This document shows positions 1-64,000 of a DNA stretch of 64,000 nt, piece by piece. Position 1 is the first letter of the stretch; the number at the start of each line of letters is the position of its first letter. Source of the DNA: Phaeotremella fagi. Lineage: Eukaryota > Basidiomycota > Tremellomycetes > Tremellales > Phaeotremellaceae. The notes under the pieces were generated by a model. The model was not told the origin of the DNA and searched no databases. It was given only the letters and a program-made list of their open reading frames with translations. Made by a program: the position numbers and the translations under genes. The stretch spans positions 1,798,001-1,862,000 of the forward strand of contig BCHU01000003.1 of NCBI GenBank assembly GCA_001599715.1, read 5' to 3'.

Positions 1-3000
1 CTGATCCTGGATTGTTGTTTGAATCTATGATTGATTGAGATTGAGTGACGTTTGGATCTATGGTTGGTGGGACTGAATTCGCTGCTGATGGAGGTGATGG
101 TGTCAAGGTTTGATTTATCGATTGAGCTGAATCCGGTACTTGGAGTACATGAATGACTGGAGATGGGTTCATTGATTTAGGTGTAGGGACCTCACGCTAA
201 AACGAAACGTCAATATCTCTCAATCGATTCCCGACAACACAACCACTTACATTCGTATCATCCTTGTTAGCCTTTGGAGTAGAAGCCTGCCGACCACCTG
301 GTTTAGGCGTGTTACTCCTCTGTAAAGTCGTCGTAGCAGGACTTTGAGGGGGTAACATCGCCCCACCTTTACTCTGATTACGTTGCATTTGTTGATTAGC
401 AGCGTTCCCGTTGTTGTTGGCAGTAAGGTTTCGTGGTGATGCAGCAATCTGTTGAGCTGGCGAGGAAGCATCCATAACTGTCATATTAGGTGTTCTCGGT
501 GTGAACGCCTGTGGAGTTGGTCCATTACCATTCACTGTGATATTCGAAGTTCCACTTGGTCCAGCACCGTTCGAACCTAGTTGCTGCATTGATCGAAGTT
601 GTTGATCTTGATGCATTTGCTTCTCGTATTTAGCTCTAGCTTCAGCTTCTTGCTGCCGCCTAACTGCTGCAGTCTACAAATCAATCTGATCAGTACAAGC
701 ATAAATTGGAGACATGTTATGACGTACTTGAGGATCCATTTGACCCTGCGTCTGTTGTTGTGGCTGTTGCTGCTGCTGTTGTAAATTGAACTGCATCTGT
801 TGAGGTGATTGTTGAGGTTGCAATTGAGCGTTCAAGAAAGCCTGTTGAGCTTGAGCCTGACTCATTTGTTGGGGGATGTTTGGTGTGAATTGGAGCTGTT
901 GACCAGGGAAAGGTGAAGGTGCCGCTGAACCTGAATTTCTTCTCTGTCTCTTTCTATCAGGTGGTGAATTTCCTCTGCCACTGGAAGAAGATTCGGTTTG
1001 CTGAGATGATTCGTCAGTCCCATCGAAATCTCCATAAAGTTGATTACCCACCTGCATAGCCGTCCCTTGTTCCATCTGCATTTGCTCGTTTGATCTGGAA
1101 AACCCAAAGATATCAGTACAATCCACATGAATAACCTATCAACATACCGTATTTGACCGGAAACAACTCGTTGTTGGGGTTTAGCATTCGCGTTCATAGC
1201 TTGATTTTGAGCATTCGCTTGGGCTTGGGCTTGGGCTTGGGCTTGAGCTTGAGCGTTTGCGTTTGCCTGAGCCTGAGCCTGCGCTTGCGCTTGTGCTTGA
1301 GCATTAGCATTTGCCTGAGCTTGTTGGGCGTTGGCATTAGCTTGAGCTTGTACTTGAGCAACCTGAGCTTGAGCTTGAAACATCTGTTGTTGCTGCTGTG
1401 GTGTCATTGCGAATTGTTGACCAGGCATCTGGATATGTTGCGGTTGCTGCTGCTGCTGTTGACCAGAAGCTTGAACCAGTGCTTTACGAGAATGTTCCGA
1501 CATCGTCGCCTTATACTGTTGTATCAAACGATTCTAAACGACGAGTCAGTAATTTCCAACATTCATCTGAACCTACCTTATCTTCCACAGGTAAAGTATC
1601 AACTTTATGTCCAGCTAATCCCAAAACCTGAGCCGACTGCTGCATAACCGATGGATTCACGTTACCCAGTCCTAACGATTGATACATTTGATTCGCCGTG
1701 TGTTGATTTTGGATATGGATTTGTTGTTGAGCCATAGCCAGATGAGGTGGTTGACCACTCTGCAACTGATGCGGATGAATCTGAGCTTGTTGCTGATGTT
1801 GAACGGCCTGCTGCTGAGCTTGTTGTTGAGCCTGTTGCTGTTGATGCTGTTGTTGTTGTTGCTGCTGTTGCTGTAATTGCATTTGATGCTGCTGTTGTTG
1901 AGCCTGTTGCAATTGTTGACCAGCATGCTGTTGTTGCAACTGTTGTTGCTGTTGCTGTTGAGCGTTAACCTGAGCTTGCGCTTGAGCCTGAACTTCAGCT
2001 AAATGTTGAGCTCTAACCTGCATCGCCTGCTGTTGAGCTGGACTAGGCATCATATGTTGAGAAGGATGTTGTTGGGGCGTCATCGGTTGTCCATTAGCAG
2101 CTGGACTTTGAGCGTTAACAGGAGCTTGAGCGAATTGCTGACCGTTCTGAGGATGAACCATTCCTTGTTGAGGTGTCAACGTTCTCATCATTGGATTAGC
2201 TGATTGAGGACCGTTCATCGGGGGTCTCATGTTTTTCTGGTGAGGTGATGGCATGAGCGATGGATGAGGTTGTTGAATCATGTGAGGAGAAGGTGCTATT
2301 GGAGAGGGATGTGAGGGTCCAGCTTGAGCGTTCGGTGGTACACCCATATGTTGAGGTTGAGCATACATTGGGTGTCCAGGCTGAGGTGGTCGTTGTGCAG
2401 GAGTTGATGGTCCAGGTTGAACGAATCTTTGACCATTTTGCATCATAGCTTGTTGAGCTTGAGCAGCTTGCTGTTGTTGTTGCTGTTGTTGCTGTTGCTG
2501 TTGTTGTTGTTGTTGTTGTTGTTGTTGCTGCTGCTGCTGTTGCTGTTGCTGTTGCTGTTGTTGTTGTTGCTGCTGCTGCATTTGCTGCAAATGTTGTTGT
2601 TGCGCAGGTAATATTCCGTTAGCTTGAGCCTGGGCTTGAGCCTGAGCCTGAGCATGCGCTTGCGCTTGAGCCTGAGCTTGTTGTTGACGGAAATTCACCA
2701 ATTGTTGTTGAGTCATTTGTTGTTGAGGAACTCCAGCGGGATATTGACCTGGTGGATAATTACCAGGTGCAGCCAGTTGACCCTGCCGTAATCCTTTGAG
2801 ACGGTTCATTGCCTGATTGTCAGATTCAGTCCAATCGGGGAACAACTCACATCAATGTAAATCGAAGGATTCGAAGGTCCCTGACTCTTACCACCACCGA
2901 AAGCTTCCCAAAATGTATGCCAGAATCTTGAAAGGATAGGCATCAGTTCCATCCGGGCAGAAAGAAAATCAAACTCACTCTTGCAACATTCCTTCTCTTA

Positions 3001-3869
3001 CTTCAATGGGTGCCACTTGATCTCCAATTCCAGCTTCCATATTCAGAGCTTGGGCAGCTGCGTTCAATCCATGTTTCACCAAATAATCATGAATATACAG
3101 TCTCAGCCTTGAGAAAAAAAATCAGTTCAAATTCCCTTGGATTCACTCACATTGCATCATCACCAAACTGTCGTGGCATCGGTCCACCCATTTGAGATTG
3201 TACTCCACTGCCTGCTCTTGCCATTGCGAATGCGTCCTGCGGTATACCTTGCTGTTCCATTCCAGGATGTTGAGCGTGTTGAGGTGGTAAACCGTTCACG
3301 CCAGGTTGAGATTGGACAGGTTGAGGATGTTGCATTTGGACCATGTGTTGCGGAGGTTGAGATTGAGGTTGAGGCGTTGGAGTCATTTGATAACCAGGAT
3401 GTTGTTGAGGGGGAGGTCGAGCTTGGGGATGAGGAGGTGGACGAGTCATTTGACCGGGATGAGATGCAACTTGTTGCATAGGTTGACCTGCTTGAGGATG
3501 TGGATAATGTTGAGGATGAACGGCTGGAAACCCTTGATGAGCGAGATGGGGTGAGGGGGATGGATGATGAGGGGAAGGTGGAACGCTTGCACGTTGTTGA
3601 GCAGCTTGGGCTGCTGCTGCAGCTTGTTGATGAGCTTGTTGAGCTGCCATCGCTCTTTGTTGTTGTTGCATCGCAACAGCGTGTTGAGAATTCATAACAA
3701 CTGGATTCATACCACCCTGTGGAGGTGGCCGAACTCCCGCTGGATATTGAGGGGGGTAAGGTTGGGCCATCATTGGCATAGATGGGCCAGGTTGACCAGG
3801 CTGGCCCTGCATGTGAATATTATAACTGGGTTGATGTATATGATTAGGTGGTGGATGGGGTAAGGCCAT
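1..3869 (-). CDS. LisH/LUFS-domain, glutamine-rich transcription regulator (Flo8/Som1-like), 3' end outside window
   Basis: Multi-exon gene running off the left edge. Exon 1 (3869 to about 3152) is Pro/Gln/His-rich. The second exon encodes a LisH motif (LRLYIHDYLVKHGLNAAAQ, about 3110-3054) and the third FWHTFWEAFGGGKSQG (about 2920-2873). LisH followed by a Trp-rich segment is the LUFS layout of Flo8, Som1, LEUNIG and SSBP proteins, which act in the nucleus in cAMP/PKA-linked morphogenesis. The rest is low complexity: about 36 uninterrupted Gln (about 2578-2471), long Gln-Ala and Asn-Ala alternations (about 1330-1200), and a basic stretch DRKRQRRN near 950 that could be a nuclear signal. Introns have canonical donors, for example GTACGT near 725 and GTAAGT near 250. 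A CAG acceptor lies just before the ATG (about 3872), so a 5' UTR intron is possible. The domain call is firm; the Flo8 orthology is inference. Confidence 0.82.
2471..2578 (-). repeat. CAG/CAA trinucleotide tract encoding polyglutamine
   Basis: A run of CTG/TTG triplets on the plus strand gives about 36 consecutive Gln codons (mixed CAA and CAG) in the LisH protein. The interruption of CAG by CAA should lower slippage, so it may be less length-variable than a pure repeat. Shorter Gln tracts lie near 1850-1960. Confidence 0.9.
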
Positions 3870-6343
3870 GACCTGCAGAGATGGTTCGTTAGTTCGTTCT
3901 TACCCAAGCTGGTTTTTTAGAGTTCAATCAACTCACTATCTAGATAGACCTAACATGCATACGCTTCTTCCTCTTGTCAAGGTCTAGGACAAGTATTCAA
4001 TTCTAAGAATCGTGACGAGAGATACCTTCTGCTAACGCGTGTAGATGGAAAAACGCGATGACAAGTTCGATGTGAGAGAACGGTAAAGTCTTAGTTCGAC
4101 CTGATCAAGACACTGCTGTCTTTTTTTTCGTTCAGATGGAGGATGGTTTGGGCGTAGTTGAAGTTTAAGTTAAAAGCAAGTAGTAACAAGGGATGAGATG
4201 TTTTAAGATTATATCCAAGGGTGTCGATGTCAAAGGACCCGAAATTGTAACAAGTACAGTAACCTGGTTGATGATGTCGTTGCCCTCTTTTGATAATGTT
4301 CTACTATAGATATGAATTGAGAGAATACTGAAATCCTTTTAAGTCAAGAAAATTGAGAGTTAAAATCTTGATAGAATGTGGAAAGTTGTTGTGTATCGCT
4401 GTGTGATGGAGTGAGTAAGTTGATTTATGATACGTAGGAGTAGGAGTAGGATGAGAAGAGGAAGAGAAAGGATGGTTACAATCTATAAAGGATGTTTGAT
4501 TGTGATTGGATTGGATTTGATTTGATGTGATTGATGGATGACAAGTGACGAGATGATGAAATGTTAGAGAACACCCACCTTTTAAATTGACCAACTATCG
4601 AGAATCATAAAGCAATCTTATCTCAATACCCCCAAACTCTATCCAATAAACTCCGACTGATCCACAAGAGACTGTGTTACAGATAGAAATCGTCTTTCCA
4701 ACTACACAAGCCAGCCAGTTTTTACTCTTCCCCCTGGTGTGATCGAACAATCAAATACTCGAAACAACCAGTTAACTGATAGGGACAGGTACCTTGCGTT
4801 GATCAAAAAGATCGACGAACGGGGTGAGATGGATGTGGAGTTGTCGCGAAATTTGAAAACGTTTACGTGACTGTAATTGGTGTGAAAAAAATGAATATAG
4901 ATATTAACGTAAGGAACAGTTGTAGGTGGTTGTTGGATTGACTGTTCGCTGTTGTTAGACACCTCGTATCCACTCTGCGAATTGAGTTGAGTCTCTTTTT
5001 TTTTCACGTCAAGTTTGTGTGGGATTCAAAGTGTGATAGAGGTTGGAAATGGTGTTTCTAATTGTGCTTTCTTTCCTTTTCCTGTGGGAATCGATGTGCG
5101 TGTGAGTTGAGTTGAATCGAATAGGATGGTGATACTGTATAATACGAAGATGGAGTATCTGAGATAACAAGAGATAGAGATGAAGAGATGGTGTGATATA
5201 GTATCTAAGTATCTTTACGTCTACTTTGTATCTAAGTTTGTTACTCCTACCACCACCACACTCACCACCACCAATTGCAGCTTCTTGCTCCTGCTGCTAA
5301 CTCAGGGAAAAGGGTTAAACGTTCAGGGTAATCCCTAACCACTCAGGCGTAACACCCAAGTAAAATATTCTCTTCTATACAGATTTATACTTTATAATCC
5401 CTTAATTCTCCTGTTACCTTGTTTCCTGCAAAAATAGCTTAGAATCCATTCTTCGTGGCATAAGGCAGTTTTCCTTTCTTACTTTGTACTTACAGTTGTT
5501 GGATTGTAGTGACAGAACAATCCTTGCTCTCAGGATGGGGTGACCATCTACTAAGGGATAGCTTGTATGTCACTCCATTTCGACACCCCTCACTTCCCCT
5601 GTCCCATACAAATTCGAATAGTAAGAAAATCATCGTTTTCACCGGAGCGTTCAGCATACGGTATCGGCTAAGTTTCCCCAAAAGGTAATTTATTCCGTTA
5701 CGTTCCGTTGTTGGTGATTTACATCTACACATCTCTGTATCTCGCATGTGCATGCAGGATGATATATTACAACAAGAAACTGTTCATCTTTCATTCCTGT
5801 TTCCAAGTGACAATCAAATTTCTGTGAGATAAGTATAACATAGATAAACGTCATTAGAGATCAAGCCTCTGACATAAGTAAAATTGAAAGTTGATCATCT
5901 GATCCAATGACCATCCCAATTTTAAACTTTGTCAAGTACCTATTTCTTTTCTTTCAACATCGTTCTTATCTCAGTTACCATTAACATGATTACCAATATT
6001 TTCTACATACAAAATTAATCATAAATCACGCACAGACATGATATCGTAACTCAACGCACGGTCTTGACGTGGCAGATTTTCCTTGAGGAGACGTTAAACC
6101 AAGTCCTCTTCACTATTTAGCGAGATGCGTTTAGTATGAAATGTCTCGTATGAGCACGCAGTAAGTATGCATACGTCTTTGAATTGACTTGACTTAAGGC
6201 TGTAAAGTAAAATCACATTCCGACATTAAGTTGATTATATGTAACAACTTCCGAGATACGCCACAGGAACCCGGTTTGCCGTAGAATATGCAGTGACTTG
6301 GAGAAAGATAGCATGTCACTATCAAACAAAGCATTCCTACACG
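3870..6343. other. Long intergenic region: leader of the LisH gene and promoter of the GNAT gene
   Basis: About 2.5 kb without a convincing gene. The part next to the LisH gene (3870-5500) is pyrimidine-rich in its sense direction and holds short unrelated ORFs (for example minus 4594-4304 and 5007-4702) of low-complexity composition. I read it as a long 5' leader, as is common for morphogenesis regulators, but that is inference. No RNA gene or repeat was recognised. Confidence 0.4.
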
Positions 6344-7295
6344 ATGAGAGTTGAAATTCTGAAAGATCCATCTAGTGAGTACTTCCAAAGTCCATACTTG
6401 ATCATACCTAACAAATAAAAGACGATGAGATGGAACGAACCATTTCAGTCCTCTGCGAAAGTCTATATCCAAGTAAGTTTCAAATTCGACTCGTGTTCGC
6501 CTCGTCATCATCTACAAGATCATTGATGAATACAACTATCATAGACCCAATGACGAAAGCGGTGTGTGATTGGAACCCCAAACTCCTCCGTGCAAAATAT
6601 AAAGGTAGATTAACAGGTGCCCTATCAGATTCATCAGTTTGGGTAGCTAGGGATGATAAAGGGGAATATGGATTGAAAGATTCCATCGTCGGTGCATTAA
6701 TCGTTAATCTACCTGGAGTAGCTTATGGTCATTCGTAAGTTCGTGTTCATGTCAAAAAGTGAAAACGTAATATTTAAACGAATCAAAGGAAAGAAGGTGT
6801 GTTGGCTCCATTGGACACTACAGAGAAACCATGTGCGGAAACACAAAAATGGCATGATGAAGTGGTGAGTAGTTATTCAACAATTCTCAATCTTACTTAG
6901 TCACTGATTCATCACTTCATTAAATCCAAAAGTTCTTCCCATGGCACGACGTATTCACCAAACAATCCTTCGGAGAATCTGGAACCATAGATTCATTCTA
7001 TCTAAATGTCTTAGGTGTAGACCCCTCGCTGCAAGGGAAAGGAATTGGTAAATTGATAATGGAATGCGTTGTCAAAGTAGCAGACGCTGAGGGTCATGTT
7101 ATGACATTAACCACTTTTCCTGCTATCAACGTGAGTTATCATTACAGAGAATTGATTAATAGAATTTGGCTAATGAAGAACTAGGTTAAATTCTACAAGA
7201 AATTCGGTTTCGTAGTTACCCATGAGAATTCTATGGATATTAGAGGTGAAAACGTTACTATGTGGGGGATGGTTCGTGAGCCCAAAAAGGATTAG
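6344..7295 (+). CDS. GNAT-family N-acetyltransferase
   Basis: Five exons by my reading: 6344-6374, 6422-6471, 6542 to about 6735, about 6797 to 6864, then about 6933 to 7295 with one more intron near 7132-7184. The start at 6344 (MRVEILKDPS) is chosen because the intron joins keep one frame; the ORF beginning 6430 reads through an intron. The acetyl-CoA binding signature is QGKGIGKLIM, followed by the usual beta-strand and FYKKFGF motif near the C-terminus, so the single GNAT fold is complete (about 220 residues). Substrate is unknown. Fungal relatives of this layout are small-molecule or toxin acetylases. It is followed in the same direction by an aldo/keto reductase. Confidence 0.8.
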
Positions 7296-7817
7296 ATGGG
7301 TGATGCTTGAAGGTTGTATAAATGTTTTTGGCATGTAGATGCAGAAATATTATTCTTGGGTTTGTTTCACGATAGCGCAGACACTTCACGTCGACTCGTC
7401 ACACCAGTGTCGTCGTACTTAGCTCATTCCTTGGTTCTAGTTTACTTATAATAGATTTCTTTTTCTTAGTCACTATCGTCAGGCTTGTCATACACACTAG
7501 TCAGTCCACCAACGCGAATCGTCGTTTCGTCATATGATAGTTTGAAGTACGCATACACAACAAGTATCCATTTCATCAAATCGTTGACATCATGTAAGTT
7601 ACGAGCACTGGTCTCCAGTGGAGCCGTCCTTTACAAAGGATGATAAACGTCAGAAGCTACCTAAATAGCCCGATTTTTTTCCGCCAAAGGAGGATGGTGG
7701 AGGTGATGGTGGAGGTCCTCCACCACCTGTTGACGTATAAATACCACCCAAATGAAGTCAAACGTTCCTTTCTCCATCCCATACATCAGATACTGAAATA
7801 CACTATACAGAACCAAA
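7296..7817 (+). promoter_or_regulatory. Intergenic region upstream of aldo/keto reductase
   Basis: Contains a G-rich patch at 7691-7727 with the 12-base direct repeat GATGGTGGAGGT (7693-7704 and 7705-7716), which leads into a perfect inverted repeat. No gene is seen. Confidence 0.4.
7707..7725. repeat. Perfect inverted repeat upstream of aldo/keto reductase
   Basis: TGGTGGAGG and CCTCCACCA, 9-base arms around one central T, about 95 bases before the reductase start. It could be a dimeric regulator site or a short hairpin in the 5' UTR. The sequence is clear; the function is not known. Confidence 0.6.
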
Positions 7818-9268
7818 ATGCAAACCAAAGCTGCACCACCTAAAACCCCACTTGGATTTCGAAGAATCTTATCCCCAACAGCAGGGATTCGAGTTTCACC
7901 ATTATGTCTCGGAGGGATGTCTTTGGGACAGAAAATGGCTAGTAAGTTCAAGTCCAAGTTCCACTCTAAAAGATGAAAGTGAGATGACTGAATAAAATCA
8001 CGTATCCATAGGTTTCACTGGGGAGATCACCAAAGAAGATGGATTCGCGTTACTAGACGCCTTCTACGAAGCCGGAGGGAATTTCATCGACGTAGCGAAT
8101 TTGTACCACGAGGGTGAATCCGAGGAATGGGTTGGGGAATGGATGGAGAAAAGGGGTAACAGAGATAAAATCGTTATAGCTACCAAGTACACTGGATTCA
8201 ATGATGGTCCAGATAAGGATATCAATTCTATGGGTAATCATTTGAAGAGTATGAGTTTAGGCGTTAGGGATAGTTTGAAAAGACTTCGTACGGATTACAT
8301 TGATATTTTCTATGTTCATTTTTGGTACGTGGTTTTTCTTTTTTGGAGATAGTTTATTGATTAATTGTTTTGCTTATAGGGAATATACAACTTCCGTTGA
8401 AGAAGTTATGAGAGGTTTACACAGATTGGTGTTGAAGGGGGATATCCTTTATCCAGCGGTTTCAGACACTCCAGCTTGGGTAAGTTGAAACATCCTACTC
8501 CAAATCACAATCTCTAATCTAAAAGCACCCCAGATCGTCGCCGAAGCCAATTGTTTCGCCAGACAAAATTCACTCTCCCCTTTCGTACTCTACCAAGGTC
8601 TATGGAATCTCAGCGTCAGAGACATGGAACGTGAAATCATACGTAAGTTCCCGTCTTCCTCTCTTCCTTATGTTAAAAATCCCCGCTAAAAAGCCTGATT
8701 AGCAATGTGTCGCAAAGAGGGTCTAGGTATTGCACCATGGGGAGTAATCGGTCAAGGTAAATGGATGTCATCAGCTCAAATCAAAGAACGTCAAAGCCAA
8801 GGTGAAAATTTCCGTGGAGGCGCGAAAGAGATTGGTGAAAAAGATTTAAAAATGTCTGAAGCGCTTGAGAAGATCGCTAATGAAATCGGGGAGGGGGCTA
8901 CGGTAACCTCAGTAGCTATTGCTTGGGCGTTACTTAAATTCCCATATGTTTTCCCTATCAGTAAGTGGTACTCTATCTTGTCTCTAATGGTATGTGGACT
9001 CAACTGACGATTCGAGTTAGTTGGGGGAAGGAAGATTAATCATTTGAACGATAATATCAAAGCTTTGAATCATGATCTTACCGAAGACCAAGTCAAGACT
9101 TTAGAAGAGATTTATCCTTTCGATTACGGTTTCCCGTTCAATCGATTTGGTGTTGATTCGCATTCTACTGGAAAGACTGAGAATTGGTTAATCGGTGCTT
9201 CGGCTAATGTTCAATGGGTCAAGGAGACTCAGGCTATTCGTCCAGCCAAACAAAATGTTGTGGTTTGA
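7818..9268 (+). CDS. Aldo/keto reductase (aryl-alcohol dehydrogenase-like)
   Basis: Six exons with introns near 7931-8011, 8325-8380, 8480-8533, 8642-8702 and 8960-9019. The protein starts MQTKAAPPKTPLGFRRILSP and carries the family marks SPLCLGGMSLG, EAGGNFIDVAN(L)Y, the KIVIATKYTGF strand and lysine, DYIDIFYVHFW, GLGIAPWGVIGQGK, and VFPIIVGGRKINHLNDNIKAL near the C-terminus. The Asp-Tyr-Lys-His set is present (the Tyr is in NLYHEG). The layout matches yeast AAD14 and fungal norsolorinic-acid-reductase-like NADPH enzymes. Cytosolic; the substrate cannot be told from sequence. Confidence 0.9.
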
Positions 9269-9494
9269 CGATTGAGTTGGGATTTCCTATGTATTGTAGC
9301 CTTATGAGTATGAATGTGGTATTGATACGAGGCGATCTTGTCCATCTAGTATGTGTTAAGTGGTTGGATTCATGGAGTCAGAGCAGATTCCTTTTCCCGA
9401 AATTATAGTTGACACTTTTGGATACATAGGATCAACCACAAATGTCCATGATCAAACGAATAAACATTTTGATACAATCAATATAATCAACCAC

Positions 9495-10882
9495 CTATTC
9501 AAAAATCAGCTCATATCTCCAATCCAAACCCAACCCAAGACTCACCTCAACCCGCTCATCAGGCATGGTATTATACTTGCCCCCAGGTCCACAAACGATC
9601 CCCTCCATCCCTAGAAGTTTATACAAATGACCAGCATCACTACCATAGAAACACTGAGGTGCCAAAGCTCCCGTCGGTTGTTTCTCACCAGGTCTGACTT
9701 CGGTGTACGCCTGATTCAAACGTTTGACGATATGTGATTCCTTGGAAACTTCGAAATACGGCATGGCGAGGGTTTTCACTAGGATCACTTTATATTGTAG
9801 ATTGGGGAATTTCATTTTGGTTTCTTCACACGCTAGTTCCAAGGCTGTACTGACGTCCAGTGACGTTTGACCTGGTCCGAATCGACTGGAAATGTTCTGT
9901 CAATTGAGTTTATTGTTGATTAGGGTCGAATTGGACTTACGCTGATCCCTTCAAGATAGCGAAATCCGCAATTTGTGGTGGTCTCCATTCAGCTAGTTCT
10001 CTACCTAACCCTGCTTTCACTACACCTATCGAACATCTGTTACACGCCTCAGCATCTTCGTTTCTAGCATTAGCGAATTTGAGCTCATCCAGTCGGGGGA
10101 TCAAATCGCATAAAGCCAAATTAACATCGGTAGCGTCTTCTCTTTTACTCATACTGCTTGAATATCAGTTTCAAACACCCATTGTGAATTAAATCGCTCC
10201 AACTTACTGACGAGTTTCACCGGTTAACTCTATACTGAACACTTGGGAATCTGCGTGTGTCGTTATAGCTTTTAAATCTGTTGGTTCGCAGTTGACGAAA
10301 TAATCCGCTTGACAGATCCCTTCTTCTATTAGGGCTACTGTACCAGGACCACCTTGGAGTTCACCGACTACATATGTCAGAATGACGTTTCCTTTGGGTT
10401 TCCAACCGAAATCCATTAATGTTTTCACGGCGCAGTAATAAGCTGCACAACCGGATTCTAAGTATCGTCAGTTCATTCCTTATTCCATGATTGAAAGAAG
10501 AATTAAGCTCTCACTTACTCATATTAGAAACTCCAATACCATAAATCATTCCATCACGCACAAGTCCTGACCAAGGATCAACGGTCCAACCCTCAGTAGC
10601 AGGATTAGTATCCAAATGACCATTAAACAATAAATTCTTTCCACCCCCACTACCCTTCCAAACACCAACAGCGTTTTGTCGCGTTCCATTAGCGAATTTA
10701 TGGATCTTCGAATCAAGTCCTGCAGCTTTCATCACCTCCCCTATGTGGGTGGTTACATCGATCTCACCGCTGGTTTCGGAATATGATTTTATTTGAACGA
10801 GTTTCGAGAGAATATCAAGACATGCTTGTTCGTCTGGTTCGGGGAGTGTCATTTTTTCTTCGTGTTTGCGTGTCGTGTTCAA
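9495..10882 (-). CDS. M20-family metallopeptidase/amidohydrolase (ArgE/DapE-like)
   Basis: Four exons (10882 to about 10519, about 10457-10209, about 10154-9943, about 9901-9495). It shows NLLFNGHLDTNPATEGW, where HxD is the first metal and catalytic site, then VVGELQGGPGT where most relatives have an acidic Glu-Glu pair, then CEPTDL, and near the end YGSDAGHLYKLLGMEGIVCGPG, which supplies the C-terminal histidine and glycine-rich strap. Family members hydrolyse N-acyl or peptide bonds of amino-acid derivatives. An alternative start at 10852 (MTLPEP) would drop the Lys/Arg leader. It is divergent from a Dal5-like carrier, with RidA beyond, which suggests catabolism of an imported N-acyl amino compound (inference). 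Confidence 0.85.
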
Positions 10883-11385
10883 CGAGTGGGATTTTGAAGC
10901 TTAGCTTTCACTTTCGCTCGATGTACAGTAATGTTCACGAAATCCTAAAAATCAGAAACTCGAAATCGAAAAATCAACCAATCTCTGATTTCGGAATTTA
11001 CGTCCGTCAGGAAATCAAACGGATCCTTTAGATAACAGCTTCTCTCAGACTTGAAGCGCTGACTTGATGATGGACGGAAAACGAGCGATTCCAGTGGCTT
11101 ACTGTATTCAAGGGCATGGAAAGAAAAGAATCAGTCAAAGTGGGGGTGAAATCCAAGAAAACACTCTCGAAACAACTCGTCCGAAATTCGGATTCCGAGT
11201 TCCCACTCGTACCTGAAGCTAATTATACCTTTCGATCGAAAGATAAGACGGCGAGAACCGACGGGTAAAGGGCCCTCCACTCGTCCACGATTTAGTCTAT
11301 TCAAACTTATATAAACTGGTGTCCAAAATGAATGATTTCACCCTCGAGAAAAAGAAGCTTACATTCACCAGTTAGACATTTTAAG
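10883..11385. promoter_or_regulatory. Divergent promoter of amidohydrolase and carrier, with a 15-codon uORF
   Basis: Shared upstream region. A TATA-like TATATAAACTGG lies near 11309. An ATG at 11328 opens a 15-codon ORF ending at 11375, ten bases before the preferred carrier start at 11386, so it could lower or condition translation. Confidence 0.5.
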
Positions 11386-13076
11386 ATGGCAAATCCTACA
11401 CCTAGTATGGTTGATTCAGAGAAGGACGTCGCATCGACTTTGTACAGTAACGAGAACGGTGCTGTTGGTGGTGCCACTTTCCAACCAGGTCTTTCAGCTG
11501 TTGATGAAGGTTTCGAAGAATTCGCTCAACAAATCGAATCTCAACGGGAAAGATCGGAATCTGAACAACAAGTTTGGGATGCTGAAAGTAAAAGAATAGC
11601 TAAGAAATATGATTGGCGTTTGTTACCCCTCATGTGTTGTTTGATTGGTGAGTCGTGTGACTGTCATTGATTGGCATCGTAACTAATCGTCTATGACAGG
11701 TATCAATTATATCGATAAAGCCGCCATCGCATGGGCAGTTTTATTCGGTTTCGAAACCGATCTAGGTTTACTATACGGCAAAAACTATTCTTGGGTATCA
11801 AGTATCTTCTATTTCGGTTATCTAGCAGGTCAACTTCCGTCAGTTTGGTTAACTGCTCGAGCCCCCTTAGCAAAAGTTATCGGTGTTACCACTATCGTCT
11901 GGGGTATTTTGATGTTAGGTACGATGGGATGTCAGACCTATGGTCAAATTCTGGCAGTTAGATTCTTGTTGGGAATGGCTGAAGCTCCTATCGTCCCTGC
12001 TATGGTTTCTTACACTGGTCTCTTCTATACTCGACAGGAAGGTACAGCCAGAACACTTATCTGGGGTGCTATGCAGGGATCTTTCTATTTGGTCTTTTCA
12101 CTTGTAGCCTATGGTCTCGGTCATATCAACAACGACGCTTTGAGACAGTGGGCTTGGATCTTCTTGGTTCTAGGTTTGATCTCTATCGTTTTGGGTACCT
12201 GTTGGATCCTTTTCATGCCTGATACTCCAATGAAGGCTAAATGGTTAACTCCAGAACAGAAAGGTCAAGCTGTTGAACGTGTCGCCTCTAACATGGCCGG
12301 TACTAAAGGTCACCAGGGTAAGTGTATTCCGATTGTCTAGGTTATACATTCTAATCACTGCTATAGTCCAACTCTACCAAGTCAAAGAAACTCTCTTGGA
12401 CCCCATGTACTACCTAGTCCTCCTTTTCACCTTCGTTACCACAGTACCAAACGGTATCTCAAGTTTCAACACCCTAGTAGTCAGCAGTTTCGGTTTCAAC
12501 CAATTCAACACTCTCCTAGTCGCTCTCCCCTCCTCGATCGTCTCAGCAGGTTCCCTCTTCGTCTGGTCAATCCTAGCTAGACGTTACGGTGGTCTCAGAA
12601 CTCTAGGTATGAGTTTACCGTTAATCCCAGCTATTGCAGGTATCGCAACGGTCTACGCTACAACCTACGGCGACTACAGTAAATGGGGACGAGTCTTTGC
12701 TTATTGGTTGAACAACTCTTATGCGGTCTGTTTCCCATTCCTAGAAGCTTTCTTGGGATCGAATTTCGCAGGTCACACGAAACGTGCCTTTGTTTACGGT
12801 TCCGTGTTGGTAGCTTTCGCAACTGGTAACATCGTCGGACCATTCATTTTCCCAACTGGTGCAACCAATTATTCTACCTCCTTCGCTATCTTGTTAGTCT
12901 TCTATTGTGTACAAATTCTTATCACCGGTGTGATTAGACTTTATATGGGTTGGTTTAACAAAAAGAGAGACGCCAAGTTCGGAGAGGTCGATCGATCGGT
13001 TGCTGCTAAAGGCGCTTTGGATGGGATGATGGATAAGACTGATCAAGAGAATACAGCGTTTAGATATGTCATGTAG
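11386..13076 (+). CDS. MFS anion:cation symporter, Dal5/Tna1-like (allantoate/nicotinate/ureidosuccinate type)
   Basis: Three exons (11386-11647, about 11699-12317, about 12367-13076). The start at 11386 (MANPTPSMVDSEKD) follows an upstream ORF; an in-frame ATG at 11332 is the alternative. A hydrophilic N-terminus leads to KKYDWRLLPLMCCLIGINYIDKAAI, then FYFGYLAGQLPSVWL, RFLLGMAEAPIVPAMV and WAWIFLVLGLISI, which are the marks of the ACS/Dal5 family, with about 12 membrane spans. C-terminal helices include NGISSFNTLVVSSFGF and FAYWLNNSYAVCFPFLEAF. It should import an organic anion such as an acylated amino acid, allantoate or a vitamin at the plasma membrane. The substrate is inference. Confidence 0.9.
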
Positions 13077-13340
13077 AGTGTTTGGGGGGCGTTGAGATTT
13101 GATTTAGATGGGGTGGATTTGGGATTGACTTTCTTCCTGTTTCCTATTTTGTATACAGCGGTTAAGTATGAATTTTACTTGGTGCAGAATAAAATGCCAC
13201 CCCCACCATGTTCGGCTATTTTTTTGTCGGTTACTATGCGCCATACTAGATAAGACCGATACCCACTCTATCTCTAGACCCACAGTACATATAAGACATT
13301 TATATTGATGAGATATACAACCATATTAAGATCAACAAAA

Positions 13341-13903
13341 ATGTCAGTAGAAAGAATCGTAAACCCAGTACCAGGTTACAAACCCTCACCACCTTTCCTA
13401 TGTAAGTCGTTTCTTCTCAAAGTCAAGTCCTCGAGTAAGTACTAAAACGTAGATTAGCTGCCGCTGTTAAAGCCAATGGATTCGTCTACACGTCTGGACA
13501 GATTGGTGCTAAACCAGATGGTTCATTAGTCGAAGGTCCAATTGAAGGTCAGTCTTTTCTTTTTCTCATCCATAGTGAAAACACCATTGATAGGTCAAAT
13601 AGGTCGTGTAACTCAAATCATGGATAACTTGGATGCCGTCCTTAAAGCCCATGGAACAAGTTTGGAGAATACCATTAAATTCAATATCTATGTAAGTTCG
13701 AGTTTACTTCTACCAGATGTAAAACTGATCAATTGGTTTAGATTACTGATTACAAAAATTTCGACGCTATCAATAAAGTCTACACTGCTAGAGTTCCTAC
13801 TCCACCTCCCGCACGTAGTTGTATCGGTGTCTACACTCTTCCTTTGGGTACTGATATCGAGATTGAATGTGTTGCTATCGTTCCTGGAGAAGCCAAACTT
13901 TAG
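13341..13903 (+). CDS. RidA/YjgF/UK114 family 2-iminoacid deaminase
   Basis: Four exons (13341-13401, about 13457-13547, about 13594-13692, about 13742-13903). Product about 130 residues, the normal length: MSVERIVNPVPGYKPSPPFL, then AVKANGFVYTSGQIG, VTQIMDNLDAVLKAHG, TIKFNIYITDYKNFDAIN, and PPPARSCIGVYTLPLGTDIEIECVAI. The Arg of PARSCIGV matches the carboxylate-binding Arg of active RidA proteins, so enzyme activity is likely. RidA clears reactive imines made by PLP enzymes. Directly downstream of, and co-oriented with, the Dal5-like carrier. Confidence 0.92.
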
Positions 13904-14035
13904 AAGTAGAAACTATCTTAGACTCAGAATCAAACCTCACCATTCTTGATGTAAATGTGCTGATCTGCTGTCTACACGACACAACGTCGACTTGCATTAA
14001 AAAAACATAAACGTCATCCACTACAAACATCCAAC

Positions 14036-16250
14036 CTAAAACCCAAAAGCATCACCCAAAAATTGACCTAAACCACTTAAATTATTTTCGACAACCCTAA
14101 CAACGCTCTCTTCAACACTCTCAAAAGCCCATTTAGCCCTCTCCCTCTCTTCATCACTCATCAAAACTTCACTATCTTTACCTAAAACTTCTTCCTCCTC
14201 TTCCTCCTCCTTAATCACGTTTTCAGGTATAGGTAAACCGAACCTTTCTTCCCTGAGATGTTTCTTCTTGGCTTCTTTCTCCTGATGGGTGATCTCTATT
14301 GGTAACGCTAATGCTATTTCACCTTTTAGGGTTCTAGCCAGGTTACGTATTATTAGTGCTGAGAGGAATGATGAGCCGGTAGGTAATCTGTTTCTATCTA
14401 ATGGTGTTTGAATCGCTGTGGTTGAAGTTGGTCTGTAGCCTCCCGGTAAAGGTGGTACAGGTCTTGATGTTATTTTCGATCTGGTCAATCCAATTGCTGA
14501 TGGTGTCGAAGGATGAACAGTGAGCATCTCCGGTACGTTCACTGCTTGAAGTCCGGGTAAGTGCGTTAAAAGATGGGAAATCGTAAAAGGCGTTTGGGTA
14601 CATGTAGCCCATTCACATGATATCGGAAGAGTCGTGAGATGTGTACTTTGAACATGTTGTAACAGTTGTGATGGATTCGTGAGACCTTCAGAATTTTGAC
14701 ACCCCTCCCATAAACAAGTGAATCGATCCTGATCATCTGACAACAATCAGCTCTGTGTAAATCAATATAACCCACCTGTGCCCTTCCTGAATCCCATACC
14801 GGCAATCACAAACTTTTGATCTCCACGTTCGTCGTGCCATATTCTAGCGTGTGCACCGGGGAAGGCGATGGTGACATTCTTGATCACTTCAGATGCTGAA
14901 AGTAGTTGTTCGACCGTACTAGCGTTTTGGAAGAAATCTCGATAAGCATGCCAAAACGTGACTTGAAGGAGCTGTGATGATGATGAATAAACAAAGGTTT
15001 CGTGCATCCTATTGCGGTGTTAGTATGAACCAACGCATAACCCCAGCTACTCACCATGTGATAGATCTCATAGGTTCAGTCATTTGATACAGTTTATTTC
15101 TAATTGCCAAACTCAATTGTGGGGGTTTATCACTCGTCTCCCTAGCTACTCCGGCACCATTACTAGATTCCATTGTCTTCTGAGCAACCTCTCTTTCAGC
15201 TGTACGTCTACGACTAGCCTCTTCAGCCTGCCAACTGCTACTAGCAGGATTTTTAACGGGTACACCGACTTGATTTAGCGCTTTGATAGGTTCCCATGAT
15301 TGATGACTTGGTCGACTATCTTGATCGAGTAAGATAACCAATGTTTTCAAGTAAGATGGGAAGGATTTCAATGAAAGGACTGATCGACATTGTGAAGGTT
15401 GAAGTGTTAGGGAAATTAACGCGTCGAGAATCGATTCTCTGACTGTCGGTGGTAATTCCAGTGTGAGGAGGTTTAAAAGATGAGGCAGGAGCGATTCAGG
15501 TGGTGGAGGTAGATTAGGAACTGTGAGAGATGAGATGAGAAGTGGAAGGAGGAGATTTAACAAAGCTAAATCCCTCGTTTCAGTCAAAAGTTTCGGTAGA
15601 GTTGTCGAAAGGATTTCCTGTAATCGATCCGTTTTCGGTAAACAATGAAAAGTCGAATCCAAGATCAATAAAACGTGTTGAATGGATTCCGGTATTCTTA
15701 GAGATAGATCTAATAAAAAATCGAATGGTAACGAAAAGAAATCTTCGATGAATTTGACAATCTTCCTTCCGAGAGATCTAGCGTTTCTATCACCCAACGC
15801 CGCGTTTCTGATAACTTGTAAAGAATTAAGAGCTCTTGATTCTAAGAAATCATCCCTCGTCCATTCTGGTATAACACCTAGAACCGCTGTGTTGACGTTG
15901 AGTTGAGATTGATCCAGTCTGACCTGATAAAGTAAACTCTCTTGATACAATTGATTCAACCATTTAGTTGGCCATTCGAGTAGGGCAATGATACTGTTAT
16001 TCCAACCGTCTAGTACGAATCTATCTAGTTGATCGTAACTGGCTAGAACTAATCTTGGAAGTGCCCAATCGACTTCTGAATCTATTGATGATCTTAAGGC
16101 TAGGAAGAGACGATTCCTTGGACCTGGTTGTAAATCTCTTGGATCTGGGTTGTAGGGTGAGTTCAGAAGTGGTCTGGATAAGTGTTGCTGTTGTTGATGT
16201 TGCCTTTGTTGTTGTGGTGGTAGCTGTCTGGATGAGGATGGATAACTCAT
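14036..16250 (-). CDS. rsc9: RSC/SWI-SNF chromatin remodelling subunit, Rsc9-like
   Basis: Three main exons (16250 to about 15055, about 15006-14776, about 14736-14036). The N-terminal Gln-rich leader and a helical ARM-like body (about residues 30-330, LRIPESIQHVLLILDSTFHC and similar) are followed by the Rsc9 hallmark block MHETFVYSSSSQLLQ, then TFWHAYRDFF and LSASEVIKNVTIAFPGAHAR, then a C2H2 finger CLWEGCQN...LLQHVQSTH. The end is acidic. Rsc9/ARID2 proteins carry this order of ARM repeats, RFX-like block and zinc fingers. I chose the start at 16250 because the longer reading from 16436 would overlap the divergent gene. No ARID domain was seen. Confidence 0.78.
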
Positions 16251-16434
16251 GTTGAGTTGAGTTGAGAAGGAGAGAGTAGAGGAGAGATTGAGAATGTCAA
16301 CATTTACGCGTACATAGAGATTCCTTATCAATCTATGGTCTAATTTAATACACGTCATTAATCCAAAAAAGTTGAAGATCTTAAGACCTAAGACCTTCAC
16401 CTTCATCTTCAGACTCCTACTCCATCTACGCACC

Positions 16435-18464
16435 ATGGATAACCTCTTAGCAACTCCAGACGCAATCTCCTCGAATCGTCAACACAAACATAGAAGACCC
16501 AACAACGCCCATAAAACAATAACCAGAGGGCCCAACAAAGATCCCATAGATCCAAGTCTAAACTCCATCCTCTCAACCACAAGAATCAACAAATCCTTCC
16601 AATCATCGAATCTAGCTTCTGGATCATCCTCAACCCCTATCAGACCAGATATCTCCATCTCAAAAATCCCAGATAAGAAATTACGTGCGAAAGTCGCTAG
16701 ACAGGATTTAGTTTCTAAGCAGGCGAGAATAGAACGGGAGGATGTTAATCAATGGTTGAACGCTCCGCTTGGTGGTGATGTTGGGGGTATTGAGGTTGAT
16801 GAAGAGATGGGTGAGAGGACTTGGAGAGTACGACAGAATGAAATCGTTAAGGAAGTTGGGGTTGGGAGTGGGAACAAGAAATTCGATTTGAAAATGGAGG
16901 GGATGGGGAGTTATAAGATTGATTATACGAGGAATGGAAGGTGGGTAGTAAATTTTAGTTGGAGATCGTTTGGGAACTAACGCTTGGTTGGATAGACATC
17001 TGGCTATAGCTTCTTCTTCGGGTCATGTTGCTACTTTCGATTGGCAGGCTGGGAAATTACATTCTGAGATACAGTTGAAGGAGTCCGTCAGGGATATCAA
17101 GTTCTTACATTCTGAAGCTTTTTATGCTGTTGCTCAGAAGAAATACGTTTTCATATACGATCAAAATGGTGTTGAGATACAGTGGGTTACTTTGATTTAT
17201 CGCCAACTACTTGTCTGACATCATTTAGTAAACTCAAACAACATATTGATCCTACACACATGGAATTCCTACCGTATCATTACCTTCTCGCTACAGTTGG
17301 TCACGCTGGTCATTTGAAATACCACGACACATCAACTGGTGTATTATTAACCCAAATCCCTACACATCTTGGTTCACCTCCATCCATGGCTCAAAATCCA
17401 CATTCCGCAATAATCCATCTCGGTCATACAAACGGAACAATGACGTTATGGTCACCGAATCTAACTACACCTCATGTCAAACTTTTAGCTCATCGTGGAC
17501 CAGTCACTTCGATTGCTGTTGATCCATCTGAAGGTTCAGCGGGTAGATATTGTGCGACATCTGGGATGGATGGGACGATTAAAATATGGGATGGTAGAAT
17601 GTGGGGTAAAGAGGTTAGATCTTGGTCAAACAGAAATCAAGTTACTTCTATCGCTTATTCTGGACGTGGAATGTTGTCAGTAGCTGGTAAATCAGGTGCA
17701 ACGATTTACAGAGATCTACATAACACTTCCAAATCGATACCAACACCATACTTGACACTACCCCTTCCATCACTCACAGCTTCATCAACAAAATTCTGTC
17801 CGTTCGACGATATACTCGCCGTAGGTCATTCCAAAGGAATTTCATCTCTCCTAGTCCCCGGATCAGGTGAACCAAACTTCGATTCAGCCGAGGCAGACGT
17901 CTACGAAACCCATTCAAGAAGACGTGAAAGAGAAGTCCGAGGTGTATTGGAAAAAATTCGATCGGAACTTATCACTGTGGATACGGATTTCTTGGGTAAG
18001 GTCAGTGAATCCAGAGGTGGAGAGACATTTGAAGAGAGGAATTCTAGAGATTTTAGACAGTTGGGTAGATTGGAACGATTGAGATTGGAGGGGAAGGCTG
18101 ATCCTGAAGCTGAAGGGGAGGGGTTGGATAGTGGGGATGAGAATGAGGGTGAGGTGACGACGAAGGAGAAAGAAAAGAAGAAAATGCGGTATGTTTGTGT
18201 TTTCTTCCATCTTGCCTAAACGCTGATCCGGTCATAGTGGGAAAGGGAAAAGTATGAAGAGATATCTAAAGAAGAAGAAGAAGAACGTCATAGATCCAGC
18301 ATTGGTGAGTTTACATTCTACTTAGGGGGGACACATCTAACACGTTCGGATAGCTCGCCCTACGCGCTAAAGTCGCAGCTCAGAAGAAAGCTGAAGACAC
18401 GAAAAGAAGAATTGATAATGGTGAAGTGGTGAAAGAATCTGGTGCATTATCGAGATTCGGATAG
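16435..18464 (+). CDS. utp7: U3 snoRNP WD40 protein Utp7 (WDR46-like)
   Basis: About five exons with introns near 16940-16994, 17178-17228, 18190-18238 and 18305-18353. The protein begins MDNLLATPDAIS, passes through a basic helical leader with KLRAKVARQDLVSKQARIEREDVNQWL, then WD repeats (HLAIASSSGHVATFDWQAGKL, DPTHMEFLPYHYLLATVGH, HRGPVTSIAVDPS and GMDGTIKIWDGRMW). It ends with a charged Lys/Glu helix and LALRAKVAAQKK. The repeat phrases match Utp7/WDR46, part of the small-subunit processome in the nucleolus needed for 18S rRNA maturation. Start codons of this gene and the Rsc9-like gene are about 185 bases apart. Confidence 0.88.
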
Positions 18465-18915
18465 GAGGGAGATTAAAGCCATGTCACTTACGTGGGAGGG
18501 AGTGGGTCCCCCTGATGATCTTAGTTTTGAGGTACAGATAGAGGTACAGAGTATGAAGTGCTTGTAAACCCTTTTTTTGCATTTAGGTTGGTAGTGAGGG
18601 GAGATGGTGAGGATGGGGGGAGTATGGATGGGAGCATGTATGAGGAGATTATATACTATGCAATACCATACCTCTTGAAGAAGTAATTTGGATACTTATA
18701 GCAAGGGGGATAACGTGTTTCATCGTTTCCGTAGTTTCCTTAAATTTAACGTTTTATCGCATTGTTCTTGTTCAATTTACAACTCGGATCTCTTATTCTT
18801 TTATTTGTCTTTATTGTCTTCTTTTAATTCTCATTCTGACTTCTATCACTCTTCTATCAAGTAAAACATACCAACACCTCAAGCACAACATCCATTCCAA
18901 TCCACAACACCAACA
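18465..18915. other. Spacer between Utp7 gene and MAP kinase gene
   Basis: Holds the Utp7 3' UTR and the kinase promoter. The last 200 bases are T/C-rich, as expected of a 5' UTR. No other feature seen. Confidence 0.5.
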
Positions 18916-20805
<1,890 letters not shown>

Positions 20806-21448
20806 TCACGTCGAAATTTCTGGTTGAACGTGTTGGAATTGTTTTGGCTGGCCAAATCAAGAGACGTTTATAATCATCTTTACATTGGTGTTGGGTTCGG
20901 GAAGGAGGTAATGAGATAGGTATGGGATATGTACCAGTAGAATGAAATCATGGAGTCTCAGATTTAGTATTTAGTTTTTATACCCAATTTATGAAACATT
21001 TTGCATCGAGCGATCAACACGTAGCTTTACGGTTTTCTCTGAGCATCTCTTCAAGTTCAGTGAATGAATTTGCAGCTGGAGGTAATGGCAGATACGACAA
21101 CTGAACAGTGGACCGTACTGTAATAGTATGAATAATGAATCTATCTTCATCCTACATAAACGTTCAGAAGGGAACTTCATAATAAGAAGATAGATCTATC
21201 TCCAGTCAATCAAGATATATTCAGACATCAATAGAAAAAGTCGCAAAACAATTGTTCATTCATAACATCAACTATCTGACTAACCCTACAAACCACCCCA
21301 CAACGTAACCGTCCAGCAGTTTCCAATTTCTTTCCAGATCGACTATCCCAAGTGGATTGGATTTATTCAAGCACCACCAGCGGTGTTACATTCCCTATTT
21401 AAGTACTATTTAGTGACCCAAACATCGCTGTATATCACATATCACCAC
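20806..21448. other. Convergent 3' spacer between kinase and secreted protein genes
   Basis: Two gene ends meet here. AT-rich, with no gene and no repeat recognised. Confidence 0.5.
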
Positions 21449-23988
21449 TTACGTCTCTTGGGCGTTACATGCTGCTACGTTACTAGTTCCTTTACCGGAG
21501 TTGAAGGCGTCGGCACTATAACCCAGTCTAATCAATATACATCCCACGTCGAGTTGGGAGGACCACTTACCAACCGTTATTTTGGACACTGCATGCACGT
21601 TGAATTGCAGCTGCTTCATTGACGAATGTATCTCCGTTAACTGAGAATGCTATTGAAACATTATCAGTACTGATAAAGAAATTTGGACATTTTTACTCAC
21701 GTCGATCACCGGTAGATTGAATAACTGGAACTGGGGCTACACCGTTAAGATTTCCAGTGAAGGTGTTGACGTTGTTTCCTGAAGCTACTGTTGTCTAAAA
21801 ACACACATCAATATTTGATTCGTGGTGGTGTTTGGATGGACTTACGGTTGAAGCAGCGGAGGTGGTAGCTGCAGCAGCAGCAGTAGTGGCGACGGCGACG
21901 GCTGCTGAGGAAGCTTCAGTTGTTTGGGCAGCAGCAGCAGTGGTCGCAGCGACGGCTGCAGCTCCTGCTGAGCCTGGTGCAGCACCGAGTACGACGGTGG
22001 TACTAGATCCAACACCAGTAGAAGCGACACCGAACGCTGCTTGTAACTAATGTAATCATCTTAATCAGTCATTCGTTCTGGAAGAAAACAAGAGTGGAGG
22101 AATAGACGTACACCGTTCAACCATGCGTCAGCGTAATCCTGGTTATTCTTTAATGTACCAGCGGAGACTTGAGCGTCGATAGTTGATTTAACACCTTTAC
22201 ACTAAGTAGGGAGTTTGATTAGTACTGTAGGATGTGGAGTGGAACTAGGATTACTTACTGCGGTCTCGGTAGTCGCTGATTTACCACAGGCGTTGACAAA
22301 GGTGTTACACATGAAATCGGTAATGATCTCCCCGTTGAGTGCCGTACCGTGATTGAAATTAGTCAAATCAGTCTATAAACCCAGCTTTCAATCAGTATTC
22401 GAAACCTTTAATCATCTTGGAAGGAAATAATTTTGACTCACTGGCTCGAAAGTGAATTCGGTTGCTGATCGACCTTGGAGTCCAGCTGCGAATGTCATAC
22501 TGAAATCGGCTATTCAATTTTATCAGTACTATGGAATTTTCTGTTGAGAGAGGAAGGTTGACTTACTACATGCACCTAAATCGATTCCGACTGCCAAAGC
22601 ATTGTTACCGGTAGAAGTCTAATAAACATCGTCAATAGGAACTTATTGTGGATAGAAAAACTCGCCACGTACGGTGGTGTTTGTTGATGTACCGGTTGAA
22701 GCAGCAGCTGAGGCATCGGTAGTAGTAGTGGTAGCAGCTACAGTCGCGATAGTACAAGTTGGAGCTGCAGCTGTGGTAGCAGCTACCGTTGTAGCGATAG
22801 CGGTGTTCTACGCCACACAAATCAGTCCTCATCGTTATAACCAAGAAATTCAACGTTGACTTACAGCAGTGACTCCAGCGACGGCTGATGAGATCTATTA
22901 TATAATATCAGTACGTAATCCAACATGTAATCCACAGAGAAATAAAAACTAACCTCGTCCGCTGTAGCATCTTCAACCAAAAGATTTTGTGTAAAGATAC
23001 AACCCGTTGGATCCTACGGTACAGTATCCCCTAAAGTCAATTTCTTGCTCCACCGAGAAAGAGGGGGTTGGTATACATACATTGGCATCATCACAGGAGT
23101 TACCTTTACCGGTGTTATCACTGGTACTACCAGGAGCGAATGTACCAGCTTTCAAAGCTATTTGGGGGTCGGCACCTATACCAGCGACTACGGTGTGTCA
23201 GTGTCAGTTTAGCAGGTGGTGTGGCACATTCGAAGAAACCAGGGTGAAGGGTGACGTGACTTACGTTGTTGAGCGAGAGCTAGGGTGATGGCTTTGTTGG
23301 TAGCAGCAGCCCCAGAACTAGCTGGATCTTGATGTTGACTGATAGCAGCGATTTCAGGGTTGACTGCTGTCTGGTTACTACCAAAGTGGGGTCAGCTAGC
23401 ACGTCAAAGAATGTTTGTAATGAGAGATAGACGTACCAAATGACACTAGCCAAACCGACCGCACCAGTGTTCCTCTCTAAAGCTCTATAAACCAAAGCAG
23501 CAGTCATCCCAGCAACATCACCAGCAGCTTTGGCGTTGGTGAAAGCTTGATCAGCAGTGGCTTGTTGTAAACAATCGGTATCGGTGATTGATCCTTGACC
23601 ACCGGCAGCGGCTGCGTTACCTAACAAACCGAAGACTCTACGTTGGGTTGTTAGTACTGTTTTTGTTTTTTGGAGTAAGAGGAGAGGAGATGACTTACGG
23701 ATCTACGATACCGGCTGGATTGTTTGTGGCTAATGAAGCTCTGACGGTGGTTAGGAACTGTTCGTGGGAATGTTCTGTTTTCAATTTGGTTAGTATGGAG
23801 CGAACTTTCATTCGGATGGGAATGGTGGTGAATTCACCTTGTGGGACTTCACGTTGAACTTGTGCGTTTTGTCAATGAGAATGCTTTCTTACGTTTGAAG
23901 AGACGATGAACATACCGACTGGTAATCCAGTTACCGGGATCGAAAGAGTAGCCAAAATTGGTAAAAGGGCGATGAGCTTTGAAAACAT
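21449..23988 (-). CDS. Secreted Ala/Thr-rich protein of unknown function, about 17 exons
   Basis: The signal peptide MFSKLIALLPILATLSIPVTGLP begins at 23988. After a 21-base second exon (23838-23858), the chain reads GIVDPVFGLLGNAAAAGGQG, CLQQATADQAFTNAKAAGD, SQPEIAAISQHQDP, PQIALKAGTFAPG, SCDDANDPTGCIFTQNLLVEDA, then a Thr/Ala-rich linker, GRSATEFTFEPTDLTNFNHGTALNG, a Cys-containing block (FMCNTFVNACGK), a second Ala/Thr-rich linker, and SVNGDTFVNEAAAIQRACSVQNNGCADAFNSG. Several Cys pairs and the Thr-rich linkers fit a glycosylated extracellular or wall protein. I recall similar proteins in basidiomycete secretomes but cannot name the family. The end is uncertain: a TAA directly at a GTAAGT (21449) or one short exon later. 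Confidence 0.7.
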
Positions 23989-24783
23989 TTTTGGTTGGGT
24001 TGGATATTGGTAAAGTTAGTTTCACAGAAACAGTTATGTTGTATGTCTGACAATGAAAGATTAAAGTAGAAGGAACGAATATAAATCTCTGATTTAGGAT
24101 AAAATGAAAATATGAAAGAGAAAGATTGATTTATTGGCAACCAGTGCTAAGAAATCGATTGAAATAACAAATGAATGTGAATGAAGAACGAGGATGGAGA
24201 AAAAACATGACTTGATTCTCCCCTTTATATATCTGATTGAACGGTGCGAGGTGTCATTTACCAACATCAAAGACAATTATCGGTAACGGGATTGTTTCAA
24301 ATTTCCCAAGGTTACCTTGACGATCTCCATGACGACTAACAATTGAACGGATGATGGATCAATTGGTCGTCGTTATCGTTCCTGTTCCTTTCTCTTCCGA
24401 GACGGATAGGGGTTCTCAGTCGTCTTGGATACATTGGAGTGCTAGGTTGCTAGCCTTTAGACCGACGTTGTTATTGTTGTCTGGTGTTTCGTCTTTTCAA
24501 AGATTTTGATCGTCGTTAACGTTGATCTCAACGCCACTTTCGGTTTCGTCAACACGATTCGCTTAATCGCAGCAAGGAGCAACCAACAGCGAACACAACT
24601 GGAAACGTCACCACCGTCAATGTAACTGCAACTGCAACGGCAACAATCATGTAACAAAGGGTACGAGGATACATCTCAGTACGAATCATAAATAAGAGAG
24701 CGAAGACGAAAGGGTTAAAAGCAAAAAGGTATGAAAACCGAACAAAATCAAACTACAAAAGACAAAGATGTTGTTGTAGAGAT
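23989..24783. other. Spacer upstream of the secreted protein gene and downstream of H2A
   Basis: Promoter of the secreted protein gene plus the H2A 3' UTR (both genes on minus). Short ORFs here are low complexity or shadows. No feature supported. Confidence 0.45.
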
Positions 24784-25347
24784 TTAAACTTCTTGGGAAG
24801 CCTTTGCACCTTTCTTGGCGGTCTAATGGATGGGTTAGTAATTGGATGCAATATACAATGAAAGATATAGACATACCTTGGCTGGGAGAAGTTCGGAAAG
24901 AATGTTTGGTAAAACACCACCTTGGGAGATGACGACTTGACCGAGGAGACGGTTGAGTTCTTCATCGTTTCTAACGGCAAGTTGTAAATGACGGGGGACG
25001 ATACGGGACTTCTTGTTGTCACGGGCGGCGTTACCGGCAAGTTCGAGGATTTCAGCGGCGAGGTCTGGGTAGGATGTAAGTTACAGGTCTAATACACAGA
25101 AGATGATAACTTACACTCAAGGACAGCGGCGAGGTAGACTGGGGCACCTGAACCGACTCTGGATGCGTAGTTTCCACGTTTCAAAAGTCTGTGGATACGA
25201 CCGACTGGGACTGGTGGGAGGGTTAGTACAAGTGAATGAACGGTGATGGTGACGAGATGACATACATTGAAGTCCAGCTTTGGATGAACGGGTTGATGAC
25301 TTGGCATCGGAACCGGATTTACCACCTGATTTACCACCTGAAGACAT
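24784..25347 (-). CDS. H2A: Canonical histone H2A with C-terminal SQ motif
   Basis: Four exons. The tail ([17 protein letters not shown]) leads to [81 protein letters not shown] and [25 protein letters not shown]. The terminal SQEV is the DNA-damage phosphorylation motif (gamma-H2A) standard in fungi, so this gene serves as core H2A and H2A.X. Acidic-patch residues (Glu of LEYL, AAE and ILE, then DEE) are present. Introns fall within LQ-F, after LE(Y) and after PAK. It shares a divergent promoter with H2B. Confidence 0.97.
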
Positions 25348-25496
25348 TGTTTATAAAGATTGAGTGTTGGGATTTGGGTTGAAGTGAAGAGATGAAAGTA
25401 TTGAATGAAGAAAGAAAGAAGAAGATAAGGAAGAAGTGAAAGAGGGTTTTATTTAAACGTAGGGTGGGAGTAGAGTGGTAGTGTTTGGGTAGGGTA

Positions 25497-25516
25497 GTTG
25501 TTTATTGTTTACGTTG
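25497..25516 (-). repeat. Left arm of 20-base perfect inverted repeat in H2A/H2B promoter
   Basis: GTTGTTTATTGTTTACGTTG, about 150 bases before the H2A start. It is the exact reverse complement of 25858-25877. Confidence 0.85.
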
Positions 25517-25577
25517 TTTGGATGGTTACACTGTTGATTCAGTTTGACGTGAAAGGTGGTGTTTCTTAGATCGACAC

Positions 25578-25588
25578 GTCGTGACGTG
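25578..25588 (+). promoter_or_regulatory. GTCGTGACGTG element, copy 1
   Basis: First of three identical 11-base elements in the divergent histone promoter. The core TGACGTG resembles a CREB/ATF bZIP site, but the factor is unknown. Confidence 0.6.
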
Positions 25589-25606
25589 TATGTTTATGTG
25601 GTAAAA

Positions 25607-25617
25607 GTCGTGACGTG
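25607..25617 (+). promoter_or_regulatory. GTCGTGACGTG element, copy 2
   Basis: Second identical copy, 29 bases after the first. Confidence 0.6.
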
Positions 25618-25651
25618 AACACTTTTTGATGTTTATTCAGTCTAACAGAAA

Positions 25652-25662
25652 GTCGTGACGTG
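25652..25662 (+). promoter_or_regulatory. GTCGTGACGTG element, copy 3
   Basis: Third identical copy, 45 bases after the second. Confidence 0.6.
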
Positions 25663-25857
25663 TAGAATAAATTGAATTTATTACCTGATCGAGGAATAAA
25701 TTGCTCAATAACTCACGTGATTCTACACGTCAGATCAGCAAAGACCATCAACGCCATCAGGGAAACCGACACATCAGCACTTAACGTGTCCATTGAGAAT
25801 AAACAACCTACCACCATACATCCAATCTAAACAACCTACACCCTACACTACACGTCT

Positions 25858-25877
25858 CAACGTAAACAATAAACAAC
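25858..25877 (+). repeat. Right arm of 20-base perfect inverted repeat in H2A/H2B promoter
   Basis: CAACGTAAACAATAAACAAC, about 130 bases before the H2B start. It includes GTAAACAA, a forkhead-type core. Confidence 0.85.
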
Positions 25878-26007
25878 CATACTATCACCCACTACAAATA
25901 CTTAAATCCCAATCGTCACATCTCTTTCTTCTTTCTTCCTCATTCACATCTTCATTTAATTACTTCACTTCAATCTCAACTTAACCCAACAACTTTAATC
26001 AATTACA

Positions 26008-26592
26008 ATGGTAAGTCATTACGTCTACCTTATCACCCCCTCTTTATCACTAACACCCACCTTCAGCCTCCCAAGTCAACCGCCTCCAAAGCCCCAGCTT
26101 CCCAAGCTTCCAAAGCCCCAGCCGCCGCTTCAAAAGCCCCAGCTAAGGCTGCCAAAACCTCTGCCGCTCCAAAAGACGGTGCCAAGAAGAGATCAAAGAA
26201 GAGAGTCGAATCTTACTCTTCATACATCTACAAGGTTCTTAAACAAGTTCACCCAGACACTGGTATCTCGTAAGTTATCATTACTATTGATCTCTGTTGT
26301 ATTGTTCTAATTTTCCTCTAGCAACAAGGCCATGGCCATCCTTAACTCCTTCGTCTCCGATATCTTCGAGAGAATCGCTTCAGAAGCTTCCAAACTCGCT
26401 TCATACAACCACAGATCAACCATCTCATCCCGTGAGATCCAAACCTCCGTCAGACTTATCCTTCCGTAAGTCGATTATCATCTCACTTCATGTTTAAACG
26501 ATTAACTAACACTCCACTGCAGAGGAGAACTTTCCAAACACGCCATCTCTGAAGGTACCAAGGCTGTTACCAAATTCTCTTCATCCAAGTAA
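26008..26592 (+). CDS. H2B: Canonical histone H2B
   Basis: The coding part of exon 1 is only the ATG (26008-26010), directly followed by GTAAGT. Exon 2 starts after CTTCAG near 26066 with [17 protein letters not shown], a Lys/Ala-rich tail, then [57 protein letters not shown] and [19 protein letters not shown], ending [21 protein letters not shown]. About 139 residues, the normal length for fungal H2B. The C-terminal helix with the conserved ubiquitin-acceptor Lys context (AVTKFSSSK) is present. Divergent partner of H2A. Confidence 0.97.
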
Positions 26593-28431
26593 ACGTTTAG
26601 TACTTAGTTTAGTTGTTTGATCAGTCTCATGTGGTAGTTACCTTTTCTTTCGTAGTTGTCTTCTTTTTACGATTTCTTCTCTTTTTACAAGGGAATTAGT
26701 CACTTCTTCCTTAACCTTCGTTTTCGATGTTCTCTTTTTATCTTTCGTGATGAATGGCTTTTATGCCTTGTCAACGTATACTGGTTGCAGTTCGTGATAT
26801 TTGTTGCATTCATTCTGTTTCGGTGCTCACGAGATTTGTTGACTTGGTATACCAAATGGTGCTTAGGCTGAATCGATGTTCAAACAACGCGTTTGTAGTG
26901 GTGTGGCGATCCCTACAAATTCTTTCGAGATATGTGTCGCAGCAGATAGCAAAACCATTAATATCGAGTGGTAGTAGTATTGCTAGCTGTAAAATGTCAT
27001 TCCCTAAGACTATCACGCTCCTTCAACAGATTCAATTAATATTACAACCCGTTGATACTGATCTTCGTGATCAGATGAACGTTGAATACCGAAATATTTG
27101 GTCCAGCATAGAAATTTCTCAAGAGTTGTCCAGATCCTCACGACCGGTAGACAACTCGATGTAGGGATGAACACATGGATACCTTGGAGTATATAAGTAA
27201 TTCCAATATATGGTTTATAACACAGACATTATCCGAGAGCAATCACTGCGATACCCGTGCCCGTACATCAGATATCGTTTCCTTGTGATCTCTAATCTCA
27301 GATCCCAAAATATCAATTCAACCTTGCACACTTGTCGTTGTCGTTCACTTTTAATAGCCACAAGGATAATCTCATCTTAAAGCTAAAAGCACCGATTTGT
27401 TTGTCCTGGCACAAAAGGTGAAAATATCTTCACTTGGAAATCCACTCTTGGGATAGCACTGACATCTTCTCGTTGTCACATCTGACCCAATATCCCAGTA
27501 CACTTTCATTGTTTCACTCTCCTTCGACTTACATCTCTTTTGTTCTTCATCTTAATTTTCTTAGTCCAAGAATACCCATAGAGGTCTGTTCATCAAATCG
27601 ATTCGGTCTGGTTGTTCAGTTGCCTTTGGCTTTAGGGTGAGAATGGAGAATGATAGCATCCACACTCTAGGTCTTACTTAGCGCGGTATCGTGTACAATG
27701 AACTTGGACATCCTATCTTTCTCGTTTCACCTACCTCGTTGTTGTTTGGTCAGTGGTATTCGAGTACCACATTTCATTTCCACACTACTTGTTGGTTTAT
27801 CGAGTTCTCTTGTTCCCAATTTGTAAACGAACTGGTCGAGCACGTTATCACTGAATTCTCAATGACTACTTTCCGAATACACTTTTTATCCTCGTTATCT
27901 TAGACGTGATGATCCAAGGATTATTATTCTATGATAATAGTACCCTAGAACCCACGAAATTCACGGTGGACAGTGTAAAAACACTATCGGGTCAGGATAT
28001 CAAGGAGAATCTGCTGTATAGAACATTTACAAAACAGGAGATTCAGGAAAACCTTGATAGGAGAATGCATCGTGTTACTTTGAACTTCATTTGATTAATC
28101 GGTTCCATACTCAGAGTGGTTACAGCTTTTCACCTTTGGAGTATACGTTAATTTGTCTGAAACTGTACATAGTATTCATTACTCGCATGTGATCTACAAC
28201 GTATTTATTTATGTTTTTCGTTATCATTAGCCTTCAAACTCCTTCCTTCCTTTCAATAATCCTACTATTTCTATCGATAATATATGCAATTTAGCAGTTG
28301 TGAAAAAATAATGTTTATAAAAAAAGAGAGAAGACGGAAGGAAATGAGCAATATGAATATACCATAGACGTAAAAAGACTTTGGAGAAATGTGACTTTGA
28401 AAAGTGAATCCAAGTCTACCGACCGAACCAC
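26593..28431. other. 1.8 kb region between H2B and the first H2A-like gene
   Basis: Convergent gene ends. Short ORFs exist on plus (26754-27164, 136 codons; 27906-28094, 62 codons) but have no recognised domain, no signal peptide and no clear splice partners. I do not call a gene; a decayed or small unknown gene cannot be excluded. Confidence 0.35.
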
Positions 28432-29169
28432 TCAAACTAAATCCAATATCAGTCATCGAAAAAATAACCCAGAGATAGTACTCACCAGGTAGACTCTCTC
28501 CCTCAGCAGCCTTTCCTTTTCCTTTACCCTTAATCTTCTTGGATTTTGGAAGGGTACTGGAACCAGTACTCTTGGGAGTAGAAGTTTTTTTGGTCTTGAC
28601 GACTAGAAGTTCAGGATGGATATGAGGGGAAACTCCACCATTGGAAATGATGACGTTTCCGACGATACGTTGGAGTTCTTCGTCGTTTTGGATTGCGAGG
28701 ACGAGATGGCGAGGGACGATTCGTTGTTTTTTCACTTGATTTGGGAGATATCAGTTGAGTTTGGAGTAGTAAACTAATGTATAACTTACGGTCTCTCGCA
28801 CAGTTACCTGCGAGTTCGACGATTTCAGCGACGAGGTATTCAAGAACGGCAGCTATGGCTTGTATCAGTTTGATTTGTTTTTCGAGCTGTTATCAAATCA
28901 AACATACCTAAATAAATACCAGCTCCTTCACCGACTCGCTTAGCCAGTTTGGCTTTACGAAGGTATCTCGTAACACGAGAAACAGGGACTGAGTTATATG
29001 TTATCAGTCTAATGTGTTTGTGTTCAGTTAACAAGAGAAATGACTTACAAGTTAAACCGGCACGTTTGGTCTTACTTCGTTAACGTTCACGGTCTTGTTG
29101 GGAGGAACGAGATGAGGTCGTGTCGTTTGGTTTACGGGAGACGGTGGACGGGATTGATTTTCCTGGCAT
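28432..29169 (-). CDS. Divergent histone H2A-like protein A, lysine-rich C-terminal tail, in-frame stop in apparent exon 1
   Basis: Four coding blocks carry a full H2A fold: [79 protein letters not shown] and [16 protein letters not shown], then a tail with [13 protein letters not shown]. Acidic-patch Glu/Asp residues are all kept. The SQ motif is absent. The apparent start [14 protein letters not shown] (29169) is followed by a TAA at 29082-29080 (codon 30), in frame with the fold, with no later ATG in that exon. So either the gene is broken, or the real transcript starts elsewhere or splices differently. A donor after codon phase 2 at ATCCC/GTCCAC would restore frame but is a poor donor. 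The end at 28432 assumes an intron starting GTGAGTACTA. Introns match gene B. Confidence 0.7.
29080..29082 (-). other. In-frame TAA in the apparent first exon of H2A-like gene A
   Basis: Codon 30 from the ATG at 29169. Everything downstream ([10 protein letters not shown] and the histone fold) is open in the same frame. Confidence 0.85.
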
Positions 29170-29384
29170 TTTGATATAAAAAGACGGGGGTTGGGTTGAT
29201 CTCGGATCAAGAGTTTTGTGGGAATAACACAAAGAAAGTTTGGTGGATATCTAAAAACGAAAGGATATACAATAGAAGTAAGCTAAGGAATATAATAATT
29301 TAGAAAAATATAATGAACATGAAGAAAGAAGAAGAGAAGGAGGTGGAGTTGGGGTTTATATATGTTGATATGGGATACGTTACG

Positions 29385-29396
29385 GTCCAGTCAACC
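29385..29396. promoter_or_regulatory. Motif GTCCAGTCAACC, gene A copy
   Basis: Identical 12 bases occur at 30615-30626 before gene B. Confidence 0.5.
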
Positions 29397-29459
29397 ACGA
29401 TCAGAGATAACTAACTGTACACGTCATGACTTTGTGAGTATAAACATCAACATTAATAT

Positions 29460-29471
29460 AACGCACAGACC
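29460..29471. promoter_or_regulatory. Motif AACGCACAGACC, gene A copy
   Basis: Identical 12 bases occur at 30642-30653 before gene B. I did not see it before canonical H2A, H2B or H3. Confidence 0.5.
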
Positions 29472-29969
29472 GTTTAATCTAAAGGATGGAGAGGAGGGAT
29501 GGTGATGGTACCTTAAACCTTATGAGGAAACACCATCGAAGACTATACTTTACATACCTTCTGACGCTCCTTTTTGGGAATGGTACATCTACTTTGGTAT
29601 GGCTAGTAAGAGCTAGACACTTAATCCCAACGAAGCTGAACAGCCGCCATTGATATCCTACAGAGTGGATTCATATTGATTCCGAGTCGGACGATTGATC
29701 CAACACCTCTTCCGAAACCAAATGCCACATTGATCATACTTTTATGTTTCATAAATCGCATAAACGTTTTTTCTTGATAATTCGGTATGCAGGTACTATG
29801 GAAATTCTATGTGGAATGAAATAAACGATGATAAAATCTACAACACAGATATGTACATTGAACTCGAACTTAAAAATCATAAAATTAACAACGACAAATC
29901 TAACCGAAACCAAGTTTCAGTAATCGCATCCACAGATTAAAAAGTCCCACTTACCACCAACGCAATCAT

Positions 29970-30505
29970 TCATCGTCGTCCATGACAACATCCATAATAA
30001 AGTTTTATGTATTCTGGAGTAAGAAGTTCCCGATGGATATTCGGTAAAACTCCACCATGTGAGATGACAGTTTTATCACCGACCAAACGACTTATCTCTT
30101 CATCTCTGTAGATAGCTAAAGCTGGGGTAGAACTCGATTGCTTTTTCCTGTGGTTTTTCGTTCTTTCACCAGGCCTAGTTGATGATTTAGATAGCGTTAC
30201 TCACTGTGTTTACCCCAGTTTCCAGCTAATTCTACAATTTCACGGATTAGATATTCGAGAACGGCGGCTACAACCCCATCAGTTTTGGAGTGATTTCGCT
30301 GTCTTACCTAGATATACTCCTGCCCCTTCACCGATACGTTCAGCGTATCTACCTCTCTTCAATTTTCTATAGATACCAGCTACCGGAACTGTATTCCTTA
30401 ACTAAAGCGGTTCTGGGGGTCGGAAATGGACTTACAAATTAATCCTGATCTTTCGGTCGTATTCTTACGTTTACTGAGCTTGGATGGAGGTGTTTCTTGT
30501 GGCAT
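29970..30505 (-). CDS. Divergent short histone H2A-like protein B
   Basis: Four exons, all joins in frame, about 130 residues. Tail MPQETPPSKLSKRKNTTERS, then [98 protein letters not shown], and the end IKLYYGCCHGRR. The histone fold and acidic patch (Glu of LEYL, IRE and IVE, then DEE) are conserved. In loop 2 the canonical [13 protein letters not shown] has become KKQSSSTPALA, removing the DNA-contacting arginine and the PRH motif, and the C-terminal tail has no SQ site. Intron positions (after GLI, YL/A, and before RKK) match gene A, not canonical H2A. No stop codon interrupts it, so it looks like a functional, fast-evolving H2A variant. Not H2A.Z: it lacks the H2A.Z loop and docking sequence. 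Confidence 0.82.
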
Positions 30506-30614
30506 GTTTGTCGTGATTAGTTGGAGATACCTTATCTTGGTGTATGAGATATGTGGATGAATATGTAGATGAAAGAGTTGTTACATGAAGATAGATCTCA
30601 TAGTCGACGTTCAA

Positions 30615-30653
30615 GTCCAGTCAACCGTCGAAATGAATACAAACGCACAGACC
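30615..30653. promoter_or_regulatory. Paired motifs GTCCAGTCAACC and AACGCACAGACC, gene B copy
   Basis: Same two 12-base motifs and same order as before gene A, spaced 27 bases start to start here against 75 there, 110-140 bases before the gene B start. Confidence 0.5.
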
Positions 30654-31305
30654 ACCCCTCAGCACCGCCACAATTCACACAATACTAACAGTCATCCCAA
30701 GATATCCTCCAATATTCAGTGGTTACCCCCATTCATGTGTGTTGGTTCACGCGTATGTTAATGTATATGCGCCGTCACTAAACAGGACTTGTACTTGTAC
30801 GATTCAAACCAACACCACTTCGAATGCCACATTTGAGAAAGAGACGTGAAGATACTGTAATTGTACGTGCAAAGCAAATTTATTGTTATGAAGATCATGT
30901 TCTTGAGCCAAATTCACTTGGTTCTTGTGCTCATCGAATGAAATAGGAATGGTAGCAACGAAGATTGACGGTTACCCAATCACATCAAGGAGAATGGAAT
31001 TTGCCTAAGAAGCAAAACAATGCAGTTTCGCGAAGGGAAAGTGAATGCGACTCGTGTGACGATTTGGATTCATCATGCAACTTGGCTCTAAATGCTCGTA
31101 GCTAATTGTATTGGTAGTGCTGCTCTTTAACATATCTTGCTAGCGACGGAATGAGATTATACCTATGAACACAGATGTTAAAATGAATCGAGATTATGGA
31201 TGCTATAACTTTACCCCAGTCAACACTATAATATTGATTCCCAATGAAAAGGGAGATGATGTCAACACAACCCCCCTCCCCTCCCCTCACCGCAAACAAA
31301 GTGAA

Positions 31306-31324
31306 GTAAACGTAAACGTAAACA
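31306..31324 (+). promoter_or_regulatory. Three tandem GTAAAC forkhead-type cores before H3
   Basis: GTAAACGTAAACGTAAACA, about 255-275 bases before the H3 start. The same core lies in both arms of the H2A/H2B inverted repeat. Confidence 0.5.
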
Positions 31325-31579
31325 CCGTAAAACCCGTCGATCAACCCATCAAAACAGATAACACCGATTATAACGCCGTGATCTTGTTTATCGTGATCTT
31401 CACGTGACTTGCATCGATTACATCCAACGTTAACCCTGAATCCAAACAAACAACCCGGTCATAATTTGTGGCGGATAAACATATAAGTATCCTCCATCTC
31501 ACTCTCTCTCCCCCTCTCTTCTTCTTCATCCAATTACTTTAATCAACTCTTATCTTTTAAGAACCTTCAATCAAACACA

Positions 31580-32109
<530 letters not shown>

Positions 32110-32508
32110 ACGGTGTTGTCGGTTTAGGAACCTTGTGTGGTGTTTGTGTGAGAGTGGTTTAGTCTTTTCTTCGTAGTAGTTCGTTTCTCTTTCTCTCTTC
32201 CTTTGGTTTAGGTCAAGTTTTTGATCTTTACTGGGGAGGGTGATTGGGTACCCCTTCGATTTGTCTTTGTTATCTCTTTTTATAGTGCAGGCTTTTGTTG
32301 ATGTAGCCGTGCCTTCGATATTTGTGAACGCAGTTAGCAGTTGTGTACCAGTAATAAGTAATCTGAGCCGTTCATCTGACGATAACATGCATGTCCAACA
32401 ATCATATTACTATCTTCATCACCACCTAGTACAAGATTCATCGACTAACCAACATCAAACTCCAATCAATCCTCCCAAAACCACCACCACCGCCTGACCT
32501 CCTCCCGC
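32110..32508. other. Convergent 3' spacer between H3 and Vps68
   Basis: T-rich H3 3' UTR followed by an ACC-rich stretch. No histone-type stem-loop was evident, as expected for polyadenylated fungal histone mRNA. Confidence 0.45.
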
Positions 32509-33442
32509 CTAAACAGTAAGTTGATATTCATACTCATCACTACCACTTTGTGAGATCCAAAGGACCATAGCACTACGCAGTAGAGTGTCAGCAACAATCA
32601 AATCGTCTATACGATGAAAGACATACGATAACATGATCCCAGCGTTCATACCAACATTAGCACCCCCGTAATAAAGATAACCGGTGTAATCAGGAATGAT
32701 GTATTTGAGGATCAAAACGGTCTGTCGAGGTTAGCGTTAAACGGATTTTAGGGGTTTGATTGACATACCAAACTACCAGCCAATCCACCTGCCATCAACG
32801 CAACACCAATGAAAAGTACCACTCTAGCTCTCCATGCTGCTGAACCCTCCCCACCCCATTGATCACCTTGAAAAGCTGAATTGAGATGCGATTTATCGAG
32901 TAGTGAAGTGACTAGGAATCCCACTATAACGTTGGGGTTAGATTATCAGTCAACGACAACGGAATTCGGTAATTAGTCAAATGGAGAGTCAACGTACAAG
33001 TCGAACAGATAGCTGGTATCCAATCAACAAAAGTTATATGTACAGGAACGACGTCGTATGGTGAATCAGGTGGTGGTGTAGCATGTTTACTTAATGTAGC
33101 TGCGTCTAATAAAAGGAAGAATGAAAGGGCGAACTGTGATCGGAGATTGGGTTCATCAGTTCCAGTTCCAGCCTACCAGGGACGACTCACTAATCCTCCC
33201 GAAACGTAGGTCCCAATTTCTCTCACTTTAGGTCCAACTTCTATTTTTGGTAGTGAGAATCGAAAGATTCGTCGGGGGTCGTATGTTGACTATAAAGGGT
33301 GTTAGTTAGGTTAGGTTAGGTTCTTGCTTCTTTGTTCAAGTATTGGGAATGTCATTGGGTTGACGTTGATCTTCTCTTCGACCTGGCTCACTGTTCCTCT
33401 TGCTTGACTCTGGAATGGGTTACTTACTTTTGGGATTGACAT
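32509..33442 (-). CDS. vps68: Vps68-like membrane protein (UPF0220/TMEM50 family)
   Basis: About five exons. The start at 33442 gives MSIPK, with GTAAGTA as the donor. The rest reads STYDPRRIFRFSLPKIEVGP, VREIGTYVSGGLFALSFFLL, DVVPVHITFVDWIPAICSTL, a soluble loop DKSHLNSAFQGDQWGGEGSA, RARVVLFIGVALMAGGLAGS, and LILKYIIPDYTGYLYYGGAN near the end. Four hydrophobic spans and the HITFVDWIP and LMAGGLAGS phrases are the family marks. Vps68 works with Vps55 in endosome-to-vacuole traffic. The C-terminus SQSGSDEYEYQLTV is short and acidic. Confidence 0.9.
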
Positions 33443-33788
33443 TGTTGCGTTGGTAGTTGTTGAATGAGATATTGTGATCAGTTAAGGAAGTGAGTGTAAG
33501 GATGCTGTGATTCCGGATAAAGGAATAGAGCATAAGTGGCACTTGAATTCAGTCTATTTCCACTGACACCTCTCTACCATACTAAACAATACATAATACA
33601 CATGAATCATGAACAACCAAACTCTCTAAAGATCCACCAAGACACGAAATGAGCCCAAAATATGTACAATAAAAGGTAAAACATGAACAACAAGAATAAA
33701 ATCAAACGGACAACCGAGCATCACAATTACGATGGATTTTTTATTTTAGCTAAAAACAACATGAGGTTTATTCGATTCCCAATGCGAG
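33443..33788. other. Spacer between Vps68 promoter and GATA factor 3' end
   Basis: AT-rich, with no additional feature recognised. Confidence 0.4.
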
Positions 33789-35642
33789 TCATAACCCACG
33801 ATTATGGTTATCCACCAGACCACCCTTCTCTTCGTCGTTTTTGATTTTCATTAATTTAGCGAAATACAACTAAAAGCCAATTTTCTTCAGTCAAGAATAA
33901 TTGAGCAGAATCATTTTTCCACTTACACCACAAGAATTACATAGAGTTCGAGGACCATCTGGACCTCTCCGCCATTCCGGGGTCTGTGAAGCATTACATC
34001 CAGAGCATCTCCGAGTTTCACCGTTAGATAACCCCCCTGAATTCGATTTATGTTTCTTGTTGAAATTCGATTCGAGGATGGTCGAGGTCGAAAGTGATCG
34101 ATTGACTTTATGCGGACTAGTCACTGTTGATCCCGTTGTCGATGTCGGATTTGAAGTTGAGGTTTTAACGAATAAAGAGTGGGTTTGCGTGTAATTCGAT
34201 CGATCTGTTTTGATCGCTATCAATTCTTCACGTCTGGTTCGGAGGTATTCCATCTCTTCTTCCGCTGTTGATGAGAGTTTTAGATTTGGGTTTGATGATG
34301 AAGATTTTCGTTTTAATTTCGAAGTCGACATCGTTAGCGATTTGACCATTTCTTGAGGATGAACTTCTGGTTTGAAACTATCATTCTCGATGACATCAGG
34401 CCAATTTGATTTCATCCCACTTTCATCACCCAATTTCGATTCCTTTCTCGAAGACGAGGTGAAACCACTGGATAGATGCGTATGGACCCTTGGCGCTAAA
34501 TTCGTCATGACCTGTTGGATAGATTCTGAAAGTCTCGTGAAATGCGTCATCAGATAGGGTGGGGGTTTCGGTGGATTGGGATTGGTCTCGGAAGTAGCTG
34601 ATTTGGATTAGGACTTGATTAGCAGGTTTGACTTACCGAACGGTTGGAGGAATTGACAGAGGTCACTTAAACTCGTTTTAAGCTATTTTTTTAATAAATC
34701 AGTAAAGACCACTGAAAGGGCTTTAGGAACACCTACCTGCTTCACTTCATCTTCCACATCGGGACTAAACAGTTTCGAACTGGTCTGACCGTCAACCTCA
34801 TCCCCATAATCCAATCTAACATCCCCAACCCCCTTCCCAGTAATCTCTTTACTAAAATCCCTAGCCCAGATGCCAGGCTGATCAACCCCATCCCCATTCA
34901 AAACGATTTCATTCGACGAAGAAGATTTCCTCAATCCACTTAAACTTGGTAAAGGGATAGAATTGTTTTCAACCGATTTCGCAGCGATGGTTTGACGTAT
35001 TTCACGTCTTCGACCTCCTGGATCAGTGAACCAGTCCCATGAATGAACTTCTTTTTTGGAATTTGGACTTTCACTGGATTCCTTCTCGTCTTTTGATGTT
35101 GTGTTGGATAAGGAAACGGATACGGAAACGGATTCGAGGTTTGTCGATACTGGATTGTTGATATCTGTTTTCGGTAATTGGTGAGGTAGAGATATAGATG
35201 TTGGTAGTGATAACGATCCTGTAGTTGTTGAGATTGGAACTGGAACTGGGATTGGAGGTGGAGCTGGAACCGCTCCAGGTAAAGTAGATATCAAAGGTAA
35301 AGGACGTATAGTCACTACAGGTGAAAAAGCAGTTTCGATATGTGCAGGTAAAGGCGGAACCACGATCGGTGGTGGTGGTGGATCATGGAGGTTAGGTGTA
35401 TAAGATGGATAATATTCTATCTCACTCGTCAGATAATTGAAATTCTGAATTTGATAGGTTGGATCATAAAGAAAATCGGAATTTTGATTTGGATGATAGG
35501 TTTGATAATTTATCGAATTATTTTGGTCGTTGAGATGATTCTGGTTGGATCCTATTATTCTTTTTGAATTTGGAGTGGGATCTAGGATATTTGGATTGGT
35601 GGGTAGGTATTGATTTTGGATGTATTGGTATTGATTATACAT
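33789..35642 (-). CDS. GATA-type zinc finger transcription factor
   Basis: Four exons (35642 to about 34737, about 34682-34637, about 34526-33930, about 33871-33789). The N-terminus is Asn/Tyr/Pro-rich, followed by HSWDWFTDPGGRRREIRQT, then LKTSLSDLCQFLQPFESIQQ. The finger [35 protein letters not shown] sits at the very C-terminus, with CX2CX18CX2C spacing as in NsdD, Gat201-like and white collar 2 factors. The last finger residues depend on an intron at about 33872-33929 whose join restores GLYFAKLMK exactly. No PAS domain is visible, so it is not a plain WC-2. Likely nuclear regulator of development or nutrient response; targets unknown. Confidence 0.88.
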
Positions 35643-36106
35643 TTTTGTTTATGATAAAGGACCTGAGGAGAAGATGAATGGTTTACTTCTTTTCCAACTT
35701 CATGAGGTGTTCTGCTTTGAAATCTGTTATTGTCGTTGGTGAAGCAAGATCTACTTGCTCAGGTGATATGTAGATCATCCATACTAACCTAGTTGGGATG
35801 GTTGATTGGATTAAAAAGTGAATTGCGATGTTGAGATAAGATAAAAATGTAGATGTTAATGGTAGAGGTTATTAACCCAAGAAATTTCCTGTTGTTTCAA
35901 TAAGTTAGTTTACACTTACCGGGAATTCCATTTTTTCATTTCGTCGTGGTCCAATTAATCCTTCTCAACTCTCTTTAAAATACAACGTCGACGTACTCTT
36001 TGAATAGAAGTAAACCTTGGCAACAGATAAAAGTAGCGAGAACCCTGCGAGAATACATTCAGCACTCAATGCTTTCGTAGATAGGACAGATCAATCAAAG
36101 GCTACT
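35643..36106. promoter_or_regulatory. Divergent promoter of GATA factor and mitochondrial SerRS
   Basis: 460 bases between start codons. No distinctive repeat was seen. Confidence 0.45.
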
Positions 36107-37793
36107 ATGCGTCTAACAAAACTACGTTCGAGTGAGTTTTTGAACTTCCTTTTTGGATACCATCATACCCAAGGCAGATACCTAACCCTTTCCCAGTCAT
36201 ATCGCGAGGTTACGCTTCTCATGCATCCACGAAAATTCCCATCCCCACGAAACCACCCTCGATACCACCAACCTCAAAACAAAAATCAACATCTGGATCA
36301 ACAACCCTCCCAAAACCCCGATTGGACTATACCAAACTCCTCTCCAATCCCACTGAAACAACGTTGAACCATCTTCAAAGAGCCTCACCAATCCCCAAAG
36401 ATCATGTACAGCATCTCAAACGAATCCGTGAAACCCAATTAATCTTACTCGACAAATTAAACAAAATACGTTCGAAACAACGTGAGATCGGTCAACTGAT
36501 CTCTCATGATTTAGGTGATAAACAGGAAAATCTTTTACAAGCGAAAAAACTGAAAATCAAGATCAACGAATATGAAAAGACTTTGGCTGATGTTGAAGAT
36601 GAATTATTGGAATTGGGATTGAGATTACCTAATTTCTCTGATGGGGGTTCACCGATTGGGAATGAAGATCAAGCGAAAGTTTTGGAAACTTTTGGACTTC
36701 GTTCGATCTTAGAAGCTGATGTCAAAAGGGATCATTTGGATATAGCGAATCACTACGATTTAATAGACAACGAAGCTAGTTCGATCGCTTCGGGTTCTTC
36801 TTGGCCTTACTTAAAAAATGAATTGGCGATGCTGGAACTAGCTTTAGTTAATTATTCAATCTCCATCGCTGTGAAACATGGTTTCTCAGTTGTCACCACA
36901 CCGGACGTCGTTAAAGTCGATTTAGCTTCCAGATGTGGGTTTCAACCTCGAGACGAAAGAGATGAATCCGGTTCAACACCTACACAAACTTATTTCATCG
37001 AATCCAAAGATCAAAACCAAGATCCAACACATTGTTTAACTGGAACAGCTGAAATCCCATTATCAGCCCTGTTCGCTAATAAAATCATTAATTCTAATGA
37101 ACTACCTAAAAAAGTCGTTGGGTTAGGTAAAGCTTTTCGAGCTGAGGCCGGGGCGAGAGGCTCGGATACTAGAGGTTTGTATAGGGTTCATCAGTTTACT
37201 AAAGTTGAATTGTTTTGTGTTACGGATGAAGAGTCTAGTGGAGAGATGATGGAGTTTATGAGGGATGTTCAGAAAGAGATTAATTTGGGTTTGGGGTTGA
37301 GTGTTAGGTGAGTCCTTTTGGTTTTGTTGTTGAATAGGTTGATTAATGGGTATTAGGGTACTTGACATGCCAACTGAGGAATTGGGAGCTAGCGCATCGA
37401 GGAAATACGATATGGAAGCCTGGATGCCAGGAAGAGGTAAATGGGGTGAAGTAAGTCTCTGCTTACCCTTTACGAACAACCACAACTAATCCCAAATACC
37501 ACCAGATAACCTCAACCTCAAATTGCACAGACTATCAATCAAGAAGATTACACATCCGATACCGTCCAACCCAAGATTCACAATCTTTACCGTCTCCTTT
37601 ACCATTCGCACACACCCTCAACGGAACTGCAGCTGCCATACCTAGATTAATCGTAGCTCTTTTAGAAAACGGTGTTAGATTTTCTGAAGAGGGTGAGATT
37701 GTTGGATTGGATTTACCGTTGGTTTTGAAGAGGTTTTGGATTGGGAGGGAGGATGTTGTTGGAGCTGGCAAGGGGGTTTTACGTTGGGTTTAG
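36107..37793 (+). CDS. DIA4: Mitochondrial seryl-tRNA synthetase
   Basis: Four exons. Exon 1 (36107-36131) gives MRLTKLRS and joins over an intron ending CTAACCCTTTCCCAG at about 36196 to [15 protein letters not shown], a basic, Ser-rich mitochondrial leader; this join is the only one found that keeps the frame. A coiled-coil arm ([20 protein letters not shown] onward) is followed by class II motif 2 ([23 protein letters not shown]), the serine-binding [15 protein letters not shown] region, and motif 3 ([20 protein letters not shown]). It charges mitochondrial tRNA-Ser. Complete, about 500 residues. Confidence 0.93.
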
Positions 37794-38117
37794 GGCATTG
37801 CATTTACATTTATGGCATTTTCATCACTTTTCTTAAGTGTGTAGTAGGCTTGTCAAGTTTTGTTGTAACCTCATTAAGAAGGCGTTTTTCTTTTTCGAAA
37901 GAAACCTGAGACATCAACTTTGACCACTGCAGTGAAGAATGATTGCATCGTGTGACAAATGAAGTGACGAGTGAAGTATGACAATGATGGTATAAAGATG
38001 ATAATTGACAAAGTAACCGGTCTCTTAAAAAAGGCGATTGAAAGGTGAGAAACTCTTCAAAATTGTTAAATAATGTCCATGAAGATTGAAGAGTCAATCC
38101 CGTAGCAATGGTTTCAT
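37794..38117. other. Convergent 3' spacer between SerRS and Kre9-like gene
   Basis: No feature recognised. A 95-codon minus-strand ORF has no support. Confidence 0.4.
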
Positions 38118-39089
38118 TTACAGAACGAAAACCAAAGCTAAGATTGATGAGCCAACCACACCAACGGACGCAGCTACCAATTTGCCAGCACTGGATTTAG
38201 CAGATGTGGAAGCGGCTGCGACAGTCGCACTTGTCTTTGAGGTACCTGAAGTTGAGATCGAACCTGAGGCTGAGGTACTGGAAGGAGTGGTGTAGATTGT
38301 TATACCGCTCGATGGGACTGTGTAAGATGGGATTGAGGATGAGGCTGAAACTGAAGCTGTTGAGGTATTCGAGGAGAGGAGGGTACCGGTACCTATAAGA
38401 TTTTTGTTAGGACATGATATAGTACAGAAAGGGAATGATGGTTCTTACCGTAAGCAACTGTGGTTCCACTGATAACTGTCGTACTAGCTGGTGGAGTTGT
38501 TGATCCGTCTGCAGCAGCGATCTAAATAAGTGTTAGAGGGGGATAGTAGGGGACGTGACAAAAACTTACGGTGAATCGAGTGGTCCATTGGACAGTTGAG
38601 ATGTTACCTCCTTGGGTACTGATTGTCATTGAAGGTTAGTAGGTGTTTGTCGATAGGACCCGATGTTCACTCACAATTGACAGAAATAGATTTGTGAATT
38701 TGGACTAACGTTTGGACAGGGGACTGTCAATGTGGTAGTTGTAGCGGCGTTGATACCAGAAGCAAGGGCTGGGATGTATCAGTAAAAGCAACGCATTGAA
38801 AAATAGGATATATTACTCACTAGTCAAAGCGACCATCTAAAACGTTCAAATTCAATCAGCTTAAATCCCTTTCCCCAAACAACACACACCAAACAACAAA
38901 ACCTACATTAAAATTATCACCAGTCATCAATTGAATTTCCAAATTATTGTAGGAACCAGTAGTATCGGCTGTCCAAGCGATGGTAAGCGGAGAACCGACT
39001 TTGACGACTGTAGATCCATCAGGTGTTGTTGGTAAGAAAATTGCTTGGACGGAGAGTAGGAATGGAAGGAGGAGGGTTAAAGCGAGCAT
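38118..39089 (-). CDS. Kre9/Knh1-like Ser/Thr-rich GPI-anchored wall protein
   Basis: About six exons, including a 16-base one (NMVAL). Signal peptide MLALTLLLPFLLSVQAIF, then the Kre9/Knh1 domain: PTTPDGSTVVKVGSPLTIAW, TGSYNNLEIQLMTGDNF, LTVPCPNVSPNSQIYFCQF and ISTVQWTTRFTI. A Ser/Thr-rich stalk follows, then SSAGKLVAASVGVVGSSILA with a hydrophobic end LVFVL, as expected for GPI attachment at a Ser or Ala. Relatives take part in beta-1,6-glucan assembly or sit in the wall. No catalytic motif. Confidence 0.85.
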
Positions 39090-39673
39090 TGTTTTTTTGG
39101 GTGAGAAAAGTAAAGAGTGGATTGTGGTTGATATACCTTGAGTTTAATGAATGTGGATTGTTAAAGTAGAAGAATTAAAGAATGTTTAGAATGAACTTGG
39201 AGATGAGATTGGATTGATATTTATTTTTATTTTCGCTTTGACCTGGCTGTAAAGGGATTTCCCTGACTACAAAACGACAAACATTGTCAGAGCAACAGGA
39301 GCAGGCAGCACAGCACAGCTTTGTATGCATGGATACATCGTATGCAAGTATCTTACACCATACCTACTCTCTACAGCTCATCCATCTATGCATGTCTATA
39401 TCTTCTTCTCCCAATCCCCAAGAACACACCAAAATACAACTTAATAAACAACCCCCCACAACTCTAAAGTCAAAGCTCATTCAAAGAAATAGCAAAATCA
39501 TACGCGACGCGTGGCGGATTCAAGGTGGCAATAAAGTACTACTTCGTAAGAGGTATTGGTAGATACACCTTCATCGACCAAGATATGATTGCAAGATATC
39601 ATCCACATAATGTAGTGTAAATAGAAGATTCCTCTCTATATATCTATACCAGGTATTCAAGATCATACCCTAA
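39090..39673. other. Spacer upstream of Kre9-like gene
   Basis: Promoter of the wall protein plus the 3' UTR of the MFS gene. A 92-codon plus-strand ORF (39284-39562) is of atypical composition and not called. Confidence 0.4.
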
Positions 39674-41647
39674 TCAATCTCTAACGGTAAACTGACATCT
39701 AGCTCTAACCTTCCGTCCTAATCCCTCATCAGCATTCTTATCCACACCAACAATTCTGCTTGGACTTACCGTAGATATAGAAAACGAATGGTACAGGTAC
39801 CATGAGTACACCTAAGAATCCTAGTAGTCTGCAAAGTGTCCACTTCAACTTTCGATCTCCTGATAATTGTAGAAGCGACTTACGACGTTGCCCATTCATG
39901 ACCTAGATTCTGGTACATAGCCGGTGCAGAAAGAATCACTAATCCACTTGCGACTATGATAATCACATTCAGTAAAGCTCAACGCTCAAAGGGAAGGTTA
40001 CCCACCATATCTGACTAAAGTAGCTCCTGCCAACTAGATATCTCGTAAGTACAAAGTGTCAACCCTCTTAAACCAACCCAACTCACCGCACTAGCTGCGA
40101 AAGGACCGTAGACGTCTATCATATATTGATAACTCGATTGAAAGACTGCCAAGAGCCCTAAACCGAATGGAATCCCGCTATGGTGTGGTTTTCAATCATT
40201 GGTTTAGAGAAAAGTAAGAAATGTTACTCACCTCATCATTAATAGCCATATACTATGATTTGGAGATGAAGTCCAAGCGAACCAGAATAAACTAATCGGA
40301 ACAAGTACCGATGCGAATAATACTACGATTCGTTAGGACTTAAGTAGCGTTAGGTCGTTGTGCTTACATGGAACAAGTCTTTCTTCAGGTTCAACTTTCC
40401 CACCATAAATCCCTCGTCTCGTTTTACCCTTTTCAGCATCCTTCGTCAACCCGATATACCTTTTATAATGTAGACAGACGAATCCGAATAGAATCCCGAA
40501 TCCTAGGATGACTGGTATGAAGGTAAGACCGATTTGAGCTGGTGTCAAACCGTGAGTTTCGAATACTATCGGATAAGCTTCGAAGAAGGTGTATAAACAT
40601 ATATAGACGACTAGTGTGGGTTTTGTCAACAGTACTTCTTATTTCAGTGAGAACTCGAACTCCACTTACCCGTTAAGTAAAGCACGAAAAATTGAACGAC
40701 GGGTTCAACAAGTAACATTTTGAACGGTCTCTTCAAACTCCTCTTTGTAGCCTCCACCAAAGTCTCCTCTTCAATCTCCGCTCTCCACCCTTGATCCCCA
40801 GTCAACTTCCGTAATCTAACAGCCTTAAACCTCAACAGCGCCGGTGTATGAGTTTCAGGCATGAACACCAACGTACTAACGAACGCGGCTGCGTTCCAAA
40901 TCCCACAAATCCAATAACACCATCTCCACCCCAATCCCGAATCTTGAATGTAACCACCGATGATGGGTCCGATTGCCGGACCTAAGAAACCAGCTGTGGA
41001 GAAGAGTGGGAGGGTGAGGGTACGCGCTAGATTGTTACCTATATCGTTGAGACTTCCGCCTGCGTTTGAGAGGGGACTGGCGGAGAAGAAACCTGCTAGG
41101 AAGCGGAGGATTAGGAGACTTGGGATATTGGGTGCTAGGGCTGAACTGATTTCGAATAGGGTGGCCAGGAGGAGGGTTACAACGTAAACTGGTAATCTAC
41201 CGTGTACTACATTTTCCTCACTATTAGTAAGAATACTGAAGAAGAAGTGATAGACGTACACTCAGATAACGGTGCACTAGGCATAGCTCCCACTCCCATC
41301 CCAACCAAAAACAAACTAGTCATACCAGTAGCAGCCAATTGACTACAACCAAATTCATCTTTCACCCCAGACTCAGCGTTCGCACTAACACTACTTGAGA
41401 AAGTCAACGAGAGCGTTAACCAAGATAACAGAGCTATCAACCAGCCTTTATAAACTTTTGACCAGTTTTTGGGGTTTCGAGGATCGAGGGGATCGGTGAA
41501 TTTCACATATGTTTTTTGAGTTGGGGTTGAGGTTGGGGTTGAGGTTTCTTCTATCGTACGTCTGGATTCGGATTCGGTTTTGATTGGACAGTTCTTCAGT
41601 TCTTTGGGATCCACTTCGAAGGATAGATATTGATAATACGCCTGCAT
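39674..41647 (-). CDS. MFS transporter, DHA1 drug:H+ antiporter/polyamine type
   Basis: About nine exons. The family leader KFTDPLDPRNPKNWSKVYKG precedes the first span; then CSQLAATGMTSLFLVGMGVG, GRLPVYVVTLLLATLFEI, LRFLAGFFSASPLSNAGGS, GPAIGPIIGGYIQDSGLGWR and WCYWICGIWNAAAFVSTLVF (span 6), a central loop, and the second half from YICLYTFFEAYPIVFETHGL to FLGVLMVPVPFVFYIYG. The last residues, GRKVRARCQFTVRD, come from joining across a 45-base intron (about 39719-39763). The DP-x-NP-x-NW leader is typical of fungal Tpo1/Flr1-like exporters. Twelve spans expected; substrate unknown. Confidence 0.87.
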
Positions 41648-42077
41648 CGTAGTTGTCGATAATGATGAAACAGACGATAACTATCTACAAACACGAATAC
41701 AGGTCGTTTCGTGTCTTTGTACAGAATCTAACGATTATCATTGTGAGATCTCAACGTATACGAAATCTTGGAGTATTTATATCTCGATTGACACCGAAAA
41801 ATCCGTACAAACACCTTCAGGCACGTAACCAAATCTTAAGTGAATCCTATTTCCCGATGATATCTTCGCTTGCTGGTTCTTTGCTTATCAATCATAAATC
41901 AGGTCAAATACTCATGATGGATATTATCGGCATATGAGACATGTTACAGCTCTGCTTATTCATCTTCATCGTCATCTTCGCACCCGAAAAGAAAGAATCA
42001 ACTAAATGTCTCCTTCGTACCGAATCTCACACATCGACTCGTTCGTTCGGAAGTCGCTCGTCGTTCGGCATCGTGCC
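41648..42077. other. Spacer between DHA1 promoter and STRAP 3' end
   Basis: No further feature recognised. Confidence 0.4.
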
Positions 42078-43545
42078 CTACTCTTGTGTTTGCCATAATC
42101 CATATGATTTACCTTAAGTTACAGCATTTCATCAGTAGGATACGACGTACGTAACTCAACACTCACCTGGATTCGTTTGCCATAATCTAATCGTCCCATC
42201 TTCACTTCCACTAGCATAAACCTCTCCGTCAGGACTGTATGAAACAGAATGAACAGGTCCATGATGACCTTTATAAACCTCTCTTTCGATTCCAGTGTCT
42301 AAATCATAGACTCGAACCCATGGATCTAACGTTGATCCAACGACGAATCTGTCTCTGGCGTAGGGGTGTAAAGAAGCGGATGTTGGTGGATGAGGTAATT
42401 CGATTGATACTGGTGGATGTTGTCTGAGAATGTCAAGGAAATGAACTGATTTACCGGATGTGACGGATAGTGTACCACCACCGTGGGCTAGTTCCATTGA
42501 GGTGATTGGTTGACCAAGGTCGAGTGTTGCTGTTTGAGAAAGAGTTCGGAGATCCCACCATCTACGTGGTGTCAGTCTTTAGTCGGGCGAAAAACGCTAA
42601 CTAAATCACTCACCTGACTAGACCATCTTCGGCCGCACTGACACCAACTGTTCCACCCGAACCTTCATCCCAAACGATACTTCGCACTGTACCATCACAA
42701 GAAAGTCCATCTGGATTTTTACCCAGAACAAGTGGTTCAGCGTCAGGTCTGTTGAGGTCAAACAAACGGATTTTCTTTTCGTTGCCACCCTAAAAGCGAT
42801 TTTAGTTGTAACTCCCATCACTTCTGATTCACACCTACCGTTAACAAATATTCAGGTGTCTCTGATGGGTTGAGAGCGACTGTACGAACGATATGGTTGT
42901 GTGCGAAGGTATGTAAAGCTTCACCAGTGGTGGTGTCCCATATTTTACTGATGTATGTTAGTGAATGCCATTGAATATATGACCCTCCACTCACGCTGTG
43001 AAATCAGCACTACCGGTGACAGCTCGAGACGTGTCTAAGGAGATTTTGGAGGACCAAACGGCACCCTTATGGCCTGATGATACGGTCAGTTATGTGCACT
43101 TCACCAAGCATTAAATGACCTACCAAGGAATGTACCGACCCAATCACCTAGCCAGCTACGAAGCATTGGGTTTCCATCCTTACATGCGGAAATGAGGAGG
43201 TAGGTGTTATCCTCGAGGCTGATGTTTGGTTAGCGCACTGTCACTTTTGCTCCCACGGCACACTCACAGATTAGAGAATTGAAGATGAGTCACAGGTCTG
43301 GTATGACCTGAACAAAGAAGTGGTTGAACTTTAGGTGCTGGTGTAGCGGCACCACTGTTTTGACCGTTGGTGTTGTTACCGTTGCTGTTGCCATTACCGT
43401 TTAGTTTTGGTGTACCATTAAGGTTTCCATTACCGTTACTGTTGGTCCTTGCATTTGAAGGTGGTGCTCTAGGATCATATAGTTGAGGAGAATGTGAATA
43501 GGGTTGGGGTTGGGGTTGAGCGTAGCCATTGGTATATCCTGCCAT
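42078..43545 (-). CDS. STRAP-like WD40 protein (serine/threonine kinase receptor-associated protein)
   Basis: Asn/Gly-rich head (MAGYTNGYAQPQPQPYSHS), then WD repeats in STRAP order: LLCSGHTRPVTHLQFSNL, YLLISACKDGNPMLRSWLGD, WVGTFLGHKGAVWSSKIS, VTGSADFTAKIWDTTTGEAL, HTFAHNHIVRTVALNPSE, LTGGNEKKIRLFDLNRPDAE, and GHHGPVHSVSYSPDGEVYAS. The terminal exon joins across an intron (about 42112-42168) to give NPGKSYGLWQTQE, which copies the GKTYGLWK ending of animal STRAP. STRAP homologues act with the SMN complex and in RNP assembly; here it is divergent from the Sm-D1 gene, itself an SMN client, which is suggestive only. Confidence 0.87.
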
Positions 43546-44557
43546 GGTGGGTGAGAGTGGGTTTAGTGGGAGTTGGTAATGGGAGAGAGTTTATAGATAT
43601 CTATATGCACGTAGAAGAATTGATGGAGGTAAATCGAACCGGTCGAAAGTATGTGTTTGAAGATAGTTGGTGGAGACAGAGAGTGAATTTGAAGTTGTAT
43701 AGATGTGTGGTGTGAGATGGGAATTGAGTTGAGCACAGTTCGTTTTTGATTGAACTTGCTTCCACAGTAGTTGTTATCTCCTCAAATCCTAGTTGAGAGA
43801 AAGGAGCCTTTATGCCGTTTAGTTTTGGTTGACTGATTTACAAAGGTATGATAAGCCGTATTCGTGTTTGTTGAATTCAATGTTTAGTCTATTTGTAAGT
43901 TAATGTCGTGATTTGATTTCGTTGTCATAAAAATGACATTACTTTGCGTTACAATTGTTTAATGTGTTTTGAGAGATGAGATTTTCTGTTTCGTACACTA
44001 AGATAGCCGTCTATGTGTGGAATGAAGTGAGGTGATAGGGAGGGATTGCCAAAATAGATATGATAAGGTAATTTGAACAGTTGTTGCTTTTGGAACTAAG
44101 TTTGAAGGGGGTGGGTAGTGTGGTGTTGTGTGATTTGGTTGGGGTGGCGATGTGATGGTTATTTTTTGGTTGTCGTGGGGTTAGGGTTTGGGTATCGAAA
44201 TTGAGTTGAAGAGGGATAGGATGTCTAAATTATAGTTGATAAAAGAGCCGAAGAAGAGATGGAAATAAGAAAAGGAAATGGGAATGAAAGGAAAGAAGAT
44301 GTTGTTGGTGATGGTTCAAGAGGAGGTGGTGACTATAGGTGACATCTAATTGCCACATTGACATAACACCGATAACACCGCTACTCCTCACTAACTTTAA
44401 CATCTTTAAACCTCACCTCTATTCTTACTCTTAACTATCTTCTATTCATCTTCTATCCATCCTCAAAAGCCATTCAACAAGGCATTCTCACGTACAGTAC
44501 AACACTCCTCTTCTTCTCTCGCTTTTAGCATTTCTATCCGACTCCGTCTTTCACAAA
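43546..44557. promoter_or_regulatory. Divergent region of STRAP and Sm-D1 genes
   Basis: 1 kb without a convincing gene. G/T-rich and then C/T-rich toward Sm-D1. Confidence 0.4.
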
Positions 44558-45225
44558 ATGAAGCTCGTTAGGTGGGTAAAATCCGGTGCATCTTGTGGTC
44601 AAACGATCAAACTTACACTCGTCTTTACTTCAGATTCCTAATGAAACTCAACAACGAGACGGTCACGATAGAGTTGAAGAATGGATCTGTAGTTCATGGT
44701 ACTATTACTTGTGGGTTTTGGGTTATCTCGATGGGAGGAATGTTACTGATCTATAGTTTTACCTTTTAATCGAACTCTACTTATCTTCACTCGAATTTCA
44801 TTTTCAATCAACGAACCTTGCATTAACCTTCGTCATCTTCAATCACAACTATGGATCCATGGAAACATATCACATCTACCACTCTCGAAACAACATCCGA
44901 ACCAACAGCCGTCGACCCACAAATGAACACCCATCTCAAATCAGTCAAACTAACACTCCGCTCTCAAATCGGTACATCAACACCCCTTTCATTAGACAGT
45001 ATAGCGATCAGAGGAAACAACATCAGATATTACATTCTACCAGATTCGTTACCGTTAGATACGTTACTAGTTGACGATGCTCCCAAAGCGAGGAAGAAAA
45101 AATTGGGTGGTGGGCCTAAAGGATCTAAACCTTTAGCTCCAGCAGGTCGTGGTGGATTCGGAGCTAGAGGAGGCTCGAGAGGTGGCTTTGGAGGAAGAGG
45201 GGGCGGTAGAGGACGAGGTTTCTAA
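44558..45225 (+). CDS. SMD1: Small nuclear ribonucleoprotein Sm-D1
   Basis: Three exons: 44558-44571 (MKLVR), about 44634-44710 ([25 protein letters not shown]), about 44911-45225. The third gives [40 protein letters not shown] and [20 protein letters not shown], ending in a Gly/Arg-rich tail ([17 protein letters not shown]). The Sm1 and Sm2 motifs are complete; the RG tail is the usual target of arginine methylation. Part of the spliceosomal Sm ring. Both donors are GTGGGT, and intron 2 is about 200 bases, much longer than its neighbours. Confidence 0.95.
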
Positions 45226-46561
45226 GAAGATAGAAGGTTTTCTGGAACTTCTGATGATGAAGATGGCGATGGGTTGGGGTGAGAACCGATTTGCGAGGGG
45301 TTTGGTTGTCAAATCTATAACTGATACCAGTTTTGGAAATCATGCATAAGCGTTTCATATTCTCTTACGCCAAGGCTGACACGAATAGATACTCATGACG
45401 GAGAAAGCGAACGTTGAGTTCGGTGGGATTTTAGTCGGGAACCTGTTTTTATCGCGCTTCGAATAATCTTCTCGATTGTCGTGGCGCTTAGTTCGAATAG
45501 TGGAATCGTGATACATAAGTACTGACGACCAGACTAAGATGATGAACCGATTGTCGCACTCGATATAAATTTGTGGAAGCCTTCTTGAGGAGGGGGATTG
45601 GAGCAAGTCATATCCAGTTGTACTATGCGCAACAGTTTATCAAGAGTCCAAACATTAGGCCTTCAATTTTTTCCAGGAGGTGGAGAAGAAGAATCCTAGA
45701 ACTAAAACAGATAATGGTGTACGAAAGAAAGGAAGATGGAGGGTACAAAAGATTTCTCTAGAACTAAGAGAAAACGTCCGAATACGACAGAAACACACGA
45801 TCACCCTCTTTCATCAGACCAACTAGGTTCTTCCCATCGAGGAGGACATGTTGGAGTGCAGAATAGCAGCAGAGTGATGGTGTTAACATCCACGAACGAA
45901 TCCTCACTGGAACTGTATGATCAACAAAGACCCAAACAAATCTAACGTACGTTTCAGTACAGTACGAGTACATATTCCCATCAGGGATCCTTCAAGCGAG
46001 AAAAGGCGGTTTGCATCTCAACCCCAAACATTCATTCGGTTGACTCAGTGAGAGTGAGAGTGGTTCCATACAAGCAGGATTACGAAGTGGTACCGTAATA
46101 TCGATACTGCAGGAGAAAGTTCTCTCAGGTGACTACACTCAGAGTCACCACTTGTATCCGTACCCTCGGAATCAGAATCGTTCGATAGATCTGAGAATTA
46201 AGTTACATTTCAGGTCTGGATCTGTACTGTCTTTCTTACGCCATGCCGTTTAGTTTAATTTAATCACTGGATAGGAGTTGGGACGGATATATAATATTGT
46301 TATCTTGGCAGGTACAGAGCAGATCTGAACAGAGCTTATTCACTGTAATTCTTTCTTTTTTTCAGGAGAGTGGCATCAGGACAGAGCGTCTGTTCTGCTT
46401 CTAATTGTTCGGAAGGTACATTATTGGTACGAGTACAGTATCGAGAGATGGATTTCGTACATTGCACCCGTTAAGGATTGAGAGTAGCTCAAAACATACT
46501 GTGTATATGTATTAACAGCTTTCTGTGCAGTATTTATCTGTTCTATTCAAATTTTGATAGA
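45226..46561. other. 1.3 kb gene-poor stretch
   Basis: Short overlapping ORFs (60-83 codons) with no domain. No repeat, tRNA or RNA gene recognised. Confidence 0.4.
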
Positions 46562-47559
46562 ATGTTGTACAAAACCTTGATAACCTTCTGCGTCTGCTTC
46601 AGCATATTCACTCAAGCTGCAGCTGCACCTCCCAAAGGAATCAAGGATTCAAGGGATCAACCGGTCAACGAGAATTTGGATTCAAACCCTCGTTTCATAC
46701 ATAACCAACGCTGAAAGATTACGATTGAGACTTCCACTCAACCCACCTAGAAGATTTTTCGACGCTACAGCTCCGCGTGGTAAGTTACAAAATCCCCTCT
46801 TTTCAGATACACTTTTTCCATCTACTGATACTGTAGAACACGACAATAGCTTTAGCCGCCAGGGCATCACCCGTCATCACCACTTATATTCAAGCTAATT
46901 TCGTTTCGACAGGTCTGTTAGCTGGTTATTTCAAGACAGGCAGTTTAACTCCTGTAAGTCCTGAATTTCACAGAGATCTCACTGTAATTCTCAACTGATG
47001 AAAATTGTGTCACCTCATAGACGATAGTGGACGCATCTAAGGTCATCAGTGATATCTCACCAGGGAACTTTAAGGCTCTCAGCTTATCGTATCCAAATTT
47101 TGGAAACGTAGAAATAATAATTGGTTTCAGATATACCTACGGTGAACTTGGTGGTACCGGACACAGGTGGGTCAGGGAGTCATCTAAGTTGAATTTCATA
47201 GCTGACCTGTTGAATTTTCGTTTGAAGTGTCGCTATTTTCTACGGTACTGATTTCCAGGACTTTAGTTTCAATATAGCCGCCAATCCGAGGTAAGGCGTC
47301 GTTTCATCCGTCTCTGTACAAAAACTCAAACTCGGACATTTAGCTGATAAATACATTTCATCAATCTAGCTCACTCGCAGTTGCATATCTAAACCCGGAC
47401 GGTATAAGAACTTATCCCAATCTATACTGGTTCCCTGGAGATCGTGTTCAAATCGCAGGTAACGTTGCCGATCTCAACCGTATTGGTCAGGACTTTGTTC
47501 CTCACACCTATACCGAGGACGATAAAATCGTGTTTTCTTTTTTAACAATTACCACTTGA
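46562..47559 (+). CDS. Secreted protein of unknown function
   Basis: The signal peptide MLYKTLITFCVCFSIFTQAA begins at 46562, followed by AAPPKGIKDSRDQPVNENL. The join to the next block is uncertain: a donor at CCCTC/GTTTCATA (phase 1) to an acceptor before CTCCGCG or before CTTTAGCC keeps the frame. After that the exons agree: LAARASPVITTYIQANFVST, GLLAGYFKTGSLTPTIVDAS, NFKALSLSYPNFGNVEIIIG, FRYTYGELGGTGHR, IFYGTDFQDFSFNIAANPR, LAVAYLNPDGIRTYPNLYWF and PGDRVQIAGNVADLNRIGQD. The mature part has few or no Cys. No family recognised. It lies just before the metacaspase gene in the same direction. Confidence 0.6.
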
Positions 47560-47904
47560 GAGGTTGATTTTGAAAGCTTTTGGTGAAATGTTGACATTGC
47601 CGTGGGTATTCATGGACAGTGATGCTGTTGCTATTTGAAACATCATGAAATATTTAGTTACAAGTAAATTTTAGAACGGAATGGTATCATATGTTTCCCT
47701 CGTGTAGTCGAAGATTAAAATCGACGTTGCCTTCTGTGAGCTGTGTACTTTTTTTTTGGTCTTCTGAACCAGAGAGATTTGATCCGAGATCAGCATCAGT
47801 GAACAAAAAGGAAAGGAAAGGCTGTGTACTGATAGCTTGACAACATTTTTCCCCCTTTCCCCTTTCACTTTGTTCCATATCCAACAAATTAGTCCATATC
47901 AATC
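47560..47904 (+). promoter_or_regulatory. Promoter region of metacaspase
   Basis: Pyrimidine-rich just before the start (CCCCCTTTCCCCTTTCACTTT). No other signal. Confidence 0.4.
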
Positions 47905-49658
47905 ATGTCATATCAAAGAGATGATGAAGATTACGAATATCAGCAGGAGCAGTACGATCCTCCCCAAGACCCACCACCACGACAGTATGAACAGTACGAG
48001 GAAGAGTATGAAGCTCCTCCGTATCCCCCTCAATCTTATTCAGCACCAGAAGGCTTTCCCCAAACTGAAGACAGAAGGTAAGTTTTATAATATTGTGAGG
48101 AAATGTCAATGCTGACGTTCGTTACAGTGCATTGTTTGGTGGAGGAGATGATGATGATTACGTCGAACCTGAAATTACTTTTGTTGAGCCAAATCAATCT
48201 CAACCGTATTTCGACAACTACTCTAGGTGTAGGTGATTGATATTGAGGGTTTACTGATCCTTTATTAAGGTAACGGCCGAAAGAAGGCTTTCCTCGTAAG
48301 CTCACCAGTTACATCCTTTTTGGTATTAACATAGTAAACAGGTTGGGATCAACTATTATGGTTCCGAGAACCAGTTGAATGGCTGTATCAACGATGTAAG
48401 GAATGTGCAAAGTTTCATCTGTGGTACGTACATTAGACTGGTGTTTCATAAAGCGATAGGGAACATAATTGACTGAAAAATACAGAACGCTTTGGCTACC
48501 AAATAGAGGATATCGTCATGTTAACAGACGATTCCAGCAATCCAGCCAATATTCCTACAAGAGAAAACATTTTGAGGGGTATGAAATGGTTGATCTCTGA
48601 TGCCAGTAGAGACGATTCTTTGTTTTTCCATTAGTAAGTTGGAGTAATTTGATTGGTTACTACTATACACTGATACTTTGATCTAACTTCGTGATAGTTC
48701 CGGACACGGTACTCAGGTCGAAGATCAGGTTGGAGATGAGGAGGACGGATTTTGTGAAGGTACGAAACCGACATTTCACACGGAATTGTTGACTTTGAAT
48801 AGCCATCTGTCCAGTTGATTTCCAGGAATCAGGGGTGATTGTCGATGATGAGAGTGAGTACATACAGTATAACCAGCTTTCCAAGAGTGGACGTCGCTTA
48901 CCTTGTTACCCAGTGTACGTGTTTCTGAACTGAAATCATTCTTACCACAATAGCTGGCAAACGCTCGTACGACCTCTCCCAGCAGGATGTAGATTAACAG
49001 CAATTTTCGATTCCTGTCATTCAGGTTCAGTCATGGATCTACCCTACATCGTGAGTATACAAATACGTCTTATCTCACTCGATCAGTATTCAACCGAAGG
49101 AAAAATCAAAGAACCGAATCTTCTTGCTGAAGCATCATCAGGACTTATAGAATCAGGAATGGATTATTTGAGAGGTGATACCAGGGGTGCTCTTAGCAGT
49201 CTATTTAATACCGCTAAATCAGCTTGGAGAAGTCAACAGGCTGATGAATCTCAAAGAAGAAATAAAACTTCTTCAGCTGATGTTATTATGTTTTCTGGCT
49301 GTAAAGATGATCAAACTGTGGGTTATGCTCCTTCATCGTAAATGATAACATCTTACAAGAGTTTTAGAGTGCGGACGCTCAAGAAGGTGGAGTTGCAACA
49401 GGAGCGATGTCATATGTAAGTCCTACCTTTACTTCGCCGTTAAAATATCTTTAATCTCATACCTCACAGGCGTTCATCGAGGCTCTTACAAAGTATCCAC
49501 AACAAACTTATCGACAGCTTTTGAACACCATTCGAGATGAAATGAGGGCCAAGTACACCCAAAAACCCCAATTGTCTGCTTGTCACCGTAAGTCCTGCGA
49601 TTGAAGATTTGCTCATACGTATTCAGCGATTGATACGGATTTGATGTTTGTTGCGTAG
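47905..49658 (+). CDS. MCA1: Metacaspase (type I)
   Basis: About ten exons. The Pro/Gln/Tyr/Glu-rich prodomain ([20 protein letters not shown]) leads to [40 protein letters not shown], then the catalytic His in [20 protein letters not shown] and the catalytic Cys in [20 protein letters not shown]. The p10-like part has [13 protein letters not shown] and [20 protein letters not shown]. The [15 protein letters not shown] join uses a GTACAT donor after GAGAGTGA. A Ca-dependent Arg/Lys-specific peptidase that also clears aggregates; both catalytic residues are present, so it should be active. The linker includes an unusual Ser-rich insert ([20 protein letters not shown]). Confidence 0.92.
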
Positions 49659-49874
49659 AGTTAATAACAGATGGAGGTCAAAGTGGAGGGGTGTGCATCT
49701 AGGATCTTGCTTGTATCTATTATTGAGTAAGGAGAGTGTTGTTCATGATTTTATGATTTTGATGAAATTATTCTGCCACCAAAAATTGCCACCTAAGATC
49801 AAAACATTAAACAGGGATTCCAGCAACAACTTTTCCATTACTACAATTCATCTTTTGAGACGACACCTTTCATC

Positions 49875-51095
49875 ATGACCTCAGCATATCAATCCCAGCC
49901 CAAAGCAGGACCAAGTAATTATAAAACTCAATCGAAATCATCGAGACCGATACCTGAACGAACGCTTAAACAACCATTTCGACTCGATGTCGCAGATCGC
50001 GAATCAAAACATGACGTTGGTGTTCCTACCGATTCAGAGATCTTAAGGAAAACTCTGAATAGGAGAGTTGAACTTCAGAAGAAGACTGAGAGATGGATGG
50101 ATGTACTTATGGAAGAGGTTGTTGATCGAGCTACGTTTAAACGAGCGGTGAGTTTGAATTTGGTTACCTCTTTTTTACGTTTTACTTTATCTGATCACCA
50201 CTAGTCGGTTTATATTCAACTTCATCAATATCAAGAAATCCTACATGAACGACATTTAAATAATCACTGTTCTTACCCCCCATGTCCTAATCCTCCTAAA
50301 GACACTTACAACTCAAACAGACGTATTCAAATCTCCACAAAGCAACGATTGATAAAAGAAATCTCTGGAAATACCGAAGACGGGTATTGTAGCAAAAAAT
50401 GTAGAACTCGGAGTGGATGGATTGAAAAGGGTCTTGAAAGACATACGGAACCTATCTGGTTAAGAGGTAAAGGTAGTGGGAAGGAGGGGGTTGAGATGCT
50501 GGAGGATTTGGAAGATAGAGGTTTGGTTGTTTGGAGTAAAGATGGGAGAGTCAGTATATCTTCTGTCACGGCGGAGACGAATACGTTGGGAGAAGGGTCG
50601 AAGGTGCAAGATATCAAAGCTAGTTCACCTGGAGTGGAATCACCTATTACGAACGGAAAGTCTTCCGACAGTCTTCCTGAGACCATTCAACCAGCTTCGA
50701 AAATTGCCGACATTCTCGCTAATCTTGTCATTCACGAAAAACCCACACCCAAAACTCCACCAACGGCACCATCACTCACACCTCTCCCTATGCAACCTTC
50801 CCCAATCAGACCTGTCCAAGCAACGCCTCAAATAACATCACCAAAATCTATGATGCCAACCAGAAGAGCTCAGCCATCATCAATGCTTTCAAATTCAACG
50901 ACACGACTGGCGTCAACCTTGATCCACGCTTCCAAGGGGGTCAACGGTGCTGTTCTTGCGAATCAGATTGATAGCGATGAGGAAGAATGGAAAGAGGAGG
51001 AATGGGAGAAAGAAATGGGTTGGGGAGATGCGGGAGACGAGGAGTTTAGACAGTTGTTTGAAGAAGCAAAGATGGCTAGGGAGTTTTTGGTGTGA
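49875..51095 (+). CDS. RTR1: RNA polymerase II CTD phosphatase Rtr1/RPAP2-like
   Basis: Two exons (49875-50148, 50205-51095). The N-terminal helix RVELQKKTERWMDVLMEEVV, DRATFKRASVYIQLHQYQEI, then the zinc ligands CSYPPCPNPPKDTYNSN and the second pair in EDGYCSKKCRTRSGW, the Rtr1/RPAP2 signature. A disordered Pro/Ser-rich tail ends in acidic DEEEWKEEEWEKEMGWGDAG. It removes Ser5 phosphate from the polymerase CTD and helps import of the polymerase. Intron 50149-50204 has a CACCACTAG acceptor. Confidence 0.92.
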
Positions 51096-51300
51096 TCTCT
51101 AGTAGTTCACACGATGGCTACAGCTGTCGATAATTCATAGGGAGCAGGAAAGGAAATGCATTCCTTTGTATCCTGACTGGATACAGAACAATAAGATATC
51201 AGACGATCGAACCTCTCCCAAGACCTCCACGCTTTCTTCACCAACCCTTCGTTTCGGCCACACATGAAAACGGACGCAAGTGAATCAACCTGGACACACT

Positions 51301-53200
51301 TCAGATAGTCTCAATATATTGACTAGCTGGAGGTTTTTGATCAGCGTCCAAAGCGTTCTGCTCATCAAGCTAAAGATGTGTCAATGGAATCCTAGATACT
51401 CCACTCACCTCTACACCAAGAGCCGCTTTGGCAGCGTAAACAGCATCTTCATCTGTACCCCTTCCAGCACCGTGAGCTGCAATTTTGGCACCAAGACTAT
51501 CAGAAGTGTATGAAGAAAATTGCCAAGCCCATAATTTGGCGTTAAACATTTCGTCCACCTCTTCCAAAGACCGACCACGGAGTTCTGGGACGAAAAAGAT
51601 TGAGAATAAGAGGAAGAAGATACAGATTCCACCGAAAATCAAACCGACTTTGGCACCTAGATTGGCGTAGGCTGCGTTGATGAGGTAGGGTGATGAATAG
51701 GTTACTGTGAATGCACTGAGTACGTCTACTAGGGTACCGATTGCGAAGGCTGATAGTGATCAGAATGCTGGTGGTTTTGTAGACTTACTCTTTTTTCGGA
51801 GTTGCAGAGAGGACACTTCTGATCCGATGGTGAAACAGAGTTGGTTCAAGGAGCAGGTAACAAAGACTTTGAAAAGAAGTAAGGAGGCAACCATGGTGTT
51901 GAGATCAGTGGTAGTTGGATTGGGTTTAGATCCGAGTCCACCACATAGTAAAAGGAAGAACGCTTGCAATGCACAACAGTAAATGAGGATTGGCTGAAGA
52001 GTAAATTGTTAGAATGCCAGGTCAAATGAAATCCCAGTGCCACTTACCCTTCTTCCAACTCTGTCGACAATCAAACCTCCTCCGATGGTTGAGATAAGAC
52101 CAAGGACAGCTTTTATGGTGGAGTAGGTATATGCCTGACTAGCAAGACCCAAGGCAACATACTGTTGTTCAGTTCCATTCCGTAGTCATGGACTCACCAG
52201 TGTAGGGGCGTAAGCCGTAAGGAATTGATTGCCACTAAGTTGATTTCCACACCAGATAGCGGAACAAATCATCGTTCGTCTTCGATTAGTACCACGGAAA
52301 CATTCGAGATACGAAGAAGAGGTGTCAAGTTGTTTCTCCATGGCGAGTGCTTGTTCGATAGCTTGAACCTCAAGTTCGACCCAACCACCAGCGTTATCTT
52401 CAGCAGATCGGAATCGTCTTGTGGCTTGCAGAGCTTCTTCTCGACGACCACGTTGTACTAACCATCTTGGAGAGGTTGGACACCAGTAGAGACCAAGACA
52501 TAGGACTACGAGAGGTGCGAACTGCATACCGCAGGCTATCAACCAACCGGATGAATCTGTACGGGTGGAGATGGCGTTTACAGCCCCGTTCGCCCAGCAT
52601 GAACCGACGTTCAACAAGATAGGATAAACTGCCACGAAGAAACCTCGATAAGCTGGAGTAACGATCTGCAGGTTAGCAGGGTGACAACAGCAACTCAACT
52701 TACTTCAGCAATGTACAATGGACTGATGTTCTCTGGGAAACCCATTGCCATGTATAAAATGGTTCGACCAGCTAAGAAAACTTCCCATCTGGTGGCAACC
52801 ATTTCAACGATGATACCGATAGCTTGGATCACGCAAGACAAAAGAATGGCGAATTTAGGACCGAATCTTTCGTTTGAAGTTCTTGCAAGTAGAATACCGA
52901 AGACTTTACCTACCCAGACGATTGAACTGAGGAGGGAAGTTTGAGTGGCGGTGATACTCTTGACACCGGTTGCTGAGGTTACTGTACCGAATGTGTTCAA
53001 CCATGAAGATGTGACTTGTAAAGACCCAAACATTGCCGTATCACTTGTAACGTCAACACTCTCACATGCATTCAAACTTACTATCCAAAAGCCAAACCAC
53101 TCATACTGAAAATGATCACAGAGTACCATACCGTCCAGGGGACAGCTTTAGTGAAAATACCGCGATCTGCGGCTAAAATGTTACCACCACCACCAGCCAT
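51301..53200 (-). CDS. MFS sugar-porter family transporter
   Basis: About seven exons. MAGGGGNILAADRGIFTKAV leads to span 1 with FGYDTAMFGSLQ. Then SSIVWVGKVFGILLARTSNE, GRTILYMAMGFPENISPLYI, AYRGFFVAVYPILLNVGS, CPTSPRWLVQRGRREEAL (the PESPRWL motif with Thr in place of Glu), GLISTIGGGLIVDRVGRRP and VPELRGRSLEEVDEMF (the PETKGR motif). Twelve spans expected. Typical of fungal hexose, maltose or lactose permeases. The last exon (LDEQNALDADQKPPASQYIE) is joined over an intron at about 51370-51409. Confidence 0.92.
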
Positions 53201-54482
53201 TATGTGTTATATATCGATAGGGAGTACAGTAGGGAGTCTGAAAGGTTGCTCTTTATTCTTATCACCATCTCAGCTTTTTATATCTGCGAATATGCCACCT
53301 TATCCACCGGCTTATCATCCGGTGGCTCCGACAGATAGTGAGAATAAGGGATGCATAAACTTTGGAAAAACAAAGCTAATCAGTCGCTTTGGACCTCCAA
53401 ATTGGGGAACCATTGGGGCATTACCTAAAGACAATAGAGAAAAATAACTATTTCAGATCTTGGCATCTCATCGCTCGCCGCCGCTACTCGGGAAATCGCT
53501 GTCACGCCAACTGCGGTTCCTATTGAAATGCGTTGCTCCACGAATCAGAAAGCAGAATCTCTTAAAAACTTCCGGTCCGAGGTTGCATAGGCGGGTCCAC
53601 ATTCAATTGTATTCAGTCAGCTGTCATAAGTCAATTGTCAACGAGAAATGGAGAGTCGTAACGCTTTTCTGGTGAAGTTGTTCGCTGTGGCGTCGAGAGG
53701 TGTTCGAAACCCAATCAGAAAATAGGTTCTTTTGTCGATGTCGCATTTCAATTCCGACATAGGTTGAGATCTGGTCTGATAAGCTCTATTCACGGTCCGA
53801 CTGTGAGTTTGCAAGAAGAAGAGATCGGACTTGGATCCGATAAATCCTCAATAGGATGTCATACTGGAGCTCAGTGAGCTCCTCTTGACTGTGGCGCTTC
53901 ATTGGAGCAAATGCTGCACTTGTACTCGTAGATGATGAGCTTGTATTCGACGTGAAGGGGGGTACTACTTATAACGATCTCAACTTTAGATCTGTAGAAT
54001 GTATGTGATGCTGAAAGCCACTGACAATCTGTCGAAAATCCAAATCCCAGGCTCGCATTTCTTTTGTACATGGAGAGCGTCAACTTCCCTTAATCGTGCT
54101 TTTGGGTAGTTCAGAAATACAATGGATCGATCAACATCTCCCCATACAAAGATCATTCCCTTCACCTCTCACATGATACGTGTCATGAACCGCCTTCCAT
54201 TTTCAAATCATCTCTTGAAGATCAGATACGGGTGATACAAAGGATATAACTGTCAGACGAGAAAGGACAGGCTTCTAGAGGTTGAATGGATCTCATTTGA
54301 TTGGTGTTTGAATATTCCAAACTCAGCCTTTCTTTCCCATTCTATCATGTTCCAGGAGAGACCTCATATATCCCAGCGCACATCCAGTCTCGTTCTACCA
54401 CAACCTTCAAGAGAAAACAGTACAACTTCGCATTCAACAAAACCACAGTTATATCAAGATTCAACAAAGAACTCAATTCGCA
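53201..54482. promoter_or_regulatory. Divergent region between sugar porter and an unknown gene
   Basis: 1.3 kb. Contains a CGG-N8-CCG inverted repeat at 53304-53325 about 105 bases before the transporter start. The rest has no gene; the 111-codon plus-strand ORF at 53112-53447 crosses the transporter start and is a shadow. Confidence 0.45.
53304..53325. promoter_or_regulatory. CCACCGG-N8-CCGGTGG inverted repeat
   Basis: Perfect 7-base arms around 8 bases. Inverted CGG triplets are what Zn2Cys6 factors bind, so this may carry substrate control of the sugar transporter. No factor is known. Confidence 0.5.
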
Positions 54483-55553
54483 ATGTCCGTCATCGCTTCA
54501 CCAGTTACACCCGTCAAACTCACTCACCCAGCTCTCTTCACAGGTTTCCCGACACCACCCCTCACTCCTATCTCCCCTATCTCCCCCAATCGACAATCAG
54601 GTAAATCTCCCAAATCAACCAAAAACCAAAACATCCCCAAACCCAGCGTCTCATACGCTCAACTCAGAGAGCATCATGCGTACGCCCTCAAGAACACCAT
54701 CGCTCGTCTTCGATGGGAACAAGTCTCAAACTACTACATCAGAGGTGAAAGTGCTTGGATCGAGACCAACAAATTCATCGATAGGTTAGAAGACGAACTC
54801 AAAGCTGTTAAAGATGCTCAGAAGTATTTGGATAGATTCCCAAACTGTCCTGCTCCCACATCAATCCCTGAACCACACGGTCCATATTCCAAAGAACAGA
54901 TTGATGAGAAGATCAGAAAAGCTAGAGAGAGGGATAACGAAATCAACGCAGAAATGAATAAACATTTCCCCTTCCTCAAACAACTGTTCATTGGTCCAAT
55001 GACCAAGCAACAATATAGAAACGATAGACAGGTTAGAGAACAATTGAAAATGGGTGATGGGGATGGGGTCACTACTCTCTTAGAGAGCGAGAATGGGAGA
55101 CTGTGGAATGCTTTCCACGAAGAGAAGCGAGCTGAGGCGGAGAGAGAAGGTGGGAAACGTATTCCTAAGAACAGAAAGGCTTATGAGGAAGAAAGAATGG
55201 AGAAGGAGAAGGCTAAGATCAAAGAGCATCTGATGAGAAATCCACCACGCAAGATCGTCGTCAAAGATCCAATCGGTCCCAAAACTCACGAACAATATCT
55301 CGCCTCACTCCCTGTTCAAGGTCCCAAAACCAAAAGGGAGGTCATGCTATCCAAACAAAGAGTTCAACGTCAGATCATCAGCACTTGGTTGAGAAGACCT
55401 TGGGGTGAATGGGATGAAGAGAACGCGGAGCTCATCGAGAAGTTCGCTGAGCTCGCTAAGGAGAAGTTGGAGGAGAAAAAAGTTGGTCCGAAATCGAAAG
55501 AAGATGCTGAGAAGGAGGAGCAAAAACGCGAATTGCGAGATAAGAAGGAATGA
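54483..55553 (+). CDS. Intronless unknown protein, Lys/Glu-rich helical
   Basis: One continuous frame of 356 codons starting MSVIASPVTPVKLTHPALFT, a Pro/Ser/Thr-rich head (residues 1-60), then charged helices (RLEDELKAVKDAQKYLDRF, EEERMEKEKAKIKEHLMRN, AELAKEKLEEKKVGPKSKED). Repeated phrases GPMTKQQYR, GPKTHEQYLA and GPKTKREVM suggest a weak internal repeat of about 90-130 residues. No domain recognised, no signal peptide or membrane span. Codon use looks like its neighbours. Confidence 0.72.
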   Translation: MSVIASPVTPVKLTHPALFTGFPTPPLTPISPISPNRQSGKSPKSTKNQNIPKPSVSYAQLREHHAYALKNTIARLRWEQVSNYYIRGESAWIETNKFIDRLEDELKAVKDAQKYLDRFPNCPAPTSIPEPHGPYSKEQIDEKIRKARERDNEINAEMNKHFPFLKQLFIGPMTKQQYRNDRQVREQLKMGDGDGVTTLLESENGRLWNAFHEEKRAEAEREGGKRIPKNRKAYEEERMEKEKAKIKEHLMRNPPRKIVVKDPIGPKTHEQYLASLPVQGPKTKREVMLSKQRVQRQIISTWLRRPWGEWDEENAELIEKFAELAKEKLEEKKVGPKSKEDAEKEEQKRELRDKKE

Positions 55554-55819
55554 GACATGGAGTTGTGTTGAGGCTAGGGAGTAGAACGTCCTGTAAGAGT
55601 AGTATCACGGATTGCACTTTGATGTATTATTATCGCTCAATTGACGTTATCAAAAGTTCGACCACCAGATGTATTTGCTCCTTTCATCAGACTCACTTCA
55701 AAGGATTTGGTCTCTCCCTTGTGATCATCCTGACAGCCTTCTCAGGCCACTCATTTTCATGATCTTCAGAGCCCCCCCAAAAGATCTCTCTCACTCACAA
55801 CCTCAACCGTCATTCTGCA

Positions 55820-56530
55820 ATGCCCAAAAAAATGAAACACCTCACCTCATCTTTGGCTCCGGTCACAGCAACCACTTCATTGGCTCCGACTTCAGCAACC
55901 ACTTCTTTGGCTCCAGTTCCAGTGACCACACTGAAGGAAGATTGGAAGCAATACTCAAAAACCACCTTTAGCTACATCGATTCAGCTAAATTACGAATTC
56001 CAATAACTCATTTCCATCCAAGGGGATTACTTCGCGATTGGAGAAAAAGTACGAGAGAGGTCACGACAGGACTTTCAAAAATCAAAGTCGATTCTTTAAC
56101 CTATCTCTCGCCTGATCTCACTGAACTCGTCGACCAATGTGAAGAAAACGAAAAAAAGGTCTATCAAGCCGTAGAAAGTCACGACGATTACGTTGTTCAA
56201 TGTATTCTTAACAGAACTTCAAAGACCCATATCCCTTTCGATGCGGAACAATGGTCCACGATCAACTATATAGCAACCAGAAAAGCTGAAGACATTGATT
56301 ATAGCTTGGCGGTGGTCGAAAGTAAAAGTAAAGATATTGAAGAGAGGCAGCTATTTTTCGGTACCCTTGATAAGCAGAGTGTGTTACTTCGCTCACTCAA
56401 ACGAGCCAGTGATGATCTGGTTTCTGCTCGACGTAAAACAGATAGAATGGGTTTGAACTACCTTCGTAGTCTCAGTGCTTATGAGTCAGAATTTGAATTG
56501 CTGAAATGCCTTCCTGAAGAGCAGGAATAA
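55820..56530 (+). CDS. Intronless unknown protein with Thr/Ser/Ala-Pro repeats
   Basis: 236 codons, one frame. The head has three imperfect repeats around TSLAPVTATTSLAPTSATTS, encoded by related DNA (about 55845-55935). The body is helical and Lys/Glu/Asp-rich (KEDWKQYSKTTFSYIDSAK, TELVDQCEENEKKVYQAVES, RKTDRMGLNYLRSLSAYE). No family recognised. It follows the previous intronless gene by 266 bases in the same direction, but I see no clear sequence similarity between the two. Confidence 0.65.
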   Translation: MPKKMKHLTSSLAPVTATTSLAPTSATTSLAPVPVTTLKEDWKQYSKTTFSYIDSAKLRIPITHFHPRGLLRDWRKSTREVTTGLSKIKVDSLTYLSPDLTELVDQCEENEKKVYQAVESHDDYVVQCILNRTSKTHIPFDAEQWSTINYIATRKAEDIDYSLAVVESKSKDIEERQLFFGTLDKQSVLLRSLKRASDDLVSARRKTDRMGLNYLRSLSAYESEFELLKCLPEEQE

Positions 56531-56786
56531 GGTAGAAAGGGACGAGGGCGGGTATTGATTAATGATTTCTGTAGAAGATGCTGTTGGATGCATTTGTAGC
56601 CGATGTTATGTCTGGTGATCTCCAAATCGGGAGATCTAATCTCACCAGATGATCGCCGCAACTGTGTCATATTGTACACTCGCAGACGATTGAAAATACC
56701 AATGTTGCTTGTGTAAAATCATTAAATACATTCCAAAGTCCATATGTCGTATAATATCGTCGGATACAAAGTTATTTTGAAAGATT

Positions 56787-59700
56787 TCAAGCGACCGAGA
56801 TCTCGTCCTCAACCGACAATTCCTCTTCACCTTCAAGGGGAATCATTCGTCTAGTAGGACTCCTAGCAACGGGCGTGTCGAGTATCTAACACAGTCAATA
56901 AATGATCAATTACCACTATAACTTACCTCCTGTTTCAAAGCGTCACCTGATACGTCACCCTTCTCCTCGATCTCTTCTTCATCTGCTACACCTAATCTCG
57001 TCCCTTTCCTAAATATCTCAGCTTCCTCTTCCACCCATGCCCTTGAAACTTTTTCTACGGGTGAGGTGATACCTAGATCAACTAGTTTATCAATTTCAAC
57101 GTCAACGTCAACATCTTCAGATTTAGATTGTGATTCGAAAGTTGAACTGGTGGTATCGATCGAACCGAAACCTAAACCAGAATTGGATATCGATTTGGGT
57201 AATCCACCATTGACACCTTTTGAACTGTTCAACGAACCGACGTCTAATTCTTCGGCATCAGAGTCACCGTCACTATCGCCAATACTGAAGTTTGGACTCG
57301 AGATCTCGACACTTGAAACTCTCATATGTCTTCTTGCCTGTATATGGCGAGTCGTCACAGCGGGTGGCGATGGTGTAGCCGCAGCAGCGTTATACACGAA
57401 TTGAGATCTCATAGGTGAGACAGTCGATGCAGTTCTGTGATGTGGTTGACCATAGGCTACAGGAACTATTTGTGACGGTAACAACAATCTTGGTGGGGGT
57501 TTGAAATTCTTTGCCGAATCAATCAATCCGCTTAGTAAATCGTTCAACGATAACAATCGTTCAAGTTCTGTCGGATCAACCGTTTCTTGAACCTGATCAA
57601 TCAACCTTTCACGTAACGCTTTGGCTCTTTCCAACAAATTACCGAATTCCTCTTTTGGTAACTGTCCTGGTTCCCAAACGTGGCCTAAAGCTTGATCTCG
57701 ACTTTTGTTGTTTGACGATTGATAAGCCCGACCAGCGTCATACCATTTACCTAAATCTCGAACAGTCTCTTCAGAAACCACTAGTACACGTTCCGGTCGA
57801 AGTGTGTAGACATATTCCCTCGCAACTCCAGTTGGCGATTTAGCGGCTGTTTCACGTTCCTTCTCAGCTCTAGCTTCGTCAGCTTCCTTCATTGATCTAA
57901 CCAGGGCTGATTTCTTGATCGGTGCCCAGATAGCTTCTTGACCAGCTTTAGAGATTTTCGGTTTCGATGGTACAGCTTCCGAAGTGGATGTCGATGCCGA
58001 AGCTGATGCAGATGAAGAAGCGTTTGCAGCTAATTCAGTGTTTCTGATACAGCTTTGTAAGATGTTTTGAGACAGTTCTGCCATATCCATGTTGTTTGGT
58101 GGAATGCTGATGTCCAAGCAACGAATGAGGGTGTTGGATCGTAGTCCAACAGAGATGGCCATTATACCAGCTACATCAATCAAGGGATTTGAAGTGAGGT
58201 CGAGATGAAGGAGAGTTTTGGTTTCTGGCAAAAACTCGGCAAGAGCGATAGCTCCCTCGGTTGTCAAAGAAGTATCGGAAAGGAACAGCCGTTTAAGAGA
58301 GGCATTCACAGTGAATGTTGTGCGCAAGGCGGCAATCTAGAGAGATATCAGCTATGTGTACATTTGATCCAGGTGATAAATTGAACTTACACCCTCCAAG
58401 TTAGGTCCGGAACAAGGGTTCGACGATAAATCTAGGGTTTCAAGGGAGGAGTTGTATTTCTATCATGATCAGTATCGACTACCCTCATTCACTCACCAAA
58501 GCCTCTGCCAAAGCTGTCAGCCCGGAGGGTTCAATCTTGTTATCACTCAAATTTAAAACTTTCAACGTTCGATTTCGTTTCAATACTTGCGCAATGTATC
58601 CCACACCGTTCTAATTTCAGCAAAGACCAAAAACAGTTTACTCACTTTAATATCGTTAGATTTCAAATCTAACGTCAAAAGTCTTCCGATTCTCTCTACA
58701 CCATCTAAAGCTCTTACACTTCTCTGTAAAGCCACTGATGCGCCTCCAATGTCCGGTCCTAACAATTTACCTTCAGCTGTCGATGAGTTGATGGAAAATC
58801 CTGCACTACCACTATCTTGTATCAATGAGTTACCACCTGAAGGCATTACCAAAGGATGTTTATTTGGTGGAGGAGGTTTGTAGCCCTCTGGTATGGTTCG
58901 TGATGTGATTCCACCTGATGAAACTACTAATGGAATCGGTGGGAGTGTATCGTCTGAGTTCTCTTCATGTTTGGATTTGTGGCCGTTCGTGATGGTTGCA
59001 TCTACGTTGGAATTGGAAGCTTGACTTGATGATCCACTTAATGACGGTCCGAGATTGTTGAGTGTGAGTGTAGATTCTGGATAATCGCGAATCATCAATG
59101 CTAAGGAGACTGCACCAAGAGGACCGATCTTGTTCCGTCTAAGTGAGATATTTTTCAAATCCGAAGATCGTACACCAAGGGCTTGAGACTATTTAGCACA
59201 ATAACATCAAGTTGACTTACCCAGAGGTTCAAGGGTCGCTGCTCTAAAACCACATCCATCTAATCGCAACGTCTGTATAGCAGCGGGAACATCACGCTCG
59301 TCCGTCTCCTTCAACAAAGGTGCAGGCGGAATGAAAGATCCGTACGCGCTTTCACCATTGAGTTCGTCAACTTGTGTATCATCATGAGTCGGATTTGAGT
59401 TGTTGGTATTTTCTCCAGTGCCGTCTGATTCAAAGGAAGAATGAATATGAGTGCAGTTTAAAGCTTGAACAAGATAATCAATTCCTTTCCGATCCCAAAT
59501 TGTATCAGATAAATTCAAACTTTTCAAGGAACGAGCCTGAATTCCGTCAGTATACAGTGTTGAAAACTATCTTACCCTTTTCAAGAAAACTGAAACTAAT
59601 CTCCATCCTCCTGCTTTGATTTTCTTGTTCCCTGCCAAACTCAAGGAAGGTAATGTCCCACTAATCAGCAAAGCATGGAGCAAAGGCTTTATCGTATCTT

Positions 59701-60996
59701 CCCCTTCAATCAGACCGTTTTCTATTCTTAGATCTGATAGTCCCCATTCAGCAGAAAGAAGGTCTGCAAGTGCTTCTGCACCGTGGCGATTGAATGGGGC
59801 ATCCAGGGTTTGTGGAGTCGGTTGGGAGGGTGCGGTGGTGGTAGGATGGTTTTGGAGGAGATCCAGAGATGTTAATGTTAGATATAAAAGACGTGGTCTA
59901 GGTGCTGGGGCAAGAATCTTTTGATATTGTCAGCTGTATATATAGACCTGGCTTCAGTCGGAACCCACCTCAAGAGCTCTAACAACGCCTAAGCGTGGTC
60001 TTTCCTCTCGAATCCGACACGCCGACTCGTATAGCGTTACCAAACGTTGTGGTGTCCAATAGTGCACTCCGGTCGTGGTTGTCAGTAAAGATCGATGTGT
60101 GGTTTCGATCTAAACAATCAGCAAACGATACAAGAACCCTTACTCACTCTCTTTCTATCTTCCAGAACCTTTTCACTCCATGGTTCACCTTGACTACTGA
60201 TCGGATAAGTTATACTCATGCTGGGTAGAACAAAAGTCGCTCTTTTCAACGGTCGTTTTTGTCTACTTTTCTCTGAGATCGGTTGAGGAGAGACAGTGTC
60301 AGGTAAAGAAATTGATTTAGAGACAGGTGATGAAGTAGGTGACGGGGTTCCTGGGGTTGTGACACCAGCAGAGAACCTGCTCAAACCTAAACCAAGACGA
60401 CCAGATAGAGCATTCAAAGTTCCACCAACAGCTGTGGTTACAGCAGCAGCAGCACCTGCAGCCGTTGAAGGTCCAGGTCCACCGTTGCTGTTGTTGTTAC
60501 CACCCATGAATCCATTAGCAACCCCACCGCGACCGGAATAGGTAACGTTGTTGTTACTTTCGCTACCTTCTGAATCGAATAACACTCTAGCACTTCCCCC
60601 TACAACGTTGACTGAACCTAGAACTATGTCCCTGATCTTATTTGATAGAGTGGGTTTAGCGGGCGGAGGTGGTGGTTTGAGAATACCTTTGGTTGGTGGT
60701 TTCGGTCGTCTTTTAGCTGGAGTTGGTGGTGGGGAAACAGTAGCTGATACCGTAGGAGGAGAGACTGATACATCTGTCTGTGTTGGAGGTTGAGTTACAT
60801 CTGAAGCTATAGAGGGTGGGATGGTATCTTCGATAGGAGATGAGGTGCTTGTTGTCTGGGAGGTTGGTTGGGAGGTTGATTCAACGGTTTCTGATTCATT
60901 CTCGATGGTTTTTGAATCATCTTTCGACGGTGAAGAAGGTGAAGTATCTTTCTGATCATCTTTCACCTCTTGTTGCTTATCTATTCCATCCATCAT
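56787..60996 (-). CDS. Leucine-rich-repeat protein, PPP1R37 (LRRC68)-like
   Basis: A long multi-exon gene, roughly 1,200 residues or more. The Ser/Thr/Pro-rich head (residues 1-250) ends in RPLKRATFVLPSMSITYPIS, close to the RVxF-type entry (KRVTFPSDEDIV) of animal PPP1R37. The LRR region holds LLYLTLTSLDLLQNHP, LPSLSLAGNKKIKAGGWRLV, SLKSLNLSDTIWDRKGIDYL, LKVLNLSDNKIEPSGLTALA, SSLETLDLSSNPCSGPN, LKRLFLSDTSLTTEGAIALA and LIRCLDISIPPNNMDMAELS, each of ribonuclease-inhibitor type. The C-terminal half is Ser/Asp/Glu-rich, with the helix TELERLLSLNDLLSGLIDSA. The final exon (56787 to about 56881) ends EDEISVA. It may bind PP1; the Val to Ala change in the docking motif makes that uncertain. Confidence 0.75.
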
Positions 60997-61464
60997 ATGA
61001 AAATAAGTAATGAGAATAACATGAATATCGTCTAAATTCGCGTTTCCAACACCTATCGCTGTAACACTGCGTAGGAGGCGCAGCCGGCGCGCCTAGCAAG
61101 GTTGATAACTTTTAGGCGTGTGATTTGTGGGACGCCTATTTAAGCAGAGGATATTTTTGAAATGGCCTAGGGCTCTTGTCAACTTTTCATCCATTTCACA
61201 GGTTAATTTAACATTTTTATTTTCAACAACAAACTCAAACAGTATCATCAAAGAGATCATCATACCTTCACGTAAATCATACAGTGGATTTTCTACTATT
61301 TATACCCTTTTCAACTGCCCTCGTAATCGAATTTACCCCCCATCAAAGCTTAAATCAAAGGAAGTTCGGCCTTTCATTTTGAAGTGTTTAACGTTTCATC
61401 AGACCTATCACCCAACCATCCTCTGATCAACTTCTTTCATTCAACTCCTAGGAATCATATCATC
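60997..61464. promoter_or_regulatory. Divergent promoter of LRR gene and Hsf gene
   Basis: Contains a GC-rich palindromic stretch around GCCGGCGCGCC (about 61084) and a TAGGCGT/ACGCCTA inverted repeat at 61113-61138 near the Hsf 5' end. No classical nGAAn array was obvious. Confidence 0.45.
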
Positions 61465-63965
61465 ATGACAACAAATCTCAACGCTGTAGCTGGCCCATCA
61501 AAATATCCAGATTCAGTAAAATCAGAACCTCCATCGCCCGAGGATTCGCTATTCGGGAATCATCCAAGTCCAAGTGGAGAACCAACCTCTGGTACCACAG
61601 AGAACACTGGTGTCGTTGAGAATACCGCTACAAAACCTGGAGTCAATGTCGATGATATGGGAGAGGTCATCAAAGTCCCCGCTTTTTTGCAGAAACTGTA
61701 TAGGTAAGTGTTTTCGTCACTGCGGATAAAGTCGCTCGTTGACGTGGTCTTTTAGTATGGTCTCTGATTCTTCGACTGATGAATTGATTCATTGGGCCGA
61801 ATCTGGAAACTCTTTCTTTGGTAGGTTGATTGATTATCGGATATGATCTTTGCTGATTCTGTTACCCAGTTCCCAACCATGAACGTTTTGGAAAGGAATT
61901 GTTGCCTAGATTCTTCAAACATGCCAATTTCTCAAGTTTCGTCAGACAGTTGAATATGTACGGGTTTCGTGAGTAACTTTTAATGCCATCTTCGAATAAA
62001 GCTAATTTGAATAAAGACAAGGTCCCTCATTTACAATCTGGTGTTTTGAAGAACGACGCTCCGTCTGAACTCTGGGAGTTCGTCAATCCATTCTTCAAGA
62101 AAGATCAACCGCAATTGTTAGCCAAAGTTACAAGAAAGAATAATCGACCAGGAATGCCTAATCAACCTGCACCTGCGGCGGTCAATGGAACGAGAACGTC
62201 TGCGAGACAAGCGAATGCTACCGTCAATCAAATTAATGGTCAACATTACCCTGTCCATTTGTTAACCGATGGAACTATTGATGGCGAAGCTGGACCTTTG
62301 ATCGTACCCTCTACCGGTCAAACGGTTGATCTATCAGCCATCACATCGGGTATAGCTGCTATACAAAGAACGCAAGCGTCAATAGGGGCAGAATTAAAAG
62401 CTTTACAAACGTCAAACGAACATTTATGGCGAGAAGCGTTAGAATCTAGAGAAACCCGTCGCAAACATCAAGAAACCATCGACTTGATCGTCAGTTTCTT
62501 GGAAAGATTATTTGGGAAAGAAGGCGAAGGTGTTAAAGGACTTGCGGAGGCTTTAAGGAGAGGTGCAGCCATGGGTAGAAGAGATGACGGATCTGAAGAT
62601 ACTGCTGGAAGGAAAAGGAGGAGATTGGGTTTGGATAGAATGATAGGAGACGGTGTCGTGGGTGGTGAAGGCGATGTTATGGATGACGATAAAATTTGGG
62701 ATGGAGAGGATGATTTGGTTGAAATTTCGTCTGCAGGTGGGTATCAGCTAAATCACTCGTTTTGCACGTCAACTGATCGTTTCAATCCAGGTTTGAAAGA
62801 TCCATTCAAATTTTCACTCCCACCCCGTGTCTCACGAACGAAATCTCGTCAAACCAATCCTACTCAAAGTACCAGTACGACAGATTCATGGAACACGAAT
62901 CTATCTCCACGATTCACGACACTGCCTGATGAAATCATTTCAAACAACGCGTCTCCGTTTACACCTGCTTCCACATCCGGTCAAAATAGTAGGGATTCAA
63001 ATACAGGTCGAGAGACTACTTTGGCACCAGGTGGTTTAAGTCCTTTATCAGATATTGGTGGACTTCCTGGGAACAACAACACCGTCACTCAATATAATTC
63101 CGTTCCTTCTACCAATTTCAATCAAGGGATGGGATTTTCTGCTCCCAATGGTAATATCGACAACAACGTTAATGCAGGGAATAATCCATTTACTCTACAA
63201 AATATCTCAACTGGTTCGACTGGGAATACAAATGTAAATTCAAGTTCAACTTCGACAGGATCAAATGTCCCACCACCGATGTCACCGAATTCATCAGCTG
63301 CAGCGGCGTCTGCTTTCAATCTAGATCCATCAATCTTACAAACTACTATAGGATCATTGTTACAATCACCAGCTGCTGCTCAAATGTTCTTGAATTCTTT
63401 GACAGCCTCTGCACAAGGTCAAGCGGCTTTACAAACCCCTAAAGCAGGACCATTGAATTCTAACCTGAATTCGAACTTCAATTCAAACGATTTCCCATTC
63501 CCAAACTTGAACAATCAGTATCAGGATAATAACAATCTTTCTACCATTGGTCAAAATCTAAATTCAAATACGAATAACGATACGAATTACAATCTTGTTG
63601 ATCCGAATTTGAATTTATACGGTCAACTGGCACCGTTAGATCAACAACAGAATCAACATCAACAACAGTTGTTGAACAACAACAACGACCTATTAAACAC
63701 TTATCAAAACGCTCATAACATGAATGGAGATGTTGATAAACTACAAGAAAGTATAGATTCATTCGTTAGATCCATGGGATTGGATCTACCTAACAACGCG
63801 AACAATGGTGTCGATTTGAATCAAAACAATTATAATTATGGAGCTGGAGCTGGAGCTGGGGTCGTTAATGGGAATGGAACTACATTGGGTGATAATGGAT
63901 TAGGTGATGATTTTAACGTTGATGAATTTTTGGAAAGACTTGGGAAAGAAGATTTTGGGAGTTGA
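61465..63965 (+). CDS. HSF1: Heat-shock transcription factor (Hsf1-like)
   Basis: Five exons: 61465-61703, about 61757-61820, about 61871-61970, about 62019-62734, about 62792-63965. Acidic Ser/Pro head, then the DNA-binding domain assembled over three introns: [40 protein letters not shown] and [28 protein letters not shown]. The helical oligomerisation part is [20 protein letters not shown] and [30 protein letters not shown] may be a nuclear signal. The C-terminal third is Asn/Gln/Ser-rich, as in fungal Hsf activation regions, ending [14 protein letters not shown]. In-frame ATG readings from 61983 only cover the part after an intron and are not the start. Confidence 0.95.
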
Positions 63966-64000
63966 AGGTGGTGAGGTAGGATGATGGTTAGATATTGTAT

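Follow-up and report, generated by a model that had tools for sequence, protein, structure and literature searches.

The usual description of fungi gives them few types of H2A. In mammals, the short variants H2A.B, H2A.L and H2A.P are fast-evolving, lineage-restricted and repeatedly lost. Closer to the subject of this study, protein searches returned a second, fast-evolving H2A in six species of Kwoniella (Kwoniella sp. B9012, K. mangroviensis, K. europaea, K. botswanensis, K. bestiolae and K. shivajii; records P0082, P0122, P0124, P0125, P0126 and P0128), the other five being 58–79% identical to P0082. A literature search, with most subscription papers lying outside its reach, turned up no report of this Kwoniella gene or of the pair of genes described here.

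That pair, A and B, lies in a 64,000-nucleotide stretch of the genome of Phaeotremella fagi (hereafter the window). The initial annotation had placed two H2A-fold genes between the canonical H2A/H2B pair and H3; both are indeed found in this interval, on the minus strand. The features of the locus are as follows.

24784..25347, minus strand: canonical H2A, with three introns and the C-terminal end SQEV (exon joining and translation)
26008..26592, plus strand: canonical H2B, divergent from H2A (by eye; tblastn)
28432..29169, minus strand: gene A, a diverged H2A paralogue of five exons (exon joining and translation; profile matches)
29048-28989, 28907-28853, 28789-28735 and 28485-28437, minus strand: introns of A (exon joining)
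29169 and 28432, minus strand: ends of A, start ATG and stop codon TGA (translation)
29080..29082, minus strand: in-frame TAA of A, the 30th codon, in exon 1 and ahead of the histone fold, which opens with AGL..FPV (translation)
29970..30505, minus strand: gene B, a diverged H2A paralogue (exon joining and translation; profile matches)
30505 and 29970, minus strand: ends of B, start ATG and stop codon TGA (translation)
30435-30389 and 30307-30268, minus strand: introns 1 and 2 of B (exon joining)
30204-30122 (donor GTGAGT) or 30200-30148 (donor GTAACG), minus strand: intron 3 of B, ends uncertain (splice paths)
30122..30147, minus strand: stretch of B aligned to the KKQRIVPRH codons of A, covering the L2 loop and the start of alpha 3, and either translated as KKQSSSTPA or removed with the intron (DNA alignment; reading frames)
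31580..32109, plus strand: canonical H3 (sequence reading; tblastn)

Searches of the genome (22.6 Mb) with the fungus's own H2A and with the core of A gave nine matches each, confined to the H2A locus, A, B and an H2A.Z gene (C11:531.4-531.8 kb); nowhere else in those 22.6 Mb was there a match to either core, that of A or that of B, exceeding those of its own H2A and H2A.Z. Within the window, tblastn with five histones as queries detected no further histone relic. Other histone genes lie elsewhere: extra H3 genes at C10:603.8-604.5 kb (L009) and C7:302.0-302.6 kb (L011), the former reading SSAIGALQEA at a stretch where the H3 of the window has different letters; C2 carries a CENP-A-like gene (L010). 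Adjoining the histone cluster, on the minus strand at 33891-34607, is an open reading frame with a putative GATA-type zinc finger, recognised by eye.

A and B are likely to be lineage-restricted tandem H2A paralogues, derived from one diverged ancestor and long under selection, that are both now without nucleosomal function. They had been annotated as two working variants, a reading that is not supported in view of a premature stop in A and a damaged core in B: with a stop ahead of the working part of one gene and a damaged core in the other, dying genes are likelier than two working special-purpose histones. A decaying pair of paralogues is a known kind of thing, and A is a well-preserved member of this one.

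Read from the ATG at 29169, the frame of A meets the TAA at 29082-29080, which the initial annotation, correct in describing A as H2A-like, overlooked. The same frame continues as RSKTKRAGL and then, past intron 1, as FPV; translation reveals no in-frame methionine downstream of the TAA. A stop at this point in the N-terminal tail means that AUG-started translation ends ahead of the fold: no AUG-open frame runs through the whole of it, and the coding frame carries a disabling lesion of the kind that marks a pseudogene. The part after the stop, on the other hand, scores above the cut-offs for both the histone fold (PF00125, 45.1 bits; cut-off 26.4) and the H2A C-terminal domain (PF16211, 40.3 bits; cut-off 20), as a nucleosomal H2A should. 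The core is open and is 66% identical to that of the fungus's own H2A over 97 codons; the tail (40 residues, ending in GESLPV) is lysine-rich and open, with a tidy extra intron; and the stop is the one lesion in about 172 codons.

Core residues were scored against H2A proteins gathered in three homology searches, of which 336 of 349 were used (six from Kwoniella, five long and two poorly mapped were dropped), a set picked for its resemblance to A, B and P0082 rather than at random. Thirty-two core sites that are at least 97% invariant in this set were defined as near-invariant. The 336 proteins depart from them at 0–5 sites (median 0; 266 at none) and the fungus's own H2A at none, while A keeps 31 of the 32, the sole departure being A69C, and is basic at each of five DNA-facing positions that were checked. 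Such preservation, together with the six acidic-patch residues, the single lesion and the start context AAAATGCC, would also suit a living H2A variant next to a dead B, with a stop that arose in assembly or belongs to an allele peculiar to the strain sequenced. However, the assembly reads TAA and no close relative of A appears among the 120 protein matches listed, and we regard this explanation as unlikely.

A could also be alive with its stop bypassed, through readthrough, initiation at a non-AUG codon or splicing of exon 1 that is specific to a stage, and so yield a variant histone in some stage only. Enumeration (single introns of 35–260 nt, any ATG below 29420, paths with one extra intron only) gave 18 in-frame splice paths that avoid the stop and continue into the core, two of which keep the AGL region, and two colinear promoter words are retained upstream of both A and B. 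Yet none of the 18 paths uses a GTNNGT donor, whereas the donor of intron 1 is GTAAGT; the GTNNGT form is found in all seven introns of the fungus's own H2A and H2A.Z and in all four of A. A bypass is accordingly a rather improbable account. More doubtful again is the fuller version, in which A would be the sole survivor of a line of H2A variants specific to this lineage, long a true nucleosomal histone and now made only when splicing or readthrough gets past the stop in exon 1; were it true, that stop would be a switch, built into the gene, for a special nucleosome.

In B the damage lies in the core. Spliced by eye at the sites aligned to intron 3 of A, the gene reads RKSNRVLPQL and then stops. 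Enumeration gave 17 open splice paths through intron 3, none of which keeps the PRH or RIVPRH region and all of which lose R29, A60, R77 and R81; depending on the path, B departs at 6–15 of the 32 near-invariant sites. The four paths with the GTGAGT donor lose at least 11 residues around L2. The longest path with an intron of usual size (30200-30148, 53 nt, donor GTAACG) yields a product of 131 residues, in which KKQSSSTPA stands in place of KKQRIVPRH in A. DNA alignment shows small indels in the L2 region by which the frame is disturbed and then restored. Frame-disturbing indels and lost near-invariant residues are thus both present, as expected of a pseudogene, although open frames remain. 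In the two splice paths scanned, the C-terminal domain still passes (PF16211, 32 bits; cut-off 20), but the fold scores 20.2 or 21.2 bits for PF00125, below the cut-off of 26.4 expected of a nucleosomal H2A. As with A, the annotation of B as H2A-like stands, but the loss of RIVPRH from every open path had been missed.

Divergence was compared over 81 codons, one unpaired codon of B being left out. Identity is 64% for A and B, 64% for A and H2A and 68% for B and H2A; the corresponding NG86 dS values are 1.44, 1.35 and 2.12 (undefined in one of ten comparisons), and dN/dS is 0.21, 0.26 and 0.15, respectively, with dS saturated. Recent copying of the neighbouring H2A is not supported at 64–68% identity and a dS of 1.35–2.12. 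The preservation of A at 31 of 32 sites and an average dN/dS of 0.15–0.26 indicate that both genes were long constrained, that failure came late and that B is further along. Decay had been named in the initial annotation as the alternative to its own reading, and decay is what the core of B displays and what A probably displays; yet the three dN/dS values between A, B and H2A lie far below 1, which shows past rather than present constraint. It is scarcely credible that both genes still work as variants. In favour are the old divergence at this average dN/dS and an open frame through B of nearly full length; against are the stop of A and the loss of R29, A60, R77 and R81 from B whichever open path is taken.

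Intron positions were mapped in human H2A residue numbering. The introns of A fall at 25 (phase 1), 52 (phase 1) and 73 (phase 1), plus one in the tail; those of B at 25 (phase 1) and 52 (phase 1), with 73 (phase 1) if the GTGAGT donor is used. The fungus's own H2A has introns at 25 (phase 1), at 57 (phase 1) and after PAK, and its H2A.Z at 25 (phase 0), 32, 68 and 114. The map upholds what had been claimed from the sequence: three positions are shared by A and B, two of them absent from canonical H2A (and also from H2A.Z), and the canonical introns after LE(Y) and after PAK are missing from both genes. Two extra introns are therefore common to A and B only, while the codon-25 intron ties both to canonical H2A.

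A and B are also sisters in a 30-row tree (support 97/91). Both are long rows, though, and attraction between them may account for the pairing. Trees that place A alone or B alone with the fungus's own H2A are not rejected (p-AU 0.30 and 0.22); separate origins are therefore compatible with the data, and common descent is argued better by the introns that the two genes share. The earlier proposal of a single variant ancestor is in this way supported by introns, by sisterhood and, more weakly, by two colinear promoter words, and is qualified by the separating trees: A and B probably share one duplicated, diverged H2A ancestor. Beyond the pair, the deep forks are weak. One 30-row tree has a fork at 80/84, absent from the other, that unites A and B with H2As of agarics and of a red yeast in a set of 14 rows; a 29-row tree without B puts A beside agaric H2As at 41/31. 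Forcing A and B together with the Kwoniella proteins (p-AU 0.43 and 0.48 in two runs), with the fungus's own H2A and Cutaneotrichosporon (0.26 and 0.34) or with H2A.Z (0.13 and 0.28) is not rejected either. No forced grouping was rejected in either run. Protein searches, which required shared words and covered annotated genes only, gave 214 matches for A, 322 for B and 1957 for P0082; among the 120 listed for each, identities reach at most 69% with A and at most 57% with B.

Upstream of the two genes, comparison of promoters revealed two shared words.

29385..29396, minus strand: GGTTGACTGGAC upstream of A
29460..29471, minus strand: GGTCTGTGCGTT upstream of A
30615..30626, minus strand: GGTTGACTGGAC upstream of B
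30642..30653, minus strand: GGTCTGTGCGTT upstream of B

Their order and strand are the same before A and B, and they are not common to the upstream stretches of H2A, H2B, H3 and H2A.Z that were compared. In 20,000 pairs of 600-base pieces drawn at random from the loci studied, which are rich in one of the words, two colinear 12-base words occurred in 24 pairs and one or more in 962; of 28 promoter pairs (the B–H3 pair, being the same DNA, left out), 10 others share single words of at least 12 bases, and blastn gives E 0.16 for each of the two words. Genome-wide, GGTTGACTGGAC has 45 copies against 7 for the reversed word, about six times as many, and GGTCTGTGCGTT has 9 against 1; within the window, counting up to two mismatches, neither is in clear excess. 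The 43 other copies of GGTTGACTGGAC lie in 42 regions and the other copies of GGTCTGTGCGTT in 7 more. A sense frame accompanies GGTTGACTGGAC in 41 of the 42 regions, and 20 of these 41 were scanned. The seven of the 20 with a Pfam match (RPA C-terminal domain, Sec15, Hsp70, RF-1, DEAD helicase, a kinase below cut-off, and Gtr1) have no common functional theme. T follows GGTTGACTGGAC directly in 36 of the 45 copies. GGTTGACTGGAC may serve this fungus as a promoter element. The shared words mildly favour former promoters and common descent of A and B, not a stage; a stage-specific role, as once proposed for these genes, finds no support in a word with 45 copies whose named neighbours lack a theme.

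If A and B are indeed decaying paralogues, their history may have run as follows. An H2A gene would have been duplicated, and one copy would have diverged and come to differ in four introns; that copy would then have been duplicated again in tandem to give A and B, a sister relation that the trees support. Purifying selection, visible as past constraint, would have held the ancestor and A as nucleosomal H2A. Later, frame-disturbing changes at intron 3/exon 4 would have scrambled the L2 loop and the start of alpha 3 in B, with loss of the DNA-facing arginines 29 and 77, and A would have acquired the in-frame stop in its N-terminal tail. Neither gene would be expected to supply normal nucleosomal H2A today. 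We infer this order of events, the former role of the genes and, from the lesions, their loss of function.

How does the pair compare with known histones? Like the canonical H2A of this fungus and of Agaricomycetes, A has a histone fold and an H2A C-terminal domain, a phase 1 intron at codon 25 and the acidic patch, the six positions of which (E56, E61, E64, D90, E91 and E92) are retained in A and, on the splice path examined, in B, as the initial annotation had it. From canonical H2A both differ, also as annotated, by EGAG in L1 where the fungus's own H2A has SGAP and by the lack of a C-terminal SQ motif (B ends in CCHGRR), and further by two introns extra and two missing, by the in-frame stop of A and by the core damage of B. 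Lacking SQ, neither is H2A.X; and with only two histone families matched at E 0.001 and no macro domain, neither is macroH2A. At sites that separate the fungus's own H2A from its H2A.Z, A matches H2A at 17, H2A.Z at 4 (L73, I87, H110 and H112) and neither at 18 (39 in all), and B matches H2A at 15, H2A.Z at 4 and neither at 16 (35 in all). The claim that they have no H2A.Z features was therefore nearly right, save for four matching residues in each. With no extra residue in L1, with NDEE or RDEE and not GDEE, and with introns at different positions, H2A.Z is rejected for both on L1 length and diagnostic residues.

The Kwoniella second H2A is, like A and B, a fast-evolving paralogue, and some features recur: the MPGKS start of A is found in four of the six Kwoniella proteins and its RYL in alpha 1 in all six. 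It differs in being 41–49% identical to A in alignment, in lacking EGAG in all six and in carrying an EESGP tail in all six; P0124 (K. europaea) is without the acidic-patch residues D90 and E92. The six group together at 83/82 in one tree and not in the other, and in neither do they form a clade with A and B. Agarics and a red yeast contain further long-branch H2As (P0062, P0050, P0102, P0115, P0104, P0111 and P0025), with EYLVAE in alpha 2; of five tested, four have no near-invariant departures and P0104 has three. Six of these diverged proteins (P0062, P0050, P0102, P0115, P0104 and P0025) resemble A and B as long-branch paralogues, but the four of them scored singly depart at 0, 0, 0 and (P0104) 3 near-invariant sites, no starred grouping joins them to A and B, and a forced grouping of four of them with A and B gives p-AU 0.32. 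Diverged H2A paralogues may be common in basidiomycetes, and the extra H2As of Kwoniella are a pattern worth following. With extra diverged H2As here, in six Kwoniella species and in several agarics, fast-evolving and at times without core residues, it becomes a testable pattern that basidiomycetes gain and lose H2A variants, and the A/B locus would exemplify a late stage of such turnover. Compared with the mammalian short variants, A differs in retaining the acidic patch and docking region, and germline expression has no support here; by analogy, what A and B would have in common with them is that they are fast-evolving, lineage-restricted H2A paralogues subject to repeated loss.
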